A DNA stretch of 64,000 bases from Paenibacillus massiliensis subsp. panacisoli DSM 21345 (GTDB lineage Bacteria; Bacillota; Bacilli; Paenibacillales; Paenibacillaceae), in the NCBI RefSeq assembly GCF_000426545.1, contig NZ_AUFO01000009.1:248001-312000 (forward strand), given 5' to 3'. The position numbers and the translations under genes are program-made. Shown piece by piece: positions 1 through 64,000 of the stretch (positions are counted from its first letter, which is position 1; every line of letters begins with the position of its first letter). The notes beneath the pieces were generated by a model. That model had not been told where the DNA came from, ran no database searches, and worked only from the letters and a program-made list of their open reading frames with translations.

Positions 1-89
1 TGCGTTCAGCGCTTGCAGCAACGATAATTTATGATAACCAAATGTCTTCATACCATTATAACCACATGCCGGATAGGAGATGACATACA

Positions 90-962
90 TTGAGCACCCA
101 CTTGACCGAGCTGACACTCGAACAACTGAGTATAGAAGATACAGATGGGCTGTTGCAGCTAACCACCCACGTACAGTGGGATTACAGCGAGCAGGAGGTA
201 CACACCTTACTGAAGGTCGGTACCCTCTTCGGTCATCGCGACCCCAGCGGGCAGATTGTGTCCAGTGCGGCCATTCTTCCATATGGAGATCGACTGGCCT
301 CGATCGGACTGGTCATCGTCAATGAACGGTACAGAGGGGCTGGTCTTGGGGCCAGTCTGATGCAAGCCTGCATAGAGGCAATCCCCGAGCACGTCCCACT
401 TATGCTAATCGCTACCACGCAAGGTGAACCATTGTATAAAAAGCTGGGCTTTCAGACGGTATCCAGCGTGTACAAGCTGCTGCGAGACAGTACTGTCACT
501 CCACTACCAGAGCGCGAAGCCCCAATGGAATATAGCATCGTTCCGTTCTCTAAGGAGCTGCTTCCTGCACTGACGCGGCTGGACGAGTCCTCCATCGGAG
601 CGGACCGGAAGAAGTTAATGGAAGCACGCGTACAACAGGCTGACAGAGTCATGGTCGCAACAAGGTCCGATGGGACACTGGTCGGCTACGGTATGGCTGT
701 ACCGGTCAGTGACAAGCTCGTGCTAGGTCCTATCGTGGGTACAGATGCTGCGATGGCAGTACAGCTCATCAAGGCACTTGCCAAGGACGCTTCAAGCACT
801 CTAAGAATAGATATTCCTGAGGGACAGGAGGAGCTGCGCGATCTTCTCCTTCAGTTAGGATTCAAGTCCTCTTCTCACCCGCCGGTCATGCTCAGGAATT
901 CCGAGCAGCTTCCACCGAGACAGGACACTTATTTCGCCATCGCTAGTCAGGCGCTTGGTTAA
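90..962 (+). CDS. GNAT family N-acetyltransferase
   Basis: 290-residue cytoplasmic protein predicted to move an acetyl group from acetyl-CoA to an unknown amine. The N-terminal half is a GNAT domain: the acetyl-CoA loop R-G-A-G-L-G lies at residues 82-87 and the usual GEPLYKKLGF strand/helix at about 112-121. Residues from about 145 to the end look like a second, weaker GNAT-like lobe, as in two-lobed YitH-type acetyltransferases. The start is a TTG preceded by AGGAGA at the right distance; no in-frame ATG fits. It stands alone and is followed by a strong hairpin. The substrate cannot be told from sequence. Confidence 0.85.
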   Translation: MSTHLTELTLEQLSIEDTDGLLQLTTHVQWDYSEQEVHTLLKVGTLFGHRDPSGQIVSSAAILPYGDRLASIGLVIVNERYRGAGLGASLMQACIEAIPEHVPLMLIATTQGEPLYKKLGFQTVSSVYKLLRDSTVTPLPEREAPMEYSIVPFSKELLPALTRLDESSIGADRKKLMEARVQQADRVMVATRSDGTLVGYGMAVPVSDKLVLGPIVGTDAAMAVQLIKALAKDASSTLRIDIPEGQEELRDLLLQLGFKSSSHPPVMLRNSEQLPPRQDTYFAIASQALG

Positions 963-980
963 GTATACAGAAGCAAATAT

Positions 981-1015
981 AAGCCCCTGATCATCTAAAT
1001 GACGATCAGGGGCTT
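981..1015. terminator. Hairpin between convergent genes
   Basis: Perfect 12-bp inverted repeat AAGCCCCTGATC / GATCAGGGGCTT with an 11-nt loop. It lies 18 bases after the acetyltransferase stop and 60 bases from the end of the convergent MFS gene. The T-rich side (TTATATTT) is on the minus strand, so it probably works for both genes but is better for the minus one. Confidence 0.75.
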
Positions 1016-1075
1016 CATGCCGATTTCACTGAGACAGAGTGGGAGAAAGAGTAACTCTTTTAATAAAACAGGCCT

Positions 1076-2428
1076 TCACAGTTCGCCGCGTTCGACATAA
1101 CGTCCTGCATCCGTCTTCGGCTCGTGACCCCAGATCATGGACTGAAGCAGCATGCCGCTAACGCCAAGCAGCCCTACAACACTGCCAATCGCCAAGAACG
1201 AGATACCCGGCCCTGCCATCTGAATAAGTACACCCCCAGCTAGTGGCGCGCCAATCATCACGGCACCTAGCACGGTATTCTGGATTCCAAATATTCTGCC
1301 TACGAGATGAGCTGGCGTCTCGGATTGGAGGATGTAATTTTGCGTCACCATATAGAGTCCGTTACCCAGCCCGATCAGGACACCAGCAACCAGCAGGAGC
1401 CAGATCGGACTGCCAGGCGGCAGTACGCCCAACACAGCAATAGCACCGCCAATGAACAGGTAACCTCCGCCAAGCCCCCAGCCTGCCCCAATATGATTCA
1501 TCCGGTTCAATACCATGATTACAGCCACCGCCCCAATGCCGATCGCCGAGATCAGCCAGCCTACCAATGACTCATCCCCTGGATAGATGGTTCTCAGCAA
1601 TGTAGCGAACTGATAATCAATCATCAGGATAGCCATAATGCCGAACAGGCCGAAGATCAGGGTATGCAGCAGTCGCTTCGTCCTCACAATATATGCCCAG
1701 CCTTCACGCCACTGCGCCAGAAAGCCCTCTTCATTCTGTTTAGCTATTGTATTTGCATCTATGGCAGCTTGATGAGGAGTGCTCTGTCCTCCGCCTCCGT
1801 TCGACGTCAACATGCCAGATGACGCAGGCGCCAGCTTGCTGGACAGTCCGCGCAGCGGCCACAGCAGTGCAGCCGAGCAGAGTCGGGCCACCGCATTCAG
1901 TGCAATGCACAGCTGGGGCGACAGCAACACTAGCAGCATCGCTCCCAGCAAGGGACCAGCCACCTTGGACCCCTGTCCTACCAGGCCATTCCACGAGGCT
2001 GCCTGCAGCAATTGGTCCGAAGGTACAATGACCCGGGTAAGCCCTTGCTGAGCGGGCAATTGGAAGACAGACGCGCAGGCACGAAGAGCGAGCAGGGGCA
2101 GCAGCCAGGCTATTCCTGGAGCGAACAGTACCGCGAGCGTCAAGCAAGCAGCAGCTAGATCGCTCAGCATCATAAGCCTCGCCTGTGGCAGCCGATCGGC
2201 CAGCGTCCCCGCCAGCGAGCTGAGCAACAAGCCCGGTAGGGCCATCACCACCGGAATGAGGGCAATCATCATGGGGTCCGCTCCCCAGCGGTAGACCACC
2301 AGCACCTGAATAGCGATAGCGTCGAACCATTCCCCTAGCGAGGCCAGGGCGTGAGCGGAGAATAGCAAGCGGAAGGAGCGATTACGCAGCAGTCCTGATG
2401 TGTCTTTTCGTCGAGCAAAAAATGGCAT
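1076..2428 (-). CDS. MFS efflux transporter (MefA/EntS-like)
   Basis: About 450-residue integral membrane protein with roughly 12 hydrophobic segments split by a hydrophilic central loop (about residues 200-240, Ser/Gly/Gln rich). The N-terminal pattern (LLRNRSFRLLFSAHALASLGEWF, then a LAGTLADRLP loop after helix 2) is typical of the MFS_3 group containing macrolide and enterobactin exporters. The ATG at 2428 is preferred over an in-frame GTG nine bases upstream, because the AGAGGTGG ribosome site overlaps the GTG but is well spaced for the ATG. The winged-helix/TPR regulator gene lies just upstream on the same strand and may control it. The substrate is unknown. Confidence 0.85.
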   Translation of the reverse strand: MPFFARRKDTSGLLRNRSFRLLFSAHALASLGEWFDAIAIQVLVVYRWGADPMMIALIPVVMALPGLLLSSLAGTLADRLPQARLMMLSDLAAACLTLAVLFAPGIAWLLPLLALRACASVFQLPAQQGLTRVIVPSDQLLQAASWNGLVGQGSKVAGPLLGAMLLVLLSPQLCIALNAVARLCSAALLWPLRGLSSKLAPASSGMLTSNGGGGQSTPHQAAIDANTIAKQNEEGFLAQWREGWAYIVRTKRLLHTLIFGLFGIMAILMIDYQFATLLRTIYPGDESLVGWLISAIGIGAVAVIMVLNRMNHIGAGWGLGGGYLFIGGAIAVLGVLPPGSPIWLLLVAGVLIGLGNGLYMVTQNYILQSETPAHLVGRIFGIQNTVLGAVMIGAPLAGGVLIQMAGPGISFLAIGSVVGLLGVSGMLLQSMIWGHEPKTDAGRYVERGEL

Positions 2429-2630
2429 AGTCTCCACCTCTTCATTGATCTGTAGAGACAGTATAACTGCGTTATGTCAGAGGTTTATCAGAAGGAATAG
2501 CTCATCTGGCATTCATGGCAATCAGGAGTACATCCCCAGTCTTACCAGAACTGATTTCAGGTGAAAAAACTAAAGAGCGCAGTGGTTAGCGGATAGCGAC
2601 TCTATACGCACAGTTGATCTAGTCAAAATA

Positions 2631-3785
2631 CTAGCCCATGCGTAGATGTGTCCTCAACCACTGCTCCAGCCGAGGTCGCTGCTCGGTGATGTTATATTTT
2701 GCGTCCAGCATCTGATAATGCTCTGCATATACCTTCTCCAAGCGCTCATGAGGAGCATAGCGCTGTAAGAAGGATTGAATTCTGCACACTGCCTTGATCT
2801 GTAGCAGGCTCTGCCGAGCCATCTCGAAGATACCCATCCCCTCCTGCAATAGCGCCTCCGCCTCCGCTTCCCGGCCTTCCAACAGACGCCACAGTCCCTG
2901 GTTCACACGATACCCAGCCAATTCACGCAGGTAAGGGGCATCCTGCAGCTGTTGCTCCAGTCGCTCGGCTACAACAGCTACCCGGACCAGATCGCCTTGG
3001 GCGAGATACAGGCTCATCTCGACGAGAGCGACAGGCATTCGGAAGCCTTCCAATTGCTCCGTCTGTACAACCTCATAGGCTTCCTTGAGCCGTTCAGGCA
3101 ACTCTTCAAGTCTTCCATATTCAATATAGAAATCAAGAATATTCAGTATTCGTAGCTCACGATGCTGCTCGGGGAACAGCCTCCGATCAGCAAGTGCTCG
3201 CTCTCCCATCGCCAGCCCTTCAGCAGTAGCCGGAGCTGTCGCAGCATAGATCAGCAACATCCAGTACATTCGCTCCTCAGGAGGTAGCTGGGTCTGCTCC
3301 AGGAACCATGCCGCATCCGCGTCCAGGAAATGAATATACATCAGGTAGTAGGGGTCGATCTCCACGCCAAGCACTTGCTGCTGAGCGGCAAGCATCGACA
3401 GTGAATGCCCCTGCCCGAACAAATGATACTTGCGCAACATTTGTTGGACAGCGTCCTGCATCTCCTGGTCCTTCCAGGATGGAACAGATATCTGCTCTGG
3501 CTGGTCAACCGCTAGGCTGTACCCGTAGCCCCGAATCGTATAAATCTGTATGCTGCCGATCCGCTTCAGCTTGCGCCGTAGACGATACACATGATCATCC
3601 ACCGTTCGTTCCACAGGACTCTCCAGCCCCCATACCAGATCAAGCAGCTGCTCTCGTGACAGAGCCTGCCCGCGGTGCCGATACAGGCATTGCAGTAATG
3701 CATATTCCTTGGCCAGTAGCTCCACGGTACTCTCCCCGTCACTGACTCGCCGTTGTGTATGATCGAAGCTGAGTACTGCCATCAC
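2631..3785 (-). CDS. Winged-helix regulator with helical (TPR-like) C-terminal region
   Basis: 384 residues. Residues 1-95 form an OmpR/PhoB-type winged helix placed at the N-terminus: EYALLQCLYRHRGQALSREQ leads into the recognition region TVDDHVYRLRRKLK and the wing IYTIRGYGYSL. The rest (about 110-384) is all-helical and Glu/Leu rich, with TPR-like helix pairs, as in SARP/BTAD-style regulators. There is no receiver domain, so it is not a classical response regulator; the helical part probably senses a ligand or partner. The start is GTG with GGAGG six bases upstream. It sits between two MFS genes on the same strand and is a plausible local regulator of either. Confidence 0.75.
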   Translation of the reverse strand: MMAVLSFDHTQRRVSDGESTVELLAKEYALLQCLYRHRGQALSREQLLDLVWGLESPVERTVDDHVYRLRRKLKRIGSIQIYTIRGYGYSLAVDQPEQISVPSWKDQEMQDAVQQMLRKYHLFGQGHSLSMLAAQQQVLGVEIDPYYLMYIHFLDADAAWFLEQTQLPPEERMYWMLLIYAATAPATAEGLAMGERALADRRLFPEQHRELRILNILDFYIEYGRLEELPERLKEAYEVVQTEQLEGFRMPVALVEMSLYLAQGDLVRVAVVAERLEQQLQDAPYLRELAGYRVNQGLWRLLEGREAEAEALLQEGMGIFEMARQSLLQIKAVCRIQSFLQRYAPHERLEKVYAEHYQMLDAKYNITEQRPRLEQWLRTHLRMG

Positions 3786-3848
3786 TTCAAGCCTCCAGTT
3801 CTATCCATTGCTGTTCCAATCGAGCGGCAAATGACTTGCAGCTGTGTA

Positions 3849-5054
3849 TCAACGAATATATCGGTTCTTGCCAGCTCCTATCCCCACCATGAGTAAGCAG
3901 AGACTGAGGCCTATCAACAGAATTAGCGGCACCGACCAGTTCTCGGTCATATCGTGCAAATAGCCGAACAGGACAGGACCAGCGGCTGCGAGTATGTAGC
4001 CTACAGACTGAGCCATACCCGAGATCTCTGCTGCCTCTTGGGCTGTGCGCGTGCGTAGCGTGAAGAACATCAGGACAAGCCCGAATGCCGAGCCGCCTGC
4101 AATCCCTATGCTAATGACCGAGAACACAATCCATTCGTCTCCCCCAAGCCATAGACCACTAAGTCCACTTATATACAGGAGACTCATTATACATACGAGC
4201 GGTAACTGATTTTTCATCCTTCCAGCCCATATCGGCACCAGGAATGTCAATGGCAGCTGGGAGAGCTGCATTAGTGACATCATCCACCCTGCGGCAGAAG
4301 AGGAAATCCCCCTCACAGCCATCATCTCCGGGAACCAGGCAACAAAGACATAATACAAAATCGACTGCAGCCCCATAAAAATCGTAATCTGCCAGGCTAA
4401 AGGACTCGTCCACATGCCTGCACTGCGAGTAGTGGAGATCTGTACGACAGGGGACTTGGTGCTCTGCAGCTGTGGAACCCATAGCAGGAGAGCTGCCCCC
4501 GCTGTACAAAGCCAGATAGCCAATGAGCCACTCCAGCCCTGAGCAAGCAGCATCGCGAGCGGGACACTGATTCCCGAAGCAATCGAAGCCGAGATGTTCA
4601 TAGACACACTGTATACTCCAGTCATCAGACCAATGTTCCCGGGAAAGCGCTTCTTGATTAAGCTTGGCAGCAGCACGTTACATATTGCGATTGCCGCACC
4701 TATAAGAATTGTGCCTGTGAACAACGGAATTACGCCGCCCAACCAGCGGACTCCAATACCGATGGTCAGCAGCAGCAAGGCCGCACCAAGCACGTTGGAT
4801 AAGCCATAACGCTTTGCGAATCGGGGTGCAACCGGAGATAACACGGCGAAGGCGAGCAGCGGCAAAGTTGTCAGCATGCCACTCATGGCACTGGACAAGC
4901 CAAGCGACTCCCTAATCAGCCCGATGAGTGGCCCCACCGAGATGAAGGGAGCTCGCAAATTCATAGCAATAAGAATAATTCCGACTATCAGAAGCCCGGC
5001 TCCGGCTTGCTGCCGGGAGGTCCGGGCTGTTCGTTCTTCCACTCCAGCTTTCAT
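3849..5054 (-). CDS. MFS transporter, CynX/NimT type
   Basis: About 401-residue 12-helix MFS protein. The first helix region (IILIAMNLRAPFISVGPLIG) and the following SGMLTTLPLLAFAVLSPVAP are characteristic of the CynX/NimT (cyanate / nitroimidazole) branch, so an anion or small-drug transporter is likely. The ATG at 5054 is chosen because AAAGGA lies 10 bases upstream; an in-frame ATG at 5108 would add 18 mostly charged residues but has no clear ribosome site. No cyanase or related enzyme is nearby, so the substrate remains open. Confidence 0.8.
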   Translation of the reverse strand: MKAGVEERTARTSRQQAGAGLLIVGIILIAMNLRAPFISVGPLIGLIRESLGLSSAMSGMLTTLPLLAFAVLSPVAPRFAKRYGLSNVLGAALLLLTIGIGVRWLGGVIPLFTGTILIGAAIAICNVLLPSLIKKRFPGNIGLMTGVYSVSMNISASIASGISVPLAMLLAQGWSGSLAIWLCTAGAALLLWVPQLQSTKSPVVQISTTRSAGMWTSPLAWQITIFMGLQSILYYVFVAWFPEMMAVRGISSSAAGWMMSLMQLSQLPLTFLVPIWAGRMKNQLPLVCIMSLLYISGLSGLWLGGDEWIVFSVISIGIAGGSAFGLVLMFFTLRTRTAQEAAEISGMAQSVGYILAAAGPVLFGYLHDMTENWSVPLILLIGLSLCLLMVGIGAGKNRYIR

Positions 5055-5496
5055 CTGTCTATCATCCTTTGAATTCTTTTGTACTTGAGGCTTGCTTACA
5101 TGCTTCACGCTTGATCATATCTATAGTATTGAAGCCTTTGCACAGAAGCCCGTCATCCATTCCAGTATAGCACGGTGATGCAAGCCGACTTTTCCCATAA
5201 CGGGGAAGCAAGCGGACTTTCCTAATAAATGAAGAAAAAACGTAATTGCCTGCGCTATTATCACCACAGACATTACGTTTTCTCCGATCCTTACCAACAG
5301 TTACGATCACGGACCCCATCCATGAAATCTACACTGCATATCAAATGCCTACACTGCACGTCGAAAGCTACCTTAAGCTGATCTCTTAAGCTATGTTTGC
5401 TGCTACAGCATTTCTTCATTTGATGCGAATGATGCTAAGGCTTATAACTCATAAGGCTTGATCCACAGCAACCCTCGGGTTGAAGTTGACTAGCTA
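5055..5496. other. Intergenic stretch with inverted repeat
   Basis: No convincing gene. It holds a 10-bp inverted repeat AAAACGTAAT (5237-5246) / ATTACGTTTT (5272-5281) with a 25-nt loop, and a short direct repeat GCAAGC-GACTTT near 5180-5220. A reading frame crossing 5062-5319 on the minus strand has no ribosome site and no protein-like composition. The inverted repeat could be an operator or a weak hairpin upstream of the MFS gene. Confidence 0.4.
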
Positions 5497-6273
5497 TTAA
5501 CGAACGAGCCAGCCGCCATCAATGGCCAGAATATGACCGTTCATGTAGTCAGAACCACGACTTGCCAAGAATACTACGACGCCCATGAGGTCGGATGGAG
5601 CTCCCCAGCGACCCGCAGGAATACGGGACAGGATCTCTTGGTTACGTGCTTCGTCTGCACGGATCGGAGCCGTGTTGGCTGTCTCGATATAACCTGGAGC
5701 AATCGCGTTGATCTGTACGTTGTGTACAGCCAGCTCATTAGCGAAGGCTTTGGTAATCCCCGCAACCGCATGTTTACTTGCTGTGTAAGGAGGAACGAAT
5801 TTACCACCTTGGAAGGCCAGCATGGAAGCGATGTTGATGATCTTACCGCTCTTCTGCTCAACCATGACTCTAGCTACCGCTTGGCTCAGGAAGTATACGG
5901 AGTTCAGGTTGATCTCCATAACTGCATCCCAATCCTCTGGCTTGTACTCAAGCAATGGAGCACGACGAATTGTACCCGCATTGTTCACCAGCACATCAAT
6001 GCGACCATAGGCATCCAGACATGCCTGTACTACACCGTCCAGAGCGGACTTGTCTGTCAGGTCAGCTTGATGGAACGCTACCTTGGAGCCTGCCTTCTCG
6101 ATTAGTTCGCGCGTCTCATCCCAGTTCTGATCATACGTAACGATGAAGAGCTCGGCGCCTGCTTTTGCCAATGCTACAGCATATCCTTGACCAAGGCCGC
6201 TGTTACCGCCAGTCACGATTGCCACTTTGCCTTTCAGACTAAAAAAGTCTAACGAAAATTGTTCCAGACTCAT
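5497..6273 (-). CDS. kduD: 2-dehydro-3-deoxy-D-gluconate 5-dehydrogenase (SDR)
   Basis: 258-residue short-chain dehydrogenase that reduces 2,5-diketo-3-deoxygluconate to 2-keto-3-deoxygluconate (KDG) in hexuronate/pectin breakdown. The cofactor loop TGGNSGLG, the NNAG motif, the catalytic Ser in INIASM and the YTASK catalytic Tyr/Lys are all present, and it ends in the family-typical IDGGWLVR. The ATG at 6273 has GGGGGAA upstream and is preferred to a TTG five codons earlier that overlaps that site. It is last in a kduI-kdgA-kduD operon, 107 bases after kdgA. The assignment rests on family motifs plus two pathway neighbours. Confidence 0.92.
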   Translation of the reverse strand: MSLEQFSLDFFSLKGKVAIVTGGNSGLGQGYAVALAKAGAELFIVTYDQNWDETRELIEKAGSKVAFHQADLTDKSALDGVVQACLDAYGRIDVLVNNAGTIRRAPLLEYKPEDWDAVMEINLNSVYFLSQAVARVMVEQKSGKIINIASMLAFQGGKFVPPYTASKHAVAGITKAFANELAVHNVQINAIAPGYIETANTAPIRADEARNQEILSRIPAGRWGAPSDLMGVVVFLASRGSDYMNGHILAIDGGWLVR

Positions 6274-6380
6274 TGTGGATTCCCCCAATAATTAATGTAC
6301 GAACCGGGTCACCAGAGCTCCCGGCAGCCCGCCCGCTATACAAAATCAAAGCAATATTGCCTGATTACCAGCACATAAAG

Positions 6381-7025
6381 CTATTTCTTGCTAATGACCT
6401 GCTGCGCCTTGGCTACATATTGTGCAGCCGTCTCGGTGATCAGATCGTAGCGTCCATCCTTGGCCGGAGCCGTCAGATTGCCGCCGATGCCGACAGCGAT
6501 ACAGCCGTTGTTCAGCCACTCTTGAATGTTGTCCAGGTCTACGCCGCCTGTTGGCATGATTTGCACGTGAGGCATCGGACCTTTGACCGCTTTTACAAAA
6601 TCAGGACCCAGTGCGCTACCCGGGAACAGCTTGAGCACATCCACGCCCAGCTTCAGGGCTTCCTTCATTTCATTCAGCGTCATGCAACCAGGCATGTAAG
6701 GCACGCTGTACAGGTTACACATCTTGGCAGTCTCCTCGTCAAAGGAAGGACTCACCACGAACTCTGCACCAGCAATAATGGAAATCCGAGCCGTGAGCGG
6801 GTCCAGTACCGTTCCTGCACCGATCACAGCTTTATCCTTGAATATGGATTTGAGCTTACGAATGACCTGATCTGCCTCTGGCGTCGTGAACGTCAGCTCG
6901 ATATTGGTCAGACCACCCTCGATGCAAGCTTCAGACATCTTGAAGGCAGAATCCGGATCATTGGCACGAATAACAGCCACGACACCCAGGGATTGAAGAT
7001 TGTTCAGCACTCTCATTTTGTTCAT
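6381..7025 (-). CDS. kdgA: 2-keto-3-deoxy-6-phosphogluconate aldolase
   Basis: 214-residue class I aldolase of the KDPG/KHG family, splitting KDPG into pyruvate and glyceraldehyde-3-phosphate. The Schiff-base lysine lies in DVLKLFPGS, the Glu in NIELTFTT, and the phosphate loop is MPTGGV. It follows kduI by 18 bases and is probably co-transcribed with it. Together with the divergent kinase gene it completes the route KDG to KDPG to central metabolism. The length matches the family. Confidence 0.93.
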   Translation of the reverse strand: MNKMRVLNNLQSLGVVAVIRANDPDSAFKMSEACIEGGLTNIELTFTTPEADQVIRKLKSIFKDKAVIGAGTVLDPLTARISIIAGAEFVVSPSFDEETAKMCNLYSVPYMPGCMTLNEMKEALKLGVDVLKLFPGSALGPDFVKAVKGPMPHVQIMPTGGVDLDNIQEWLNNGCIAVGIGGNLTAPAKDGRYDLITETAAQYVAKAQQVISKK

Positions 7026-7043
7026 TGTTGCATCCTTCCCGGA

Positions 7044-7874
7044 TTAACGCAGCTCATCCATGGCTACAGCGTCCATATCCTTGTAAGTGTAGTTTTCTCC
7101 GGCCATAGCCCAGATGAAGGTATAGTTACCTGTCGCCGATCCACAGTGGATAGACCAAGGCGGGGAAATGACAGCTTCCTCATTCTTCATGACAATGTGG
7201 CGCGTCTGAGTCGGCTCGCCCATCATATGGAACATACGAACTTGCTCAGCCATCTCGAAGTAGAAGTATACTTCTGTGCGGCGGTCATGCACGTGTGTAG
7301 GCATGGAGTTCCACACGCTGCCTGCATTCAGGGCAGTCATCCCCATACACAGCTGACAGCTTTGGATGCCGTCCTCGTGAATGTATTTGCGCAGCACACG
7401 GCTATTAGCAGTCTCTTGAGAGCCGAGGTCATCAGCAGGCACTTCGGAGAAGGCAAGCTTCTGAATCGGATATGTCTTATGAGCATTAGCAGATACGAAA
7501 TAGAATTTCGCAGGGTTAGAGGAGGATTCGCTCTCGAAGATCAGCTCCTTGCTGCCCAGGCCCACATACAGGCAATCCTTCAGCACCATCGGGTAAGTCT
7601 CGCCATCTACACGAATCGAACCCGGTCCGCCAACATTGAAAATACCAATCTCCCGGCGCTCCAGGAAATAATCAGCTTTAATCTCGTCATAGCCCTTCAG
7701 CTCGACTGGTCCGTTCACAGGCAGAATACCACCAGTAATCAGACGATCCTCCAGTGAGTAGCAAGCTCTCACTTCATCAGCTACGAATAGATCTTGAATC
7801 AAATAGTGCTCACGAAGCTCCTCCGTGGTAAAGGTCTTGGCATGCTCGGGATGAGTGGAATAACGTTTGTCCAT
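7044..7874 (-). CDS. kduI: 5-dehydro-4-deoxy-D-glucuronate isomerase
   Basis: 276-residue cupin isomerase converting 5-keto-4-deoxyuronate to 2,5-diketo-3-deoxygluconate, the first cytoplasmic step for unsaturated uronates released from pectin. The metal-binding stretch MPTHVHDRRTEVYFYF supplies His/His/Glu, and a C-terminal His lies in PPWSIHCGSA. It is the first gene of the operon and is divergent from the KDG kinase gene across a 303-base promoter region with a candidate KdgR site. The length is normal for the family. Confidence 0.93.
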   Translation of the reverse strand: MDKRYSTHPEHAKTFTTEELREHYLIQDLFVADEVRACYSLEDRLITGGILPVNGPVELKGYDEIKADYFLERREIGIFNVGGPGSIRVDGETYPMVLKDCLYVGLGSKELIFESESSSNPAKFYFVSANAHKTYPIQKLAFSEVPADDLGSQETANSRVLRKYIHEDGIQSCQLCMGMTALNAGSVWNSMPTHVHDRRTEVYFYFEMAEQVRMFHMMGEPTQTRHIVMKNEEAVISPPWSIHCGSATGNYTFIWAMAGENYTYKDMDAVAMDELR

Positions 7875-8177
7875 GTCTCAAAGCCTCCGTTAGATAAAAT
7901 TTTATTCTTTATTTACTAATTTAATTATGTCTACACCGCAAATACTAATTAGAATTAGAACTAATGTCAATGCAATTCTACACAATTTACGCAAATTTGG
8001 CGAAATGGTAACGTTTTATTTACAATATAAAGAAAAAATAACGTTGCACTATATTTATTTCAGGCGATGTTGAATCGTTTATTGTTAAAAACCGATTTAT
8101 GTGTTATTTTCATGAGGAATAAGGTACACCCTACTACGTTTAATAAACTGGAACTAAAATCAAGGAGGAACATAAGG
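7875..8177. promoter_or_regulatory. Divergent kduI/kdgK control region with candidate KdgR operator
   Basis: AT-rich 303-base intergenic region serving both the kdu operon and kdgK. The 11-mer TAACGTTTTAT at 8009-8019 recurs exactly upstream of kdgR (14454-14464); both centre on AACGTT, as LacI-family operators do. A second weaker AATAACGTT lies at 8037-8045. kdgK has the ribosome site AAGGAGG at about 8162-8168. No start or protein-like frame was accepted in this interval. Confidence 0.55.
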
Positions 8178-9149
8178 ATGAATAATACCTTGGATGCCAT
8201 TACGTTCGGAGAGCCCATGGCCATGTTTTATGCCAATGAAGTGGGTCCTTTACATGAAGTTAATTCTTTCTCCAAGGCGATGGCCGGGGCTGAGACGAAT
8301 GTAGCATCAGGTCTGTCCCGCCTTGGCAAGAAGGTCGGCCTGGTTACACAGCTGGGTCAGGACAGCTTCGGTAAATTTATCGAAAATACACTGCTGCACG
8401 AGGGCATTGATACTTCGAATGTTCATTTTACAGACCAACATCCAACAGGCATGCTGGTGAAATCCAAGGTGGAGACCGGGGACCCAACGGTAGAATATTT
8501 CCGCAAAAATTCAGCCGCCTCCAAGCTGAGTCTGGCTCACTTTAACGATGATTATTTCAATTCGGCCCGTCATTTGCATATGACAGGAATCTCGCCAGCA
8601 CTCTCCGCGAGCTGTCATGAATTCGCCCTGCACGCGATGAAGTTCATGCGCAAGCAAGGGAAGACGATCTCCTTTGACCCGAATCTGCGTCCGAAGCTGT
8701 GGCCGGATACCGAGACGATGGCCAAGACGATTAATGAGCTGGCTGCTCATTGCGACTGGTTCCTGCCGGGCATCGGTGAAGGGAAGATCCTGACAGGGTA
8801 TTCTGATCCTGAAGCCGTAGCGGCTTTCTATCTGGATCGTGGTGTATCGCTCGTCGTCATCAAGATGGGCGCAGAGGGAGCTTACTACAGAACGGCGGAG
8901 ACCTCTGGCTTCGTGAAGGGCTTCAAGGTAGACAAGGTGGCCGATACTGTCGGAGCAGGTGATGGATTCGCGACTGGTGTCATCAGCGCATTGCTGGAGG
9001 ATCTGGCACTGGAGGACGCGGTACGCCGTGGTAATGCCATTGGTGCCCTGGCTGTCATGTCTCCGGGGGATATGGATGGACTGCCGACACGCGAAGGTCT
9101 GGAAGCGTTCTATAATTCGCAGGGGCATACTTTTGTCGGTAATAAGTAA
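8178..9149 (+). CDS. kdgK: 2-keto-3-deoxygluconate kinase (PfkB family)
   Basis: 323-residue ribokinase-fold sugar kinase that phosphorylates KDG to KDPG with ATP. The N-terminal TFGEPMAMFY strand, the sugar-binding GAETNVASGLSRLG and the PfkB signature DTVGAGDGFATG with the catalytic Asp are all present. The ATG at 8178 is chosen for its upstream AAGGAGG; an in-frame extension to 8067 lacks a ribosome site and would precede the conserved first strand. It is monocistronic, ending in a very strong terminator. Divergence from kduI-kdgA-kduD supports the substrate assignment. Confidence 0.92.
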   Translation: MNNTLDAITFGEPMAMFYANEVGPLHEVNSFSKAMAGAETNVASGLSRLGKKVGLVTQLGQDSFGKFIENTLLHEGIDTSNVHFTDQHPTGMLVKSKVETGDPTVEYFRKNSAASKLSLAHFNDDYFNSARHLHMTGISPALSASCHEFALHAMKFMRKQGKTISFDPNLRPKLWPDTETMAKTINELAAHCDWFLPGIGEGKILTGYSDPEAVAAFYLDRGVSLVVIKMGAEGAYYRTAETSGFVKGFKVDKVADTVGAGDGFATGVISALLEDLALEDAVRRGNAIGALAVMSPGDMDGLPTREGLEAFYNSQGHTFVGNK

Positions 9150-9280
9150 TACTTGTCCTTCATAAGTAAACTTTACTACTCATTTGCTGCTCATAAGCAA
9201 ACAAGATACTATACTTTGGTGCTATACCTTTACTAGACGTATGGGACCATACGGGCAGCATTCCTGGCTGAAATAGTTAA

Positions 9281-9325
9281 GGACCACCGCTCTCCAATTT
9301 TCTTGGAGGGCGGTGGTCCTTCTTT
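9281..9325 (+). terminator. Strong intrinsic terminator after kdgK
   Basis: A 17-bp stem GGACCACCGCTCTCCAA / TTGGAGGGCGGTGGTCC with a single T-G pair and a 5-nt loop, followed by TTCTTT. It lies about 130 bases after the kdgK stop. Confidence 0.9.
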
Positions 9326-9343
9326 GTAGCAAGAGGAGGTAGT

Positions 9344-9433
9344 ATGACGATTATTGAACAGAGTATAGATATGCAATATGCTTTACTTATGCCGCAAGAC
9401 TTGCCGAGATCAAACAAGCATTCTTGCTCCTAA
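9344..9433 (+). CDS. Possible 29-residue small protein
   Basis: Short frame starting with ATG (MTIIEQSIDMQYALLM...) behind a strong AGAGGAGG ribosome site seven bases upstream, ending at TAA. It starts 19 bases after the kdgK terminator hairpin and ends just before the convergent GH42 stop. There is no signal peptide and no recognised family. It may be a real microprotein, a remnant of a larger gene, or chance; only the ribosome site supports it. Confidence 0.3.
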   Translation: MTIIEQSIDMQYALLMPQDLPRSNKHSCS

Positions 9434-9444
9434 TATCCGAGCAA

Positions 9445-11484
9445 TTACGACTGCTCCTCGATAATAACCGTTCCCCATGGCTCCAGTGTAAGCTGCTGCC
9501 CCTGTGTAATCTGCTCGTCACTCAAAAGAGAATGTCCAGCACCATACGTATAATTCAGAGATAGCGGCTCATCCGAATAGTTAAAGTAGAAATGCACCTG
9601 CTGGCCTTGCTCATTCACGCTATGCTTCACAACAGCCGGGAACGACAGCTCCTGATCCGCGCCCCATAGACCGATGTCCCTTACAATGTGCTCCAGCACC
9701 GCACGGATGACCTCCGGTGTCGTGAAGCACCCGATGTAGGCCGCACTGCCTTTGCCATAGCGATTCCTTGTAATGGCTGCATACTCACCCCAATGCGGAT
9801 GATCGTAAGAGGCCAGTACCTCTGCACCCTCTGGCACCAGCAGCTCCATCCATTCCTTCACCTCTGTATCCAGCCCTGCCAGCTCTAGTACGCCGCTCTT
9901 CAGGCGGGTGCCCCGTGGCTCAACGAACAGCTGATAGGTCGCTCCGCACGCCTCACTGATAATCCCGGGCTGCATGACTGTACGCACCTTGACGTTCTCG
10001 TCGGTGAAGCCGGATTTGAAGGCATAGACGACATGCCCCCCCTGCTCCACATAGCGGTTCAAGCGCTGCAAATATGAATCAGGCACGGTGTACAGCGGTG
10101 GTACAACGATGAGGTCATAGTCCTCCAGCTGTCCATTTTCCGGGTTCAGAATGTCGACACCGACATTCATGCGATAGAGCTGGTCATAGAGCAAACGGAA
10201 TACATCGTTGTAATTGTAAGGCGTCTGCCCGCTGAACGGTCTTCCTGCGAATGGGAACCATTCAAGTGCGGTGTAGCTCTCGTTACTGATGACCATACCT
10301 ACCTTATTCTGCTTCCGCAAGCCAGTCAGTCGGCCAGAGATCTGAGCGAATTCGCGCCCAATGACCTTCGCTTCGTTATATACCGGATTCGGACGCAGGT
10401 CATGACTGAGCAAGCCCTTCCAATACGTCTCCGCTGAATTGTGAATCGAGTGCCAATGCCAATATTCAACCATGACTGCCCCAGAGGCGAGGTGGCTATA
10501 AGCCTGCTGGCGGAGCTGTCCCGGATATGGAACCCACTGCTTGAACGCCTGCGCCTCGGTCTCCAGCACGAAGTATGGCTGGTGCTTGGTCGAGCGTATA
10601 ATGTCTCCGCCGAAGGATATTTCCAGCCCGGTCAGCTCGCCCTGGCTCGGATGGTAGATATCTACCCCCGTCACATCAAGTGCCTTGGAGGCCTCGAAAT
10701 GATTCACGTCTGGCTGAATACCATAAGAATAGCCCCGCCATTCAAAATCAAAGTTATGGGTGACAAATTGATCCTCCCGCGCATATTCGCGGACCAGCTC
10801 CACCTGCCAAGCGAGGAAGTCCGTTACGAGCTGCCGCTGAAAACGGGAAAATTCCGCGCCCAGACTTCCATTAATGGTGCCGACAACGGACGGAAAATCC
10901 TCCCAGCTGTTAATGCGGTTGCTCCAGTAGTCCAGCCCGTATTCATGGTTCAGCTGATCCAGGTCGCCATTGAACTTGTCCTTCATATACTTGACGAACA
11001 TGAACTGTACATTGGGACCGACCGTTCCATAATGCTTCGTCTCATTATCTACCTGAAAGCCGATGACGGCTGGATGCTCGGCGACACGGGCAATCAGCTT
11101 GCGGATGATACGCTCTGCGTAGCGCAGGTAGACCGGACTCGTAATGTCCATAATCTGTCTGGCACCATAGCGTCCCGGTCCATTCTTCGTAACGGCCAGC
11201 ACTTCTGGGTAGGCCTTGACGAGCCAGGTAGGCACAGCATAGGTCGGCGTCCCGACAATGACATCAATACCAGCGCGGTGCATAGCTTCCAGTACGCGAT
11301 CGACAGAGCTGAAGTCGAATATGCCATCCTGTGGCTCATGTGTGCTCCACGTACTCTCGGCGATTCTCACCAGATTGATCCCCGCGTCTTTCATCAGCGC
11401 AATGTCCTCTTCTAAGCGGTCATACGGCATATATTCATCGTAGTAGGCAACACCATAATATAATTTTTCGGGCTTGTAGCTCAC
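9445..11484 (-). CDS. Beta-galactosidase, glycoside hydrolase family 42
   Basis: About 679-residue cytoplasmic retaining glycosidase. The TIM-barrel start (LYYGVAYYDEYMPYDRLEEDIALMKDAGINLVRI) is typical of GH42. The acid/base Glu lies in FQVDNETKHYG (E148 from the chosen start) and the nucleophile Glu in YFVLETEAQ (E308). A trimerisation domain (about 390-590) and a small C-terminal beta domain follow. The GTG at 11484 has a perfectly placed GAGGAGGAG and is preferred over the ATG nine codons upstream, whose own upstream sequence is a CcpA-like site. It is divergent from an AraC regulator that probably controls it. No secretion signal is present, so it likely acts on imported beta-galactosides. 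Confidence 0.92.
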   Translation of the reverse strand: MSYKPEKLYYGVAYYDEYMPYDRLEEDIALMKDAGINLVRIAESTWSTHEPQDGIFDFSSVDRVLEAMHRAGIDVIVGTPTYAVPTWLVKAYPEVLAVTKNGPGRYGARQIMDITSPVYLRYAERIIRKLIARVAEHPAVIGFQVDNETKHYGTVGPNVQFMFVKYMKDKFNGDLDQLNHEYGLDYWSNRINSWEDFPSVVGTINGSLGAEFSRFQRQLVTDFLAWQVELVREYAREDQFVTHNFDFEWRGYSYGIQPDVNHFEASKALDVTGVDIYHPSQGELTGLEISFGGDIIRSTKHQPYFVLETEAQAFKQWVPYPGQLRQQAYSHLASGAVMVEYWHWHSIHNSAETYWKGLLSHDLRPNPVYNEAKVIGREFAQISGRLTGLRKQNKVGMVISNESYTALEWFPFAGRPFSGQTPYNYNDVFRLLYDQLYRMNVGVDILNPENGQLEDYDLIVVPPLYTVPDSYLQRLNRYVEQGGHVVYAFKSGFTDENVKVRTVMQPGIISEACGATYQLFVEPRGTRLKSGVLELAGLDTEVKEWMELLVPEGAEVLASYDHPHWGEYAAITRNRYGKGSAAYIGCFTTPEVIRAVLEHIVRDIGLWGADQELSFPAVVKHSVNEQGQQVHFYFNYSDEPLSLNYTYGAGHSLLSDEQITQGQQLTLEPWGTVIIEEQS

Positions 11485-11510
11485 TTGCGACTCCTCCTCG
11501 AATGGATTCA

Positions 11511-11524
11511 TGTAAGCGCTTCGT
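11511..11524 (-). promoter_or_regulatory. Catabolite-responsive element (cre)-like site
   Basis: TGTAAGCGCTTCGT matches 13 of 14 positions of the CcpA cre consensus TGWAARCGYTWNCW. It sits 27 bases upstream of the preferred GH42 start, where bound CcpA would block transcription when glucose is present. Confidence 0.6.
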
Positions 11525-11616
11525 CAATCATGCTTATTATTCATTATGTAGATAATCGTGTAGAATGAATATAGTCAATCCTGGGGGACAATTTACCCAA
11601 ATCAAAGGTGATATAG

Positions 11617-12522
11617 ATGAATGAGCATCATTCCATAGATAACCCGCTCTTAACGAATGCCCGGCGGCTTCCGGTGCTGGATTGGAATATCAGCTTCTTC
11701 GGGGCCCATACCCAGAAGGTGGATAGGGGCTGGCATGTGCCGTCTGACCTGCATCTGGCCTTCGAGATGATCTGGGTGCTGGAGGGCAGCCAATCCACAC
11801 AGCTTGAGCAGGACAGCTATGAAGTCAAGCAAGGCGATATCCTGATCATTCCGCCCGGCTTCCAGCATGAGATTCACTGTACCGATCCGCAGGGCATGAC
11901 GTATTTTTGTGCTCACTTTGACATTGATGACCCTGTATTCATGACTACCATGATTCAGAAATGCGAGATTCTGTACCGCCAGGACCACGAGTACAACGCT
12001 GAATTACAGCAGATTCTGCAGCGCTGGGTTGCTCTCACCGACCAGGAAGCGCCTTATTCCTTCCGAACGAAGATGGAGGTGCAGATCATCCTCTCGGAGC
12101 TGCTGATTGCCCTGGATCGGATGCTGGAGAGCAGTCCTTCTCCCCTCCAACCCGCAGGCATCAACAACACCAAGTACGCTAAGGAAATCGCCGAGATGAT
12201 CAAGACGTCGTTCAAGCAGCAGGTGCTCCACCCTGAATCAGCAGAGACGGACGAGGGACTGTATATTGAGCGCATTATTCAATCTATCGGACTCAGTGCA
12301 GGCTATGGATATGAGGTGTTCAAAAAGGTATACGGCTTGTCGCCCCGTCAATATTTATCCCAATTGAAGCTGAAGGAAGCGCGCTTGCTGATCAAGAAAC
12401 CCGGTCTCTCGATCCAGTCCATCAGTAAGCGGCTTGGTTACAAGAACGCCTCTCATTTCAGCAGACAATTCAAGCGTTGGACGGGGCTGTCCCCTCTCGA
12501 ATATCGGGAAAGGTACGAGTGA
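11617..12522 (+). CDS. AraC family transcriptional regulator
   Basis: 301 residues. The N-terminal cupin-like sensing domain (about 40-110) contains VLEGSQSTQLEQDSYEVKQG and IIPPGFQHEIHC. The C-terminal double helix-turn-helix (about 205-300) has GYGYEVFKKVYGLSPRQYLSQL, then ISKRLGYKNASHFSRQFKRW ending in TGLSPLEYR, the AraC signature. It is transcribed away from the GH42 gene, so it is the likely activator of that gene in response to a beta-galactoside. The ribosome site AAAGGTGA precedes the ATG. A decayed copy of its DNA-binding region lies about 490 bases downstream. Confidence 0.9.
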   Translation: MNEHHSIDNPLLTNARRLPVLDWNISFFGAHTQKVDRGWHVPSDLHLAFEMIWVLEGSQSTQLEQDSYEVKQGDILIIPPGFQHEIHCTDPQGMTYFCAHFDIDDPVFMTTMIQKCEILYRQDHEYNAELQQILQRWVALTDQEAPYSFRTKMEVQIILSELLIALDRMLESSPSPLQPAGINNTKYAKEIAEMIKTSFKQQVLHPESAETDEGLYIERIIQSIGLSAGYGYEVFKKVYGLSPRQYLSQLKLKEARLLIKKPGLSIQSISKRLGYKNASHFSRQFKRWTGLSPLEYRERYE

Positions 12523-12620
12523 GGTCACAGCTTAAGCAGTGCAGTCTACGGAACGAATAGGAATAACCACGAAAAAGTTGAAATCACTTGTCCATATGAT
12601 GAAAAAAGGAGAGATTCACC

Positions 12621-12986
12621 GTGTTGATCAGACTCAACTGGATCACGCTGCGTGTACGCAATCTGGAGGCATCCATCGACTTCTACCACGGAAAGCTTGG
12701 GCTGCAGATACAGCGCAGATTTGAAAGCCGTGGACGGCAAATTGCCATGCTGGGCATGGAAAATGAAACATCACTTGAACTGATTGAGGGCAGCGAAGTC
12801 ATTCTCAAACCAGAAGCGGGCGTGTCCATAGGTTATGAGGTGGGGTCACTAGAGGAAGCTATGGAGCGCCTGACAACATGGGGGATTCCGATTATACGCG
12901 GCCCCGTCCAGCCGAATCCCCATCTGCATTTTATATACATCGCTGACCCCGACGGATTCGAGGTGCAACTGGCTGAGCATATGTAA
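12621..12986 (+). CDS. VOC (glyoxalase/bleomycin-resistance) family protein
   Basis: 121-residue single VOC domain with both beta-alpha-beta-beta-beta modules: LNWITLRVRNLEASIDFYHGKLGLQ at the start and FIYIADPDGFEVQLAEH at the end. The terminal Glu of the metal set is in FEVQL. The start is GTG with AAAGGAGA upstream. It follows the AraC gene by about 98 bases and could be co-transcribed, but no link to galactoside use is evident. The substrate is unknown; such small VOC proteins may be isomerases, dioxygenases or drug-binding proteins. Confidence 0.8.
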   Translation: MLIRLNWITLRVRNLEASIDFYHGKLGLQIQRRFESRGRQIAMLGMENETSLELIEGSEVILKPEAGVSIGYEVGSLEEAMERLTTWGIPIIRGPVQPNPHLHFIYIADPDGFEVQLAEHM

Positions 12987-13007
12987 TCAGTATGCATCAA
13001 CCATATA

Positions 13008-13079
13008 CCGTTTATTACTCACTCCATTGGACTAAGTGCAAGCTACGACTATGATGTGTTCCAAAAGGTATATCTTTGA
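13008..13079 (+). pseudogene. Degraded remnant of an AraC-type DNA-binding domain
   Basis: Translating from 13008 gives IPFITHSIGLSASYDYDVFQ followed by KVYL and a stop. This aligns with the AraC protein at 12522 (RIIQSIGLSAGYGYEVFKKVYGL), and the DNA around 13027-13072 is also clearly alike. There is no start or upstream domain, and the frame stops in mid-helix. This looks like the leftover of a partial duplication of the neighbouring regulator, or of a related AraC gene. Confidence 0.6.
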
Positions 13080-13189
13080 AAAACGCCGCTAAGTAGTTCC
13101 CTCCAGCATCAGACTTCCGCCTAACAGGTCAATCGACAGCTCCATCAGCAGATAAACAGGGGGCAAAGGTCATCTCCGGAGCTAATCAC

Positions 13190-13240
13190 CGAGAAAAAGC
13201 TCTCAAGCCGCAGCAAGCTGCATGGCCGGAGAGCTTCTCG
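13190..13240. terminator. Imperfect hairpin, possible terminator
   Basis: Inverted repeat CGAGAA-AA-AGCTCT / AGAGCTTCTCG with a long internal part rich in GC, between the AraC remnant and the convergent kdgR stop. It lacks a clean T tract, so the assignment is weak. Confidence 0.35.
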
Positions 13241-13304
13241 TATCTACAATAACAATTAATCCCCAAGCCCTTCCAGAGCCTCACTGCCTGTCACTTCGCT
13301 CTGA

Positions 13305-14324
13305 TCAGTTCTCTGGCTTGCTGACGGATTCGCCCTGAATCAGCTGCGGCACGAAGCGATAAATGATCGGCACCGCGTCGCCTTCCTCCTCAATGGCGGA
13401 CAGCAGCGTCTTGGCTGCCTGCTTGCCCATCTCGGCGATCGGCTGCCGAATCGTCGTAATCGACGGATTGTATATATGTGCGAACTGAGCATCATCTATA
13501 CCGATAATCGAGATATCACGCGGGATGCGCATGCCTTTTGCATTCATATATTGGAGAATCTCCGCCAGCACAATATCGTTCCCGGCTAGTAATGCGGTAG
13601 GCCGCTCATCGAGCGCGAACAGCTCATCCAGTGTGGAGAAGATCTCGTCTCGCGATACACTGCGAATATAGTCCTCACGGATCGGCAAGCCATACTCCTC
13701 CATGACCTTCTTATAACCACTGACTCGTTCGACACGGGGCGTGATCCGGTTCACTCCCAGTGGAGGCGTCAGGAGAGCAATACGCTGATGACCATGCTGT
13801 ACCAGCTCCTGAATACCGATCTTGACAGCCATGTCATTATCGAGAAGCAGACTTTGCGTCGTGACTCCCTCTACCAGACGATCCAGGAAGACCAGTGGGA
13901 ACTTCTCATCCACCAAGCGGTTGTAGGCCTCTGCATTTTTGCCTGTCGGGAAAATAATCAGTCCATCCACCTGTCTGGCGATCAGCATCTCAATGTGCTT
14001 GTTCTCCTTGTCAGGATTCTCATCAGCGTTGCAAATAATAACCTGAATGCCATATTGCTGCAGCTCATTCTCGATAGCCCGGATGCCCTGAATGGACAGC
14101 GTATAGTCCAGATTCGCCACAATGATACCGATCATGAAGGAACGGTTATTCTTCAGACTACGAGCAGCCCCGTTGGGCTGGTAATTCAGCTCCTTGATCA
14201 CCTGTGCGATTCGTTCCTTGGTGCTATCGCTCATATATTTATAACGCTTGTTCAGATACTGCGATACGGTACTCTTCGATACACCGGCCTTCTGGGCCAC
14301 ATCCTCAATCGTTAACCTTTTCAT
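13305..14324 (-). CDS. kdgR: LacI family repressor, KdgR-like
   Basis: 339 residues. The N-terminal LacI helix-turn-helix is TIEDVAQKAGVSKSTVSQYLNKRYKYMS, followed by the hinge RIAQVIKELNYQPNGAARSL, both very like the Bacillus pectin-pathway repressor KdgR. The periplasmic-binding-protein-like sensor runs from about 60 to 335 (IIVANLDYTLSIQ, IIGIDDAQFAHIYNPSITTIRQP). The ribosome site AAGGAGA precedes the ATG. An 11-mer shared with the kduI/kdgK promoter lies upstream, suggesting control of both by the same protein, with KDG as the probable inducer. The symbol is given by resemblance and context. Confidence 0.8.
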   Translation of the reverse strand: MKRLTIEDVAQKAGVSKSTVSQYLNKRYKYMSDSTKERIAQVIKELNYQPNGAARSLKNNRSFMIGIIVANLDYTLSIQGIRAIENELQQYGIQVIICNADENPDKENKHIEMLIARQVDGLIIFPTGKNAEAYNRLVDEKFPLVFLDRLVEGVTTQSLLLDNDMAVKIGIQELVQHGHQRIALLTPPLGVNRITPRVERVSGYKKVMEEYGLPIREDYIRSVSRDEIFSTLDELFALDERPTALLAGNDIVLAEILQYMNAKGMRIPRDISIIGIDDAQFAHIYNPSITTIRQPIAEMGKQAAKTLLSAIEEEGDAVPIIYRFVPQLIQGESVSKPEN

Positions 14325-14453
14325 GCCTAATCTCCTTACACGCCGCGGAATATGGTAAGTCGGACAAGTCCGACCTGCGGGTCATTATTAGCCTGTCTCC
14401 CATCCCCGCAACAGTTGTATTAGAAGTATACTTTTTTTTTAGTAAATTTTCTA

Positions 14454-14464
14454 TAACGTTTTAT
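14454..14464 (-). promoter_or_regulatory. Candidate KdgR auto-operator
   Basis: TAACGTTTTAT, identical to the 11-mer at 8009-8019 between kduI and kdgK. Its extended form CTATAAC|GTTTTAT is a partial palindrome around CG, typical of LacI-family sites. It lies 130 bases upstream of the kdgR start and 119 bases upstream of the divergent MFS gene, so it may serve either. Confidence 0.55.
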
Positions 14465-14582
14465 AAAACTATTATTAAGCTTGTCCAGAGCATGGTAAAG
14501 AGAAACCATGTTCATTTTTAATTTTAGATGATAGGATGTACATATTAAAAAGATAGAGATTTCAGAAAACGGGAGAGAAACC

Positions 14583-15782
14583 ATGCAAAAAGTAGAAACA
14601 TCAGAGCAAGCCCTGAGCAGCAGCGGCCGCTTTCCATTAGCTTTATTCTGCCTCACGGCTGGGGCATTTGCCATCGGGATGACGGAATTCGTCATCATGG
14701 GGCTGTTGCCCAATGTGGCCAGAGACCTGGACGTTACGATCGCACAGGCGGGACAGCTGATCACTGGTTACGCACTTGGCGTAGCCTTGGGTGCGCCCAT
14801 CCTGACTATTGCCACCAGTAAAATCGCCCAAAAGCAGCTGCTATGCCTGTTGATGGTCATCTTCATCATCGGGAATCTGGTTGGAGCGTTGGCCCCTAGT
14901 TATGGATTGCTGATGGGCTCTCGTCTCGTTACCGCGTTGGCCCACGGCACCTTCCTCGGCACAGGGTCCTTGATCGCGGCCAGACTGGTTCGTCCAGATA
15001 GACGAGCTGCCGCAGTCTCCATGGTACTGGCAGGATTGACCATTGCCAATATTATCGGCGTGCCATTCGGTACCTTGATCGGGCAGCAGCTCGGTTGGCG
15101 GGCTTCCTTTGGGGCCATCACAATTATGGGCATCATATCTCTGATCGGGATTATTACGATGATTCCCAAGATTGAACAGACGGAGCAACCAAGCCTATCC
15201 AAGGAGGTTAGCAGCCTCTTTCAGCCTCAGGTGCTGCTGATTCTGGCTACAGGCGCCTTTGGATGCTGCAGTATGTTTGCAGTGTTCACGTACATTACCC
15301 CCATGCTGACAGATGTCGCCGGCTTTCAGGAGAGCAGCGTAACCTGGATTCTGGTCATGTATGGAATCGGTGTGACACTGGGGAATCTCATCGGTGGGCG
15401 CCTTGCGGACTGGAAGCTGATGCCGTCGGTGATTACCATCTTCATCATTTTGTCCGCACTGCTACTGATCCTGTCGGGCGTGCTGCATATTCCGGCGCTG
15501 GCGCTGATCTTTATTTTCCTATGGGGAATGGCGGCCTTCGGCATTATGCCAGGCATTCAGCTGCGCATTATGAATCTGGCCCATGAAGCTCCACGCCTGG
15601 CGGCTACATCCAGTCATTCCGCACTCAATCTGGGGAACGCTGCTGGTGCCTTCATTGGCGGTGTAGTGCTCACACAGGCTGGACTGGTCTATGTACCACT
15701 TGTCGGAGGATTGATTGCCGCGATCGGCACGGTTGGAGCTATCTTGAGCTATTACATGGTTGAGAAACGGAAGGCTGTATGA
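14583..15782 (+). CDS. MFS transporter, DHA1/AraJ-YdhP type
   Basis: 399-residue 12-helix MFS protein. The opening GAFAIGMTEFVIMGLLPNVARDLDVTIAQAGQLITGYALGVALGAP is diagnostic of the AraJ/YdhP sugar-or-drug exporter group. The motif-A-like loop and HGTFLGTGSLIAARLV follow. The ATG has GGGAGAG upstream. It is divergent from kdgR with a shared upstream region holding a candidate KdgR site, so a role in hexuronate or sugar-acid export is possible but unproven. The gene ends at a bidirectional hairpin. Confidence 0.85.
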   Translation: MQKVETSEQALSSSGRFPLALFCLTAGAFAIGMTEFVIMGLLPNVARDLDVTIAQAGQLITGYALGVALGAPILTIATSKIAQKQLLCLLMVIFIIGNLVGALAPSYGLLMGSRLVTALAHGTFLGTGSLIAARLVRPDRRAAAVSMVLAGLTIANIIGVPFGTLIGQQLGWRASFGAITIMGIISLIGIITMIPKIEQTEQPSLSKEVSSLFQPQVLLILATGAFGCCSMFAVFTYITPMLTDVAGFQESSVTWILVMYGIGVTLGNLIGGRLADWKLMPSVITIFIILSALLLILSGVLHIPALALIFIFLWGMAAFGIMPGIQLRIMNLAHEAPRLAATSSHSALNLGNAAGAFIGGVVLTQAGLVYVPLVGGLIAAIGTVGAILSYYMVEKRKAV

Positions 15783-15847
15783 CCTCCGTTCTCTTCGCAG
15801 CTTAGACAGAATTAATACAGCAAATTGCATAGGACCCAGAAATGTAA

Positions 15848-15887
15848 ACAGCGACTCTCCGAGCAAAGGAGAATCGCTGTTTTGTTG
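15848..15887. terminator. Bidirectional terminator
   Basis: 13-bp stem ACAGCGACTCTCC / GGAGAATCGCTGT with one mismatch and a 7-nt loop, followed by TTTGTTGTTT. It separates the convergent MFS and chemoreceptor genes. Confidence 0.85.
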
Positions 15888-15894
15888 TTTATCT

Positions 15895-17880
15895 TTATCT
15901 TTTATCATCTGTACGGAAACGACTGATTTCAGCCAACAATTGATCAGCATGCTGCAGCAGTTCACTGGCTGCCTCTGAAATGTTGCTAATCGTTCGGGAC
16001 TGCTCCTGCGTAGAGGAGGCCGCTTCTTCAGTTGACGCCGCACTTTCTTCTGCTACGGCCGCCAGCCCTGTCATGACCTCGGATACCTGATTAGCTCCTG
16101 ATTGCAATTCCTCCATAGCGGAGCTTATAGCATTGATCGCATTAATAATGACGTCAACCGAGTGACGAATACGGGTGAAGGAGCCTGACGTCTCTTGAAT
16201 CGACTCCAATTGGGAGGCACTGTTCAGACGGAACCTCTCCAACTCAGCCGAGCTCTGATTCCCTGCCTGATCAAGCTCACCCAACAACTGATTGATTCCA
16301 CCGATGGATTGTGCCGATTGCTCAGCAAGCTTGCGCACTTCCCCCGCAACCACGGCAAAGCCCTTGCCATGCTCCCCGGCCCGTGCCGCTTCGATCGATG
16401 CATTCAAGGCTAACAAATTCGTCTGCGCCGCGATGTTCTTGATGCTTTCCGTAATCGATGAGATTTCAACAATTTTATTCAATAACAGCTCATTGGCAGC
16501 CTCGACCCTGCTCGTCGACTCCCGACTTGAATCCGACAACGCAATCAACCGTTCAAATGCTTCATTCCCACTGTCCATAGCTTGTGTGACGTCACCGACT
16601 ACGGAACGCGTATGATCAGTCTGGCTGTAAATCTGGTTGATCGTTTCATTAATCTCGCCTATTCTCTCCGCACCCAGTTGAATGGAGCCTGCCTGCTCTG
16701 CCGCTCCCTTGGCAATCTCCTCAATAACGGTCGATACCTGCATGGCGATCTCATTACTTCCTGAGGCATCCTGAGACATCAATTGCGATGACGTCTGCAC
16801 TTGTCGTGCAGAATGATCCACCTGCTTGATCAGGCCATTCAGGGAAGCTGACATCTCGTTGAAGGAGGCGCCTAGCTGCGCAATCTCATCCTTGCCCTTT
16901 ATGGAGACTCGTACAGTAACATCCCCAGCAGCCAGCTTGGCAGCACTATCCCTCATTTCAATAAGAGGCTTAATGGTCCGATAGGACAAAAAGTACACAA
17001 TGGCTATCATCAACAGCGAGAACAGAATCACGAAGATTATGACGAAGTTTCTGACGTTGGTATACTCTGCAAAAGCCGCAGCCTTCGAGATCGAAGTAGC
17101 TATAACCCAGTTCGTCTGTGGGACCTTCTCGAAATAGATTAGCTGACGATCGTTATTATAGGTATACTCCGACATACCACTTGGGTCACGCAGCATCGCT
17201 TGTACAATATCCTTATAGTCTTCCTGCTCGACTAGAGGAGTATTGAGCAAGGATTCGTCAGGATGGGAGAGAACCACACCAGCGGTATCCAGCAAGAAGC
17301 TGAAGCTATGCTCCGTGTTCAACGCATTCACTTCATCCTTAATGGAGGTCAAGGAAATATTCTCCGAAATGGCTCCTTGGAATTGGCCGTTCTCGTCATG
17401 CAACGGAACCCCGATGAATATGGATTGCACACCTGCCTGCGTCACATAAGCATCACTGATCGTAAGCTGATCAGAAGCCTTGATGGCCTTGTACCATGGA
17501 CGCTCCCGAGCATCGAATGAAGCATCAGGAATGAAGCCGGCACCATCCATATAGGTTCCATCCTCTAGCCCGAAATAGATCGTAGCGATATCCTCATTGT
17601 TCGTAGGCAATTGATAGGCCTGCAGGTGCTCTAATGTAATATCATGAAGCGGAGTTGTATTCTGAATTGTCGTACCCAGGGTCTCGACGACCTTCGCCTG
17701 CGCAAGTGCCCAGCCATTAATATTGGCTGATGCCTTCTGTACAGTACCTTGCAATTCAAAATGTACGGCCCTCGTCGCTTCCTTCTCAATGTTGATCAAA
17801 GAGACCACGGATAGTGGAATCGACAGCAGGATACACATGGAAAGGACCATCAGAAGGATTTTTATCTTGAGTGTGGACAT
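15895..17880 (-). CDS. Methyl-accepting chemotaxis protein with Cache sensor
   Basis: 661-residue transmembrane chemoreceptor. TM1 is about 7-27; the extracellular region (about 30-280) looks like a double Cache domain ([55 protein letters not shown]), usually binding amino acids or other small ligands. TM2 is about 281-302. A HAMP domain ([28 protein letters not shown]) follows, then the signalling coiled coil with the hairpin tip [44 protein letters not shown] SigD-like promoter is visible upstream. It is divergent from a second chemotaxis unit. Confidence 0.93.
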
Positions 17881-17937
17881 ATGAATTCCCCTTATTCTGT
17901 TGTGATGTTGTTATGTTTTATTATGGCTATGCTTTTT

Positions 17938-17965
17938 ATATCGGTACTAGCGTGCTGGAGGAATA
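17938..17965 (-). promoter_or_regulatory. SigD-like promoter for the Cache chemoreceptor
   Basis: On the minus strand ACCGATAT matches seven of eight bases of the flagellar sigma -10 (GCCGATAT). TATT lies 16 bases upstream in place of TAAA. It lies about 58 bases before the gene start. Confidence 0.45.
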
Positions 17966-18129
17966 GCGTAATAAGCGGTTCGGAATAGACTTTTTTTATG
18001 CATATTTTTCCCAGTGCACTAACAACGAGGCAGGCTCATGAGGCTAACACGAAGGCAAACTCCAATATTGAAAACAGTGAATATTTCATGAATAATGTTA
18101 TATTTCAGTAAAGTTTCAGCTGAACATAT

Positions 18130-18156
18130 GAAAATCCCCCTCCACCTTTCCGATAA
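18130..18156 (+). promoter_or_regulatory. SigD-like promoter for the BMP lipoprotein/chemoreceptor unit
   Basis: GAAA-N15-TCCGATAA resembles TAAA-N15-GCCGATAT with the correct spacing. It lies about 70 bases upstream of the lipoprotein start. The remainder of the 347-base divergent region (17881-18227) shows no gene. Confidence 0.45.
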
Positions 18157-18227
18157 ATGTGAAGTGGTACATACCTTCTTATATAAAACGACAACGACAT
18201 TATTGAAAGAAACGAGGGCACACGTAC

Positions 18228-19244
18228 ATGAAAAAAACACACGGTAAAATGCTGCTGCTGATCTTCAAGCTTGCTCTAGTCATGCTGCTCCTGTCGGCAT
18301 GCACAGCACCTGGTGGTGAAGCAGGCAAGGACGGCAAGGATGGGCGAATTACCGTCGGCATCGTCCTGACTGATGTAGGACTGGGGGATCGTTCCTTCAA
18401 CGACGCTGCATTTGAAGGTCTGGCGCAGGAACGCAATGAGAACAGTATTATTTTTGATTATAGAGAGCCTGGGAAGGGAATGACGACAGAAGAGGCCTTC
18501 GAGCATTTTGCCCAAGACAAGGTAGATCTCATTATCGGACTCAGTGATACCGTTAAGGTGGATCTGGAGAAGGTTGCAGAGCGATATCCCGAGCAGACCT
18601 TTCTAATTGTAGATAGTCAATCCGAGCTTCCTAATGTGCACTCCATTTTGTTCAAAGCCGAAGACGGTAGCTTCCTGGCCGGCATAATTGCAGGCTTCGC
18701 TACCAAGGCAGACAAGGTCGGCTTCCTGGGTGGCATGGACATCCCGGTTCTGCGTGATTTCCAGCAGGGCTTCGAGCAAGGGGTACAGGCTGTGAATCCT
18801 GATGCCAGCGTCGAGGCTGTCTATGCAGGTGATTTCGGTAACTCAGAGCTTGGAGCAGAGCTCGCTTCACAGATGATTAACGAGCAAGGTACAGATGTCA
18901 TCTATGTAGCTGCGGGGCTTACTGGCGTCGGAGCCCTTTCGGAAATTCAGGATTTGCGCAAGCACGCTATAGGAGTGGACACGGATCAATTTTTCCTCGC
19001 GGAAAAAGCAATCCTGACGTCGATGCTCAAAAATGTCGATGTCGCCATGCGAAATGCCGTTGATACCTTCAAGAGCAATAACAATAGCTTCCCTGACAAG
19101 GTGATGGTCTATGGCATGGCTGAGAATGGCGTGGGACTCACGGAGCTTCACAACATTGAGCTGACGGATGCACAGGAGCAGCAGTTCGAGGACCTGAAGG
19201 CCAAGCTCGCTTCTGGTGAAGTGAAGGTGAACTTACAGAAGTAA
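18228..19244 (+). CDS. BMP family (PnrA-like) substrate-binding lipoprotein
   Basis: 338 residues. A lipoprotein signal peptide with lipobox LLLSAC (about 20-25) is followed by a two-lobed binding fold of the basic membrane protein/PnrA type: VGIVLTDVGLGDRSFNDAAFEGL, the DLIIGLSDTV strand and KVGFLGGMDIPVLRDFQQGFEQGV. The family binds nucleosides or related ligands for ABC uptake. Here no ABC ATPase or permease is adjacent; instead the gene is 51 bases before a chemoreceptor and divergent from another. It may therefore present ligand to a chemoreceptor. That is inference; it could also serve a distant transporter. Confidence 0.87.
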   Translation: MKKTHGKMLLLIFKLALVMLLLSACTAPGGEAGKDGKDGRITVGIVLTDVGLGDRSFNDAAFEGLAQERNENSIIFDYREPGKGMTTEEAFEHFAQDKVDLIIGLSDTVKVDLEKVAERYPEQTFLIVDSQSELPNVHSILFKAEDGSFLAGIIAGFATKADKVGFLGGMDIPVLRDFQQGFEQGVQAVNPDASVEAVYAGDFGNSELGAELASQMINEQGTDVIYVAAGLTGVGALSEIQDLRKHAIGVDTDQFFLAEKAILTSMLKNVDVAMRNAVDTFKSNNNSFPDKVMVYGMAENGVGLTELHNIELTDAQEQQFEDLKAKLASGEVKVNLQK

Positions 19245-19295
19245 TGCAGCATTGTCCACGGAAGACTAATCACAATCAGAGATAGGAGCACATCC

Positions 19296-20948
19296 ATGAA
19301 GCTACAAGGCAAACTAATCAGCTACGCTCTAATTACGCTGCTAGCCTCCCTGATGCTGGTGGCCTACATCATATTTCAATTGCTCGGTATGAACGCGGGG
19401 AACCAGAATCTCGTGCCTGCCATGCTGAAGGTATCCGAGCTGAATGCCAACCAGATGCAGGTACAGCAGGCTCTAGACGTCTATTCCACCTCGATGTCGG
19501 CAGCGAATCAGAACGCTGTAGCACAGCTACTAGAGGAAGGCCAGCAGATTTCCGACCAGCTCGCGACGAGTCTCATACATGATGAACGTCAGATGAGCCT
19601 GATTAGCTCCATTCAGGAGAAAATGACAGAGCTGTCTGCGGGGGCCACCCAAGCGATGACGGAGATGAATAGCTCGGAAGCCAAGCGTTATAGCTCCCGG
19701 GTCAAAGGCATTCAGAACGATATCTACATGCTGAATGAGCTGACTCGTGAACAATATGATACCTTCACCGCTACATTGGAGAACGACATCCAGAACACCT
19801 GGAAGCTCGCGCTTGCAGGCGCACTCGTCCTTCTCATTGCAAGCACGTTGTTCAACATCTATACTTCGCGCAAGCTGGCTGGACGTATTCAGACACTAAA
19901 GGATGCCGCCAGCCGGATTGCCCAAGGCGACCTGAAGGTACAGCTCCCACCTGCACAGGGTAAGGATGAATTGGCTGAGCTGAACGTCTCCTTCCGTCAG
20001 ATGATCGACAGCATACGCCAGATGATCCAATCCATCAGTGCGGCCGGATATCGCGTGGATTCGATGGCTCAGGATATTGATCGTGGCAATGAGACCATGC
20101 AGGCCATCGTACAGCAGGTGACACGCACGACAGAAGAGCTCTCTCAGGGCAGCCAGAAGATTGCGGAGGATCTGAGCGAGACGGTGACGGTCGTGGATCG
20201 CATGCAGCAGACCTTCCAGAGCAATCTGCAGGCTACCACCGAATCCGTAGATTATGGTAATGAGGTATTAGGCACCGTAACTGCAGGCCGCACGGTCATG
20301 CAGGAACAGCAGCGGCTGAGTGAGGTCAATCGCAGGGCAATGGTTGAGATGGAGCAGACCTTCCAGGAGCTGGAGGGCAGTACGGTTCGGATCAAGGAAA
20401 TGACAGCCTTCGTATCCGACATAGCTGCCCAGACGACACTCCTATCACTCAATGCTTCGATTGAAGCCGCACGTGCCGGTGAGGCTGGACGTGGATTCAC
20501 CGTCGTCGCCAGTGAGGTGAAGAAGCTTGCTGAGCAATCGGAGCAATCCGTACAGCATATCTACACAGCTATTACGGAGATCACAGCCGCCATGGACAAG
20601 GTGAAGCAGTCGGTAACGAATAGCATCACTCTATCCTCGGAGCAGGAAGCGGCTACTGAGCAGACAGGACAGACCTTCTCCTCGATCGGCGACAGCGTCG
20701 AGCGAATCAGTCTGCAAATCCGGAACGTAGCGGAGGAGATGCAGCAATCGCATGAGCTCAGCATTCTGGTACAGACGGCTATTGAGAATATCAGTGCCAT
20801 TACGGAGCAGTCTGCCGCCAGCAGTGAAGAGATTACGGCATCTGCAGCCGAGCAGCAGCGGTCCTTCGAGGAAGCCTCCGGCAAGGTTAAGGAGCTCCGG
20901 GATATCAGTGCCGAGATGCACCGTCAGTTGGAGCGTTTCCAGCTGTAG
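19296..20948 (+). CDS. Methyl-accepting chemotaxis protein with four-helix-bundle sensor
   Basis: 550 residues. TM1 is about 8-28. The extracellular part (about 30-165) is all-helical and Gln/Met/Ala rich, the pattern of a 4HB sensor, with TM2 about 168-188. HAMP ([30 protein letters not shown]) follows, then the signalling domain with tip [47 protein letters not shown] precedes the ATG. It is transcribed with the BMP lipoprotein gene, and 4HB receptors can respond to liganded binding proteins, which fits indirect sensing. Confidence 0.92.
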
Positions 20949-21037
20949 CTAGGGTATCTCTGCTTATATAGACAACTAAGATAATCAGCACAATAGGGGA
21001 GGTTCGTATCCCCCTATCGCTGTTATTGGTTTCTCAT

Positions 21038-21081
21038 AGCCCTTTGGCCTTCAAGCATTTGGAGACCAAGGGGCTTTTTTG
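21038..21081 (+). terminator. Intrinsic terminator after chemotaxis unit
   Basis: Stem AGCCCTTTGG / CCAAGGGGCT with one wobble pair, an 18-nt loop and TTTTTT. A second smaller hairpin (AGGGGA / TCCCCC) precedes it near 20994-21014. Confidence 0.75.
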
Positions 21082-21150
21082 CGTGCAAGAGTTGCAACTT
21101 GTGATGCAGCTTGTGATATTCCATGCCCATCTCCATCTCCGAAACAAGGA

Positions 21151-21169
21151 TTGTAATCACATGATACAA
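21151..21169 (+). promoter_or_regulatory. Dyad TTGTA-N9-TACAA upstream of flavodiiron gene
   Basis: TTGTAATCACATGATACAA reads as TTGT(A)ATCA-CA-TGATACAA, a palindrome with one bulged base, 102 bases before the flavodiiron start. A direct pair of TTGTGAT heptamers lies at about 21100-21120. Either may be a regulator site, possibly for the neighbouring FNR-like protein, but neither is a perfect FNR box. Confidence 0.3.
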
Positions 21170-21271
21170 GCACTCAGATTCCATTATCGCTTGACCTGGG
21201 TCCTCTCTTCAGCGGCCTTCAAGGACTACAATGAAGTTGTTCTTACATTTCACTCAGGAGGTCATCGCTAT

Positions 21272-22507
21272 ATGAAACCAGGATTTGAGATCAGCAAGGA
21301 TATCTATTGGGTCGGGAAAATTGATGATCGTGAGGTGCCATTCCATCGACTGCTGCTGACGAAGGGCACAACCTATAATTCTTATTTACTGAAGACAGGA
21401 AAGCCTACCGTAATCGACACGGTGGACATGGAATTCGGCAGAGAATTCGCTGAGCATATTACAGGACTTATCGATCCCCTCGATATCCAATACATTGTCA
21501 TCAATCATACGGAGCCGGATCACTCGGGTGGGCTAGCTGCACTGGCTGCTCGGGCCGTCAATGCCACGATCGTCTGCACCGAGGTCGCCGTACCCGAGAT
21601 TCAACAAATGTACAAGCTACAGCACCGTTCCTATCTGGTTGTCAAGGATGGAGACACGCTCGACATTGGTGGGAAGACACTCCTGTTCAAGGAGACCCCT
21701 TACCTCCATACCGAGGAAACGATGATTACCTACTGTCTGGAGGATAAGATCCTGTTCCCCTGCGATATTTTCAGTACACACGTAGCGGTAAACAGCCTGT
21801 TCGCCGACGAAGCCGGATTTGATGTCACAGAAGACTTCATTGGTTACTACAAGGCCATCATTCACCCACACAGAAGATATGTTCGGACACTGATTGAGGC
21901 CGTCAAGGATCTGGATATCCAGATGATTGCCCCTTCACACGGGTATATCCTGCGCCACAATATTAATAACTTCATCTCCTTGTATGCAGACATGAGCACA
22001 GAGACGACAGAGGACAAGAAGGTCGCTATCGTATATACGACGCTCAAGAACAACACCAAGAAGATTGCCAATATGCTAAAGGACACCTTCGAGCACAATC
22101 AGATCCGTGTCGAGCTGTGGGACATCGACAAGGCGAATGAGCAGGATGTACTGAATAGCATTGCAGCCGCTGACGCCGTATGGATCGGCAGCTCCACCAA
22201 GTATGCAGACATGACCGGCAAGCTGGAGAGTCTCCTGAAGCAGCTCGCGGATATGAATCTGGAAGGCAAGCTTGCGGCAGCCTTTGGCTCTTACGGATGG
22301 AGCGGCGAGGCGATTGAAGTCGTGCAGGATTACTTGAATGCCACCAATATGGACGTACAGAGCACCTCCAATGTCATCAAGACAACCGGTATGACCCATG
22401 TAGAGTTCCCGGTTCGCGTACGGTTTGCCCCCAATGATGAGGTGAAGGTACAAAAAATCAAGCATGCAGCCAACTTCGTGTCGGATCTGCTGCTGAGCGC
22501 CATCTGA
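21272..22507 (+). CDS. Flavodiiron protein (NO/O2 reductase)
   Basis: 411-residue soluble enzyme reducing NO to N2O and/or O2 to water. The metallo-beta-lactamase-like diiron domain (1 to about 245) has the H-x-E-x-D-H set in INHTEPDHSGG (H79, E81, D83, H84), a further His/Glu in PYLHTEETM, an Asp in FPCDIF and a His in APSHGYI. The flavodoxin domain (about 248-411) begins VAIVYTTLKNNTKKIANML, the FMN loop. The ATG at 21272 has AGGAGGT ten bases upstream; a long in-frame upstream extension is not protein-like. It heads a row of genes with its expected electron donors, a reductase and rubredoxin. Confidence 0.93.
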   Translation: MKPGFEISKDIYWVGKIDDREVPFHRLLLTKGTTYNSYLLKTGKPTVIDTVDMEFGREFAEHITGLIDPLDIQYIVINHTEPDHSGGLAALAARAVNATIVCTEVAVPEIQQMYKLQHRSYLVVKDGDTLDIGGKTLLFKETPYLHTEETMITYCLEDKILFPCDIFSTHVAVNSLFADEAGFDVTEDFIGYYKAIIHPHRRYVRTLIEAVKDLDIQMIAPSHGYILRHNINNFISLYADMSTETTEDKKVAIVYTTLKNNTKKIANMLKDTFEHNQIRVELWDIDKANEQDVLNSIAAADAVWIGSSTKYADMTGKLESLLKQLADMNLEGKLAAAFGSYGWSGEAIEVVQDYLNATNMDVQSTSNVIKTTGMTHVEFPVRVRFAPNDEVKVQKIKHAANFVSDLLLSAI

Positions 22508-22532
22508 GGTCATACGTCAATCACAGGCAATA

Positions 22533-22564
22533 CAGAAATGCAGAAATACAGAAATACAAAAATA
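22533..22564 (+). repeat. Four-copy 8-bp tandem repeat
   Basis: Units CAGAAATG, CAGAAATA, CAGAAATA and CAAAAATA in perfect register between the flavodiiron stop and the reductase start. Copy-number slippage would change intergenic spacing. Confidence 0.8.
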
Positions 22565-22612
22565 CAAGCAAGATACAAAATAGCTGTGGGCCATACGGAA
22601 GGAGAAGTAATT

Positions 22613-23794
22613 ATGTCCGAGCAACATTTCGTCATTGTCGGAGGAGGAGTGGCTGGTATCTGTGCCGCGAAGGCGATTCGTGATCGACTCGCGGAGGCTA
22701 CCATTTCGATCTACGGCAATGAATCCGGTCTTCCTTATAACCGGGTCAAATTGTCCAAAGGGTTATTTACCGATCTGCATAGCGACAAGGTCCTCATTAA
22801 AAAGGAAAAATGGTTCCGCGATAACCAGATCGCTTATTATCCCGAGACGCCTATTATTTCCATCGACCCACTAAGCAACACGATCCTGACCGGGCAGGAA
22901 GAGCATGTGAAATACGACAAGCTCCTCCTCTGTACCGGTGCCACGAACCGGACGTTAGCGCTGGAGGGGGCGTCCCTGTCCCAAGTGCATCATATCCGCA
23001 CCCGAAATGATGCAGATCAGCTAAAGCAGTCCTTGCATAGCGGAGATTCCGTATGTGTGATCGGGGGCGGTATCCAGGGAGTAGAGACCGCTTGGGCTTT
23101 GATTCAAGCAGGCCATCCCGTGACGATTATAGAGCAAGCTCCACGACTGATGGCTCGTCAATTGGATGAGCAAGCTAGTACACTGCTGGCAGAGCGTATT
23201 CAGACAACTGGCAACGAGGTCAGACTGGGGCAAGCCGTACGAAGCATTGTAGGCATGGACTCGGTAGAGGGGGTGGAGCTAGCGGATGGCTCAATTGTGC
23301 CGTGCGTGCATGTCGTGTATTCGATTGGCGTAGTTCCCAATGCAGAGCTGGCACGACAGAGCGGCCTTGAAGTGAATACAGGCATTCTCGTGAATGAGCA
23401 GATGCAGACTAGTGCACAAAATATCTATGCCGCAGGCGATGCAGCAGAGTGTCAGGGGAAGGTAGAGGGCTTGTGGAATAGTGCCATGGAGCAGGGAAGA
23501 GTTGCTGGTACGAATATGGCTGATGACATGGCTGTCTACGCAAGACCCATTCCCATGACAGTGTCGGGCGCCTTTGATATGCCGCTCGTCTCCATTGGAC
23601 AAGTGGATGAGCAGGAGTGTGATCATAGTGGACGCCGCTCGGATACAGAGACATATACTCGTGTGTTTGTGAGGGATGGCTCGATTTGCGGGGCAATCAT
23701 TTTCGATAATGTAAGTGCAGCTTTGCCTTATAAGACAGCCATAGAGCAAGGTCTAAGTCTTGAGGAAGCTGGGTTACAGGTGCATTCCATCTAG
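22613..23794 (+). CDS. FAD/NAD(P)-dependent oxidoreductase, rubredoxin reductase-like
   Basis: 393-residue flavoprotein predicted to pass electrons from NAD(P)H to rubredoxin. The FAD-binding dinucleotide fold is at the N-terminus (FVIVGGGVAGICAAKAIRDR), the NAD(P)-binding fold near the middle (VCVIGGGIQGVETAWAL) and the second FAD motif at IYAAGDAAECQG. The substrate-side loop GLPYNRVKLSKG is as in rubredoxin and nitrite reductase NADH domains. The ATG at 22613 with GGAAGGAG upstream is preferred to an in-frame ATG at 22538, which would read through the tandem repeat. Position between the flavodiiron and rubredoxin genes supports the role. Confidence 0.88.
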   Translation: MSEQHFVIVGGGVAGICAAKAIRDRLAEATISIYGNESGLPYNRVKLSKGLFTDLHSDKVLIKKEKWFRDNQIAYYPETPIISIDPLSNTILTGQEEHVKYDKLLLCTGATNRTLALEGASLSQVHHIRTRNDADQLKQSLHSGDSVCVIGGGIQGVETAWALIQAGHPVTIIEQAPRLMARQLDEQASTLLAERIQTTGNEVRLGQAVRSIVGMDSVEGVELADGSIVPCVHVVYSIGVVPNAELARQSGLEVNTGILVNEQMQTSAQNIYAAGDAAECQGKVEGLWNSAMEQGRVAGTNMADDMAVYARPIPMTVSGAFDMPLVSIGQVDEQECDHSGRRSDTETYTRVFVRDGSICGAIIFDNVSAALPYKTAIEQGLSLEEAGLQVHSI

Positions 23795-23832
23795 TCTATT
23801 TGATGTTAAGTGCGCTGATATCAGATTCCGTT

Positions 23833-23894
23833 ATTGATTAAGTTACGTAATAGATCGAGTTTCATAATTGATTGAGTTATGTAGTAGGGCGAGT
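23833..23894. repeat. Imperfect 34-bp-period direct repeat upstream of rubredoxin
   Basis: Two 28-bp copies beginning ATTGATTRAGTTAYGTARTA and ending CGAGT (23833-23860 and 23867-23894) differ at five positions. The second copy ends about 13 bases before the rubredoxin ribosome site, so the pair may act on its promoter or be a neutral duplication. Confidence 0.65.
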
Positions 23895-23919
23895 ACAATC
23901 AAAGAAGGAGATGTTATAT

Positions 23920-24084
23920 ATGAAAAAGTATATTTGTCAGCCTTGCGGTTATATCTATGATCCGGCTGTAGGTGATCCTGATGAGGATATCGTGCCTGGT
24001 ACAGCCTTCGAGGATCTCCCCGAGGATTGGGTATGTCCCGTGTGCGGCGATGACCAGAGTCACTTCCTGCCGCTTGAGCAATAG
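23920..24084 (+). CDS. Rubredoxin
   Basis: 54-residue one-iron electron carrier. The four iron ligands are in CQPC (C6, C9) and CPVC (C39, C42), with the usual [11 protein letters not shown] turn and the [11 protein letters not shown] second knuckle. The ATG at 23920 is preceded by AAGAAGGAG; an in-frame start 16 codons earlier would only add an atypical tail. It is the expected immediate donor to the flavodiiron protein. The full length is typical. Confidence 0.96.
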
Positions 24085-24170
24085 GGTCAGATGTAATGGC
24101 TAGCGCTCATATCATGAAAGCCACACGTGATTTCCATAATAGGAAAAATAGCTCCTGAACAGCTTCTGTA

Positions 24171-24212
24171 TTCCCCGCTTCTCTCTGTTACCACATACCG
24201 AGAAACGGGGAA
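24171..24212. terminator. Hairpin between rubredoxin and FNR-like gene
   Basis: Stem TTCCCCG(C)TTCTC / GAGAA(A)CGGGGAA with a 15-nt loop between convergent genes. The flanking T runs are short, so termination strength is uncertain. Confidence 0.6.
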
Positions 24213-24229
24213 CCCTTCCTATTCACGAT

Positions 24230-24934
24230 TTAGTCTACATACGCATTCAGTCTCTGCATATCACGGATCGCAATCTCTCTGGTGCCGTTGATCTCAATGA
24301 TGCCGTCCTGCTCGAATTTCCTGAATTTACGGCTGATCGTTTCCCGTGTGACCCCTACATAGTTGGCCATCTCCTCCCGTGACAACGGCAGGTGAATGAT
24401 GAGCTTATCTCGATCAGGACGGCCATATTTATGACCGAGCTCCAAAATCATATAGGCAATACGTATTTCGGGATCGTTCGTAGCCAGACTTTGAGCCAGA
24501 TTCTCGGTGGCTGCGAGCCGTCTTGTAATACTTTGGAGCAGCTTGAAGGAGATATCCGGATTCTCCTGAATGATCTGCTGCATGTCGCTTTTGGTCAACA
24601 AGCAAATATCCGTGTCTTCCAGCGCATAGGCGCTAAAATTGCTGGTCTCCTCGCTGTTGAATATACTTAGCTCCCCGAAGAAATCCCCTGTGGACAGCAC
24701 CCGCAGAATCTGCTCCTTGCCCAGTGCAGTAATTTTCAGAAGCTTAACATAGCCCTTCCTAACGATAAACAGCGTCTCCGAAGGCTGCTCCTCCAGAATG
24801 AGTGCATTGCCCTTTTTATATTTACGATGCTTGACCATCTTGCTAATCTTGCCAAGGTCTTCATCTGTCAATGATGCAAAAATCGGAACCTTACGTGTAC
24901 ACAGTGCGTCACTGCAATGCTGGCAGCTATCCAT
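24230..24934 (-). CDS. Crp/Fnr family regulator with N-terminal Fe-S cysteines
   Basis: 234 residues. Cysteines C4, C7 and C12 (MDSCQHCSDALC) plus C111 (DTDICLLTK) reproduce the E. coli FNR arrangement of three N-terminal and one central cluster ligand, suggesting an oxygen-labile [4Fe-4S] cluster. The cyclic-nucleotide-fold domain (about 15-130) contains ILEEQPSETLFIVRKGYVKLL. The helix-turn-helix (about 165-225) has LSREEMANYVGVTRETISRKFRKFEQDGII; its E-TISR recognition helix suits FNR-type sites. An FNR box lies in its own upstream region. It is convergent with the flavodiiron/rubredoxin genes. Confidence 0.9.
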   Translation of the reverse strand: MDSCQHCSDALCTRKVPIFASLTDEDLGKISKMVKHRKYKKGNALILEEQPSETLFIVRKGYVKLLKITALGKEQILRVLSTGDFFGELSIFNSEETSNFSAYALEDTDICLLTKSDMQQIIQENPDISFKLLQSITRRLAATENLAQSLATNDPEIRIAYMILELGHKYGRPDRDKLIIHLPLSREEMANYVGVTRETISRKFRKFEQDGIIEINGTREIAIRDMQRLNAYVD

Positions 24935-24962
24935 GGGTCAGCTCTCCTTTCTATCCAATAAC

Positions 24963-25002
24963 AAAAAGCAACCCGACCGGGTTAACCCGAAAGGCGGTTG
25001 CC
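24963..25002 (-). terminator. Terminator-like hairpin in the FNR-like gene leader
   Basis: On the minus strand GGCAACC...GGGTTGC closes around the palindrome CGGGTTAACCCG and is followed by TTTTTG. It ends about 29 bases before the start codon, between the FNR-box promoter and the coding region. No other minus-strand gene upstream needs a terminator here, so it may be a leader attenuator. Confidence 0.6.
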
Positions 25003-25022
25003 TGAATTCTCGCTGTCCATGT

Positions 25023-25064
25023 AACATAACACAACAAGGAGAGGACGTATTTGATCTCGATCAC
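25023..25064 (-). promoter_or_regulatory. FNR-box promoter of the FNR-like gene
   Basis: TTGATCTCGATCAC (25051-25064) matches nine of the ten specified bases of TTGAT-N4-ATCAA. A TATGTT -10 lies at 25023-25028 on the minus strand, which places the box near -41.5 from the expected start of transcription, as in class II activation. This suggests autoregulation under low oxygen. Confidence 0.6.
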
Positions 25065-25219
25065 AAACGTAGAAATAATTCTCTCTACCTGTCAATTCTC
25101 ACGAAAATACAGGAATCCACAGTGGGCTCTAGAAGTATTAATATTGGTCCTTTAAAATCGCACCTATAAGACTTGATATAATTGATCTTCGTTAATTCAT
25201 TCGTTGAGGTGATTGAATA

Positions 25220-25741
25220 ATGGTAAGAAGGCTTAGTTGGCTTGCACTTATCTTAGTCTTAATCTTAATTACGATATCGTTGTACTCGCTCTATTCCAGT
25301 ATGTATAATCAGTGGGTCATCACCCCACCTAACTACGTGACTCTTATTTCTTCTACTCTAGTTTTCCTTGCGTCCATCCTCAGTTTTCAAGATACCTCCA
25401 GCCGATTCGCAAGGTTAAGGAGCTGGTTATCCACCATTCTTTCGTTCCTACTACTATTCGCTTTACTCATTGTGGTCTCATTCACGAACATGTTCTCAGG
25501 ACACAAAGAGCTGATGACCACTTCGTTGTCCCCAGATCGGGCATATACCATACATATCTATAAAATGGACGCTGGCGCTATGGGCTCCTATGGGATTCTA
25601 GCCGAACAACAAGGGCCACTTTGGTTCAAGAAGCATCTCCATTATGAGAGAGGGCAAGATCAGGTGAATGTGGAATGGGAGAATAACCACACGATCCGGA
25701 TTAATAGTCAACGGATTGATTTGCAGAACGACCCTCGTTGA
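25220..25741 (+). CDS. Small membrane protein of unknown function (DUF5412-like)
   Basis: 173 residues with three hydrophobic segments (about 7-27, 40-58, 68-90) and an outward- or inward-facing C-terminal domain of about 75 residues: TTSLSPDRAYTIHIYKMDAGAMGSYGIL, then VEWENNHTIRINSQRIDL. That beta-rich tail resembles DUF5412-type proteins of Bacillales. The ATG has GAGGTGATT upstream. It stands alone, starting about 155 bases from the FNR box, and ends at a 16-bp hairpin. No function is known. Confidence 0.6.
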   Translation: MVRRLSWLALILVLILITISLYSLYSSMYNQWVITPPNYVTLISSTLVFLASILSFQDTSSRFARLRSWLSTILSFLLLFALLIVVSFTNMFSGHKELMTTSLSPDRAYTIHIYKMDAGAMGSYGILAEQQGPLWFKKHLHYERGQDQVNVEWENNHTIRINSQRIDLQNDPR

Positions 25742-25752
25742 CGTCGTCTTTT

Positions 25753-25807
25753 TTGTTCAATCAGGATTCGCTTCATTGGAGTGTGTGAGACAATCCTGAT
25801 TGAACAA
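25753..25807. terminator. Perfect 16-bp inverted repeat between convergent genes
   Basis: TTGTTCAATCAGGATT / AATCCTGATTGAACAA with a 23-nt loop, between the membrane protein gene and the minus-strand unknown gene. It is probably a bidirectional terminator, preceded on the plus strand by TTTTTT. Confidence 0.7.
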
Positions 25808-25845
25808 GTTGTATTTATGGCTGAGCTGCTCCACATGCGCTGACT

Positions 25846-26310
25846 TTAATATTCCCCTTTAATGACAAAAAATGAGCCTCGAATCGTTCCTGCAAGCTTG
25901 GACTTTTGCCGAGCAAATTTAAATTTGCCCTCTAGCTCCTTGGGGATTTCCATCCCCTCAGACAGCTTAAAACCAACGGCACGCTTCTTGGACTCGTCCA
26001 CCGTATACAAGACGTTAACTTCAAGACCGTCCTCAAAAAAGACATAAGCCCAGTCGATATTTTCTACTTGAAAGCGCGACGTCTCTAAGGGACGAGCAGC
26101 AAATTCAATATCACGTTCTTTTTTCAAAATCTGATTCACATAATCAAGGGTATCTTGGGATTCGCTCGCTGGTACGACCGTAAATTCATGCTTATATTTA
26201 TTCATAAAGTAACGAGCTTCATTAGCACGCAGACCAGCTAACGCTTCAGCTACTGGTGAAGACTCCAGACCAACCGTAGACACATTCTTGAAATCAACAA
26301 TATAGGGCAT
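25846..26310 (-). CDS. Unknown protein paired with a GyrI-like protein
   Basis: About 154 soluble residues, no signal peptide or membrane segment. Visible features are an N-terminal ENAR-like helix (ANEARYFMNKYKHEF), a beta-rich centre (WAYVFFEDGLEVNVLYTVDE) and a basic end (KFKFARQKSKLAGTIRGSFFVIKGEY). The second in-frame ATG (26310) is chosen because AGGTGG is too close to the first. It follows the GyrI-like gene by about 29 bases and is surely in the same operon. I do not recognise the family. Confidence 0.6.
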   Translation of the reverse strand: MPYIVDFKNVSTVGLESSPVAEALAGLRANEARYFMNKYKHEFTVVPASESQDTLDYVNQILKKERDIEFAARPLETSRFQVENIDWAYVFFEDGLEVNVLYTVDESKKRAVGFKLSEGMEIPKELEGKFKFARQKSKLAGTIRGSFFVIKGEY

Positions 26311-26339
26311 CTTCATCCCACCTATTATTTTTTGAAGTG

Positions 26340-26822
26340 TTATTTCTTAACGACCGGAATCCACATTTCACCATACACCAATCCATTTCGCTCTCCCATC
26401 TGCACGGCTGCATTGGGCCCACCAACATAGGCAACATCCTTCGCTCCAGGTAAGACCTGACTAAAGGCAATACCCGAGAGCTGATTGCTTAACTCTTCTG
26501 TTGTCTGCGCTTCCCCTCTCACCACTACGTAGTACCCCTTGGGAAATTGGATAACTCTTGATTCCTCTTCGGGCAGGGTGGCCTCTGACATGACACCAGC
26601 ATAGTGCATCATCTTGTTATTCACGGCCTCATTCACAACAAACACGTAGTCATTTGTAGCTATAGCTTTTAAAGTAGCGAGCCTTCCATCCTGCTGGACG
26701 GCATGCCAGAAGTCTGACTTTTCCTTGTTAATGCCTGCATAATCTGTGTAATTGCTCTTAAGCTCTGTACCCAGACCAACAACGATAAAGCTGTCTTTTT
26801 TTTCTAAAGTATACTCCGCCAT
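26340..26822 (-). CDS. GyrI-like/AraC effector-binding domain protein
   Basis: 160 residues resembling the stand-alone small-molecule-binding domain found in GyrI, Rob and SOUL-type proteins. The opening DSFIVVGLGTEL is a typical first strand. The two-fold repeat ends in GYYVVVRGEAQTTEELSNQLSGIAFSQVLP and GERNGLVYGEMWIPVVKK. It is divergent from a WYL-domain regulator, the common arrangement for that regulator class with a ligand-binding target. The exact ligand is unknown. Confidence 0.7.
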   Translation of the reverse strand: MAEYTLEKKDSFIVVGLGTELKSNYTDYAGINKEKSDFWHAVQQDGRLATLKAIATNDYVFVVNEAVNNKMMHYAGVMSEATLPEEESRVIQFPKGYYVVVRGEAQTTEELSNQLSGIAFSQVLPGAKDVAYVGGPNAAVQMGERNGLVYGEMWIPVVKK

Positions 26823-26933
26823 ATTTAATACCTACCTCTTCATTAGATTGATCAAATGAGTTTGTATTTTCACTTGATGGTCTTATAATAGCCTTAAACC
26901 ATGTCAAAAAGTGATACTATTTAGGGAGGCCGC

Positions 26934-27896
26934 ATGAAAAAAGTTGAACGAATTAATACCATGATGCGGTATATCAATAATCGTGCCCATTTTACCATTT
27001 CTGAAATCATGCTCGAATTCAACATTTCACGTTCGACAGCGATTAGGGATGTCAGAGAAATTGAAGCGATGGGAGTGCCACTTGTCGCTGAGGTAGGAAG
27101 GGATGGGGGTTATTTTGTGATGAACAACTCCGTCTTGCCTAACGTTCAATTTACCGATCATGAGATCAAAGCTCTCTTTATTGCTTTTATGGCCACGAGA
27201 AATCAACAGCTCCCCTATTTGAAGAGTCGTCAATCTTTGGCCGAAAAGTTACTTGGCCTCCTGTCAGACCATCAGCAGGATGATCTGGTGCTGTTAAATC
27301 AAATTCTGCTGTTCGAAGGGACCAATCCTAACAATCCCGATCTTCTGGACTTGTCCGATCTTCCCCACCCTATGTTAGACAAACTCATTCGAGTCCTGCT
27401 TGTAGACCATTATTTGTTGATTTCCATTCAGGATGAGAAGCGAATAAGGTCTTATCCCATCTACCTCTTGCGTTTGTATCGTGAGAAAAGTCTGTGGTTC
27501 ATTGAAGGCTATGACCTACATGAGGAGAAGAGACGGATGATTCCTGTCGACAACCTTACAGATGTTGAACCATACCGTGCGAAAAATAGAATAAGTAAGA
27601 AGAAGATTCTAGAGAAACTAAATAAAGAGAAAGCGGCAACTAATCTTGTCCTGGAGCTTGGTCCAGCAGCGATTGCCCAGTTCAAAAAGTATCATCCCTT
27701 AAAGGTATCCCTATTCTATACGAATCCTTACCAGACTACAGCCACTCTAGAGACGTTCATCCCTGTCCATCATCCCGAAGAATTAAGCGAATGGACCAGT
27801 TGGCTACTTTTCTTGGGTAACGATATGAAGATCAGAGAGGCACCAGAGGAAATTTTAAAGGACCTGCAGGAACGATTGAATTTATTCCGCTCGTAA
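26934..27896 (+). CDS. YafY-type HTH-WYL transcriptional regulator
   Basis: 320 residues. The N-terminal HTH_11 winged helix (about 1-65) contains FTISEIMLEFNISRSTAIRDVREIEAMGVPL followed by the wing GRDGGYFV. A WYL domain lies at about 140-230 (ISIQDEKRIRSYPIYLLRLYREKSLWFIEGYD), with a C-terminal WCX-like extension. GGGAGG precedes the ATG. It is divergent from the GyrI-like gene pair with a 111-base shared control region and is the probable regulator of that pair. Confidence 0.87.
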   Translation: MKKVERINTMMRYINNRAHFTISEIMLEFNISRSTAIRDVREIEAMGVPLVAEVGRDGGYFVMNNSVLPNVQFTDHEIKALFIAFMATRNQQLPYLKSRQSLAEKLLGLLSDHQQDDLVLLNQILLFEGTNPNNPDLLDLSDLPHPMLDKLIRVLLVDHYLLISIQDEKRIRSYPIYLLRLYREKSLWFIEGYDLHEEKRRMIPVDNLTDVEPYRAKNRISKKKILEKLNKEKAATNLVLELGPAAIAQFKKYHPLKVSLFYTNPYQTTATLETFIPVHHPEELSEWTSWLLFLGNDMKIREAPEEILKDLQERLNLFRS

Positions 27897-27963
27897 CCCG
27901 TGCTTGCTACACTTGAAATATAGCTTCGGGTGCCACACTCCGAACATTTGTACAGCTCAAGAA

Positions 27964-28656
27964 TCACGAATCACGGACATATAGAAACCCGCCTATAGCC
28001 CTAGAAGTAATAAGAGCTCCCGCAGGGCCAAGCTTATCCTTCAGCCGAGCTATGAACTTCGGAATCCCCTCGGGCTTGATATACCCTCCCCATATGTAAT
28101 CCGCCAGCTCATACTTGGTCACTACTTCTCCCTCATGATCCAGAAAATACTGCAAGAGCTTCGCCTGCTTCTCTGTTAAATCCCTCTTCACTCCATCAGA
28201 CTGCACCCACAGCTGTTCGGGGTGGTACCACGTATCTCGTCCAATCTCCACGAGCACAGGTACGGGTATGGTATCGTTATTCTCACTTGCTGTATGTACT
28301 GAACAGGCCAATTGAGTCAGGACCTGACCCCAATGACTATCACTTTCCTGTAGGTGCTGATAATCAGGCGCCTTTAGAATGCCACTTATGCCAAGCTGCT
28401 CGATATGCTCTTCTTCGCTCTTGGTCATTTCTTTATAAGTCGCCAAGTATACTTTGGGCCCACATGCTAAAACTTCATGAAGCTTCTTCGTATCCTCCTC
28501 ATAGATCTGCGTTGCTCCCACGATCACATAGCTATAGCTCTTACATACCGAAGAATTCAAACTTTCAATTGGATATATAGAGAAAGGAACTTTCGCCAAC
28601 AGATACTTGAAAAACTGAATTATGCTTTCCTCATCCGTAAATAGAGCAACATTCAT
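27964..28656 (-). CDS. Response-regulator-like protein with pseudo-receiver and winged helix
   Basis: 230 residues. Residues 1-100 follow the receiver fold (NVALFTDEESIIQFFKYLL, YSYVIVGATQI, KVYLATYKEM, GISGILKAP), but the strand that should end in the phospho-accepting Asp reads VIVG, so phosphorylation at the normal site is impossible. The distant Lys is present. Residues 140-230 are an OmpR-type winged helix (LTEKQAKLLQYFLDHEGEVVTKYELADYIWG...). The ATG at 28656 (or the GTG just before) follows GGAGGAG. It lies downstream of a Spo0E-like gene on the same strand. Confidence 0.75.
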   Translation of the reverse strand: MNVALFTDEESIIQFFKYLLAKVPFSIYPIESLNSSVCKSYSYVIVGATQIYEEDTKKLHEVLACGPKVYLATYKEMTKSEEEHIEQLGISGILKAPDYQHLQESDSHWGQVLTQLACSVHTASENNDTIPVPVLVEIGRDTWYHPEQLWVQSDGVKRDLTEKQAKLLQYFLDHEGEVVTKYELADYIWGGYIKPEGIPKFIARLKDKLGPAGALITSRAIGGFLYVRDS

Positions 28657-28812
28657 CACGGCCTCTCCTCCATATTCGTGACAAACCACGTGTGGTTGAG
28701 TTCACTATCAGCTATATTAATCTCTATTTTGTATTCACATGACAACATCTGTGGGCTTACTAATTTAGACATATATACGGAGCTCTTCTATCTTCTACTA
28801 GGGGAACGAGGA

Positions 28813-28974
28813 TTAAGACTGCTTCAGACCCTTCACTCTATAATACTGATTAATCAATTCATCGAGCCGCATGGACTGAATCAGCACGCATTCATCACGC
28901 ATACCGAACAGTGACTGGAGCTTATGCAATTGCCGCCGTTCCTTCTCGATCTGAGATAGGATGCCTGTCATCAT
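28813..28974 (-). CDS. Spo0E-like aspartyl-phosphate phosphatase
   Basis: 53-residue helical-hairpin protein. It has an N-terminal helix SQIEKERRQLHKLQSLFG and a second helix carrying SMRLDELINQYY, which fits the Spo0E-family signature S-x-x-L-D-x-L-I. Family members remove phosphate from Spo0A-P and so restrain sporulation. AAGGAGGG lies just upstream of ATG ATG. It is followed after 156 bases by the pseudo-receiver regulator on the same strand. A longer frame on the opposite strand over the same bases has no ribosome site and is rejected. Confidence 0.82.
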   Translation of the reverse strand: MMTGILSQIEKERRQLHKLQSLFGMRDECVLIQSMRLDELINQYYRVKGLKQS

Positions 28975-29277
28975 GGCCTCATCCCTCCTTGTTAGCCTTC
29001 AAGGTAAGGGGTTATGAAAAAAATAAGCCTCTCTATATTTTTGGAAAATATTGTGTCCTTGGTATGTCCTCGATTTGTCCTTAAGTTGCTGTCAGTATGC
29101 TCTCGCTTTGCCCAAAGGATTTATCATTCTTTTTCAGAAATATAAACTAGAAAATGATTCATGAACTGGATGTCATTTTCACAAATAGTGAAAGGAGGAC
29201 TTAGATTGCTTTCAAATACGAACTAGCAACAAGAATAACACAATAAGCAAATACAAAAATAATCAGGAGATGATCGC
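28975..29277. other. Divergent control region, no gene seen
   Basis: Between the Spo0E-like gene (minus) and a secreted-protein gene (plus). It is AT-rich, with T runs near 29020-29045 and 29130-29140. The plus-strand gene has AGGAGA seven bases before its GTG. No protein-like frame or hairpin of note. Confidence 0.4.
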
Positions 29278-29874
29278 GTGAAAAAACTGTTAAAGAATGT
29301 TTCATGTTTGGCTCTCGTATTTGCAATGTTTATCGGGTTCTACCCAACTGCTACTCAAGCTAACGAAAGTCAGACGCCACCTTCTGTAGCTATCACTCAA
29401 GAAGCTGTCATTGATGTTAATCTCGACTCGTTGGATTTGAGTAAACCTTATACGAAAATAAAAGAATATAAAGATGCAGAAGGTAATCCATACACCCTAG
29501 AGATGAAATTTACACCTAATACAATAGCTCCCCAAGCAGGATCATCTACAAATCCTGCCAGCGTAGGCACGTGGACCTCTTCTTATGATAATGGGATCAT
29601 TAGTCATAGCTATCAATTTGATTTATCCAAGTCAGGTGCTCAGTGGGTAATATCCAACGCTCGTAATCACGCATACACTGGTATATTTATATCATTCAGA
29701 AACCCACGCTTGTATATCTCTCGCGCTACATCTACAGCAAGTTTTCCAGCGGAAGTTAATGCATCCGTTGAAATGACATTATTTGATAATCAGTGGGTTA
29801 AGATTTATGATGGGCAGGGGGTTATGTATACCCAAGTTACTAGTGGTGGAACAATGACACTTCATTGGGATTAA
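29278..29874 (+). CDS. Secreted protein of unknown function (DUF5626-like)
   Basis: 198 residues. A Sec signal peptide (KKLLKNVSCLALVFAMFIGFYP) with probable cleavage after ATQA (about residue 28) leads to a mature beta-rich domain: LEMKFTPNTI, NPASVGTWTSSYDNGIISHSYQFDL, then SFPAEVNASVEMTLFDNQWV. The composition suggests a small extracellular beta-sandwich, possibly of the DUF5626 type. The start is GTG with AGGAGA. It is monocistronic with a textbook terminator. The role is unknown; it is AT-richer than neighbouring core genes, hinting at accessory DNA. Confidence 0.7.
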   Translation: MKKLLKNVSCLALVFAMFIGFYPTATQANESQTPPSVAITQEAVIDVNLDSLDLSKPYTKIKEYKDAEGNPYTLEMKFTPNTIAPQAGSSTNPASVGTWTSSYDNGIISHSYQFDLSKSGAQWVISNARNHAYTGIFISFRNPRLYISRATSTASFPAEVNASVEMTLFDNQWVKIYDGQGVMYTQVTSGGTMTLHWD

Positions 29875-29907
29875 AGCTTATACCAATGCGGAGAATTACC
29901 TACCTTG

Positions 29908-29947
29908 TGCCCCTTTGGAGCATTTGACCAAAGGGGCATTTTATTTC
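29908..29947 (+). terminator. Intrinsic terminator
   Basis: Perfect 11-bp stem TGCCCCTTTGG / CCAAAGGGGCA, 9-nt loop, then TTTTATTT, 33 bases after the secreted-protein stop. Confidence 0.92.
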
Positions 29948-30050
29948 ATATAATATATTTAGTTATGTTATATATTTCTAGAAAAACATCATAAAATGAA
30001 ATCAAGGTTTACTATATTAAGTAGTCAATTAATGAAAGGGGCTGTTTCCA

Positions 30051-30161
30051 ATGTTTGATAGTGCTTCGCTTGCAGTCATAATTGGCATGATTTTATTCTT
30101 AGCCGTATTTACTTATTTGTTTATCATTATCAGAAAATGGATGAAAAATCGCAAAAACTGA
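30051..30161 (+). CDS. 36-residue single-pass membrane protein
   Basis: A small frame with one hydrophobic helix (residues about 8-28, VIIGMILFLAVFTYLFIII) followed by a strongly basic tail RKWMKNRKN. This gives an N-out/C-in topology by the positive-inside rule. GAAAGGGG lies about nine bases before the ATG. It could be a stand-alone regulatory membrane peptide, a holin-like or type I toxin-like peptide; nothing distinguishes these. It is located between the terminator and the IS remnant. Confidence 0.5.
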   Translation: MFDSASLAVIIGMILFLAVFTYLFIIIRKWMKNRKN

Positions 30162-30426
30162 ATTAATCAGTGCAATAGGTTGTTAAATGGTACGAATAAT
30201 CATCGATAATCTCTCGTTCGCAAACCTAGCATGAAAATGGTAGCAAAGGTTTGTACCAGAAAGAAGCACTCCTTACTTATAGAGTTTGTTACTTTTGGGG
30301 TGGAGTTACCCGTCAAATAAACCGTAGGGGCCGGCTCTCTGCACAAACCGCCGCAGCCCGGAAAAACCTTTTTCCGAGGACTGCGAACAGAAAATGCTAA
30401 TGATCGAATCATTTCTGATTCTCAAA

Positions 30427-30900
30427 TGGAAGCTCAAAACATGGATGTACTACTGAAGAACTGTGTAGGCACGGATGTTCATCAGAAAACGATTGTCATG
30501 TGGAAGGCAACATACTAATCGAGGTTCGTACGTTCGGTACACTAACCAAGCAATTGTCCGATATGCTCGGGTGGCTTGAGTTCAAGCCTATTACTCATTT
30601 GGCTATTGAAATCAACTGAAAACCTGGTTATTTCAGATGTGTTCGGCATATCGGACTTAACTTGATGAGTCGTCTGGTCAGTCAGGGTTATGTGGATGTT
30701 GAAGATGTGGAAGCGTGTAGGCAATCTTATGAAAGAATGGCCTTATGCGAAGTTGACAATCTGACCCATTTCAATTGTTCGTATTCGTAGCCCTTCATTA
30801 ATGAAAAAGCCGGGCACTGAGAGAAGGGATGTTGCTGTTCTCCTGAGAGAAAGCGGCGCATTGACCGATTTAAAGCCTTTTAGTATAAAACATACATGAG
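30427..30900 (+). mobile_element. Decayed IS110-family transposase remnant
   Basis: Reading across frames gives the start of an IS110 transposase. From 30427 comes a frame with CVGTDVHQKTIVMW (the DEDD-domain first Asp motif) that stops at 30516. From 30518, in another frame, comes IEVRTFGTLTKQLSDMLGWL ending ITHLAIE and a stop, where the family has THVAMES. Near 30800 is KPGTERRDVAVLLRESG, like the family K-x-D-x-x-D-x-x-x-L-L segment. There are multiple stops and frame changes and no C-terminal Ser-rich domain, so it is inactive. Flanks 30162-30426 show no gene and may be the old element end. Confidence 0.65.
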
Positions 30901-31116
30901 TTTCAAGAAATGCTGGATGCTTACCAGTCCGAGGTTGATGCGAGCAATGCCGATGTCGATCCTTCTGAGTCAAGATCAGGCGGGAGTTTGGCAAACATCT
31001 CGTCATCTATACCGAAGGCTAGCACCATTGCAATACTGTCTTCCACCGAGGTTGGCATTGTTGCGGGCACGTTACTGATTATTAGAAGGAAAAAGGGACT
31101 CTCAAATGGACAATAA
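30898..31116 (+). pseudogene. C-terminal fragment with membrane segment and basic tail
   Basis: A frame of about 72 codons (FQEMLDAYQSEVDAS... then a Ser-rich stretch, a short hydrophobic run TEVGIVAGTLLII and RRKK) with no ribosome site or proper start. It looks like the tail of a membrane-anchored protein cut by the IS insertion or deletion. It overlaps the next gene by 11 bases. The call rests only on composition. Confidence 0.3.
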
Positions 31117-31879
31117 TAATTCCAACTACATAATAGCTATTAACGAAGGAGGTAAGCGGTTGGGTACTTCACTCTTCTCCGCCTATTCTTATCCACTTCA
31201 CATTATCATGAGTCACTATTTTGTTAACAATAAGACTTATGAATATAGCACCGATCTGTACATTGAACCAAGTGATCTACACAGACTTAATATAACAAGC
31301 TATCAAAGTTTGTTTAACGAGGTTCAAATTCACAAGCACGAGGACTGCTATCAGATCAGTCTTATTAATCTGAGGCAAGAGATCAGGCAGATCATTCAAG
31401 ACCTGTTACGCTCAAGACAGTTACCACAAGAATATGTGTATTGGGCTAAGTTATTTTCACAGTTTGATAAATTAGAGGACTATGATCCTTTTGACGACAG
31501 ATACACAGATATCGTTATTTATGACAGAGTACAGGCTGATCGAGGGCACACACCCATTTCCAGCAATATAGGCAATCCTCTTATTAAACTGCTTTTGTTG
31601 AATTATTGGGTGAGACAGGAGAACGGGACTGATTTCGTATATTTCACTACGCCCTTGTGTGTGCTGGATGATGAGCTAGTTATGAATATTGTTCAGTATT
31701 TCCAATCGAGCTTTGATAGGATATCTGTTACCGCCTTGACCAAGCACGATCAGGTATGGTTTACCTCTATCAAATTACAAAACCCGAGATTCGATCTTCG
31801 AGCCACCGCTGGACTTACACGTATATCATTACTAGATTTATTGTTACTTGAAAGCCATAAATTTAATCCTTTGATGTGA
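31106..31879 (+). CDS. Unknown protein, 257 residues
   Basis: Soluble protein rich in Leu, Tyr, Asn and Asp, with no signal peptide, membrane helix or recognised motif. Visible features: NYIIAINEGGKRLGTSLF at the start, an acidic patch DKLEDYDPFDDRYTDIVIYDR near the middle, and a C-terminal Leu-rich helix TRISLLDLLLLESHKF. An AAAAAGGGA-like site precedes the ATG. Codon use is AT-rich like the nearby accessory genes. Its place directly after broken DNA suggests acquired material. No function is proposed. Confidence 0.55.
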   Translation: MDNNNSNYIIAINEGGKRLGTSLFSAYSYPLHIIMSHYFVNNKTYEYSTDLYIEPSDLHRLNITSYQSLFNEVQIHKHEDCYQISLINLRQEIRQIIQDLLRSRQLPQEYVYWAKLFSQFDKLEDYDPFDDRYTDIVIYDRVQADRGHTPISSNIGNPLIKLLLLNYWVRQENGTDFVYFTTPLCVLDDELVMNIVQYFQSSFDRISVTALTKHDQVWFTSIKLQNPRFDLRATAGLTRISLLDLLLLESHKFNPLM

Positions 31880-31931
31880 AATGCAATTCTTTGTTCTCAT
31901 CTGCTAGGGACCGAATTTCAATATTATAAAA

Positions 31932-32333
31932 TTATTTAAAACGGAATGCTACACTTCGCTTGTTATCTGCTTTTTTTAGCCAGTGTCTGATGCCTTTTCC
32001 GGCATAAGGTTCATCACTAAAACGTGGAATAACATGTAGGTGTGAATGCATGATATGCTGACCTCCCACGGCATTACAGTTCCAGCCAATATTGTATCCT
32101 TCAGGCTGAAGTTTTTCATCCAAGATAGATTTTACTTCTAGTAATAATGAGTATGTTGCAGACCATTCTTCTTCTGTTAGGTCAAATACTGTTTCACGAT
32201 GTTTAATAGGAACTATGAGTCCTGAACCAATTAAAACTTCTTGTGGAGTTTGCAGGAAAATACAATGTTCATTTTGCATTATTACTTGTTGCTGCTCCAC
32301 CAAGTCAAGATTACACAAAGGACATTCCTTCAT
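31932..32333 (-). CDS. HIT family hydrolase
   Basis: 133-residue histidine-triad nucleotide-binding protein. The catalytic triad reads HSHLHV (H-x-H-x-H-hydrophobic) in a GGQHIMHSHLHVIPR context. A CPLC pair near the N-terminus (ECPLCNL) may bind zinc, as in some HIT proteins. The ATG at 32333 is chosen because GGAAGGTGG is seven bases upstream; a GTG at 32345 overlaps that site. Family members cleave AMP- or GMP-linked substrates; the actual one is unknown. It lies downstream of the peptide/regulator cassette, beyond that cassette's terminator. Confidence 0.88.
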   Translation of the reverse strand: MKECPLCNLDLVEQQQVIMQNEHCIFLQTPQEVLIGSGLIVPIKHRETVFDLTEEEWSATYSLLLEVKSILDEKLQPEGYNIGWNCNAVGGQHIMHSHLHVIPRFSDEPYAGKGIRHWLKKADNKRSVAFRFK

Positions 32334-32403
32334 TCCAAAAACCACCTTCCATCAAACATAAGCTGACTCTGAAAATTTCAGAGAGAACCCCATTGTACAA
32401 GGA

Positions 32404-32455
32404 AACGCTCTATGTAGTGACTTTGCTCATTCAAAATCACATATACATAGAGCGT
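32404..32455 (-). terminator. Hairpin closing the XRE-TPR/peptide cassette
   Basis: 12-bp perfect inverted repeat AACGCTCTATGTA / TACATAGAGCGT(C) with a 27-nt loop, 38 bases after the peptide stop. On the minus strand it is followed by TTTCCTTG, a moderate T tract; on the plus strand by CTTTACTTTT. Confidence 0.65.
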
Positions 32456-32492
32456 CTTTACTTTTAAGAAAATCAAAAAGTTGTCAACTCAA

Positions 32493-32618
32493 TTATGCAC
32501 CACCAATATGACCCATAACTTGAATTGTCTTAATTAATTGGAGTGGCTCCATTAGAGCTAAAAAACATGCTAGGTTCAGGCTATGAACTACTAAGAAGCA
32601 CGCCGCCTTTCTGATCAT
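32493..32618 (-). CDS. Candidate pre-pro signalling peptide overlapping the XRE-TPR gene
   Basis: 41-residue frame starting with ATG inside the last 38 bases of the regulator gene (+1 frame) and ending 88 bases beyond its stop. It has the layout of exported Phr/AimP-type precursors: basic start MIRK, a hydrophobic stretch AACFLVVHSLNLACFLALM (residues 5-23), then a short polar tail ending QVMGHIGGA. A GGGA lies a few bases before the ATG. The Gly/Ala-rich C-terminus resembles hexapeptides of the SAIRGA/GMPRGA kind. It is followed by a hairpin. The overlap suggests translational coupling. Peptide activity is inference; the reading frame and its shape are seen directly. Confidence 0.6.
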   Translation of the reverse strand: MIRKAACFLVVHSLNLACFLALMEPLQLIKTIQVMGHIGGA

Positions 32619-33996
32619 TCCCTTCCCACACCTTTCGTATCAGAGCGTTATACTGTGTCTTCATTTCTGCTGTCGCAACTGATCTAAAATTTTCAAATAG
32701 ACCTACACAATTCATTAATAATACCTTATTGTTCATTTTATGCGCTAGTTCCAAACAATCCATTAAACATTTAAAGCCATGAGAATAATCCCTTCTGCAT
32801 AAAAAGTACTTAGACAATTCATACCAGAAACGCGCCTCTTCTATAGAAAGAACTTGTTGATTGTACGTATCATTAAATTTATGCCGCTGAGGATCAACAA
32901 TTTGCTGTTCAAACCTCTTCAGAATTGAATCTATATTTATATTGTATTTGTTAGCTGCTTCAACCACATTCAAAAGTTCTGCAAAAATTTCATTTTCCCC
33001 TTCGATGTAATCCACATATTCAGGTAGTACATGAATCTCCCCTGCCATCAGACGATTCACACACAGGTTTACTTTAGTCCATTGCTGGAAGGATACAATC
33101 CACTTCTTGGTATCCTCATCCTGCTCCTTGACCCAACTTAAATCGGCATAGGCTTGGATATGCTTCATCCCTTCTGCATAAACTCCACGTTCATCACAAG
33201 CACTTGCTGATAGAAAATCGGCATAAGCAATATATACAAATAATGGCCTGCTTAATCTTGATAGAGCATCCATATCTCCTCGATCAGATCTCTGCTTCAA
33301 CTCATACTGAATTCTCGCTTTCTGTCCCATGTCCTGAGCCAGTTCAAAGACCGTATCCCAGTGCCCCAATGAACGATAGAGATTCGCCAGATCCTTCAGG
33401 GCGTCGAGCTGCTCCAGCTCACCTAGTCTTTCTGCATATGGACCAAACTCCACAGCCGCCTTCAAATTCTGTATCTGATCATCGCCAATGCGAATCTTGA
33501 ACAGCCTGTACTGACATATTGCCAATCGCTCGGAATGCTGGTTCTTCTCGCTAAATGCTATATTCTTATATAATAGTGCCGCTGCCTCATACCGTTCCTG
33601 CCCAAAAAAATCCTCAGCCAGCTCGAACACCAGCGGAGCATAGTAGGTAACGTTCTCCATAAGTATGCTTACAACCTGTTCCATACAATCCAGTCTGTTA
33701 AGCTCCATACAACGCTGCAAAAAAGGCTTGACCCTTCGCCAATTCAAAGGGGTATCCCGCATGTACTCTTGTACATATCGGCTGTAGAAATAATCCTCAG
33801 GCTTATCCATCGCTTTGGTAATGCGGTCCATCTGGTGCACAGAGATCGAACGGTTCGTCATCACAATGCCGCTCACCGTACCTGGATTCAGACCCGCCAC
33901 CCCGCCGAACTCACTCATGTTCAGGTCATGCTCCAGCAGATAATCTCTGACCTCTGTTCGAATTGTAGCTGTATGCAACGGAATCCTCCTTCCCAT
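32581..33996 (-). CDS. XRE-HTH regulator with TPR-like sensor (RRNPP-like)
   Basis: 471 residues. An XRE-type helix-turn-helix sits at about 10-60 (VRDYLLEHDLNMSEFGGVAGLNPGTVSGIVMTNRSISVHQMDRITKAM). The remaining 400 residues are all-helical with repeated helix pairs (AEDFFGQERYEAAALLYKNIAFSEKNQHSERLAICQYRLF, LANLYRSLGHWDTVFELAQD), the build of PlcR, NprR and AimR peptide receptors. A promoter with TATAAT and TTGTTT is visible upstream. Its 3' end overlaps a candidate signalling peptide gene. The likely role is DNA binding switched by an imported peptide; targets are unknown. Confidence 0.75.
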   Translation of the reverse strand: MGRRIPLHTATIRTEVRDYLLEHDLNMSEFGGVAGLNPGTVSGIVMTNRSISVHQMDRITKAMDKPEDYFYSRYVQEYMRDTPLNWRRVKPFLQRCMELNRLDCMEQVVSILMENVTYYAPLVFELAEDFFGQERYEAAALLYKNIAFSEKNQHSERLAICQYRLFKIRIGDDQIQNLKAAVEFGPYAERLGELEQLDALKDLANLYRSLGHWDTVFELAQDMGQKARIQYELKQRSDRGDMDALSRLSRPLFVYIAYADFLSASACDERGVYAEGMKHIQAYADLSWVKEQDEDTKKWIVSFQQWTKVNLCVNRLMAGEIHVLPEYVDYIEGENEIFAELLNVVEAANKYNINIDSILKRFEQQIVDPQRHKFNDTYNQQVLSIEEARFWYELSKYFLCRRDYSHGFKCLMDCLELAHKMNNKVLLMNCVGLFENFRSVATAEMKTQYNALIRKVWEGNDQKGGVLLSSS

Positions 33997-34310
33997 TTTC
34001 TTTTTTTATGATGTAATGGAAATTATATGTATATACCAACTCTATTATTATACCTTAATTCACCATATAAAAACAAAATTACCCATATATTGATTTATAT
34101 ATAAGAGATGATTTCAGAAATACAAAAAAAACCACCGTTTAAGGCGATCCGCGCCCAGTGATTTCATACGTGAATATGTGGCTACTGGATATACTGCTAC
34201 CCGTCTCTAACTTCATTAATGTAGTAATCACGTTATTCGTGTATGGTAACATAAGAATAGCAATAGGGACCGGTTGCACCCGATCCCCACAGTTACCGCT
34301 AAAAGAGCCT
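33997..34310. promoter_or_regulatory. Upstream region of the XRE-TPR gene with a sigma-A-type promoter
   Basis: On the minus strand TTGTTT (34071-34076) and TATAAT (34047-34052) are 18 bases apart, about 55 bases before the regulator start. The rest, to the convergent-side end of the DUF2252 gene at 34311, is AT-rich with no protein-like frame. Confidence 0.55.
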
Positions 34311-35651
34311 CTATTCACCCGTCTGGAAGTTCTCGACCCATTCGCAGAATAGCTGATAGTCCTGCTCCACCTGATTCGCATAGCCGAACGCCCAGCGAGA
34401 AATGTGCTTCACGAAGCCTTCAGGACTGTTACCCATCGCCTCATAGATGGCATACTCGCTATGATAGGCCAGGACTCCCTGCTCCACATCCGCATCCGCG
34501 CGGGCATGCATCTTGGCGGTCAGGCACGCCATAGCAGACAAGATGTCAGCCATATCCTCCGTATCCTGAATCTGCTCCAGCTTGAGCCGCTTCTTATATG
34601 GTGAGCGCTCCCGCACATAGAAGTCCCTATCCTCCAGCGTCAGGTATCCGAGATAAGGATCTGCCTTGTGATGCATCGCCTGCTGAGTCGCAGTCACTCG
34701 CTTACCCTGCTGATCGAAGCTATCCCAGAACACGTCGGCATAAGGCAGAAAATACGCTGGCACGGGCACGCGTACCTCCTTGACCTCCAGCACGATGTCA
34801 TCCTCTCCCCGCTGACTCTGACCCCCTTCAATAAGAACATAATACCGATCCAGCCCGATCGAAGCGGTCCCTGAGCCATGCTTGATCGCAACATCCTTGA
34901 TCCGGTAGTACCCTGTCTCTTCCATGGAAGAACGAAGTGTGGACAGATACATCGGCCAAGCCCCCTCCAACTGCTGCTGCTCCTCTGGCGTGGGCACGAC
35001 CAGCTCACTATTCTCCAGGAATACTCGATCGGTCTGCATGACGGCGGTCACCTTCTCCAGAAAATGCCCTTGCTGACGCTTCTCCAGCTTGCGAAGCAGC
35101 TTGCGGATCAAGCCCTTGGCATGCTGCTTGTCCATCACGAATTTGCCAGGATCAGCCTTGTGCTTGGCATAACGGCGAATCTGCTTGTAATAGGCCAGCG
35201 CATAATGCTCCAGCATGGCGAACTGGCGCTCCTGGTCATAACCGAGCTGACGGCAGACCAGCGCAATGCTTGCAGACATCCGCAGTACATCATACAGATA
35301 GGAGCCGATGTAGCCTTCGTCAAAATCATTCACATCATACACAATCTGACCCGATTCATCACAGAAGGCCCCGAAATTCTCGAAGTGCAGATCGCCCTGA
35401 ATCCATGTCGGCTGCTCTACCGATGTGTGATAGGGAAAATAATGACGTGTAGCATCATAGTAGAACAGATAGGCACTTCCCCGGAAGAAAGAGAACGGCG
35501 TCTGCATCATTTTACGGTATTTCTCAGCTCGCTTCTCCCGATCCAGCTCCATAAGCTTCTCATCGAACTCTTCCAGCACCGAGATGAGCGTATCCCGGCG
35601 CAGCTTGGTACGTGTGCGAATGACATTGTCGACAATGGCTGGCTTGACCAT
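34311..35651 (-). CDS. DUF2252 family protein
   Basis: 446 residues of the DUF2252 family, distantly related to kinase-like folds; no activity is established. Conserved stretches include FFRGSAYLFYYDATRHYFP, IQGDLHFENFGAF (resembling a kinase catalytic loop, D-x-H-x-x-N), VYDVNDFDEGYIGSYLYDVLRM (DFD-like metal loop) and GTASIGLDRYYVLIEG. The ATG at 35651 has GGGGGGC upstream; the frame extends 30 codons further without a ribosome site. It stands alone between the XRE and ECF loci. The full family length is present. Confidence 0.85.
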   Translation of the reverse strand: MVKPAIVDNVIRTRTKLRRDTLISVLEEFDEKLMELDREKRAEKYRKMMQTPFSFFRGSAYLFYYDATRHYFPYHTSVEQPTWIQGDLHFENFGAFCDESGQIVYDVNDFDEGYIGSYLYDVLRMSASIALVCRQLGYDQERQFAMLEHYALAYYKQIRRYAKHKADPGKFVMDKQHAKGLIRKLLRKLEKRQQGHFLEKVTAVMQTDRVFLENSELVVPTPEEQQQLEGAWPMYLSTLRSSMEETGYYRIKDVAIKHGSGTASIGLDRYYVLIEGGQSQRGEDDIVLEVKEVRVPVPAYFLPYADVFWDSFDQQGKRVTATQQAMHHKADPYLGYLTLEDRDFYVRERSPYKKRLKLEQIQDTEDMADILSAMACLTAKMHARADADVEQGVLAYHSEYAIYEAMGNSPEGFVKHISRWAFGYANQVEQDYQLFCEWVENFQTGE

Positions 35652-35759
35652 CAAGATGCCCCCCTGTATGTAAGAACCTGAATTATGCCTCCTATCATAA
35701 CGCACATCAGGGCTACACTCCAAGAAGAGAATACAGGCCACGTAATCTTGTGTAGCGCT

Positions 35760-36896
35760 CTACAATCCAGCTTGTATTAGTTCTCTCGCCAGTTCAAGTA
35801 GCCCTGCCTTATCAAGAGTATGATCGCCATAAGTACTAATAGTATAGTAAGCATCCTGCTGCTCATTGTACCAATTCAGATAATGATAAGTGACCTTCTC
35901 GTTCCTAGTATTGCTTATGTCCGTCATAACATCATTATAAATGACACTACGCCCCGCAACCTGGATGACGTCCGGGGAATTCCCCTTCTCTTGATAGACC
36001 TGCACCTTGTCTCCAGACAGAAAAACAGCACTAATTCCCACATGGTCCCCTCTCTTGGAGGTGTAGGTCCCCTCGAAGAATCCAGGCTCCGTCCAGGCTA
36101 TCGGCTTCATGAAGATCTGACCATCAGGAGCCTGATATGCCTTGGTCATTAGCTCAGCCAATGTAGCGCGGGCTAAGACCTCGACCGTGTTGCTAGCATC
36201 TGTGTTTGTGGTGTAGTAAGCATTGTGTCTCGGGCCTACCCTGCCTACATCAAAAATATACTCCCCTGCCTGTTCCGGAAGGATCGGCGTACCGACCCGC
36301 TTCATTTCCTGCAGGAACCTATCATATTCTGTATAAAGTCGTTCCTTGTATGCAAAGTACAGCGCAGGCTGTGGAGCGGCTTGTGGAGACGCTGCATTTG
36401 TGGATGTGGCACGCGTCGGGATCTCCTTCTTCCCCGTTACGTAATAAGCCATGAGCTCGCCTGGCTTGGCTGCTGCCAATGCCTGTTGCTCATATTTATT
36501 GTAGCTGGCAATGTAGCTAGCCGCTATCAATGACTGCCGCCCATATTTGTTGTATATGTCCTCATTCGTCTCCGTCTCACGAGGCTCGGGCGCGGTATAT
36601 TCGACCTGGATCTCACCTTCAGCATTGCGGATCTGAATCCACTCCACGGCCGCATATGCAGATACTCCAGCAAATAGCATAGAACACAATGCAATCACTG
36701 CTCCTATTGGGGTAGTCAGGCGCCGCAAGGCTGTGTAACTGGAAGTATGCTGATGCTGAATTCGCTCCATGACTCGGGCCGTAACATCAATTTTTGGAAC
36801 AGGTCTCTTATCCTCAGCAGCTCTCAACCAATGATCATCCAGGATATCCTGATCTATCATATTTTGGTGCTCATCACCGAATCCGTGTCGTGACAT
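35760..36896 (-). CDS. Anti-sigma factor-like membrane protein
   Basis: 378 residues. A cytoplasmic N-terminal part (1-60) is followed by one membrane helix (about 63-85, TTPIGAVIALCSMLFAGVSAYAAV) and a large extracytoplasmic region. The latter has a charged linker and a C-terminal beta-rich domain (QIFMKPIAWTEPGFFEGTYTSKRGDHVGISAVFLSGDKVQVYQE). The gene start overlaps the ECF sigma gene by 40 bases, the usual order for sigma then anti-sigma. It probably holds the sigma factor inactive at the membrane. No zinc HCC motif is present, so it is not a ZAS-type anti-sigma. Confidence 0.72.
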   Translation of the reverse strand: MSRHGFGDEHQNMIDQDILDDHWLRAAEDKRPVPKIDVTARVMERIQHQHTSSYTALRRLTTPIGAVIALCSMLFAGVSAYAAVEWIQIRNAEGEIQVEYTAPEPRETETNEDIYNKYGRQSLIAASYIASYNKYEQQALAAAKPGELMAYYVTGKKEIPTRATSTNAASPQAAPQPALYFAYKERLYTEYDRFLQEMKRVGTPILPEQAGEYIFDVGRVGPRHNAYYTTNTDASNTVEVLARATLAELMTKAYQAPDGQIFMKPIAWTEPGFFEGTYTSKRGDHVGISAVFLSGDKVQVYQEKGNSPDVIQVAGRSVIYNDVMTDISNTRNEKVTYHYLNWYNEQQDAYYTISTYGDHTLDKAGLLELARELIQAGL

Positions 36897-37573
36897 GTGG
36901 TCACCCCCTCCTCTGCTTGCATGGCTGTACGTACCTTCAGCTTGATGTTGCGCATCCTTTTCGCCAAGGCATTAGCGCTAATGTTCAGAATGTCGCTCAT
37001 TTCCTCATAAGACCGCTGCTCCAGTGCTCGTAGCACCAGAATATTTCGCTCCTGCAGTGTTAGCTGAGCTAGTGCCTTTTCCAACGGATAGCTGTACCAT
37101 TGTGCCGCCAGCTCCTCCTCAGGCCCGGCTGTTACTTGCCTTGATCCAAACAATTGAAGCACCTGCCGGTATACACGCCGTCTCCGCAATAGATTCAAGC
37201 AATGATTCCCGGCTACACGGTACAACCAAGCGCTAAAGCTCACAGTGGCCTTGTACCTGCGAATGCTCTGATAGGCCTTCACCATAATATCCTGCACCGC
37301 ATCCTCCGCATCCTGCTGATTGCCGAGTAGTCTGCAGCAATACCGGAATAGCTGCTGTTGATAGCTATCCACAATGTAGGCGAATTGCTCGCTCTCCCCG
37401 CGCTGGACTCTGGCAACAACCTCTTCTATGGGTTCTTGAATCTGCTCCAAATGCTGCTGTTCGACTTGTTGTTCATTCTGTTCTTTATTGAATGCTTCGT
37501 TGCATAATTCGTTTCTTACCTCTTTGCGCAAATCGTTGCATGCTTCAATACGTGCTTCCTCCTGTGCCGTCAC
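36857..37573 (-). CDS. ECF-type RNA polymerase sigma factor
   Basis: 238 residues. Region 2 (YIVDSYQQQLFRYCCRLLGNQQDAEDAVQDIMVKAYQSIRRYK, then FSAWLYRVAGNHCLNLLRRR) and region 4 (LEKALAQLTLQERNILVLRALEQRSYEEMSDILNISANALAKRMRNIK) are clear. The first 50 or so residues are an unusual Glu/Gln/Asn-rich extension before region 2. A GTG start at 37573 with AGGAGGTG upstream is preferred to a TTG 11 codons earlier. It is followed by its overlapping membrane anti-sigma gene. Target promoters are not known. Confidence 0.88.
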   Translation of the reverse strand: MTAQEEARIEACNDLRKEVRNELCNEAFNKEQNEQQVEQQHLEQIQEPIEEVVARVQRGESEQFAYIVDSYQQQLFRYCCRLLGNQQDAEDAVQDIMVKAYQSIRRYKATVSFSAWLYRVAGNHCLNLLRRRRVYRQVLQLFGSRQVTAGPEEELAAQWYSYPLEKALAQLTLQERNILVLRALEQRSYEEMSDILNISANALAKRMRNIKLKVRTAMQAEEGVTTCHDTDSVMSTKI

Positions 37574-37635
37574 CCTCACCTCCTGCCGTTCTACTCTATA
37601 TAACAATCAAGGATCACAAAATCGGCCTGATTTCA

Positions 37636-37697
37636 TAAAAAAAACAGCTCACACCTTGTCTCATCGTAGCATATCGCTACTCAAGGTTGTGAACTGT
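37636..37697 (-). terminator. Terminator after the MATE gene
   Basis: On the minus strand ACAGTTCACAACCTTG pairs with CAAGGTGTGAGCTGT with two mismatches, followed by TTTTTTTT. It lies 17 bases after the MATE stop. Confidence 0.88.
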
Positions 37698-37713
37698 CCT
37701 ATTTACCTAGCCC

Positions 37714-39123
37714 TTACAGAGCTGCGGCTGGAGCAGGTACGGGTTCTTCTTTTTCCGGCTCGACCAATGCATGCTTCTCCCACAAGCGGCTCTTCCAGCG
37801 GAAGTACATAATGATCGCACGGGTCCACTCATCCGCAGCAATCGCTAGCCAGATCCCTGCCAATCCCATATCAAGCTGGAATACGAGCAGGTAGCCAAGC
37901 GGTAGACTCATGCAGACCATGGACAGGATGCCCATGTATACCGGGAATCTGGCATCCCCGGCCGCCCGAAGGGAGTTGATGATGACAATATTCGTCGTAC
38001 GTCCGCTCTCCAGAATAATACTGAGCAGCAGCACCTGTGCACCCAAGCGAATGATTTCTTCATTCGTGGTGAAGATCCCCATGAGCGGTACACGGAACAA
38101 GATAACCAGCGCATCAATGGCCAGTGTGACCACCAGGGCCCACTTCACACTTGTCAGTACGCGAGTATACGCGGAGTCCGGCTGTCTGGCACCAACCAGC
38201 CTGCCGACGATAATCGCTGTACCCATGCCTACGGCCATGCTGAACAGATAGATATAGCTGGAGATGTTCACGGCATATTGACGTGTCGCCATCGCTTCGG
38301 CTCCGAGGTAGGTCACGTACAATGTGAACACAAGCTGGCAGCACTGATACATGATGGATTCCATGGCAGATGGAATTCCGATCTGGAGAATCTTCACAAT
38401 ATAATCCTTCGACAGCTTCAGGTAGTGCTCTATTTGAATACGAACCGGTGTCACCCGATACAGCAGCCAGAAGAAGATCAACAGACTGATGAACCGGCTA
38501 CCTACAGTCGAGATCGCAGCACCTTCCACACCCAGTGCAGGCGCACCAAAATGACCAAAGATCAGAATATAATTCCCGACCACGTGAATAACGTTCATGA
38601 AGACGGAGATGTACATCGTTTCCTTTGTGAAGCCATAAGTACGAATGGTCGCAGCCAAAGCATTAATAAGTGCCTGCAGGAAGATCGCTCCACCAACAAT
38701 ACTCATGTAGGATTTGGCATACACCAGAATCTCGCCCTGCACATTCAGTAGCTGCAGCATGTGTGTGCCGAAGACGAGGAAGATCACACTGAGGATCAGA
38801 CCGACGATCAGGTTCAGCGTGATGGCTGTACCTGTGACCCGAGCGGCCTCCAGTAGTTTTTTAGAGCCAATATATTGAGCCACGACAATAGCTGCGCCAT
38901 GACCAATGACTTCGAGAATGAGAATGGCAATAGACAGAATCTGATTGGAAGCACCTACACCCGATACGGCATTATCCGATACCGAGCTGAGCATGAAGGT
39001 ATCCACGCTTCCCATCAGCATAAATAAGAATAGTTCCAGAAAAATCGGCCACGTCAAATGAACAATATTAAGCTGGTTGGAGCCGGACGCTGCCGATCCA
39101 GGCTGTGCTGCTTTCGCGGTCAT
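37714..39123 (-). CDS. MATE family efflux transporter
   Basis: 469-residue 12-helix multidrug/toxin exporter of the NorM-like branch. The paired six-helix halves begin IVHLTWPIFLELFLFMLMGSVDTFMLSSVSDNAVSGVGASNQI and IVKILQIGIPSAMESIMYQCCQLVFTLYVTYLGAEAMATRQY, the two-fold repeat seen in MATE proteins. A Pro/Glu-rich tail (EPEKEEPVPAPAAAL) follows the last helix. AAAGGTG precedes the ATG. It is single-gene, with its own terminator. The substrate and coupling ion are unknown. Confidence 0.92.
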   Translation of the reverse strand: MTAKAAQPGSAASGSNQLNIVHLTWPIFLELFLFMLMGSVDTFMLSSVSDNAVSGVGASNQILSIAILILEVIGHGAAIVVAQYIGSKKLLEAARVTGTAITLNLIVGLILSVIFLVFGTHMLQLLNVQGEILVYAKSYMSIVGGAIFLQALINALAATIRTYGFTKETMYISVFMNVIHVVGNYILIFGHFGAPALGVEGAAISTVGSRFISLLIFFWLLYRVTPVRIQIEHYLKLSKDYIVKILQIGIPSAMESIMYQCCQLVFTLYVTYLGAEAMATRQYAVNISSYIYLFSMAVGMGTAIIVGRLVGARQPDSAYTRVLTSVKWALVVTLAIDALVILFRVPLMGIFTTNEEIIRLGAQVLLLSIILESGRTTNIVIINSLRAAGDARFPVYMGILSMVCMSLPLGYLLVFQLDMGLAGIWLAIAADEWTRAIIMYFRWKSRLWEKHALVEPEKEEPVPAPAAAL

Positions 39124-39365
39124 GATGTCACCTTTCTTCGCGTAAATTCATAAGCCAACCGTATGTTAGCACAGTCTTCCTGAAAATACATCCCATTTTT
39201 CGAAAATATATTGAAACGAATTGAAAGAATCCATTTATCACCTTCATCGGGCCTGATTATCTAAGGTTATGAAGAAGGATACATAGATGTAGGAGGTAGT
39301 ATAATTCCAATTATTAGTCTTCGTTCATTCGCTAATCAATTGATTAGAAGCTATATATGGGATAT

Positions 39366-39476
39366 ATGAGGACAGAAAGTAGAGCCGTGTTGGAATCACA
39401 ACTCCTCGGCACAATAGCCGCTTTTAAGGGGGGAGGCTGTATTAAGGTAATTTATGAATTAGACCGTCAACCTTGA
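39366..39476 (+). CDS. Possible 36-residue small protein
   Basis: Frame beginning MRTESRAVLESQLLG and containing AAFKGGGCIKVIYELDRQP. The stop lies inside the loop region of the hairpin at 39460-39490, which ends in a T tract. There is no clear ribosome site. It may be a small gene with an overlapping terminator, a remnant, or chance. Confidence 0.22.
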   Translation: MRTESRAVLESQLLGTIAAFKGGGCIKVIYELDRQP

Positions 39477-39634
39477 CCTAGGCGGGTCTATTTCTTTTTC
39501 AGATCGTTCGGATGCGCAAATGACAGGGCTTGATAAACCTCCACAGGCATCACCTCCCTTCCGGGAGATTGGCCAAAGTACGTATTTTAACCTGGTATAC
39601 AGAAATAAATAATTATTGATAATGCCCAGAGATT

Positions 39635-39690
39635 CCATAAAACAGCGACCTTCCCTCAGTAAATGTCGAGAAAAGATCGCTGTTTTATGG
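39635..39690 (-). terminator. Terminator-like hairpin after secreted-protein gene
   Basis: CCATAAAACAGCGACCTT / AAGATCGCTGTTTTATGG, an 18-bp stem with one mismatch and a 20-nt loop. It is 22 bases after the stop of the minus-strand gene. The T run sits within the stem. Confidence 0.6.
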
Positions 39691-39712
39691 TGTCTAATTA
39701 TTATATTGAACT

Positions 39713-40405
39713 TTAATACAAGGAATAAGTTCCCGACTTATAATAGTATTCATAATGATTGGTGGCATATTGTATACTACCAGTCCCTTTCCAAACGAGG
39801 CCTCCTGCTTCAATACTTCCTGAAAACGTGGTCGTACCATTGTCATAAAAATCACCATTAACAAGCCACCACATCTGCGTTTCATTTCGAGAGTTAATTT
39901 CTGCTTCAATACTCCCCTCAAACTGTTTTGTCAAGAAATGTATAGCTGTAGAAGTTCGATCAAGCTGGACACTAACCAACTCTTGGAATTGTCTAAAAGA
40001 GCCCGAACTATAGTAATACGCATATATTTTCAAGACGGGTTTATATACACTTGTAACGTTTTGCGTAATACTAATCTCCGTAATCCATGAGTTGGCCAGT
40101 TGAATATCTGAATCTTTATGTAATTTCTGTGCTGTTTTATCAGGGTATAAACTTTTGGCTTCCTCTACGGAAATTCCTTGCAACTCTGCTATACTAAACA
40201 TTGCCTCTTCATAACTAACATCTTTTACAGTTACATTATCACCGAGCTCATCAAGATTATTAAGATCAATAACACCTTGACTTTGAATATCATTTACTTC
40301 CTCAAAACTATTTTGAGCATAGGATGGGACAGAGAAAGAAAGAGTCAACCCAATAACTAAGGTAAACACAAACAACAACTCTAAAAATTTTGTTTTCTTT
40401 TCCAT
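39713..40405 (-). CDS. Secreted protein of unknown function
   Basis: 230 residues. The signal peptide (KFLELLFVFTLVIGLTLSFSVPSYAQ) is probably cleaved after SYA. The mature part has a helical N-terminal segment (EAMFSIAELQGISVEEAKSLYPDKT) and a beta-rich, Tyr/Ser-rich end (LKIYAYYYSSGSFRQFQELVSVQLDR, NHYEYYYKSGTYSLY). It is AT-rich compared with neighbouring housekeeping genes. It is adjacent to a lipoprotein gene on the same strand. No family is recognised, although its general layout resembles the secreted unknown at 29278. Confidence 0.65.
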   Translation of the reverse strand: MEKKTKFLELLFVFTLVIGLTLSFSVPSYAQNSFEEVNDIQSQGVIDLNNLDELGDNVTVKDVSYEEAMFSIAELQGISVEEAKSLYPDKTAQKLHKDSDIQLANSWITEISITQNVTSVYKPVLKIYAYYYSSGSFRQFQELVSVQLDRTSTAIHFLTKQFEGSIEAEINSRNETQMWWLVNGDFYDNGTTTFSGSIEAGGLVWKGTGSIQYATNHYEYYYKSGTYSLY

Positions 40406-40486
40406 ATAACTATTCCTACTATTTTTTATACAATTATAATAGTAAATTACATGGATAATGCAAACATTTTTATTGAAATAATGTAT

Positions 40487-41032
40487 TTATTGTTTATTTT
40501 TATTTATTATGTCAATTATCCTCATGATGATTTTTTCTTCTTTATCTACCTTCGTAGGCTGATTCGGCAAATGAAGAGACCATTCTTTATACCCATCTTC
40601 TGTGCTTAAAAATCCCGCAGCGTAGGCCCCTGACCAACTGATTTTTGCTTCTTCCAATGAATAGACCTTTTCACGAAAGCTAGCTACTAAAATATCCTCT
40701 GCATCAATAAAAAAAATGGGTACTTCAGTTTCCCTGAAGAAATCTTTGTACTCCATTTTAATAGCTTCCTGAAAGCTATTTCTATAGATGAGTATCCCAT
40801 CATACGTTGTATGCTTCTCCTGTATTAAGCTCTGGAGATTTGTCTCCACAAAGTTTACTCCCTCGATATTTTTAATTCCTTTATCTCCAACCAACGCAAT
40901 ATTAAGGTTGCCTGTGTCAAGATTGGAGCGATAATTATTTTGAGATGCCTCATAGTCTGTATCACAACCCACCAGTAACACCAGCAACAGTGTCAGAACA
41001 AAGGCAATACGTTTTCTTAAAACTATGATCAC
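40487..41032 (-). CDS. Lipoprotein of unknown function
   Basis: 181 residues with a lipoprotein signal peptide (LRKRIAFVLTLLLVLLVGC, lipobox LVGC at about 19-22). The mature part has an alternating strand/helix pattern (LNIALVGDKGIKNIEGVNFVE, TYDGILIYRNSFQEAIK, PIFFIDAEDILVASF), suggesting a Rossmann-like or binding fold. The start is GTG with AAGGGGGA. It is transcribed just before the secreted protein gene, 81 bases apart, so the two may work together on the cell surface. No function is known. Confidence 0.65.
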   Translation of the reverse strand: MIIVLRKRIAFVLTLLLVLLVGCDTDYEASQNNYRSNLDTGNLNIALVGDKGIKNIEGVNFVETNLQSLIQEKHTTYDGILIYRNSFQEAIKMEYKDFFRETEVPIFFIDAEDILVASFREKVYSLEEAKISWSGAYAAGFLSTEDGYKEWSLHLPNQPTKVDKEEKIIMRIIDIINKNKQ

Positions 41033-41232
41033 AATCCATATCCCCCTTTTTTTGGTTCTTTTATTATATAACGGAATATTTGTTCTCTCAATGAAATCCC
41101 TAGATTACTTGAACAGGTGCTTCATTTGAGGTTTACAATTATGTTAGTGACATAGCTCTTTGACCTGAGCTCCGTTTTCCTTTATAAGTGAAAGGGACTA
41201 AGACTATTGTGCAGAGAGGGGAGATTTCTCAA

Positions 41233-42234
41233 ATGACAGCTTCTTTTCGAGCGCTGGTAGTTGACCAGACAGGGGCAGATGCAGAGGTTACTGCGCATGT
41301 GGGAACTCTGACTCAAGATCAGCTGCCACCAGGCGACATACTGATCCGCGTCTCTTACTCCAGTGTCAACTATAAAGACGGCCTGGCCAGCAAAGCCAAT
41401 GGCGGGATCGTCAAGTCCTATCCGTTCGTACCAGGCATCGACTGCTCCGGCACCGTTGTATCCTCCACCGATGACCACTTCCGTGAAGGACAAGCCGTGC
41501 TGGCGACCGGGTACGGGTTGGGAGTGTCTCAATATGGTGGGTTCAGTGAATATGTGCGCGTGCCTAAGGAATGGGTCGTGCCTTTACCGGAGGGTCTGTC
41601 ACTACGGGACGCTATGATCTTCGGTACTGCTGGCTTCACAGCAGCACTATCCATTCACAAGCTGGAGCAGCATGGCATGAGACCTGAGGCAGGCCCTGTG
41701 CTAGTGACAGGGGCTACCGGAGGGGTCGGAAGCACGGCTGTGGCCATGCTGGCTCATAGAGGCTATGAGGTAAGCGCGAGCACCGGCAAGTCCTCATCGC
41801 ATTCATATCTGCAATCACTGGGAGCGCAGCACCTGTTAACTCGCGAAGAGGTGTATGAAGGCGGGAAAATCAAAGCCCTGGATAAGCAACTGTGGCAGGC
41901 TGCCGTGGACCCTGTAGGTGGTCATGCACTTGCTGCTGTGCTCAGCAAAATTACCTACGGCGGGGCTGTAGCGGTGAGCGGGCTAACAGGTGGAACAGCC
42001 GTACCAACAAGCGTGCATCCATTCATCCTACGCGGTATCTCCCTGCTTGGGATCGACTCCGTATTCTGCCCGACTGAACTAAGACGGCTGCTATGGAATC
42101 GGATGGCCACTGACCTGATGCCCCCACAAACCGAGCTGCTTGTCGAGCAGGAGATCGCTCTGGACGAGCTGCCACAGGCATTGAGCAAGATTCTTCAAGG
42201 CCAAGCGACGGGAAGAACTCTCGTCCGCCTCTAA
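41233..42234 (+). CDS. acuI: Acrylyl-CoA reductase / YhdH-type quinone oxidoreductase
   Basis: 333-residue medium-chain dehydrogenase of the AcuI/YhdH group, NADPH-dependent and lacking zinc ligands. The start FRALVVDQTG and YSSVNYKDGLASKANGGIVKSYPFVPGIDCSGTV are highly characteristic. The cofactor loop is VTGATGGVGSTAVAML and the C-terminal marker ATGRTLVRL. The ATG at 41233 with GAGGGGAG is chosen over one 15 codons upstream. It probably reduces acrylyl-CoA or similar electrophiles to protect the cell. It is single-gene with its own terminator. The symbol is by family resemblance. Confidence 0.88.
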   Translation: MTASFRALVVDQTGADAEVTAHVGTLTQDQLPPGDILIRVSYSSVNYKDGLASKANGGIVKSYPFVPGIDCSGTVVSSTDDHFREGQAVLATGYGLGVSQYGGFSEYVRVPKEWVVPLPEGLSLRDAMIFGTAGFTAALSIHKLEQHGMRPEAGPVLVTGATGGVGSTAVAMLAHRGYEVSASTGKSSSHSYLQSLGAQHLLTREEVYEGGKIKALDKQLWQAAVDPVGGHALAAVLSKITYGGAVAVSGLTGGTAVPTSVHPFILRGISLLGIDSVFCPTELRRLLWNRMATDLMPPQTELLVEQEIALDELPQALSKILQGQATGRTLVRL

Positions 42235-42263
42235 GCCTCTATAGAGACTGCTCTATCGAACTT

Positions 42264-42316
42264 AACCCACTGTGCAGAACTTATATTGCTCGAAGTCCTG
42301 TGCAGTGGGTTTTTCT
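42264..42316 (+). terminator. Terminator after acuI-like gene
   Basis: AACCCACTG(TG)CAG pairs with CTG(TG)CAGTGGGTT across a 20-nt loop and is followed by TTTTTCTACTTTT, 30 bases after the stop. Confidence 0.85.
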
Positions 42317-42362
42317 ACTTTTCCACTCTTTTTTACTATTTATTGTGCCTTATTTACTTACT

Positions 42363-42420
42363 TTTTGTTTTATCCGATATACTTCTTGTTCTACCAGATA
42401 TACTTCTTGTTCTATCCGAA
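42363..42420. repeat. 21-bp tandem repeat at the VOC gene end
   Basis: Nearly three units of 21 bp (consensus TCTTGTTCTAYCMGATATACT). The last overlaps the VOC stop codon. Because 21 is a multiple of three, each further unit carries its own in-frame stop on the minus strand. Confidence 0.75.
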
Positions 42421-43053
42421 TCTTAGCGGCCCGATATCTCGAATCGTCAGCTCCAGTGGGAAGCGCTGTGCCGGGCGATCCGATGCGAACCATATTCGGC
42501 CCTGCTTGACCGCAATAAGTAACCCGTATCGGTCTCCGACAGGTGAGAACCATTCACTCGGTTCACGCCAGCACTCCAGCCCATGCTCCTCACGAAGTCG
42601 CTCGACGAGAGCGAGTACATCGTCAGTCACAATTCCCACCTCGCAGATCCATAGTAGCTGCCGCGCTGAGAACGGTCCGTCCACGTTATGACGAAGATCC
42701 GGATGCCCAATGAGCTCCAGAATATTGCCCGCCGGGTCATCGAAATACATGGAATAGGCATTCCAGTTCTGAAAGAACACTTCATCTTGATCCCCATCAA
42801 GCCTCGTAAGCTGGAGGCGCTCTCTGGCCCAGACTTTGGCCTGCTGAAATAGATTGTTCGGAATCATCATGGCAAGGTGATAGAAGGGTTCTGTCCCCGG
42901 CTCGCTCGCCGCGAGCGTCAAGCAGGTCGACCCAAGCTGCACCGCGAAGGAGGTCTCATCCTCCTCTACTACCTTTAATCCCAACGTATGCTCATAGAAA
43001 TGCCGCGTCTCATTCAGCTTAGCGGTGAACAGCTTTACTTGCTCGATATGCAT
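42412..43053 (-). CDS. Two-module VOC family protein
   Basis: 213 residues with two VOC halves. The first is MHIEQVKLFTAKLNETRHFYEHTLGLKVV...SMYFDDPAGNILELIGHPD, with metal-type His and Glu. The second (about 130-213) begins LLWICEVGIVTDDVLALVERLREEHGLE and is shorter, as in catechol-dioxygenase-like or lactoylglutathione-lyase-like proteins. The ATG at 43053 has GGGAGGG upstream and lies only two bases after the stop of the preceding VOC gene. The pair is surely co-expressed. The substrate is unknown. Confidence 0.8.
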   Translation of the reverse strand: MHIEQVKLFTAKLNETRHFYEHTLGLKVVEEDETSFAVQLGSTCLTLAASEPGTEPFYHLAMMIPNNLFQQAKVWARERLQLTRLDGDQDEVFFQNWNAYSMYFDDPAGNILELIGHPDLRHNVDGPFSARQLLWICEVGIVTDDVLALVERLREEHGLECWREPSEWFSPVGDRYGLLIAVKQGRIWFASDRPAQRFPLELTIRDIGPLRFG

Positions 43054-43055
43054 AG

Positions 43056-43511
43056 TTACGCCCTCCCTTGCAGCTGCTCCCAAGTATTCCATGACACCAT
43101 ACCCAGATCAGCTCTCGGTCTGTCTGACAGCATGGAGATAAATTCTAATGTGTGACCATCCGGGTCTGTGAAATAGACCGACACCGCTGGCATCCAGCCG
43201 AATACATATAACTCAGCGCTATCATCGTTCAGGAAATTATGAGTCTGTATCCCCTTCTCCTGCAGATAGGAGACGGCCTTGCGCATATTCTGTAATGAGA
43301 CCTGAAATGCGAAATGCTGCCTTAGCACCTGTGACGGTTCTTTTTGCCATAGCCCGAGCATAGCCTTCCCCTCTCCGCCGACCCAGAAAAACGCCCTATT
43401 TCGTTCCGGTTGCGTATAGGCAAGTGTCAGACCCAGTATGTCCTTGTAAAAGTGCACTGATTTCTCCAGATCTCTCACATTCAGATGCGTCTCAAAAATA
43501 CCATCAATCAT
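43056..43511 (-). CDS. VOC family protein
   Basis: 151-residue single VOC domain: IDGIFETHLNVRDLEKSVHFYKDILGLTLAY at the start, WMPAVSVYFTDPDGHTLEFISML at the end, giving His and Glu metal ligands as in the glyoxalase/fosfomycin-resistance superfamily. The ATG at 43511 follows GGGAGG. It sits between an FMN reductase gene and a second VOC gene on the same strand, suggesting a three-gene unit acting on quinone-like, electrophilic or aromatic compounds; that is inference from context only. Confidence 0.83.
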   Translation of the reverse strand: MIDGIFETHLNVRDLEKSVHFYKDILGLTLAYTQPERNRAFFWVGGEGKAMLGLWQKEPSQVLRQHFAFQVSLQNMRKAVSYLQEKGIQTHNFLNDDSAELYVFGWMPAVSVYFTDPDGHTLEFISMLSDRPRADLGMVSWNTWEQLQGRA

Positions 43512-43547
43512 CGTATGGCCTCCCGTTCCACTAGTTGTATATAACAA

Positions 43548-44099
43548 TCAACGCACCTTAGTAACTGCATCAGCCAGAGCCAGAAAGGAACTGAGTACAC
43601 GGTGAACCCGATCCTCAACCTCCGGCCCACCCTCGTATTCATCATAGCCTTCTTCAAACCGTCGTCTCTGCATTCCGCCAATCGATATCCATTCAGGGGC
43701 ATTAATCCCATGCATATTCCTTACAATCGCCTGAAGCTGCAGGAGAGCACTCACTCCGACGGCGCCTCCAGCGGAGCTGATCGACAGGACTGGCTTCCCC
43801 CCCATATACGTTTGTCCCAGATAATCCAGAGCATTCTTGAGGACTCCACTGATACTGCCGTGATATTCCGGTGTGGTCAGGATGATCGCATCCGCGGCCA
43901 GCATGCTTTTCTTGAGCTCTGCCACATTTGCATCCTCCTCCCCAACTGCATCTGGTGTGTACCACGGAAGTGGCCGCTCATGGAGATCGAATATCTGAAC
44001 CTCATGCCCGTGATTAGCAATTCGCTCTGCTGCATATTGTCCAAGCCTTGTGCTAGTGGCGGTGTTTCGATTGCTGCCGTTCAAAATCATAATGTTCAT
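43548..44099 (-). CDS. NADPH-dependent FMN reductase / azoreductase-like
   Basis: 183-residue flavodoxin-fold enzyme. The phosphate-binding loop GSNRNTATSTRLGQYAAERI and the isoalloxazine loop TPEYHGSISGVLKNALDYL are diagnostic of the NADPH-dependent FMN reductase family. SSAGGAVGVSALLQLQ follows as usual. The ATG at 44099 with AGGAGG seven bases upstream is preferred to two in-frame starts upstream. It probably reduces quinones, azo dyes or flavins. First gene of a unit with two VOC proteins; the VOC start lies about 37 bases beyond the stop. Confidence 0.88.
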   Translation of the reverse strand: MNIMILNGSNRNTATSTRLGQYAAERIANHGHEVQIFDLHERPLPWYTPDAVGEEDANVAELKKSMLAADAIILTTPEYHGSISGVLKNALDYLGQTYMGGKPVLSISSAGGAVGVSALLQLQAIVRNMHGINAPEWISIGGMQRRRFEEGYDEYEGGPEVEDRVHRVLSSFLALADAVTKVR

Positions 44100-44289
44100 A
44101 ACCATTCCTCCTGATGAAATTAATGTATCGCATTCTAGCAGGCACGCACGAACACCACTGAGTTTTGATCCCGTTAACACCGATGAATGTACCCTTCACT
44201 CGGCTTCCGTCTCTCATGCCTTGCTTCTGCCTCCATCTTAATTCATTCCTGTACTCGAATCGTCAGTAGTCAGGATGAAATTTCAACAC

Positions 44290-44316
44290 AAAAAAACTCA
44301 ACCCTCCGGTTGAGTT
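44290..44316 (-). terminator. Terminator of the two-component operon
   Basis: Perfect 9-bp stem AACTCAACC / GGTTGAGTT with loop CTCC; on the minus strand it is followed by TTTTTTTG. It is about 145 bases after the response-regulator stop. The 361-base gap 44100-44460 holds no other gene. Confidence 0.88.
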
Positions 44317-44390
44317 CGCTTGGACTTCTCTACGACTTTAGACTGAGATGAGCGTGCATATCGACTAATCCCTCAGCTTCTAATTCAATT

Positions 44391-44422
44391 TATAGTTCGT
44401 TTATAGTTCGATATATAGTTCG
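44391..44422. repeat. Three short TATAGTTCG tandem repeats
   Basis: TATAGTTCG occurs at 44391-44399, 44402-44410 and 44414-44422, with degenerate further copies toward the response-regulator stop. It is a simple-sequence tract in the 3' untranslated region. Confidence 0.7.
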
Positions 44423-44460
44423 ATTTCCGGTTCTACTTCTGCTCGTTTTGTGTTCGGCTT

Positions 44461-45162
44461 CTAGTTCAGCTCCTGATCAGACATCCAGCCACTTTTTACG
44501 GCATATATAGCTGCTTGCGTGCGGTCAGCCAGCTCTAATTTGTCCAAAATATGACTGACATGCGTCTTGACCGTCTTTTCCGTAATGATCAATTGCTGCG
44601 CAATATCCTTATTGCTCATTCCCTGGGCAATCAGTCCGAGCACTTCACGCTCCCGCTTGGTTAGCTGCTCCAAGCCTTGCGCTGGGGCCACTTCTTTCCT
44701 CTCCTCCCCCACATGAGGAACAGAATTCACAGCAGCATCGGGATCAGCCATGGCCTGCATTATTTGTTCGGCAGCAGCAGGGTGAAGCTCTACCTGTCCT
44801 GCATGCACACGGCGGATTGCTCGCGTCAACTCGTCAGGCTCAATCTCCTTCAGTAGATATCCCTTCACACCAGCTCGAATAGCCGGGACGACATGCTCCT
44901 GATCCGCGAACGAGGTCAATACGATCACCTTCGTCTCAGGATGCAATATGCGCAGACGGCTTGCCGTCTCAATGCCACTCAGTAGGGGCATATGCAGATC
45001 CATCAATATGACATGCGGCTGCAGCAGCTCGGCCTGATCCAGCGCCTCCTGGCCATTGGATGCCTCCCCGACTACCTCCAGATCCGGTTGAGTCGCCAGG
45101 AAGACCTGCAGGCCCTTGCGGACCATCGCATGATCATCCGCTATCAATAATCGTATAGTCAT
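44461..45162 (-). CDS. NarL/FixJ-type response regulator
   Basis: 233 residues. The receiver (1-120) has the acidic pair IADDHAMVRKG, the phospho-Asp in VILMDLHMP, Thr/Ser in VIVLTSF and Lys in GYLLKEI. After a longer, less conserved linker (about 125-165) comes a LuxR-type helix-turn-helix, LTKREREVLGLIAQGMSNKDIAQQLIITEKTVKTHVSHILDKL. It starts six bases after the kinase stop, so it is the cognate partner. Close to YhcZ, NreC or AirR-type regulators. Targets are not visible. Confidence 0.93.
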   Translation of the reverse strand: MTIRLLIADDHAMVRKGLQVFLATQPDLEVVGEASNGQEALDQAELLQPHVILMDLHMPLLSGIETASRLRILHPETKVIVLTSFADQEHVVPAIRAGVKGYLLKEIEPDELTRAIRRVHAGQVELHPAAAEQIMQAMADPDAAVNSVPHVGEERKEVAPAQGLEQLTKREREVLGLIAQGMSNKDIAQQLIITEKTVKTHVSHILDKLELADRTQAAIYAVKSGWMSDQELN

Positions 45163-45167
45163 CTTCG

Positions 45168-46874
45168 TTACTCCTGTCGTTGAACGGCATGGTTAGAGGA
45201 CGGCAGTGGGATAATAGCTGTAACTGTCGTCCCCCTACGGGCTGAGCTGGTCAGCTCAAAGCGCCCCCGCAGCGATTCTACCCGTTCCTTCATAATGGAC
45301 AAGCCCAGAGAACGCGAGGAGGAGTCCCGCCCCCGCCGCTTAGCGCCGCCTTGACCGCGGTCGGAGATGCTTAACTCTACCTCCTGGCCTGTATTTCGCA
45401 AAGTCACGCTTACTTGCGTCACACCCGCATGCTTACGCACATTATTAAGCGCCTCCTGCCCAACCCTCCATAGGCCCTCTTCTATACTAGGTGGCAGCTG
45501 CTCCTGCCCCTCACTCATCATGTGTACCTGCAGTCCTTGTCTTGCTCCATATTCCTGTAAAGCTGCCAGCAGACCAGAGTTCAGCGCTATCGGGCGCAAC
45601 TGCAGGATCAAAGCTCTCATTTCCTGTAATGCCTGCTGCGCAAGCAGCCGCATATCCTTCACAGATTCAGCGGCAGGATGAGGAGTAGACTCACGCTCCA
45701 GCATACTCTCCACGCCCTTGGCGGTAAGTGACAACGAGAATAGCATCTGATTCACCGAGTCATGAAGATCACGCGCCAATCGATTCCGTTCCTCCAGCCG
45801 AGCCAGCTCGCGTCGCTGCTCCACCAGTCGAAGACTCTCCCAGGCTGCTGCGATGTGCTCAGCCAGCACTTCGATGATCTCCTGCTCAGCGGAGGTATAC
45901 CAAGCCGAGTCCGACTTGCCAATCAGCAGCATGCCGCTCTCTTCGGGTAGACTGAAAGGAATCTGCACCAGCATTCCTGCCGACAGTCGCGGATAGGAGG
46001 CATCTGGTAATGAATCGCTTCCCATATGCGCTGCCACAGCCTCAAGCTGTTCGGCTGACACCTGAACTGAACGCCTCACTTCCTGCCGACAGATCTGCTC
46101 CAGCTCCTGCAAGACAGCGGGTGCCTCCGTATTACAGTTGAACGCCGTTCCTTGCTTCCCAGCAGCCTGAACGGAGTACACTCCATTCTCACGATAGATG
46201 AGCACCGTGAAGGGCCAGTGAAAATATTTTTGGGCCAGCAAGACCACCCACTCGGACAATTCCCTCATATCCCTGCTGCATTCATTTACCATGGTGCCTA
46301 ACTCCACGCTAAGCTCGCCCAACTGTGCATACAGCTCTGCCCGGTACTGCTCCAGACGGTACAGCCGCATGCGATCCACAGCACTACCGATCTGGTAGGC
46401 CACAGATTGCAGCAGTGCCAGCTCGCTGTCTGTGAAGAGTGTCTTCCCCGGCGCAGCCACATTGAGCAGACCGATGACCTGCTCGCCAGAGCGCAGTGGT
46501 ATGGAAGCATGATGGGTAATTCCTCCGGTATCCCCCCACTGATATTCCAACGCATCCTCCAGACGCTTGCAGTTCAGAATATTCACCGCGACCTTGAGTC
46601 GCCCGTCCCACAGACGGTTCAGACACCAGCAGGTGCCTTGATGCATGGGCTCCTTATTATTAATCCGCAGCGCTGGCGGAAGATTCCGATCAATAGCACA
46701 GCTATACTCTGGCTTCCCGTCACTGAAGAAGATCCACCCTGCCGCCAGACCAGTCAGCTCCAGCAGCTTCTCCATCACCGTATCGAGCATGCCTGACAGA
46801 TCATTGGAGCTGTTCAGCGTCTCTGCAATGGTCTTCAGTATGGTCATCTCACGCATTCCGACTTGATCTGGCAT
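45168..46874 (-). CDS. GAF-domain sensor histidine kinase (YhcY/AirS-like)
   Basis: 568-residue cytoplasmic kinase without membrane helices. The first GAF domain (about 15-180) carries four cysteines, C59, C82, C84 and C102 (SCAID, GTCWCLNRLW, ILNCKRL), which could hold an Fe-S cluster as proposed for AirS/NreB-type oxygen or redox sensors. A second GAF-like region follows (about 190-345). The HisKA_3 phospho-acceptor is in RNRLARDLHDSVNQMLFSL, and the ATPase has VGQEALNNVRKHAGV and a DRGQGG loop. The ATG at 46874 is chosen for its GAAGGAG site. It is in an operon with a NarL-type regulator. Confidence 0.88.
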   Translation of the reverse strand: MPDQVGMREMTILKTIAETLNSSNDLSGMLDTVMEKLLELTGLAAGWIFFSDGKPEYSCAIDRNLPPALRINNKEPMHQGTCWCLNRLWDGRLKVAVNILNCKRLEDALEYQWGDTGGITHHASIPLRSGEQVIGLLNVAAPGKTLFTDSELALLQSVAYQIGSAVDRMRLYRLEQYRAELYAQLGELSVELGTMVNECSRDMRELSEWVVLLAQKYFHWPFTVLIYRENGVYSVQAAGKQGTAFNCNTEAPAVLQELEQICRQEVRRSVQVSAEQLEAVAAHMGSDSLPDASYPRLSAGMLVQIPFSLPEESGMLLIGKSDSAWYTSAEQEIIEVLAEHIAAAWESLRLVEQRRELARLEERNRLARDLHDSVNQMLFSLSLTAKGVESMLERESTPHPAAESVKDMRLLAQQALQEMRALILQLRPIALNSGLLAALQEYGARQGLQVHMMSEGQEQLPPSIEEGLWRVGQEALNNVRKHAGVTQVSVTLRNTGQEVELSISDRGQGGAKRRGRDSSSRSLGLSIMKERVESLRGRFELTSSARRGTTVTAIIPLPSSNHAVQRQE

Positions 46875-46993
46875 GTTGCCTCTCTCCTTCACCCTACACC
46901 TGTCTATTTATTGTAGCATACTCGGCAGCGACTACATCCACTTGGCCTCATCTGGCCCCATCCGCGTAATTGTCTCATAAAAAGATCAATGAC

Positions 46994-47021
46994 TGTCACA
47001 TTCCGGCACATCTAAAACGTA
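46994..47021 (+). promoter_or_regulatory. ECF-type promoter element 1
   Basis: TGTCACATT-N15-CGTA, 40 bases before the secreted paralogue gene. The same pattern with identical spacing precedes the sigma gene at 47951. Confidence 0.6.
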
Positions 47022-47060
47022 GTATTTTATAAATACAGCAGTTCAAAGGAGAGCTTCCAC

Positions 47061-47945
47061 ATGAAACAGAAACAGAACGTGAACATGAACACGAAACGGA
47101 ACATGAGGTACAAGAGCAGTCTAATTGCTTTGACAGCAGCTATGCTGCTTATTCCAGCCACAGCCTTTGCCGGGGATACCCCCAGCGATCAGGTCTTTAA
47201 GTTAACCAACAGCAAGGGGGAGGTTGTCTATGAGGAGAAGCCCTACGATGCCTCTATGAAGCCATACTTCCGTGAGGATGTGCTTCGCTCCTCAAAGAGC
47301 CATAGTCTGGCTAACGAGCTGCTCAAGAAGGGGGAAGCCGCCCTGTTCTATATTGCCGAGGATAATCCAGAGCGCAAGACCAACATGGAGCGAACCTCGA
47401 TGAGCTTCAAGGAAGCAACCAAGCTGCGTGAGCAGCTAAAGGGACAATCGATTAAAATTATGGATAGCATTCAGCAGAAATACAAATTTGACAGCGCTAG
47501 CGTAACCTATCATCCAACTCTGTCGGATACCGAGCGAGCCAAGCTGACCGATCAACTGGAGCAGCAGGCCGCACAGTCTGGCAAAGGCTATGCCATGCAA
47601 AAGCTCAAGCTGACCGGCAAGCACTGGAACCTATTCAGCACGTATAAGAATGGAAGCAGCGAGTTGCTGATTCAGGTTTCCAAATCCAATGAAAAAATGA
47701 CGCTCTATAGGCCTTCCGTTGAGACTGGAGTCAAGCGGGAGCTGATCAAGGCCGGCGGGACGGAAATGCTCTATTCGTCTTACAGTGAATCCGAGATTCA
47801 GGATTTCAAGTCTTCAGGTCAAGGCATTACATTCGTGCACAGCATCCCTGACAGCGAGTTTCATATCCGGTACCATATTGAAGACATCGGCAGCAAGCTA
47901 AGCAAGCAGGAGCTGATCAAGCTGGCTGAATCGTATTTGAAGTAG
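47061..47945 (+). CDS. Secreted paralogue of the anti-sigma outer domain
   Basis: 294 residues. A signal peptide (YKSSLIALTAAMLLIPATAFAG) is followed by a domain starting VFKLTNSKGEVVYEEKPYD and ending FVHSIPDSEFHIRYHIEDIGSKLSKQELIKLAESYLK. This matches the outer part of the anti-sigma at 48554 over most of its length (LTNSKGVTVYEER..., DVPNSEYHISYYIE..., LIELAESILK). It lacks the cytoplasmic sigma-binding part. It is preceded by a promoter-like element that recurs before the sigma gene. It may compete for or deliver the signal sensed by the anti-sigma. No enzyme motif is seen. Confidence 0.7.
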   Translation: MKQKQNVNMNTKRNMRYKSSLIALTAAMLLIPATAFAGDTPSDQVFKLTNSKGEVVYEEKPYDASMKPYFREDVLRSSKSHSLANELLKKGEAALFYIAEDNPERKTNMERTSMSFKEATKLREQLKGQSIKIMDSIQQKYKFDSASVTYHPTLSDTERAKLTDQLEQQAAQSGKGYAMQKLKLTGKHWNLFSTYKNGSSELLIQVSKSNEKMTLYRPSVETGVKRELIKAGGTEMLYSSYSESEIQDFKSSGQGITFVHSIPDSEFHIRYHIEDIGSKLSKQELIKLAESYLK

Positions 47946-47950
47946 GATGC

Positions 47951-47978
47951 TGGCACATTTCGAGGTGTCTCCTTCGTA
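47951..47978 (+). promoter_or_regulatory. ECF-type promoter element 2 (sigma gene)
   Basis: TGGCACATT-N15-CGTA, 25 bases before the sigma start, matching the element at 46994 in eight of nine -35-side bases and all -10-side bases. It suggests autoregulation by the encoded ECF sigma. Confidence 0.6.
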
Positions 47979-48003
47979 AAACACTTAAGAAAGGGGTGGA
48001 GAC

Positions 48004-48597
48004 TTGGATGACACGGATCTTCGCCAGATCATAAGCGATATCCTGAACGGCGATACCACACAGTTCGAGAGGATCATGCATAAATATCAGAGACCAATCT
48101 TTCTCTACTGTTATCATATGCTGAATAACTATGCCGAGGCCGAGGACTGCGGACAGGAGGTCTTCCTCAAGGCCTTTCGACATATGGGTAGGTATGACCC
48201 GGAGAAATCATTCGAGGCCTGGCTGTATACCATTGCGTACAATCAGTGCATTGATGCTCTGCGCAAACGCAAGCTCGTGAAGTACCTGCCATTTCTATAT
48301 CATTCCACCAGGGATTATAGCCCGATAGACCAGCGAATCGAGGACATTTATTTTGATGAACAGGTGCTTCAGGCCATGCATAGACTGTCGGCGGAGGAGC
48401 GCAGCCTGCTCATTTTGCGATGTGTGGAGGACAAGACCTATGAGGAGATCAGCACGATTCTCCAGCGAAGCAACGCTTATCTGCGCAAGAAGTATGAACG
48501 AACGGTCGGCAAATTCCGCAAGCACTATTATCCAGTGAAGGGAGCGAGCCACAATGAAACCAAGCAACGATCAGGATCTTCGAGAACTATTTCATAG
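48004..48597 (+). CDS. ECF-type RNA polymerase sigma factor
   Basis: 197 residues. Region 2: FERIMHKYQRPIFLYCYHMLNNYAEAEDCGQEVFLKAFRHMGRYDPEKSFEAWLYTIAYNQCIDALRKRK. Region 4: LQAMHRLSAEERSLLILRCVEDKTYEEISTILQRSNAYLRKKYERTVGKFRKHY. The start is a TTG behind GGGGTGGAG. It overlaps the anti-sigma gene by 44 bases. Two similar promoter elements upstream suggest that it drives both its own operon and the secreted paralogue. No zinc-type anti-sigma partner is present. Confidence 0.9.
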   Translation: MDDTDLRQIISDILNGDTTQFERIMHKYQRPIFLYCYHMLNNYAEAEDCGQEVFLKAFRHMGRYDPEKSFEAWLYTIAYNQCIDALRKRKLVKYLPFLYHSTRDYSPIDQRIEDIYFDEQVLQAMHRLSAEERSLLILRCVEDKTYEEISTILQRSNAYLRKKYERTVGKFRKHYYPVKGASHNETKQRSGSSRTIS

Positions 48598-49513
48598 AGC
48601 AGAGCCGCCCCATGCAGACCTGTCCGGGCCTGTAATGAAAATGCTGCAAGGTGAACTACCTAAGCGGCGAGGCTTCGGGCGACGCTACCTGAAATACAAG
48701 GTTAGTGTGATTATAGTCGCCTGCATGCTGCTCAGCATTTCTACAGCCTTCGCTGCCGTGCATCTCTACTCGCTGACCAACAGCAAGGGTGTGACCGTCT
48801 ATGAGGAAAGGATCTTCGAGCCATCCATTCTGGAGGAGAAGAACCCTCAAGACGAATTGCGTAATCGTGAGGCTACTCAACTTAGCTATAAGCTGCTGAA
48901 GCCCGGTGAATCTGCGGCTCTATACATTACCGCGAACAATCCCCACCAAATGCTGAACCTGGTCACTGGCCCAAGCCTGTACTTCGAGGATGCAGATGCA
49001 CTGACAGAGGAGCTGAAGAATCAGGGGATCAAGCTCACGAGCAGCATCCGTACAAGCAGGCAGGTGTATTCTTTTGATCGCACTAATCTGAGCTATCGCA
49101 CCCCGAAGCCGCTGACAGCCGAAGCTGAGACCGCACTGACAGAGAAGCTCAAGCGGCAAGCTTTGGAATCAGATGTTGGGTATGCCATGGCCCCCCTTGA
49201 GACGCTCAAGGATAACTGGAACATGTATATTAGCTACAAGAGTGCAGATGGTCAGATCGTGATACAACCATGGAAGAAAAAGGATAAACTAACAATCCAT
49301 TTAAATAAGGAGCATGTAGGTCCCAAGGAAAGAATGAAGATACACGGTGTGGATGTACTGTATAAGGAAGCTGATGAACGCAGCAAAAACAGATCCATTC
49401 AATTCATCTATGATGTCCCGAATAGCGAGTATCATATTAGCTACTATATAGAGGCCACTAGAAAGATCACTAAGGCAGAGCTGATCGAGCTTGCTGAGAG
49501 CATTTTGAAATAA
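48554..49513 (+). CDS. Membrane anti-sigma factor
   Basis: 319 residues. The cytoplasmic N-terminus (1-48, QDLRELFHRAEPPHADLSGPVMKMLQ) has a short segment likely to bind sigma. One membrane helix (about 50-70, VSVIIVACMLLSISTAFAAV) leads to an outer domain of about 250 residues beginning LYSLTNSKGVTVYEER. That outer domain is the paralogue of the secreted protein at 47061. It overlaps the sigma gene and is preceded by AAGGGAG. It probably releases sigma on an unknown envelope cue. Confidence 0.8.
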   Translation: MKPSNDQDLRELFHRAEPPHADLSGPVMKMLQGELPKRRGFGRRYLKYKVSVIIVACMLLSISTAFAAVHLYSLTNSKGVTVYEERIFEPSILEEKNPQDELRNREATQLSYKLLKPGESAALYITANNPHQMLNLVTGPSLYFEDADALTEELKNQGIKLTSSIRTSRQVYSFDRTNLSYRTPKPLTAEAETALTEKLKRQALESDVGYAMAPLETLKDNWNMYISYKSADGQIVIQPWKKKDKLTIHLNKEHVGPKERMKIHGVDVLYKEADERSKNRSIQFIYDVPNSEYHISYYIEATRKITKAELIELAESILK

Positions 49514-49567
49514 GCCACTGTCAATCCCGAAGGCTTGATGACAAAGGCATGGGATGTCTAGCTCAGA

Positions 49568-49609
49568 ACAGGCCCGCACGACTGGTTCATACCAGCTGTG
49601 CGGGCCTGT
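49568..49609. terminator. Strong bidirectional hairpin
   Basis: Perfect 12-bp stem ACAGGCCCGCAC / GTGCGGGCCTGT, 18-nt loop with an inner GGTTCATACC dyad, between the convergent anti-sigma genes. Confidence 0.85.
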
Positions 49610-49714
49610 CTTATGTTCATTGGAGTTGAATTGCTGAATCTATCTGCACTCACAAACCCTTATGCTCGCTAGCCACGTATATCATGGGATGTAGCGTATA
49701 CTCATTCTAGCTTA

Positions 49715-51226
49715 TTACTCCAAAGCAGAAAACAGCTGAACAGCTTGTGCATCCAGAATCGGCTTCCAATAGCGTTCTACCGGTATCGTTAGCGGCTGTG
49801 GGTAATCCTTCGCTTCCGGCCCAAAAAAGTAGCTTTTCTCATCGACATTGTTCCCATCCGAGGAGGACATGTATCCGCCAAAGCTGCCTCCTTCTGCTGT
49901 CTTGGAGGCCCGTTCATGCACTTGTCCCTGTGCGTCGGTGAAGCTGCTCCCTAGCCACATCCCAAAGCCACTCCGATAAGGATCTTGCTGTCGCTGTCGG
50001 AACAGAATCTGGCCTTCCTCCCAGCCCGTCTCTGCTGTTGGCTTCACCAACTCAAGGTCGTCGCCCGGCGCAGCCAGTAGCTGCCCTTTCTCCAGATCGA
50101 CTACGATCTTCATGCGCTCCTTGTCTACTGCAACAATACCAGCCATGCGAAGGGATGCCGATTCGGGCTGACTGTAGCGGCTCTTGTTGAAGACCAACGT
50201 GATGGCTGAACCATCGGTATAGACCTCGGAATTATTGGACGTAATGTAGGTTGGATAAAATATCTTCTCCTCACCTGCCTCGCCTTGGTTCACCAGCACC
50301 GGATTAAGTAGCTGGAAAATATGCTTGGAGTTCAATGGATCGTACTCTACATCCACATACGCAGCCAGCGGTGTATACAGTATGCGTGCCACTGTGATCT
50401 GCTGCTCGCCAACCTTCAGCATCCGATTGGGGGTCACTGTATGCTCTTGCTCCTTGAGCATGTTCTGATCCAGTCCAAAAGCCACCTCCAGCCCGAACTT
50501 GCTTGTGACCTGATTCGAATGGTTGGAAGCCGCGTTCCCATAAGTCGGTGACAGCGTAACATCCAGCTTGACATTACTATCATAGGAAATAGCTGGCGAT
50601 AGCTTATTCGAAAATACATAATTCACCGTGTCACCTGGAGGTATGCCATTGCCCCCCCCACCGACAAAATCGAGAGAAGCCCCTCGGTACGGATAAGTGT
50701 TCTGCACGTCACCGAATTGAAGCGAGAAATTACCAATCATCATTTCCGAATCTGATTGATTCTGAACACTGAACAATACAAATACCTGACGGCCATCCGT
50801 CACAGCTCCAGCCACATCCAAGGTGTAGTCCCCATTCACTGCACGCTGACGAACGGGCTGCACCAGGTTCTGCTCCAGCGCGCTTGCTAGAGTGGGATTC
50901 AGACGAGTATCATCCTGACGGTAAATCTGGTAGTCATCCCACACGCTGGTGCTGTCACTTTGAACCGAGCCTTTGACAATGTTATCGTTGACCTTGCTAT
51001 CCTGCAGAGCCCCTCCCATGGAGAATACCAGCAATACTACAGCAGCGACTGCCACGGCCCCGAGTATCCCCTGTGTATAGCCCCGCTTCCGCTCACGCTG
51101 GCGCCCCTGCTTAATTCCATTTCGCATAGCTGCATACAACCTCTCTTCTTGCAGACTCTCTGCCTGCCTCTTGATCTCACCAGCACGCTGACGAAGCAGA
51201 CGCTCCTCATGCTCTGACATACTCAT
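49715..51226 (-). CDS. DUF4179-type membrane anti-sigma-like protein
   Basis: About 503 residues. A charged cytoplasmic part (1-50, EHEERLLRQRAGEIKRQAESLQEERLYAAMRNGIKQGRQRERKRG) precedes one membrane helix (about 52-76). Two extracytoplasmic beta-rich domains follow. The first (about 110-250) has the DUF4179-like pattern GDYTLDVAGAVTDGRQVFVLFSVQNQSD. The second (about 280-400) is like DUF5643 (AYVDVEYDPLNSKHIFQ). The start among GTG/ATG/ATG codons near 51220-51229 is uncertain; GGGAGG suits 51226 best. It follows its ECF sigma gene by about 18 bases. Confidence 0.75.
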   Translation of the reverse strand: MSMSEHEERLLRQRAGEIKRQAESLQEERLYAAMRNGIKQGRQRERKRGYTQGILGAVAVAAVVLLVFSMGGALQDSKVNDNIVKGSVQSDSTSVWDDYQIYRQDDTRLNPTLASALEQNLVQPVRQRAVNGDYTLDVAGAVTDGRQVFVLFSVQNQSDSEMMIGNFSLQFGDVQNTYPYRGASLDFVGGGGNGIPPGDTVNYVFSNKLSPAISYDSNVKLDVTLSPTYGNAASNHSNQVTSKFGLEVAFGLDQNMLKEQEHTVTPNRMLKVGEQQITVARILYTPLAAYVDVEYDPLNSKHIFQLLNPVLVNQGEAGEEKIFYPTYITSNNSEVYTDGSAITLVFNKSRYSQPESASLRMAGIVAVDKERMKIVVDLEKGQLLAAPGDDLELVKPTAETGWEEGQILFRQRQQDPYRSGFGMWLGSSFTDAQGQVHERASKTAEGGSFGGYMSSSDGNNVDEKSYFFGPEAKDYPQPLTIPVERYWKPILDAQAVQLFSALE

Positions 51227-51244
51227 CACTCCTCCCTTGTATCC

Positions 51245-51739
51245 TCACAGATGGTCCCGCAGCTGCTTCAGCGCGGTTCGCAGCCAGGTCTTCACGGTCC
51301 CCTCGGGCTTCCTGAGCACCTGGGCAATCTGGGCAATCGTCAGATCCTGATAATATTTCAGCGTCACGACATCTCGATATTTGGGCTTCATGTGCTCTAG
51401 CGCACGCTCCAGGTCAATTCGGTCATTGCTCCTCATCTCCTGCGCAGTCCCTTCGTCTATGTTATCTACCGGAAGCATACGCCTCCTGCGTCGAAGCTCG
51501 TCCACACAGCAGTTCAAGGTAATACGAATAATCCAGGAGCTGAAGAATTGCTCATCTCTTAGTTTGTCTCGCTTCATCCAGGCCCGGCAGGATGCCTCCT
51601 GCACGACCTCAAGAGCATCATTTTCCTTTCGGAGATAACTAAGGGCTATGGCATACATCTTGTGACGCTCTGCATAGAGGCGTTCGAAAAAGGCTTCCTC
51701 ATCCATCACTGTACTGTCCATTGTGTCGTCTCTACTCAC
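51245..51739 (-). CDS. ECF-type RNA polymerase sigma factor (SigV/SigW-like)
   Basis: About 164 residues. Region 2 is FERLYAERHKMYAIALSYLRKENDALEVVQEASCRAWMKRDKLRDEQFFSSWIIRITLNCCVDELRRR. Region 4 is DLERALEHMKPKYRDVVTLKYYQDLTIAQIAQVLRKPEGTVKTWLRTALKQLR, ending DHL. It is close to the SigV/SigM-like group. The start is probably GTG at 51739 (GGGGGAG upstream); ATG at 51751 or 51721 are alternatives. It forms an operon with the following DUF4179 anti-sigma-like gene. Confidence 0.9.
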   Translation of the reverse strand: MSRDDTMDSTVMDEEAFFERLYAERHKMYAIALSYLRKENDALEVVQEASCRAWMKRDKLRDEQFFSSWIIRITLNCCVDELRRRRRMLPVDNIDEGTAQEMRSNDRIDLERALEHMKPKYRDVVTLKYYQDLTIAQIAQVLRKPEGTVKTWLRTALKQLRDHL

Positions 51740-51910
51740 AAGCTCCCCCATCCTTCGCCGCCCCCTTTCTGTATATGATGTAGGCTTTGGAATTTGAAGG
51801 TCATGATTATAGCGCCGGATACATAAGCACAGCCCCTACCAGTTCTACCAGTCTCCTGCCGGCCCTAGAACCTGTTGACCCTACGATCTGGCAATCCTTT
51901 TTCCTAGAAT

Positions 51911-52059
51911 ATGAGCATCGTTATGAATCCTAAGTTAGACGGAGCTAGTGCACAAAAAGATTGGATTTGCGCAATAAAAAAAGGAGCACCCGCCGCATGA
52001 ATAACCCACACGAGCAGGCAATTCAGGAATTGAATGATCCTGTAATCTATATGTATTAG
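51911..52059 (+). CDS. Two tiny overlapping frames or remnant of one gene
   Basis: Frame 1 (51911-52000, 29 codons, MSIVMNPKLDGASAQKDWIC...) ends in ATGA, where frame 2 (51997-52059, 20 codons, MNNPHEQAIQELNDPVIYMY) begins. Frame 2 has AAAGGAG ten bases upstream. Either they are coupled small genes, or a single frameshift has broken a longer protein (the joint reads DWICAIKKGAPAA / MNNPHEQAIQELNDPV). There is no hydrophobic segment. The rest of 51752-52117 shows no gene. Confidence 0.3.
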
Positions 52060-52117
52060 TTGCACTCTCTTCATTAAAAGGACTGTTAGAACACGCCCGT
52101 TCGCTGTTATACCGTTC

Positions 52118-52600
52118 TTATGCTTTGGGGAGCATGTTACGCAGACGCTTCTCACGGTAGCTCTGGAAGGCATGCTTGAGCATCCCTAATAGGATTAGTA
52201 CCACGCCTATGTTGATCGCCACATCGGCCAGATTGAGAATCCCGCGCCCGGATGGAAATACGAGAAAGTCAGTAACCTTGGCGAACATAAAACGATCAAT
52301 CGCATTGCCCAAGGCTCCGCCGACCATGAAGCCTGCTCCTGACTCCATAAGGAAGCCGCGAATCTCTCCTTTTCGCCTGTAATAGAGCACACCACCAATG
52401 AACAGCACAGCAATCACTCCGAAGAGACGTGCGTAGCCTTGGAGCAAGCCACCTGCCATCCCGCTATTCTCGTAATGATGGAGCTGCATACCCGAATCGC
52501 CAAGCGGTATGACCTGACCGACCTCCATATACAGCCGCACGGCTATTTTTGTCCCCTGATCAACCAGAGTGACTAGGAGCGCTATGATATAAAACAGCAT
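52118..52600 (-). CDS. lspA: Signal peptidase II
   Basis: 160-residue four-helix membrane aspartic protease that removes lipoprotein signal peptides. The catalytic Asp residues are in GGALGNAIDRF (D102) and ILNLADVAINIG (D126). The usual N-T-G-A-A-F loop reads ENSGMAGG here, an unusual variant near residues 44-51. AGGAGG precedes the ATG. It is not followed by the pseudouridine synthase gene that often accompanies the main lspA of Bacillales, so this may be a second copy. Confidence 0.9.
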   Translation of the reverse strand: MLFYIIALLVTLVDQGTKIAVRLYMEVGQVIPLGDSGMQLHHYENSGMAGGLLQGYARLFGVIAVLFIGGVLYYRRKGEIRGFLMESGAGFMVGGALGNAIDRFMFAKVTDFLVFPSGRGILNLADVAINIGVVLILLGMLKHAFQSYREKRLRNMLPKA

Positions 52601-52721
52601 CTGTTGTTCCTCCTGCCTGTAGCAATCTATTCCGCTGTACGCCTATCTGGACAGACGGTAACGCTTCCTAACTAATGTACCATAGCTATAAAGCCGAAAG
52701 CCAAAAGAGGACAGGTCAAAA

Positions 52722-52779
52722 GAAAAACCCAACCCCTCCAGAAGTGCACCCTGAGGCGTATCTCCCGGAATCGGTTGGG
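52722..52779 (-). terminator. Terminator after nucleoside hydrolase
   Basis: On the minus strand CCCAACC / GGTTGGG enclose a 38-nt loop and are followed by TTTTTCTTTTG. It is a few bases beyond the stop at 52786. The long loop contains smaller dyads. Confidence 0.65.
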
Positions 52780-52785
52780 CTCTTG

Positions 52786-53742
52786 TTATTTTATAGCCGT
52801 GAGAACATCCAGCAGCATGGATTTGAATTTCGGTCGGTCGATCGCCTCGCAGACGCGCACGTTAGGTTCTTTGCCAAAACGTCCATTAATGTCCACGACA
52901 CTATAGCCGCGCGTCAGCTCGCCTGCAGCCTCTACATCCACGTAGTAATGACCTGACTTGGTCATAGCGGACTCGTCTGCAGCTACAGCCATCAGCAGTG
53001 TGTCGGGATGCGTCGTTCCATTCAGCTTGTGCACGGATTTGTTGAACTGCATAACCACTTTGTTGATCGCTATGAAGAATTCACTACCCGCACTGCCAAG
53101 CGCCGCAATCTCGGCATGATCATCATCGTCCATGACGGAATACTGCGTACACATCTCCCAACCCACCATCGTGATCGGAATGCCAGAATGCAGGACAATC
53201 TTGGCCGCCTCAGGATCTACGTAGAAGTTATACTCTGCAGCCGGGGTAATATTGCCCAGTGCATTGTTCGTACCGCCCATGATGTACAAGTGAGCAATCT
53301 CGGGAATAATGGTAGGGTCCTTCTGGATAGCCGCAGCAATGTTGGTCAGTGGTGCAATAGCCAGCAGTGAGATTTCTCCTGGATGAGCATGGATCTTGTC
53401 GATCATAAAATCTACAGCATGTCCACTCTCTGGACGCTGCACAGCCTTGGGAAAATGTGCCCCGCCCATGCCGTCATCGCCGTGCACATCCTCTACCGTG
53501 CGATGCTGCGCCTTACCATAGGCAAGAAGTGGACGCTCATAGCCCTTGTACACAGGAACCTTGCCACCATGACCGGCAACCTGCACCGTATACAGTGCAT
53601 TCTCAACCTCCTGGTCAAATTGTACATTCCCGCCCGTAATCGTAATGCCCTCTACCTGAAAATAATGCAGTGCCGTCAGAATGGCAATCGTATCATCGCC
53701 AGCGGTGTCCGTGTCAATAATGACTTTACGTTGGTCTGCCAT
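52786..53742 (-). CDS. Nucleoside hydrolase (IunH-type)
   Basis: 318-residue N-ribohydrolase that releases base and ribose from nucleosides. The calcium-binding cluster VIIDTDTAGDDTIAIL (residues 8-23), the GGNV loop, the IAPLTNIAAAI motif with the metal-binding Thr, and EYNFYVDPEAA with the ribose-binding Asn/Asp are all present. GAGGAGG precedes the ATG. It is single-gene with its own terminator. Base preference (purine, pyrimidine or inosine-uridine) cannot be decided by eye. Confidence 0.92.
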   Translation of the reverse strand: MADQRKVIIDTDTAGDDTIAILTALHYFQVEGITITGGNVQFDQEVENALYTVQVAGHGGKVPVYKGYERPLLAYGKAQHRTVEDVHGDDGMGGAHFPKAVQRPESGHAVDFMIDKIHAHPGEISLLAIAPLTNIAAAIQKDPTIIPEIAHLYIMGGTNNALGNITPAAEYNFYVDPEAAKIVLHSGIPITMVGWEMCTQYSVMDDDDHAEIAALGSAGSEFFIAINKVVMQFNKSVHKLNGTTHPDTLLMAVAADESAMTKSGHYYVDVEAAGELTRGYSVVDINGRFGKEPNVRVCEAIDRPKFKSMLLDVLTAIK

Positions 53743-53782
53743 ATGTAATCCTCCTCGTTAACTCAAAGCTTTACTTATTGAA

Positions 53783-53827
53783 GCACTTGGAGGTAGGCTT
53801 TGCAAGTCAATTCCTTCCTCCAAGTGC
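53783..53827 (-). terminator. Hairpin downstream of ABC-F gene
   Basis: Perfect 11-bp stem GCACTTGGAGG / CCTCCAAGTGC with a 23-nt loop, about 115 bases beyond the ABC-F stop. Its T tract is weak (TTCAATAAG). Confidence 0.5.
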
Positions 53828-53942
53828 CGTTCTGCCCTGGCAACACTGTTCCAGAGCCCTTAGTTACCTTAACTATATCAAATGTCCGTATAGAGCCGCT
53901 GCAAGCGGGGAGCCCTGGCGCCCGCTGCTAAGCTTGCAGTTC

Positions 53943-56000
53943 TTACAGCTCTACCCAAGCCTCCAGCACCTGATCAAGCTCCTGCTGCAGACGCTCACGC
54001 TCCTCCCACAGCTGCTGAAGACTTTTTCCCTCAGCACTGGCACCTGATGGTCCGCCCGTCTCCGCACCTGAAGCCAACACTTCCAGCTCCGTATCAGCTG
54101 TGTGCAAGGCTTGCTCCAGATCAGCAATCCGCTGCTCCAGCTGCTCACGAGACACGACGGCCTTTGCTGAATCTGCCTTCTTCTCCCTTTTCCCTGTAGC
54201 ATTACTCCTCGCTTTGCTGGATGAAGCACCAGCAGTGGCTACTGATGAAGCGCTGGAGGATGCTTTGGAGGAGGACGCTTTGGATAAGGACGCGCCCGCC
54301 GAGGGTAATCCAGCTCCTGACCTCGACATTAGCGCAGCAGCGTCACTGCTGGTGGCTTCCAGCCGCTGTAGCTCCTGCTTCTTGGCACGGAAGTCGTCAA
54401 AATTACCGAGATAGGACGTAATCTGTCCTTGCTCCAGCTCCCACACACGACCAGCCAGCTTATTGACGAAGTATCGGTCATGAGAAATGGCTAATACAGT
54501 TCCGCCGTAAGACTCCAGCGCTTCCTCCAGAGCCTCGCGGGAATCAATATCCAGATGATTCGTCGGCTCATCCAGCAGCAGCAGATTAGGTTTCTGCATG
54601 ACGAGTAGAGCGAGGCGCAGACGGCTCCATTCTCCGCCAGATAGCGTGCTCACGGAACGAAAGACGTCCGCACCATAGAACATGTATGCAGCCAGAATAT
54701 GGCGTGCTTCCCCCTCCTCTACACCGACCTCTTGCCGGAAGTAGGACAGGACAGTACCGGTTGCCTCCCCACGCGTCTCCTGCTGCGCAAGGTAACCGTA
54801 TTCCACACGAGCCCCCCATGTCACATCGCCCAAATCCGGGGACTCTTCACCAAGCAGGATGCGCAGTAGGGTTGATTTTCCCGATCCATTATCCCCCAGC
54901 AACGCAATCTTCTCACCGAATTCCAGACCACCCTCGACCCCCTGCAGGATCTGCCTACCTCCGTATGCTTTGACGATTCCTTCAAATTGCAGGACTCTCC
55001 GTCCCGAGCGTTCCTGTGGATTCAGCTCGAACTCTGCACTCTGGCGCTCCAGTACAGGGCGTTTGATTCTGTCCATCCGCTCCAGAGCTTTGCGAATCGA
55101 AGCCGCTTTCTTGAAGAATTTCTCATTATCCCCGATGCGCCCCCACTCTTCGAAGCGCTTGATGGCCTCCTTCATCTTCTTGATCTGCTTCTGCTGTTCC
55201 TGATAATCGGCGAACTGGATGAGCAGACGCTCCTCCTTTTCCCTCACATACCCACTATAATTACTTAGATACGTGTGAGCCTCGCCATCCTCCAGCTCCA
55301 ACATTTTACCTGCTACCCTGTCCAGAAAATACCGATCATGCGACACGACAAGGACAGCCCCGGTGTAGCTGCGCAAAAATTGCTCAAGCCATTCAATGCC
55401 CTTCAGATCCAGATGGTTCGTCGGTTCATCCAGCAGCAGCAGATCAGGACGCCCTATGAGCTGGGATGCGAGCACAATTCGTGTCTTCTCCCCGCCAGAC
55501 AAGGAGCTGAATGGCCTATCATACATCGCTACAGGAATACGCAGACCATCCGCCACCGACTGAATATGTGCATCCATCTCATAGCCGCCACCGTGCTCAA
55601 ATTGCTCCTGCATGCTCGCATAGGATTTCAACAGCTGCTCCAGACGTTCAGCATCCTCTGCAATGACGGGATTGGACATGTCTTGCTCCAGTAGCGTCAT
55701 ATTCGCTTTGCATTCCATTAACTGCCGGTATTCGTAGGCCAGCGTCTCATAGACTGTAAGAGCGTCATACTCCACTGGAATCTGCGGTAAATAGCCGACA
55801 CGACTATCCTTCTTGAGAATGAGCTGGCCCGCATCCGGCTTGCCCAATCTGGCAATCAAGCGCAGCAAGGTCGTCTTGCCACTCCCGTTGCGACCGATCA
55901 GACCGACCTTCTCTCCCTCATGAATTTCAAAAGTAACTCCGTTCAATATCAGATTCGCCCCGTGATAGGCGATGAGTTGTTGTCCGCTAACAATATGCAT
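53943..56000 (-). CDS. ABC-F family ATPase (ribosome-associated type)
   Basis: 685 residues with two ATPase cassettes and no membrane domain. Cassette 1: GLIGRNGSGKTTLL (Walker A), FSSLSGGEKTRIVLA (signature), LLLLDEPTNHLD (Walker B). Cassette 2: ALLGDNGSGKSTLL, STLSGGEWSRLRLAL, LLLLDEPTNHLD. The interdomain linker (about 240-325) is charged and helical, as in proteins that enter the ribosomal E site. The C-terminus has a Ser/Ala/Lys-rich stretch (about 555-620) and a coiled coil. AGGGGGA precedes the ATG. Upstream lie a small ORF and terminator, as in antibiotic-induced ABC-F genes. It may be a resistance factor or a housekeeping Uup/YfmR-like protein. Confidence 0.9.
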   Translation of the reverse strand: MHIVSGQQLIAYHGANLILNGVTFEIHEGEKVGLIGRNGSGKTTLLRLIARLGKPDAGQLILKKDSRVGYLPQIPVEYDALTVYETLAYEYRQLMECKANMTLLEQDMSNPVIAEDAERLEQLLKSYASMQEQFEHGGGYEMDAHIQSVADGLRIPVAMYDRPFSSLSGGEKTRIVLASQLIGRPDLLLLDEPTNHLDLKGIEWLEQFLRSYTGAVLVVSHDRYFLDRVAGKMLELEDGEAHTYLSNYSGYVREKEERLLIQFADYQEQQKQIKKMKEAIKRFEEWGRIGDNEKFFKKAASIRKALERMDRIKRPVLERQSAEFELNPQERSGRRVLQFEGIVKAYGGRQILQGVEGGLEFGEKIALLGDNGSGKSTLLRILLGEESPDLGDVTWGARVEYGYLAQQETRGEATGTVLSYFRQEVGVEEGEARHILAAYMFYGADVFRSVSTLSGGEWSRLRLALLVMQKPNLLLLDEPTNHLDIDSREALEEALESYGGTVLAISHDRYFVNKLAGRVWELEQGQITSYLGNFDDFRAKKQELQRLEATSSDAAALMSRSGAGLPSAGASLSKASSSKASSSASSVATAGASSSKARSNATGKREKKADSAKAVVSREQLEQRIADLEQALHTADTELEVLASGAETGGPSGASAEGKSLQQLWEERERLQQELDQVLEAWVEL

Positions 56001-56078
56001 AATAAGGTCCCCCTAAGGCTTGTGTATTAAGCGATAGACCCTACTCTCCGTACCCTTTGCAGCGCAACACAACACGAA

Positions 56079-56111
56079 AAAGAGCCGCAGGAGCTAAGCC
56101 CGCGACTCTTT
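56079..56111 (-). terminator. Terminator between small ORF and ABC-F gene
   Basis: On the minus strand AGAG(T)CGCGGG pairs with CCTGCG(G)CTCT and is followed by TTTTTCGTG. It lies 22 bases after the small ORF stop and 79 bases before the ABC-F start, the position expected of an attenuator. Confidence 0.75.
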
Positions 56112-56132
56112 CACATGGTCCACAGCATTCCA

Positions 56133-56306
56133 TTACAGAATATCTGCGACAGCCGATCGAGTTAAGGTAGGCGTCTTCTCGCGATAGTTCATAACCGTAT
56201 AGTTAAAAATGGACAGACTTCTCCCGTTGTATGGAAAAGCATGAACGATGCCAGCCATAGCCATAGGCAGCTGGCTAATACGGTTATTCGCCATCTCTTG
56301 ATTCAC
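56133..56306 (-). CDS. 57-residue small protein or leader ORF of the ABC-F gene
   Basis: Frame starting at GTG 56306 (MNQEMANNRISQLPMAMAG...) behind a consensus GAAGGAGGTG, ending at 56133 (...TRSAVADIL). An ATG four codons in (56294) is an alternative start. There is no signal peptide; the middle is moderately hydrophobic (PMAMAGIVHAFPYNG). It has its own strong ribosome site and a terminator right behind it. It may be a real small protein or a regulatory leader sensing ribosome stalling for the ABC-F gene. No family is recognised. Confidence 0.55.
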   Translation of the reverse strand: MNQEMANNRISQLPMAMAGIVHAFPYNGRSLSIFNYTVMNYREKTPTLTRSAVADIL

Positions 56307-56565
56307 CTACCTCACCTCCTTCTTCATAATTACTGTTCAATATAACACATTTTCTATACCCGAACAATCTAATATTCTGCCACACCGCAGCAACATCAAA
56401 AACAAGGCTCAACATCTGTCCTTCGCAAGCACTGCTACGGGCTTGGAGGGTCTTACAATCGCTGTTAAAGCCCGATTATTTGACTGAATTATAATGATCA
56501 TTGTAGAAATCAAGCTCTACGGGTGAGCACTCCAGTTTCTCTCGCTGAAGAGCCTACGGATGAAT

Positions 56566-57300
56566 CTAAGTTTGCCTGCCCCGCCACTCCTGCTGTCGAA
56601 TACGTGACAATGCCCTAGCGGCTGCAGACTTGCCGTTATGCGTCCCCTGCTTCGCCACTACTTCAAGCTTCTCCTTGGCCGGTTCATAACGATGATGACC
56701 CAGTACATCACATGCTCGCTCCTGCACATACATATCCTCATCGTCCAAATACGGAAGCAACGAATCCAATCGGGAGATCGGAGTCAGAGCCATGACAGAG
56801 TGGAGTAGCATACACCGCTCCTCCTCATCTGTCTCTTCCCGCTCAATCTGCAGGAGTAGCCCGCTCAGGCACTGAATATCCTCCACTTCCTCTTGTTGGC
56901 TCAGCTCTTGGCCCGTGGGATAATCCTTGGTCAATTCTTCCCAATCCTGTTCGGGATACTGCTGAACGGCAGTAAGAAAGGTCTCCACACTGCGAAAGCC
57001 TGGTGATAGATCTGTCTCTTCATGACTAATATGGCACACCTTGCCCCGCAAAATCCTACTCGCATAGACTCCTATGTAATCAGAATGATCGTTCGTCCAT
57101 AGCGGGAGCAGCTCTTCAAAGCCCGTCATCCCCTGTAGAACGGATATCATCTCCGTTATCTCTTCAGTGCTTAAGGGACGAAGCCGCGATCCCTCGGTAT
57201 ACAGGCCTTTTTGGGCCCACTCCTGATCGACTATTCCTGCCACTTTCGTAACATCTACTTCTACTATACTGCCATCCTTCAGGACGTCCATGAGGCTCAC
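56566..57300 (-). CDS. SUKH-like protein with HEAT-type repeats
   Basis: 244 residues. The N-terminal 120 residues resemble SMI1/KNR4 (SUKH) proteins: TEEITEMISVLQGMTGFEELLPLWTNDHSDYIGVYA, then GKVCHISHEETDLSPGFRSVETFL. The C-terminal 90 are helical with a HEAT-like unit (LPYLDDEDMYVQERACDVLGHHRYEPAKEKLEVVAKQGTHNGKSAAARALSRI). SUKH proteins are often immunity proteins against contact-dependent toxins; no toxin gene is adjacent. The start is GTG with AAGGAGGGGGG. The function is uncertain. Confidence 0.65.
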   Translation of the reverse strand: MSLMDVLKDGSIVEVDVTKVAGIVDQEWAQKGLYTEGSRLRPLSTEEITEMISVLQGMTGFEELLPLWTNDHSDYIGVYASRILRGKVCHISHEETDLSPGFRSVETFLTAVQQYPEQDWEELTKDYPTGQELSQQEEVEDIQCLSGLLLQIEREETDEEERCMLLHSVMALTPISRLDSLLPYLDDEDMYVQERACDVLGHHRYEPAKEKLEVVAKQGTHNGKSAAARALSRIRQQEWRGRQT

Positions 57301-57435
57301 TTGTCATCCCCCCTCCTTGATTCCAATCATATCCGTGTCAGGCTTGTTATCCGCACCAGACGCTCGTGCTTCTTCTACAGCACCTTATCCTTCAACCGCA
57401 GCCCCTCCTGCCATGCATATTCTCAGTCGTTCGCC

Positions 57436-57491
57436 GAAAAAAATAATGGAGCTACCCCAAAACCGGTTGTCACCGTTCAAGGCTGCTCCAT
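57436..57491 (-). terminator. Terminator of the mannoside operon
   Basis: On the minus strand ATGGAGCAGCC / GGGGTAGCTCCAT enclose the loop and are followed by TATTTTTTT. It is 200 bases beyond the esterase stop. The remainder of 57301-57692 shows no gene; a short AGTAGCACCT direct repeat lies near 57662. Confidence 0.7.
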
Positions 57492-57692
57492 GAGTGTAAT
57501 CCAATAATTAAGTAATATAAGCTCAGCAGAACAGACTTGGGAATCACCTGTAGCCCTACCTTCTTCTGAGCGGAGGAGCATGCCTCCAATGCCATATGCC
57601 CCATTGTATCATAATGACAGAGCTACGAGCTTAGGTCTGACTTACTTCATCCTTCATCAACAGTAGCACCTAGTAGCACCTACTGCTTGAAC

Positions 57693-58658
57693 CTACTGTC
57701 TCAAAAGAAACTCCAGCACACGGTCCGACAGGTAGGGCAGATGCTCATGACCATATTCATGATACACCAGTAGCTCCTTCTCCCCTTGAATACGATTGTA
57801 GACGGCAAATTGTGTGGAGGGTGGACAGATTGTATCTACCAGCCCCGTTACGAACAGAACTCGCCCCTTGATTCGACTCGCTAGATGCTGAATATCAATG
57901 TAGCCTAGCTTGTTGAATACGGCTTCCTCCCGCTCATGATGAGGATCGAAGAACCGGAAATAATAGACCAACTCCTCGTAGGCTGAGGTAGTAGGCTCCA
58001 ATGACCAAGCACGCCTGTAATCAGCCAGGAAAGGATACACAGGCACCGCTGCCTTCACCCTTGGTTCAAGCGCCGCACAGGCTGTGGCCAGAGCACCTCC
58101 CTGCGAGCAACCATAGGCTCCGATCCGATCCGGATCTACCCCCGGCATGCTCATCAGAATGCGAACGATCTGCACCGTGTCCAGAAATACGTTGCGGTAA
58201 TACAGTCGATCCGGGTCTGGATCATCGATCCCCCGAATAATATGACCCCGGACCGTCGAGCCCTTCACCATCAGGTTATCCTCGGATAACCCGCCTTGTC
58301 CCCGACAATCCAGCGCCAGCACCGTTATGCCATGCGCAGCATAAGAGACCTTATCGAACCAATCCCCACTGTCACAGGCATATCCGTGGAACATCGCCAG
58401 GGCTGGCCCTGCTGCGTCCTCGCTGACGCTTTTGGGACGTACAAGCTTTGCATGGACTCTCGCTCCTCCTACACCTGTGAAGTACAGATGATAGCAATCC
58501 GCCAGCGGAGAAGAGAATGCGGCCGGAACGAGCTCATACTCCATGGATTGCTGCTCCAGCTCATGCAAGGCCCGCTCCCAATAGTCATCAAAGTCAGCTG
58601 GCCGTGGGCTGCTGCCCATATACTGCTTCAATTCCTCAAGCGGCAAATCAGTGTGCAT
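57693..58658 (-). CDS. Acetyl xylan esterase / cephalosporin-C deacetylase, CE7
   Basis: 321-residue alpha/beta hydrolase removing acetyl groups from acetylated oligosaccharides in the cytoplasm (no signal peptide). The CE7 hallmarks are RGQGG (residues 119-123), the nucleophile Ser185 in GCSQGG, Asp275 in GLVDTICPPST and His304 in YGHEH. It is the last gene of the mannoside operon, 52 bases after GH130, so acetylated mannooligosaccharides are the probable substrate. The known CE7 range also includes xylooligosaccharides and cephalosporin C. Confidence 0.92.
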   Translation of the reverse strand: MHTDLPLEELKQYMGSSPRPADFDDYWERALHELEQQSMEYELVPAAFSSPLADCYHLYFTGVGGARVHAKLVRPKSVSEDAAGPALAMFHGYACDSGDWFDKVSYAAHGITVLALDCRGQGGLSEDNLMVKGSTVRGHIIRGIDDPDPDRLYYRNVFLDTVQIVRILMSMPGVDPDRIGAYGCSQGGALATACAALEPRVKAAVPVYPFLADYRRAWSLEPTTSAYEELVYYFRFFDPHHEREEAVFNKLGYIDIQHLASRIKGRVLFVTGLVDTICPPSTQFAVYNRIQGEKELLVYHEYGHEHLPYLSDRVLEFLLRQ

Positions 58659-58709
58659 ATTGCATTACTCCCCTCTCAGTCATGCTACATTACACCCCTA
58701 TTAACTACG

Positions 58710-59744
58710 CTACATTCTGCCCAGCTCATGATCGTCCGAGACGACCTCATCCGTAGCCTTCACATACTCAACGATATCGGAGACAGTTGTGTAGGCCACG
58801 CCGACATAGGTGTCAGCCGCTCCATAATAGATGGCGATTCGGCCTGTCTTGGCATCGTGTAGTGTCGCACAGGGGAAGACCACATTATCCACGAAGCCCC
58901 GCTCCTCATACCACTCCTCAGGCGTAAGCACGTAATTGGCTGAGCGGTATTTGACCCGGGAGGGCTCATCGTGATCCAGAATGACAGCTCCCATGCTGTA
59001 CACGAAGCCATTGCAGGTACCCGTGACTCCATGATAGAACATGAGCCAGCCCTCCGACGTCTCGATCGGTGCAGGACCACCACCAATTTTGACCGCTTGC
59101 CACCAGCCCTGCCCTCCTTTGCTCATGACATGCCGATGCTTGCCCCAGTAGACGAGATCCGGGCTTTCGCTAAGGAAGACATCTCCGAACGGCGTATGTC
59201 CGCTATCACTTGGACGGGACAGCATAACATAGTTGCCGTTGATCTTCTTCGGGAATAGCACGCCATTGCGGTTGAAAGGCAGAAACGGATTCTCCAGCCG
59301 AACAAAGCTGTTAAAGTCATCCGTACGCGCCAGTCCAATCGCAGCTCCATAGAAATCCGTGCACCAGATAATATAGTACGAATCCTCCACCTTCACGAGC
59401 CGTGGATCGTAGGCATAATTCGGCTGATAGGGGCGTCCATCCTCGTCCACGAACTCAATGCGCTCTTCATTAATACTCCAGTTCAGACCATCATCGCTCC
59501 ACCCCAAATGGAGATGCGGACGTCCGTTCACCGTCTCTGCGCGAAAGACACCTACAAATCGCCCTTCGTATGCCATAACAGCACTGTTGAATATACGGGC
59601 GATGCCGGGCGCTGGATTGCGCTTAATTACGGGATTATCCCGGTGCCTCCATACCGGACCTGGATATGACTCGGGTCTGTCCTGCCATGGCATGTGGGGC
59701 AACGCCTCCCCTAGAATATGGACCGTCTTGCTCTGGTTAATCAT
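58710..59744 (-). CDS. Beta-mannoside phosphorylase, glycoside hydrolase family 130
   Basis: 344-residue five-bladed beta-propeller enzyme that uses phosphate to split beta-1,4-mannosides, giving alpha-mannose-1-phosphate. The family marks are NPVIKRNPAPGIARIFNSAV, the proposed proton-donor Asp113 in NYAYDPRLVKVEDSYYIIW, the phosphate-side SRPSDSGHTPFGD and KIGGGPAPIETSEGWLMFYHGV. The companion epimerase would supply mannosyl-glucose, the favoured substrate of one GH130 subgroup, though mannooligosaccharide phosphorylase is equally possible. No signal peptide; it acts after uptake. Confidence 0.92.
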   Translation of the reverse strand: MINQSKTVHILGEALPHMPWQDRPESYPGPVWRHRDNPVIKRNPAPGIARIFNSAVMAYEGRFVGVFRAETVNGRPHLHLGWSDDGLNWSINEERIEFVDEDGRPYQPNYAYDPRLVKVEDSYYIIWCTDFYGAAIGLARTDDFNSFVRLENPFLPFNRNGVLFPKKINGNYVMLSRPSDSGHTPFGDVFLSESPDLVYWGKHRHVMSKGGQGWWQAVKIGGGPAPIETSEGWLMFYHGVTGTCNGFVYSMGAVILDHDEPSRVKYRSANYVLTPEEWYEERGFVDNVVFPCATLHDAKTGRIAIYYGAADTYVGVAYTTVSDIVEYVKATDEVVSDDHELGRM

Positions 59745-59791
59745 GTATTATCTACTCCTTTCCATTCCTAAGTTGAACTTACATAGCTTCA

Positions 59792-60625
59792 TCACTTCAC
59801 AGAGCCCTGCGAGAATCCGTTGTAGATGTATTTTTGCAGCGCGAGGAAGGCAATCAATGTCGGTATGATGGCGATAATAACGCCTGCGCTTATGACCTCC
59901 CATTGTGAGCCGTACGGGCCCTTGAACTTGAACAAGGCGGTGGAGATCACCTGTAGATCCGATCCCGGCATATACAGGAATGGCGTATAGAAATCATTGT
60001 AAATATTGACTCCCTTGACGATAATGACCGTTACGATGGCAGGCTTCAGTAGCGGCAGAATAATCTTCCAATAAATCGTGAAGTAGGAGGCGCCATCGAG
60101 CATTGCCGATTCATCCAGTGCGACCGCTATGGAGTCCAGGAATTGCAGAAAAATATAGACAGCGATAATGTCTGTCCCTAAGTACAGGAGAATCGCAGCC
60201 CAGTGCGTATTGAACAGGCCCAGACCCTTGATGATCTGGAAGGTAGCAACCTGTGTGGTGACGCCCGGAATGAGCGTGGCCAGCAGGAAGGCGCCTACGA
60301 GCACCTTACTGCCACGAAATTTGAACCGGTTCAGCACATAGGCAATCATCGAACCGGTCAGGGTAGCTCCCAGAATCGAGATCAGCAGAATGAACGTCGT
60401 ATTGATGAAGCCTGTCATCATGTTTCCTTCCAGAAAGGCCTGACTGTAATTGCTCAGGTTCAGCCAATTCGACGGAGGTGTCAGCAATCCTGTGGATGCG
60501 TACTCCTCCTTGGTCTTGAGCGACGCAAAGAACACAACGAGGATCGGCAGAATCGCTACAAAAACGCCCAGCAGCAATGAAGTATATTTGAGCACAGCCC
60601 CAAGCCCGTATTTCAGCTTATGCAT
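59792..60625 (-). CDS. ABC sugar permease, MalG type
   Basis: 277-residue permease with six membrane helices. The EAA-type loop that contacts the ATPase is SAMLDGASYFTIYWKIILPLLKPAIVTV. It starts two bases after the MalF-type permease gene, with GGAGGG before the ATG. It pairs with that permease and the binding protein to import beta-mannosides. No ATPase gene is in the operon, so a shared MsmX-type ATPase is probably used, as is usual in Bacillales. Confidence 0.94.
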   Translation of the reverse strand: MHKLKYGLGAVLKYTSLLLGVFVAILPILVVFFASLKTKEEYASTGLLTPPSNWLNLSNYSQAFLEGNMMTGFINTTFILLISILGATLTGSMIAYVLNRFKFRGSKVLVGAFLLATLIPGVTTQVATFQIIKGLGLFNTHWAAILLYLGTDIIAVYIFLQFLDSIAVALDESAMLDGASYFTIYWKIILPLLKPAIVTVIIVKGVNIYNDFYTPFLYMPGSDLQVISTALFKFKGPYGSQWEVISAGVIIAIIPTLIAFLALQKYIYNGFSQGSVK

Positions 60626-60627
60626 CT

Positions 60628-61509
60628 CTATCCCTCCTCCTTGATCGCCAGCCGCTGGATTAAGGTGACGACGATGACGATCAACAGCAGCACGACCGCC
60701 ATGGCTGAGGCCAGCCCGAATTTATCATATTTGAAGGCCACATCGACGGTCTGAATGACGAAGGTCTTGCTACCGTTGGAGCCTCCCGTCATGATGTACG
60801 GAATATCAAAGGCACTGATGGCCCCACTGATGGCCAGAATCAGATTCAGCTGGAGAATTCGCTTGATGCTGGGCAGAATGATATGCACGAACTGATGCCA
60901 GCGACTCGCTCCATCAATATCCGAGGCCTCATAGATATCACTAGAGATCGAGGAGATCGCACCCAGGAAGATGATGAAATTAAATCCCATATACCGCCAC
61001 ACCGAGGTACCTGCCAGCGAGATATTGATAATATCCGGATTGCCCAGCCACAGCTGTACATACTGCCCTAATCCGACGGCTTGCAGGAAGGTATCCAGCG
61101 TGCCATCTGGCTTGAAGAAGAAGAGGAAGATGAAGCCGATGGCTACTCCGTTCATCAGATAAGGGAAGAACAATACGCCTTTGAAGAAATTTTTGAGACG
61201 CGTCCTGAAGGTGAGTATGGTGGCAAAGTAGAGTGCCAGCCCCATCTGTACGAAGGTAGCTACGAAATAATACAGACTGACCTTGAATACCACGAAGTAA
61301 TCCGGGTCTGTGAAGATGGTCTTGTAATTGTCCAGGCCCACGAAATTCATGGATTTGCGCAAGCCATTCCAATCGGTGAAGCTGTATTTGAACATATTGA
61401 ACACTGGAAGATAGGCAAAGGTTAACAGCAAGGCTATGGGCACCAGGGAGAACAACACAATAATGAACCTTCTCTGGGCCGAGTAGCTTAATTCAGAAAA
61501 TTTGAACAT
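60628..61509 (-). CDS. ABC sugar permease, MalF type
   Basis: 293-residue permease with six predicted helices; the family opening FIIVLFSLVPIALLLTFAYLPVFNMFKYSFTDWNG and the EAA loop YEASDIDGASRWHQFVHIILPSIKRILQL are clear. It is directly after the binding-protein gene (42 bases) and directly before the MalG-type gene. It forms the membrane channel with it. Confidence 0.94.
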   Translation of the reverse strand: MFKFSELSYSAQRRFIIVLFSLVPIALLLTFAYLPVFNMFKYSFTDWNGLRKSMNFVGLDNYKTIFTDPDYFVVFKVSLYYFVATFVQMGLALYFATILTFRTRLKNFFKGVLFFPYLMNGVAIGFIFLFFFKPDGTLDTFLQAVGLGQYVQLWLGNPDIINISLAGTSVWRYMGFNFIIFLGAISSISSDIYEASDIDGASRWHQFVHIILPSIKRILQLNLILAISGAISAFDIPYIMTGGSNGSKTFVIQTVDVAFKYDKFGLASAMAVVLLLIVIVVTLIQRLAIKEEG

Positions 61510-61551
61510 GACACACCTCCAAGGCCCTTTCTTAAAATCAGCCTCTGAATG

Positions 61552-62865
61552 CTACTGGGCCATCACTTTAGCCCGTGCCTTCACCCAATCGTCATTCAGC
61601 TTCTTCATGATATCGTCGAATGACTCGCTGCGATTGCCGATCGCGGCTTCAATAATAAGCTTCTTGAAATCAGGCTGCCACAGACCAATCTCTGCTTCCT
61701 TATCAATCTGGTCTACCAGCCCTTCCTGTCCTTCATCGGCAGGCGTGATCATCTCGAACTTCACCCCGGTCTTGCCGTACTCCTCCAGAATGGCTGGCAG
61801 CTCTGAGCCCACTACGGGACTGACACTGCCCGCTTGCTCTGTCGCATAGTTCGATTCGTTCGTGAACCATTCCACCCACGCCTTGGCTGCTGCCTTGTTC
61901 TTGCTATTGACGTTCACGCCCAGATTATAATCAGCTGCCAATGGCACGATGACCTCAGGGGCATCTGTAGGGAACGGCATGAATCCAATGTCGTCCGGGT
62001 TATCCGCCAGGCCTTTGATCTGGTCAATCGCCCAGGAGCCCAGAATCATCGTAGCGATCTTGCCCTGAGCCATGTCAGCCTTGGATTGCTCCCAGTCGGT
62101 AGTCATGGGATCTCGTTCGATGAGACCAGCCTTGGCGGTGTCATACATGACCTTATACAGCTGGTAATGCGGTTGGCCAGGCACAAAATTATCATCGCTG
62201 TTCGGCTGCGTAACATTCACATAGTCCGGATCGCCGGCAACCGTGGTAAGATCAGCCTCCCATTGGGTCAGCGCCCAGCCTGATGCATAATTCGTAAACA
62301 AAGGTACAGCCTCTGTCCGATCCTTGACCTGCTGCAGCGCGGCTTGGAATTGCTCGAACTTCTGTGGCAGCTCCGTAATTCCCGCGTTCTCGAATACTTT
62401 CTTGTTATAGATCACTCCCGAGTAGGTCATCGCAATCGGAATACCATACACCTTGTTCTCCACCATTCGCTCCTCGATACCTGTATACTTCGATTTCATT
62501 TCATCGTATGAGCCGAGGGGCTCGAAGAAATCAGGGATGTCAGCAATCGGAATGCTGGTAGGAATAAGGAGGACATCTCCATAATCATCGGTACTCATCC
62601 GAATCTTGATCTGTCCTTCATAGTCTGCGAGTGCTTGAAAATTCACCTTCACGTTCGGATATTGCTCATTGAATTTCTGGGCGTATTCCTTGAACACCGT
62701 ATCTACAATATCCGTACGCTGCGTAATGACCGTAATCTCACCCTTCATATCCTGAGGATCGGTACTCTCAGGCTGTTCGGCTCCCTGGCTTCCCGAGCAG
62801 CCTGCCAGCAATCCGATGACAAGCAAGAAGGCTAGAAACGGCATGATTCGTTGAACACACTTCAT
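61552..62865 (-). CDS. Extracellular sugar-binding lipoprotein
   Basis: 437 residues, family 1 solute-binding protein. The signal peptide (MPFLAFLLVIGLLAGC) has lipobox LAGC, and a Ser/Glu-rich linker tethers the protein to the membrane. The binding fold includes GEITVITQRTDIVDTVFKEYAQKFNEQYPNVKVNFQ, YGIPIAMTYSGVIYNKKVFENAGI and MILGSWAIDQIKG. It is the first gene of the operon behind a candidate repressor site. Ligand is inferred from the operon: beta-1,4-mannooligosaccharides or mannosyl-glucosides. Confidence 0.93.
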   Translation of the reverse strand: MKCVQRIMPFLAFLLVIGLLAGCSGSQGAEQPESTDPQDMKGEITVITQRTDIVDTVFKEYAQKFNEQYPNVKVNFQALADYEGQIKIRMSTDDYGDVLLIPTSIPIADIPDFFEPLGSYDEMKSKYTGIEERMVENKVYGIPIAMTYSGVIYNKKVFENAGITELPQKFEQFQAALQQVKDRTEAVPLFTNYASGWALTQWEADLTTVAGDPDYVNVTQPNSDDNFVPGQPHYQLYKVMYDTAKAGLIERDPMTTDWEQSKADMAQGKIATMILGSWAIDQIKGLADNPDDIGFMPFPTDAPEVIVPLAADYNLGVNVNSKNKAAAKAWVEWFTNESNYATEQAGSVSPVVGSELPAILEEYGKTGVKFEMITPADEGQEGLVDQIDKEAEIGLWQPDFKKLIIEAAIGNRSESFDDIMKKLNDDWVKARAKVMAQ

Positions 62866-62890
62866 TATCCTGACCCCTCTCCATAATCGA

Positions 62891-62902
62891 AGTTATCGTT
62901 AA
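62891..62902 (-). promoter_or_regulatory. Candidate operator AGTTATCGTTAA
   Basis: Exact reverse complement of the 12-mer at 63030-63041. It lies 26 bases upstream of the binding-protein start. The AACGATAA core is typical of LacI/GntR-type repressor sites. Confidence 0.6.
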
Positions 62903-62924
62903 GCTTACGAATTAGATTCTAGAA

Positions 62925-62938
62925 TGGCAACGCTTACT
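62925..62938 (+). promoter_or_regulatory. cre-like site in the divergent mannoside promoter
   Basis: TGGCAACGCTTACT matches 12 of 14 positions of the CcpA consensus TGWAARCGYTWNCW. It suggests catabolite repression of both divergent units. The remaining 62866-63063 region is AT-rich without a gene. Confidence 0.45.
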
Positions 62939-63029
62939 TGTCAATTATTACTGCATAAATAAATATATTTTTATTTAAATAGAATGAATTGACACCTCAA
63001 TAATCTCTAATTATTATAATCTTGTAAAG

Positions 63030-63041
63030 TTAACGATAACT
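63030..63041 (+). promoter_or_regulatory. Candidate operator TTAACGATAACT
   Basis: Exact reverse complement of 62891-62902. The GTTAACGATAAC core is nearly palindromic. It lies 23 bases before the epimerase start, so one regulator could shut off both directions. Confidence 0.6.
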
Positions 63042-63063
63042 ATATAAATCAAGGAGGTGCTTC

Positions 63064-64000
63064 ATGCTGCAAGATGTGACAGCCGAGCTTCGTAGCGAAT
63101 GGACGCAGCATATATTGCCGTTCTGGTCTAGGCTTAAGGATGAACGTCATGGCGGCTTCTATGGGAAGGTACATGTGGACCTGAAGACAGATCACGATGC
63201 TCCCAAGGGCGGCATCGCTACATCACGCCTGTTGTGGACGTTCTCCGCTGCTTATCGGACGACAGGCCTTCAAGCCCACAGAGAGCTGGCAGACCATGCT
63301 TATCTGTATCTCACACAGCATTTGCTGGACCGGGAATATGGAGGGATTTACTGGATGAGCAGCTATGACGGATTGCCATCGGATACCCGCAAGCATATTT
63401 ATGCTCAAGCCTTTGCGATCTATGCTCTAAGTGAGTATGTTCGCGCTACAGGCTCGAAGGCAGCTCTGCAGGAGGCACAGGCGCTCTTCCAGCTCATAGA
63501 GCGCAAGGGATATGACGCCACGAATCAGGCCTATCGCGAGGAATTTGACCGAGGCTGGCAAGAGCAGCCTAACGAGATGCTTAGCGAGAATGGCGTCATG
63601 GCCGAGATCACAATGAATACCCATATTCACGTACTGGAGGCATATACCAATCTCTACCGGGTGTGGCCTGACCCCGCTATACGCCAAGCACTGGAGCAGC
63701 TGCTCACTGTAATGCACGAACGCATCTATGACTCAGAGGAACGCCGGCTTGGTGTGTTCTTCGACAAGCAGTGGAACCCTCTGCTGGACCTGACTTCCTT
63801 CGGGCATGACATTGAAGCCAGCTGGCTGATCGACGATACGCTGAAGACGTTGGGACTGGAGCAATCAATATATGCAGATATGGTTGCCGCCTTGGCCTAT
63901 AGGGTAGCGGAGAGTGCCATCCAGAGCGATGGCTCCCTGATCAATGAGCAGGAGGGCAGCAGACGTGACCTTTCTCGGATCTGGTGGGTACAGGCGGAGG
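63064..64000 (+). CDS. AGE-family epimerase, cellobiose 2-epimerase-like (partial at window end)
   Basis: At least 312 residues are visible; the frame runs off the right edge without a stop. It has the (alpha/alpha) barrel of the AGE/cellobiose-2-epimerase family. Marks: LPFWSRLKDERHGGFYGKVHVD, the helical YAQAFAIYALSEY, NTHIHVLEAYTNLYRVW and SFGHDIEASWLIDD, which contain the conserved active-site His residues. AAGGAGGTG precedes the ATG. It would convert beta-1,4-mannobiose to mannosyl-glucose for the GH130 enzyme. Divergent from the transport operon with shared candidate operators. Confidence 0.9.
   Translation, partial: MLQDVTAELRSEWTQHILPFWSRLKDERHGGFYGKVHVDLKTDHDAPKGGIATSRLLWTFSAAYRTTGLQAHRELADHAYLYLTQHLLDREYGGIYWMSSYDGLPSDTRKHIYAQAFAIYALSEYVRATGSKAALQEAQALFQLIERKGYDATNQAYREEFDRGWQEQPNEMLSENGVMAEITMNTHIHVLEAYTNLYRVWPDPAIRQALEQLLTVMHERIYDSEERRLGVFFDKQWNPLLDLTSFGHDIEASWLIDDTLKTLGLEQSIYADMVAALAYRVAESAIQSDGSLINEQEGSRRDLSRIWWVQAE

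Follow-up and report, generated by a model that had tools for sequence, protein, structure and literature searches.

An AloR-AloP-type receptor-peptide pair of Paenibacillus massiliensis subsp. panacisoli, and evidence that its sensor half and peptide have a history separate from the DNA-binding half

The window, the whole 64,000-nucleotide stretch of Paenibacillus massiliensis subsp. panacisoli DSM 21345 DNA analysed here, contains a predicted HTH-TPR receptor gene overlapped at its 3' end by a 41-codon ORF, and judged by sequence the two form an AloR-AloP quorum-sensing pair of the RRNPP type. We put the probability of the explanation as a whole, namely an AloR-AloP pair whose sensor half and peptide have a history separate from that of the DNA-binding half, at about 0.88. 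Comparison of receptor genes showed that Alo receptors join a DNA-binding half and a sensor half of different histories, and a separate history of the sensor half with its peptide is well supported across the family. It is likely that the sensor half and the overlapping peptide gene make up a specificity block that recombines between tandem, chromosomal, and plasmid copies and so comes to be joined to DNA-binding halves that stay stable. The earlier note on this DNA had recognized the type of the pair correctly, as an RRNPP-type receptor with its propeptide, and the sequences support it; it missed the existing description of Alo as well as the C-terminal half with the peptide as an exchangeable block.

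The Alo kind is already known in Paenibacillus, and was described in 2020 in Paenibacillus polymyxa. In the available text of that paper (Voichek et al. 2020; PMC7425212), an Alo system consists of an HTH-TPR receptor and an exported propeptide, which is short and whose gene often overlaps the receptor gene; P. polymyxa ATCC 842 has 16 Alo loci, essentially all Alo systems are in Paenibacillaceae, and orphan receptors occur in the family. Alo13, the sole tested member, uses the peptide SHGRGG, which switches off an AloR-activated spo0E gene. The features of the window locus are as follows.

34311..35741, minus strand: DUF2252 gene, the upstream anchor of the locus (Pfam 1.9e-87; 1354/1420 bases identical to P. 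massiliensis)
32581..33996, minus strand: aloR-type receptor gene, XRE-like HTH and TPR solenoid; 471 codons from ATG, with TTG 33978 the likely true start
33292..33996, minus strand: N-terminal half of the receptor (HTH and first repeats, about codons 1-235 from the ATG); 96% DNA identity to P. massiliensis
32581..33291, minus strand: C-terminal (sensor) half of the receptor, the differing block; 66% DNA identity to P. massiliensis
32493..32618, minus strand: aloP-type propeptide gene, 41 codons; AloP profile E 0.0015
32581..32618, minus strand: aloR/aloP overlap, 38 bases; identical offset in 75/96 pairs, window included
32496..32513, minus strand: predicted mature signal GHIGGA, the last six codons of aloP; by analogy with the Alo13 hexapeptide (PMC7425212, available text) and from shared tails
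32403..32457 (approximate), minus strand: hairpin after aloP; z -4.0, no T-run behind it
31932..32345, minus strand: HIT-domain gene inside the segment differing from P. massiliensis; Pfam HIT 2.4e-12

Both ORFs of the earlier note, a 471-codon receptor gene and a 41-codon ORF sharing 38 bases with it, were found in place. The receptor length was revised: the 471-codon ORF is present, and translation probably starts at TTG 33978, giving 465 codons, because GGAGG lies 6 bases ahead of this TTG and the upstream ATG is out of frame in P. massiliensis, where a one-base difference between the ATG and the TTG leaves the TTG alone in frame with the receptor gene. The hairpin said to close the pair, at about 32403-32457, is a strong one (-34.6 kcal/mol for a 116-base stretch, z -4.0, with 1/200 shuffles as good), but it lacks a T-run and is absent from the list produced by the terminator scan. 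Upstream of the aloR genes, 8-mer counts in 116 stretches led us to claim no shared operator; GTATATAC, which precedes the window gene and was tried as an operator, was not enriched in these stretches (1 found versus 0.74 expected).

The small ORF translates as MIRKAACFLVVHSLNLACFLALMEPLQLIKTIQVMGHIGGA and ends in MGHIGGA. At 41 amino acids, with a hydrophobic N-terminus by our own score and a start inside aloR, it falls within the 32-50 amino acids given for Alo peptides. A profile built from 92 other AloP-type peptides, with the window peptide left out, ranked this peptide first among 625 small ORFs of the window, at E 0.0015 (whole sequence; best single domain, 0.013), followed by an ORF at E 0.35. 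The counterpart in P. massiliensis is MIKKAAYCLVVHSFSLACILTLIEHNHLLKGIQVMGRVGGF, with the overlap unchanged, and 75/96 pairs share the overlap, so that conservation in relatives, which the earlier note had set as a check, was found. Between the window and P. massiliensis peptide genes, 12/29 substitutions past the overlap were synonymous versus 23.6% expected (p = 0.026), and the synonymous-codon bias sought in the small ORF is thus present but weak. For the whole peptide the figure was 17/37 versus 22% expected (p 0.001), which takes in the overlap, where the receptor frame constrains too. At the level of sequence, these comparisons confirmed that the small ORF is more than chance and looks like a real gene.

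The tail IQVMGHIGGA of the window peptide resembles IQVQGHIGGS and IQIQGHIGGA of two other Alo-type loci (L031 and L005), the latter ending exactly in GHIGGA as well. Among 96 peptides, window included, 19 end in IGGA and 13 in HGGA. The proposal that the mature signal is a C-terminal 5-7-mer fits these family tails, and by analogy GHIGGA is the most likely signal. Export of the window peptide could be weak, because its hydrophobic core scored 2.11, the second lowest of 96 (median 2.64); H and N residues lie inside the core. This weak core, the orphan receptors known among Alo (PMC7425212, available text), and a frameshift in the P. massiliensis copy of the receptor would all suit a decaying or orphan Alo receptor beside an accidental, non-exported remnant. 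We consider such a remnant unlikely, given that the window receptor is intact, that the peptide frame is open in both species with the synonymous excess described above (overlap included), and that the tail is close to those of L031 and L005.

Searches with Pfam and NCBIfam gave no useful match to the receptor or the peptide, and a PDB sequence search with the receptor returned nothing relevant and no AimR match. Relatives were found by searching 197 genomes, comprising the window's own and related ones, with the receptor: 97 had matches, and the window's own genome had 18. An export-type ORF, called by our own score with some doubtful cases, lies at the 3' end of 102/117 distinct full-length receptors and of 9/10 aligned full-length receptors of the window's own genome. 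The alignment had 118 rows, the window being present twice (L001 and WIN), and 103 rows had a peptide by our score; the WIN duplicate and six loci whose peptides were run-on, truncated, or doubtful (L017, L022, L040, L081, L085, and L086) were removed before the covariation test, which left 96. The 38-base overlap recurs in 75 of these 96 clean pairs, window included.

Receptor matches were also obtained in 33 plasmid records, the best ones being on P. polymyxa plasmids. The best named match was a receptor on plasmid NZ_CP024796.1 of ATCC 842 (57.2% identity over 98% of the query), where a small "hypothetical protein" overlapping the receptor 3' end is already annotated; ATCC 842 is the strain in which Alo was defined, and this receptor was matched without an assigned Alo number. 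Records named Brevibacterium (2) and Arthrobacter (1) are among the plasmid matches. All six plasmid-borne Alo-type receptors that were viewed (L139-L144) adjoin or lie near AbrB-family genes, and three of them (L142, L143, and L144) are also near listed spo0E-like genes. These neighbours suggest plasmid-borne control of host sporulation timing.

An AlphaFold model of the receptor, made from a 68-sequence alignment (pLDDT 89, pTM 0.83), has HTH-like helices followed by a TPR superhelix. Four helices at residues 12-62 of the model correspond to the N-terminal HTH of Alo receptors; residues 14-160 matched a PHROGs transcriptional regulator (E 0.0003), a Pfam HTH match was absent, and the alignment with the AimR-DNA complex begins at residue 8, with high rmsd. 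The structural matches of the model were mostly TPR superhelices, in which NprR-NprX (Z 16.4, 277 residues, rmsd 6.8), Rap, and AimR were mixed with unrelated TPR proteins. The modelling check set by the earlier note thus returned the TPR fold. Since RRNPP receptors ranked no higher than other TPR proteins, the search supports the fold and not the membership. A low-confidence linker lies at about residues 237-251 of the model, and the break at the window locus falls beside it.

An arbitrium-like switch of phage lysogeny, AimR-AimP, was weighed against the AloR-AloP reading. AimR structures aligned along residues 8-460 of the model (364-370 residues), but at an rmsd of 18.5-19, and AloR and AimR fall into a single clan in a structural phylogeny (PMC12700828, available text). 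The relatives found here were in Paenibacillus, related genomes, and plasmids; only 1/50,697 phage records matched, at 24%, and Pfam on six neighbouring proteins identified DUF2252, sigma-70, and HIT, otherwise nothing convincing, and no phage family. On these matches and the six neighbours scanned, a phage switch is the least probable of the explanations considered, with hardly any likelihood.

The AloR-AloP pair of the window was compared with that of P. massiliensis (L061, a named record; also G036), in which the same locus lies beside the same DUF2252 gene, 95% identical; we took it to be the same place because 1354/1420 bases of this flank are identical. Receptor DNA identity was 96% over about 235 codons, then 66%, with a step at codon 235 whose LLR was 112 versus 13.8 for the maximum of 2000 permutations. 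Synonymous differences per site in 30-codon bins were 0.00-0.35 up to codon 240 and 0.54-0.91, near saturation, beyond it. The P. massiliensis peptide beside the orthologous receptor ends in QDHIGGG, unlike that of the window. Beginning 24 bases (by DNA match) or 54 bases (by first start codon) after this peptide gene, P. massiliensis has a leftover consisting of about the last 40 codons of a window-like receptor and a counterpart of the window peptide. Identity of the leftover to the window is 79%, versus 95% for the flanking gene, and we therefore regard it as a related older allele, not a simple remnant of the window's block. The C-halves of the window and P. massiliensis are still mutual nearest (61%) among the receptors compared, so any exchange at this locus would have involved old alleles within a single lineage. 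No donor of the C-half was found among these receptors, either for the window locus or for the pair L047/L065 described below.

All retrieved loci were screened for receptor tails left over from displaced blocks. Only the P. massiliensis locus, seen in five loci that overlap one another, was a clear example; L103, L116, and L135 gave unjudged hits, two of which lie close to where a retrieved stretch ends, and displaced leftover blocks are not claimed as a general rule. The P. massiliensis receptor itself has a one-base frameshift near codon 126 (L061:3354-3412), the remainder being open in another frame, which is either real decay or a sequencing error.

The differing segment at the window locus also contains the HIT gene, which sits between aloP and a flank shared with P. 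massiliensis. At E<=1e-30 this gene was found in 1/75 genomes of the genus, namely the window's own, and not in the other 74; it was probably acquired, and possibly it is a passenger or an output of the pair. Its match to the HIT-family ThsC model of PADLOC (E 5.7e-11) may reflect no more than the HIT domain. Farther downstream, 30801-31116 of the window holds fragments of a type of gene that stands in tandem in P. massiliensis (L061:5639-6430 and 6520-7308), where the two products are closely similar, each with a start like that of a signal peptide and a C-terminus resembling a membrane anchor. A short ORF at 30426-30518 on the plus strand lies in the broken-up region downstream of the pair; we take it to resemble the N-terminus of an IS110-type transposase.

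Thirteen ortholog pairs of Alo-type loci between the two genomes were examined, seven along receptor codons and the other six by plain DNA comparison of the stretch that matched. Steps above every permutation were detected in 9/13 pairs, and no step in 4/13 (L052/L071, L054/L074, L057/L075, and L058/L076). Apart from the window locus, the steps in identity were:

L046/L066: step at codon 239, 0.98 to 0.52
L047/L065: step at codon 251, 0.99 to 0.76
L043/L060: step at codon 174, more gradual, 0.93 to 0.64
L045/L063: step, 0.98 to 0.91
L049/L068: step, 0.996 to 0.92
L051/L069: step in plain DNA, 0.92 to 0.68
L055/L073: step in plain DNA, 0.92 to 0.65
L053/L072: weak step, 0.95 to 0.84

L051, L053, and L055, among the stepped pairs, are broken or partial genes in the window's genome. 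The N-halves of L046/L066 are mutual nearest and 100% identical in protein (next, 66%), with C-halves that have other nearest relatives, and the same holds for L043/L060, with N-halves at 92%. In L047/L065 the C-halves remain mutual nearest (73%); here flanks of 98-100% surround a block, mostly at 0.63-0.80, that reaches roughly to where aloP ends. The differing block therefore comprises the sensor half and aloP, identity being back at 98-100% directly behind the peptide gene. For the seven pairs compared along codons, peptide tails differed in the window pair, L046/L066, L047/L065, and L043/L060, and were the same in L045/L063 and L052/L071. The remaining pair, L054/L074, is an aloR-like receptor with no step between the species and no export-type ORF by our score in either; by these features it is a stable orphan receptor.

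Trees of the two halves (codons 1-235 and 245-471 of 117 full-length receptors) disagreed strongly: 42/60 well-supported N-splits were contradicted by well-supported C-splits, versus 5/46 and 3/52 conflicts when random halves of the same region were used as a control. We preferred this split-conflict count to the AU test, because the latter had fewer replicates than needed, as the program itself warned, and rejected its split-half control tree too (deltaL 178; N tree, 4835). Of the 21 N-half clusters that had at least two members, 10 contained more than one C-half type, the cluster thresholds being unequal (N 0.93, C 0.80). Breaks fell in the bins of codons 140-299 in 113 of 175 clear-step pairs, which are not mutually independent, and elsewhere in the rest. 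Among plasmid receptors, P. polymyxa pairs had weak steps, the largest being 0.99 to 0.93 in L140/L141, and others had none. A C-half and a similar peptide are shared, and the N-half not, in L015/L087 (0.68 then 0.97) and L093/L125, and the C-half is more alike than the N-half in L004/L006 and L142/L006.

These data bear on whether the C-half merely evolves faster under diversifying selection, with no exchange of DNA. The C-half is indeed generally more variable: among 6903 row pairs, the N-half was more similar than the C-half by >0.13 (DNA) in 351 and the reverse held in 19, and at the window locus and in L047/L065 the C-halves are mutual nearest. However, synonymous sites jump at the step too, with unequal synonymous divergence on its two sides, and fourfold-site identity averaged 0.91 in the N-half versus 0.64 in the C-half for 53 pairs; these pairs were chosen for similar N-halves, so the absence of reverse cases among them proves nothing, and the half-tree control is the better guide. 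Faster change of the C-half also fails to account for the return of identity to 98-100% past aloP in L047/L065, for C-halves with other nearest relatives in L046/L066 and L043/L060, for reverse pairs such as L015/L087, and for a half-tree conflict far above the split-half controls. Selection without exchange is therefore, in our judgement, very improbable, and a joint exchange of sensor half and peptide remains the preferred reading.

Peptide similarity in the 96 pairs followed the C-half given the N-half (partial r 0.66, 0/1000 permutations) and not the N-half given the C-half (partial r 0.05, 98/1000 permutations). For the last eight peptide residues the partial r was 0.53 with the C-half (0/1000) and -0.05 with the N-half (893/1000). 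The covariation of peptide and TPR part for which the earlier note had called was thus found; it is expected from physical linkage alone and is no proof of binding.

From these results we infer a working scheme covering export, processing, binding, target promoters, and the recombination route. AloP would be exported by way of its hydrophobic N-terminus and trimmed to a C-terminal fragment, most likely GHIGGA; after re-uptake this fragment would bind in the TPR part of the receptor and so alter the action of AloR on its promoters. Recombination inside the receptor gene, with neighbouring receptor copies or plasmid copies as partners, would move sensor and signal together, because aloP overlaps the 3' end of aloR; the locus would thereby switch its signal, and the N-terminal half, and with it presumably the set of targets, would stay.

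How a peptide and its receptor change specificity jointly is an open problem in the evolution of signalling, and the Alo gene order puts the sensor half and the signal on one DNA stretch with its own history. If the scheme is true, whole receptor-signal specificities would be exchanged in one step, matching changes need not arise separately, and bacteria would re-tune whom they hear with the controlled targets unchanged. The natural chimaeras would offer material from which separate signal channels could be engineered in soil bacteria. In the literature searched, which was mostly open-access with supplements excluded, we found no account of mosaic receptors in Alo or in other RRNPP systems, and exchange of a sensor half with its peptide was not found in the available text of PMC7425212 or PMC9765709. 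The present comparisons suggest, as new, that sensor half and peptide are exchanged as a block while the DNA-binding half stays.

Among known systems, Alo (PMC7425212, available text) is like the window pair in its HTH-TPR receptor followed by a short export-type ORF that often overlaps it, its hexapeptide-like tail, and its many copies per genome. Alo13 differs in having spo0E directly downstream, whereas at the window no spo0E-like gene directly follows the pair and the HIT-domain gene comes next; spo0E is not required of Alo generally. AimR-AimP shares the receptor architecture, the small-peptide logic, and the structural clan (PMC12700828, available text), but arbitrium is phage-borne and the window receptor had no PDB sequence match to AimR. 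Rap-Phr of Bacillus likewise has a TPR receptor with an adjacent propeptide and a diversity driven by duplication and horizontal transfer, although Rap lacks an HTH; recombination between its receptors was sought, and the available text of PMC5199041 reports no evidence of Rap divergence through it. In agrBDC of Staphylococcus, whose variable region is in linkage and unlinked to agrA (PMC8768832, available text), and in the polymorphic comQXP of Bacillus (PMC4408185, available text), signal and sensing part covary beside conserved neighbours, as in Alo. The sensor of those two systems is a membrane histidine kinase, whereas that of Alo is the C-half of one DNA-binding protein, predicted to be cytoplasmic, whose N-half is kept.
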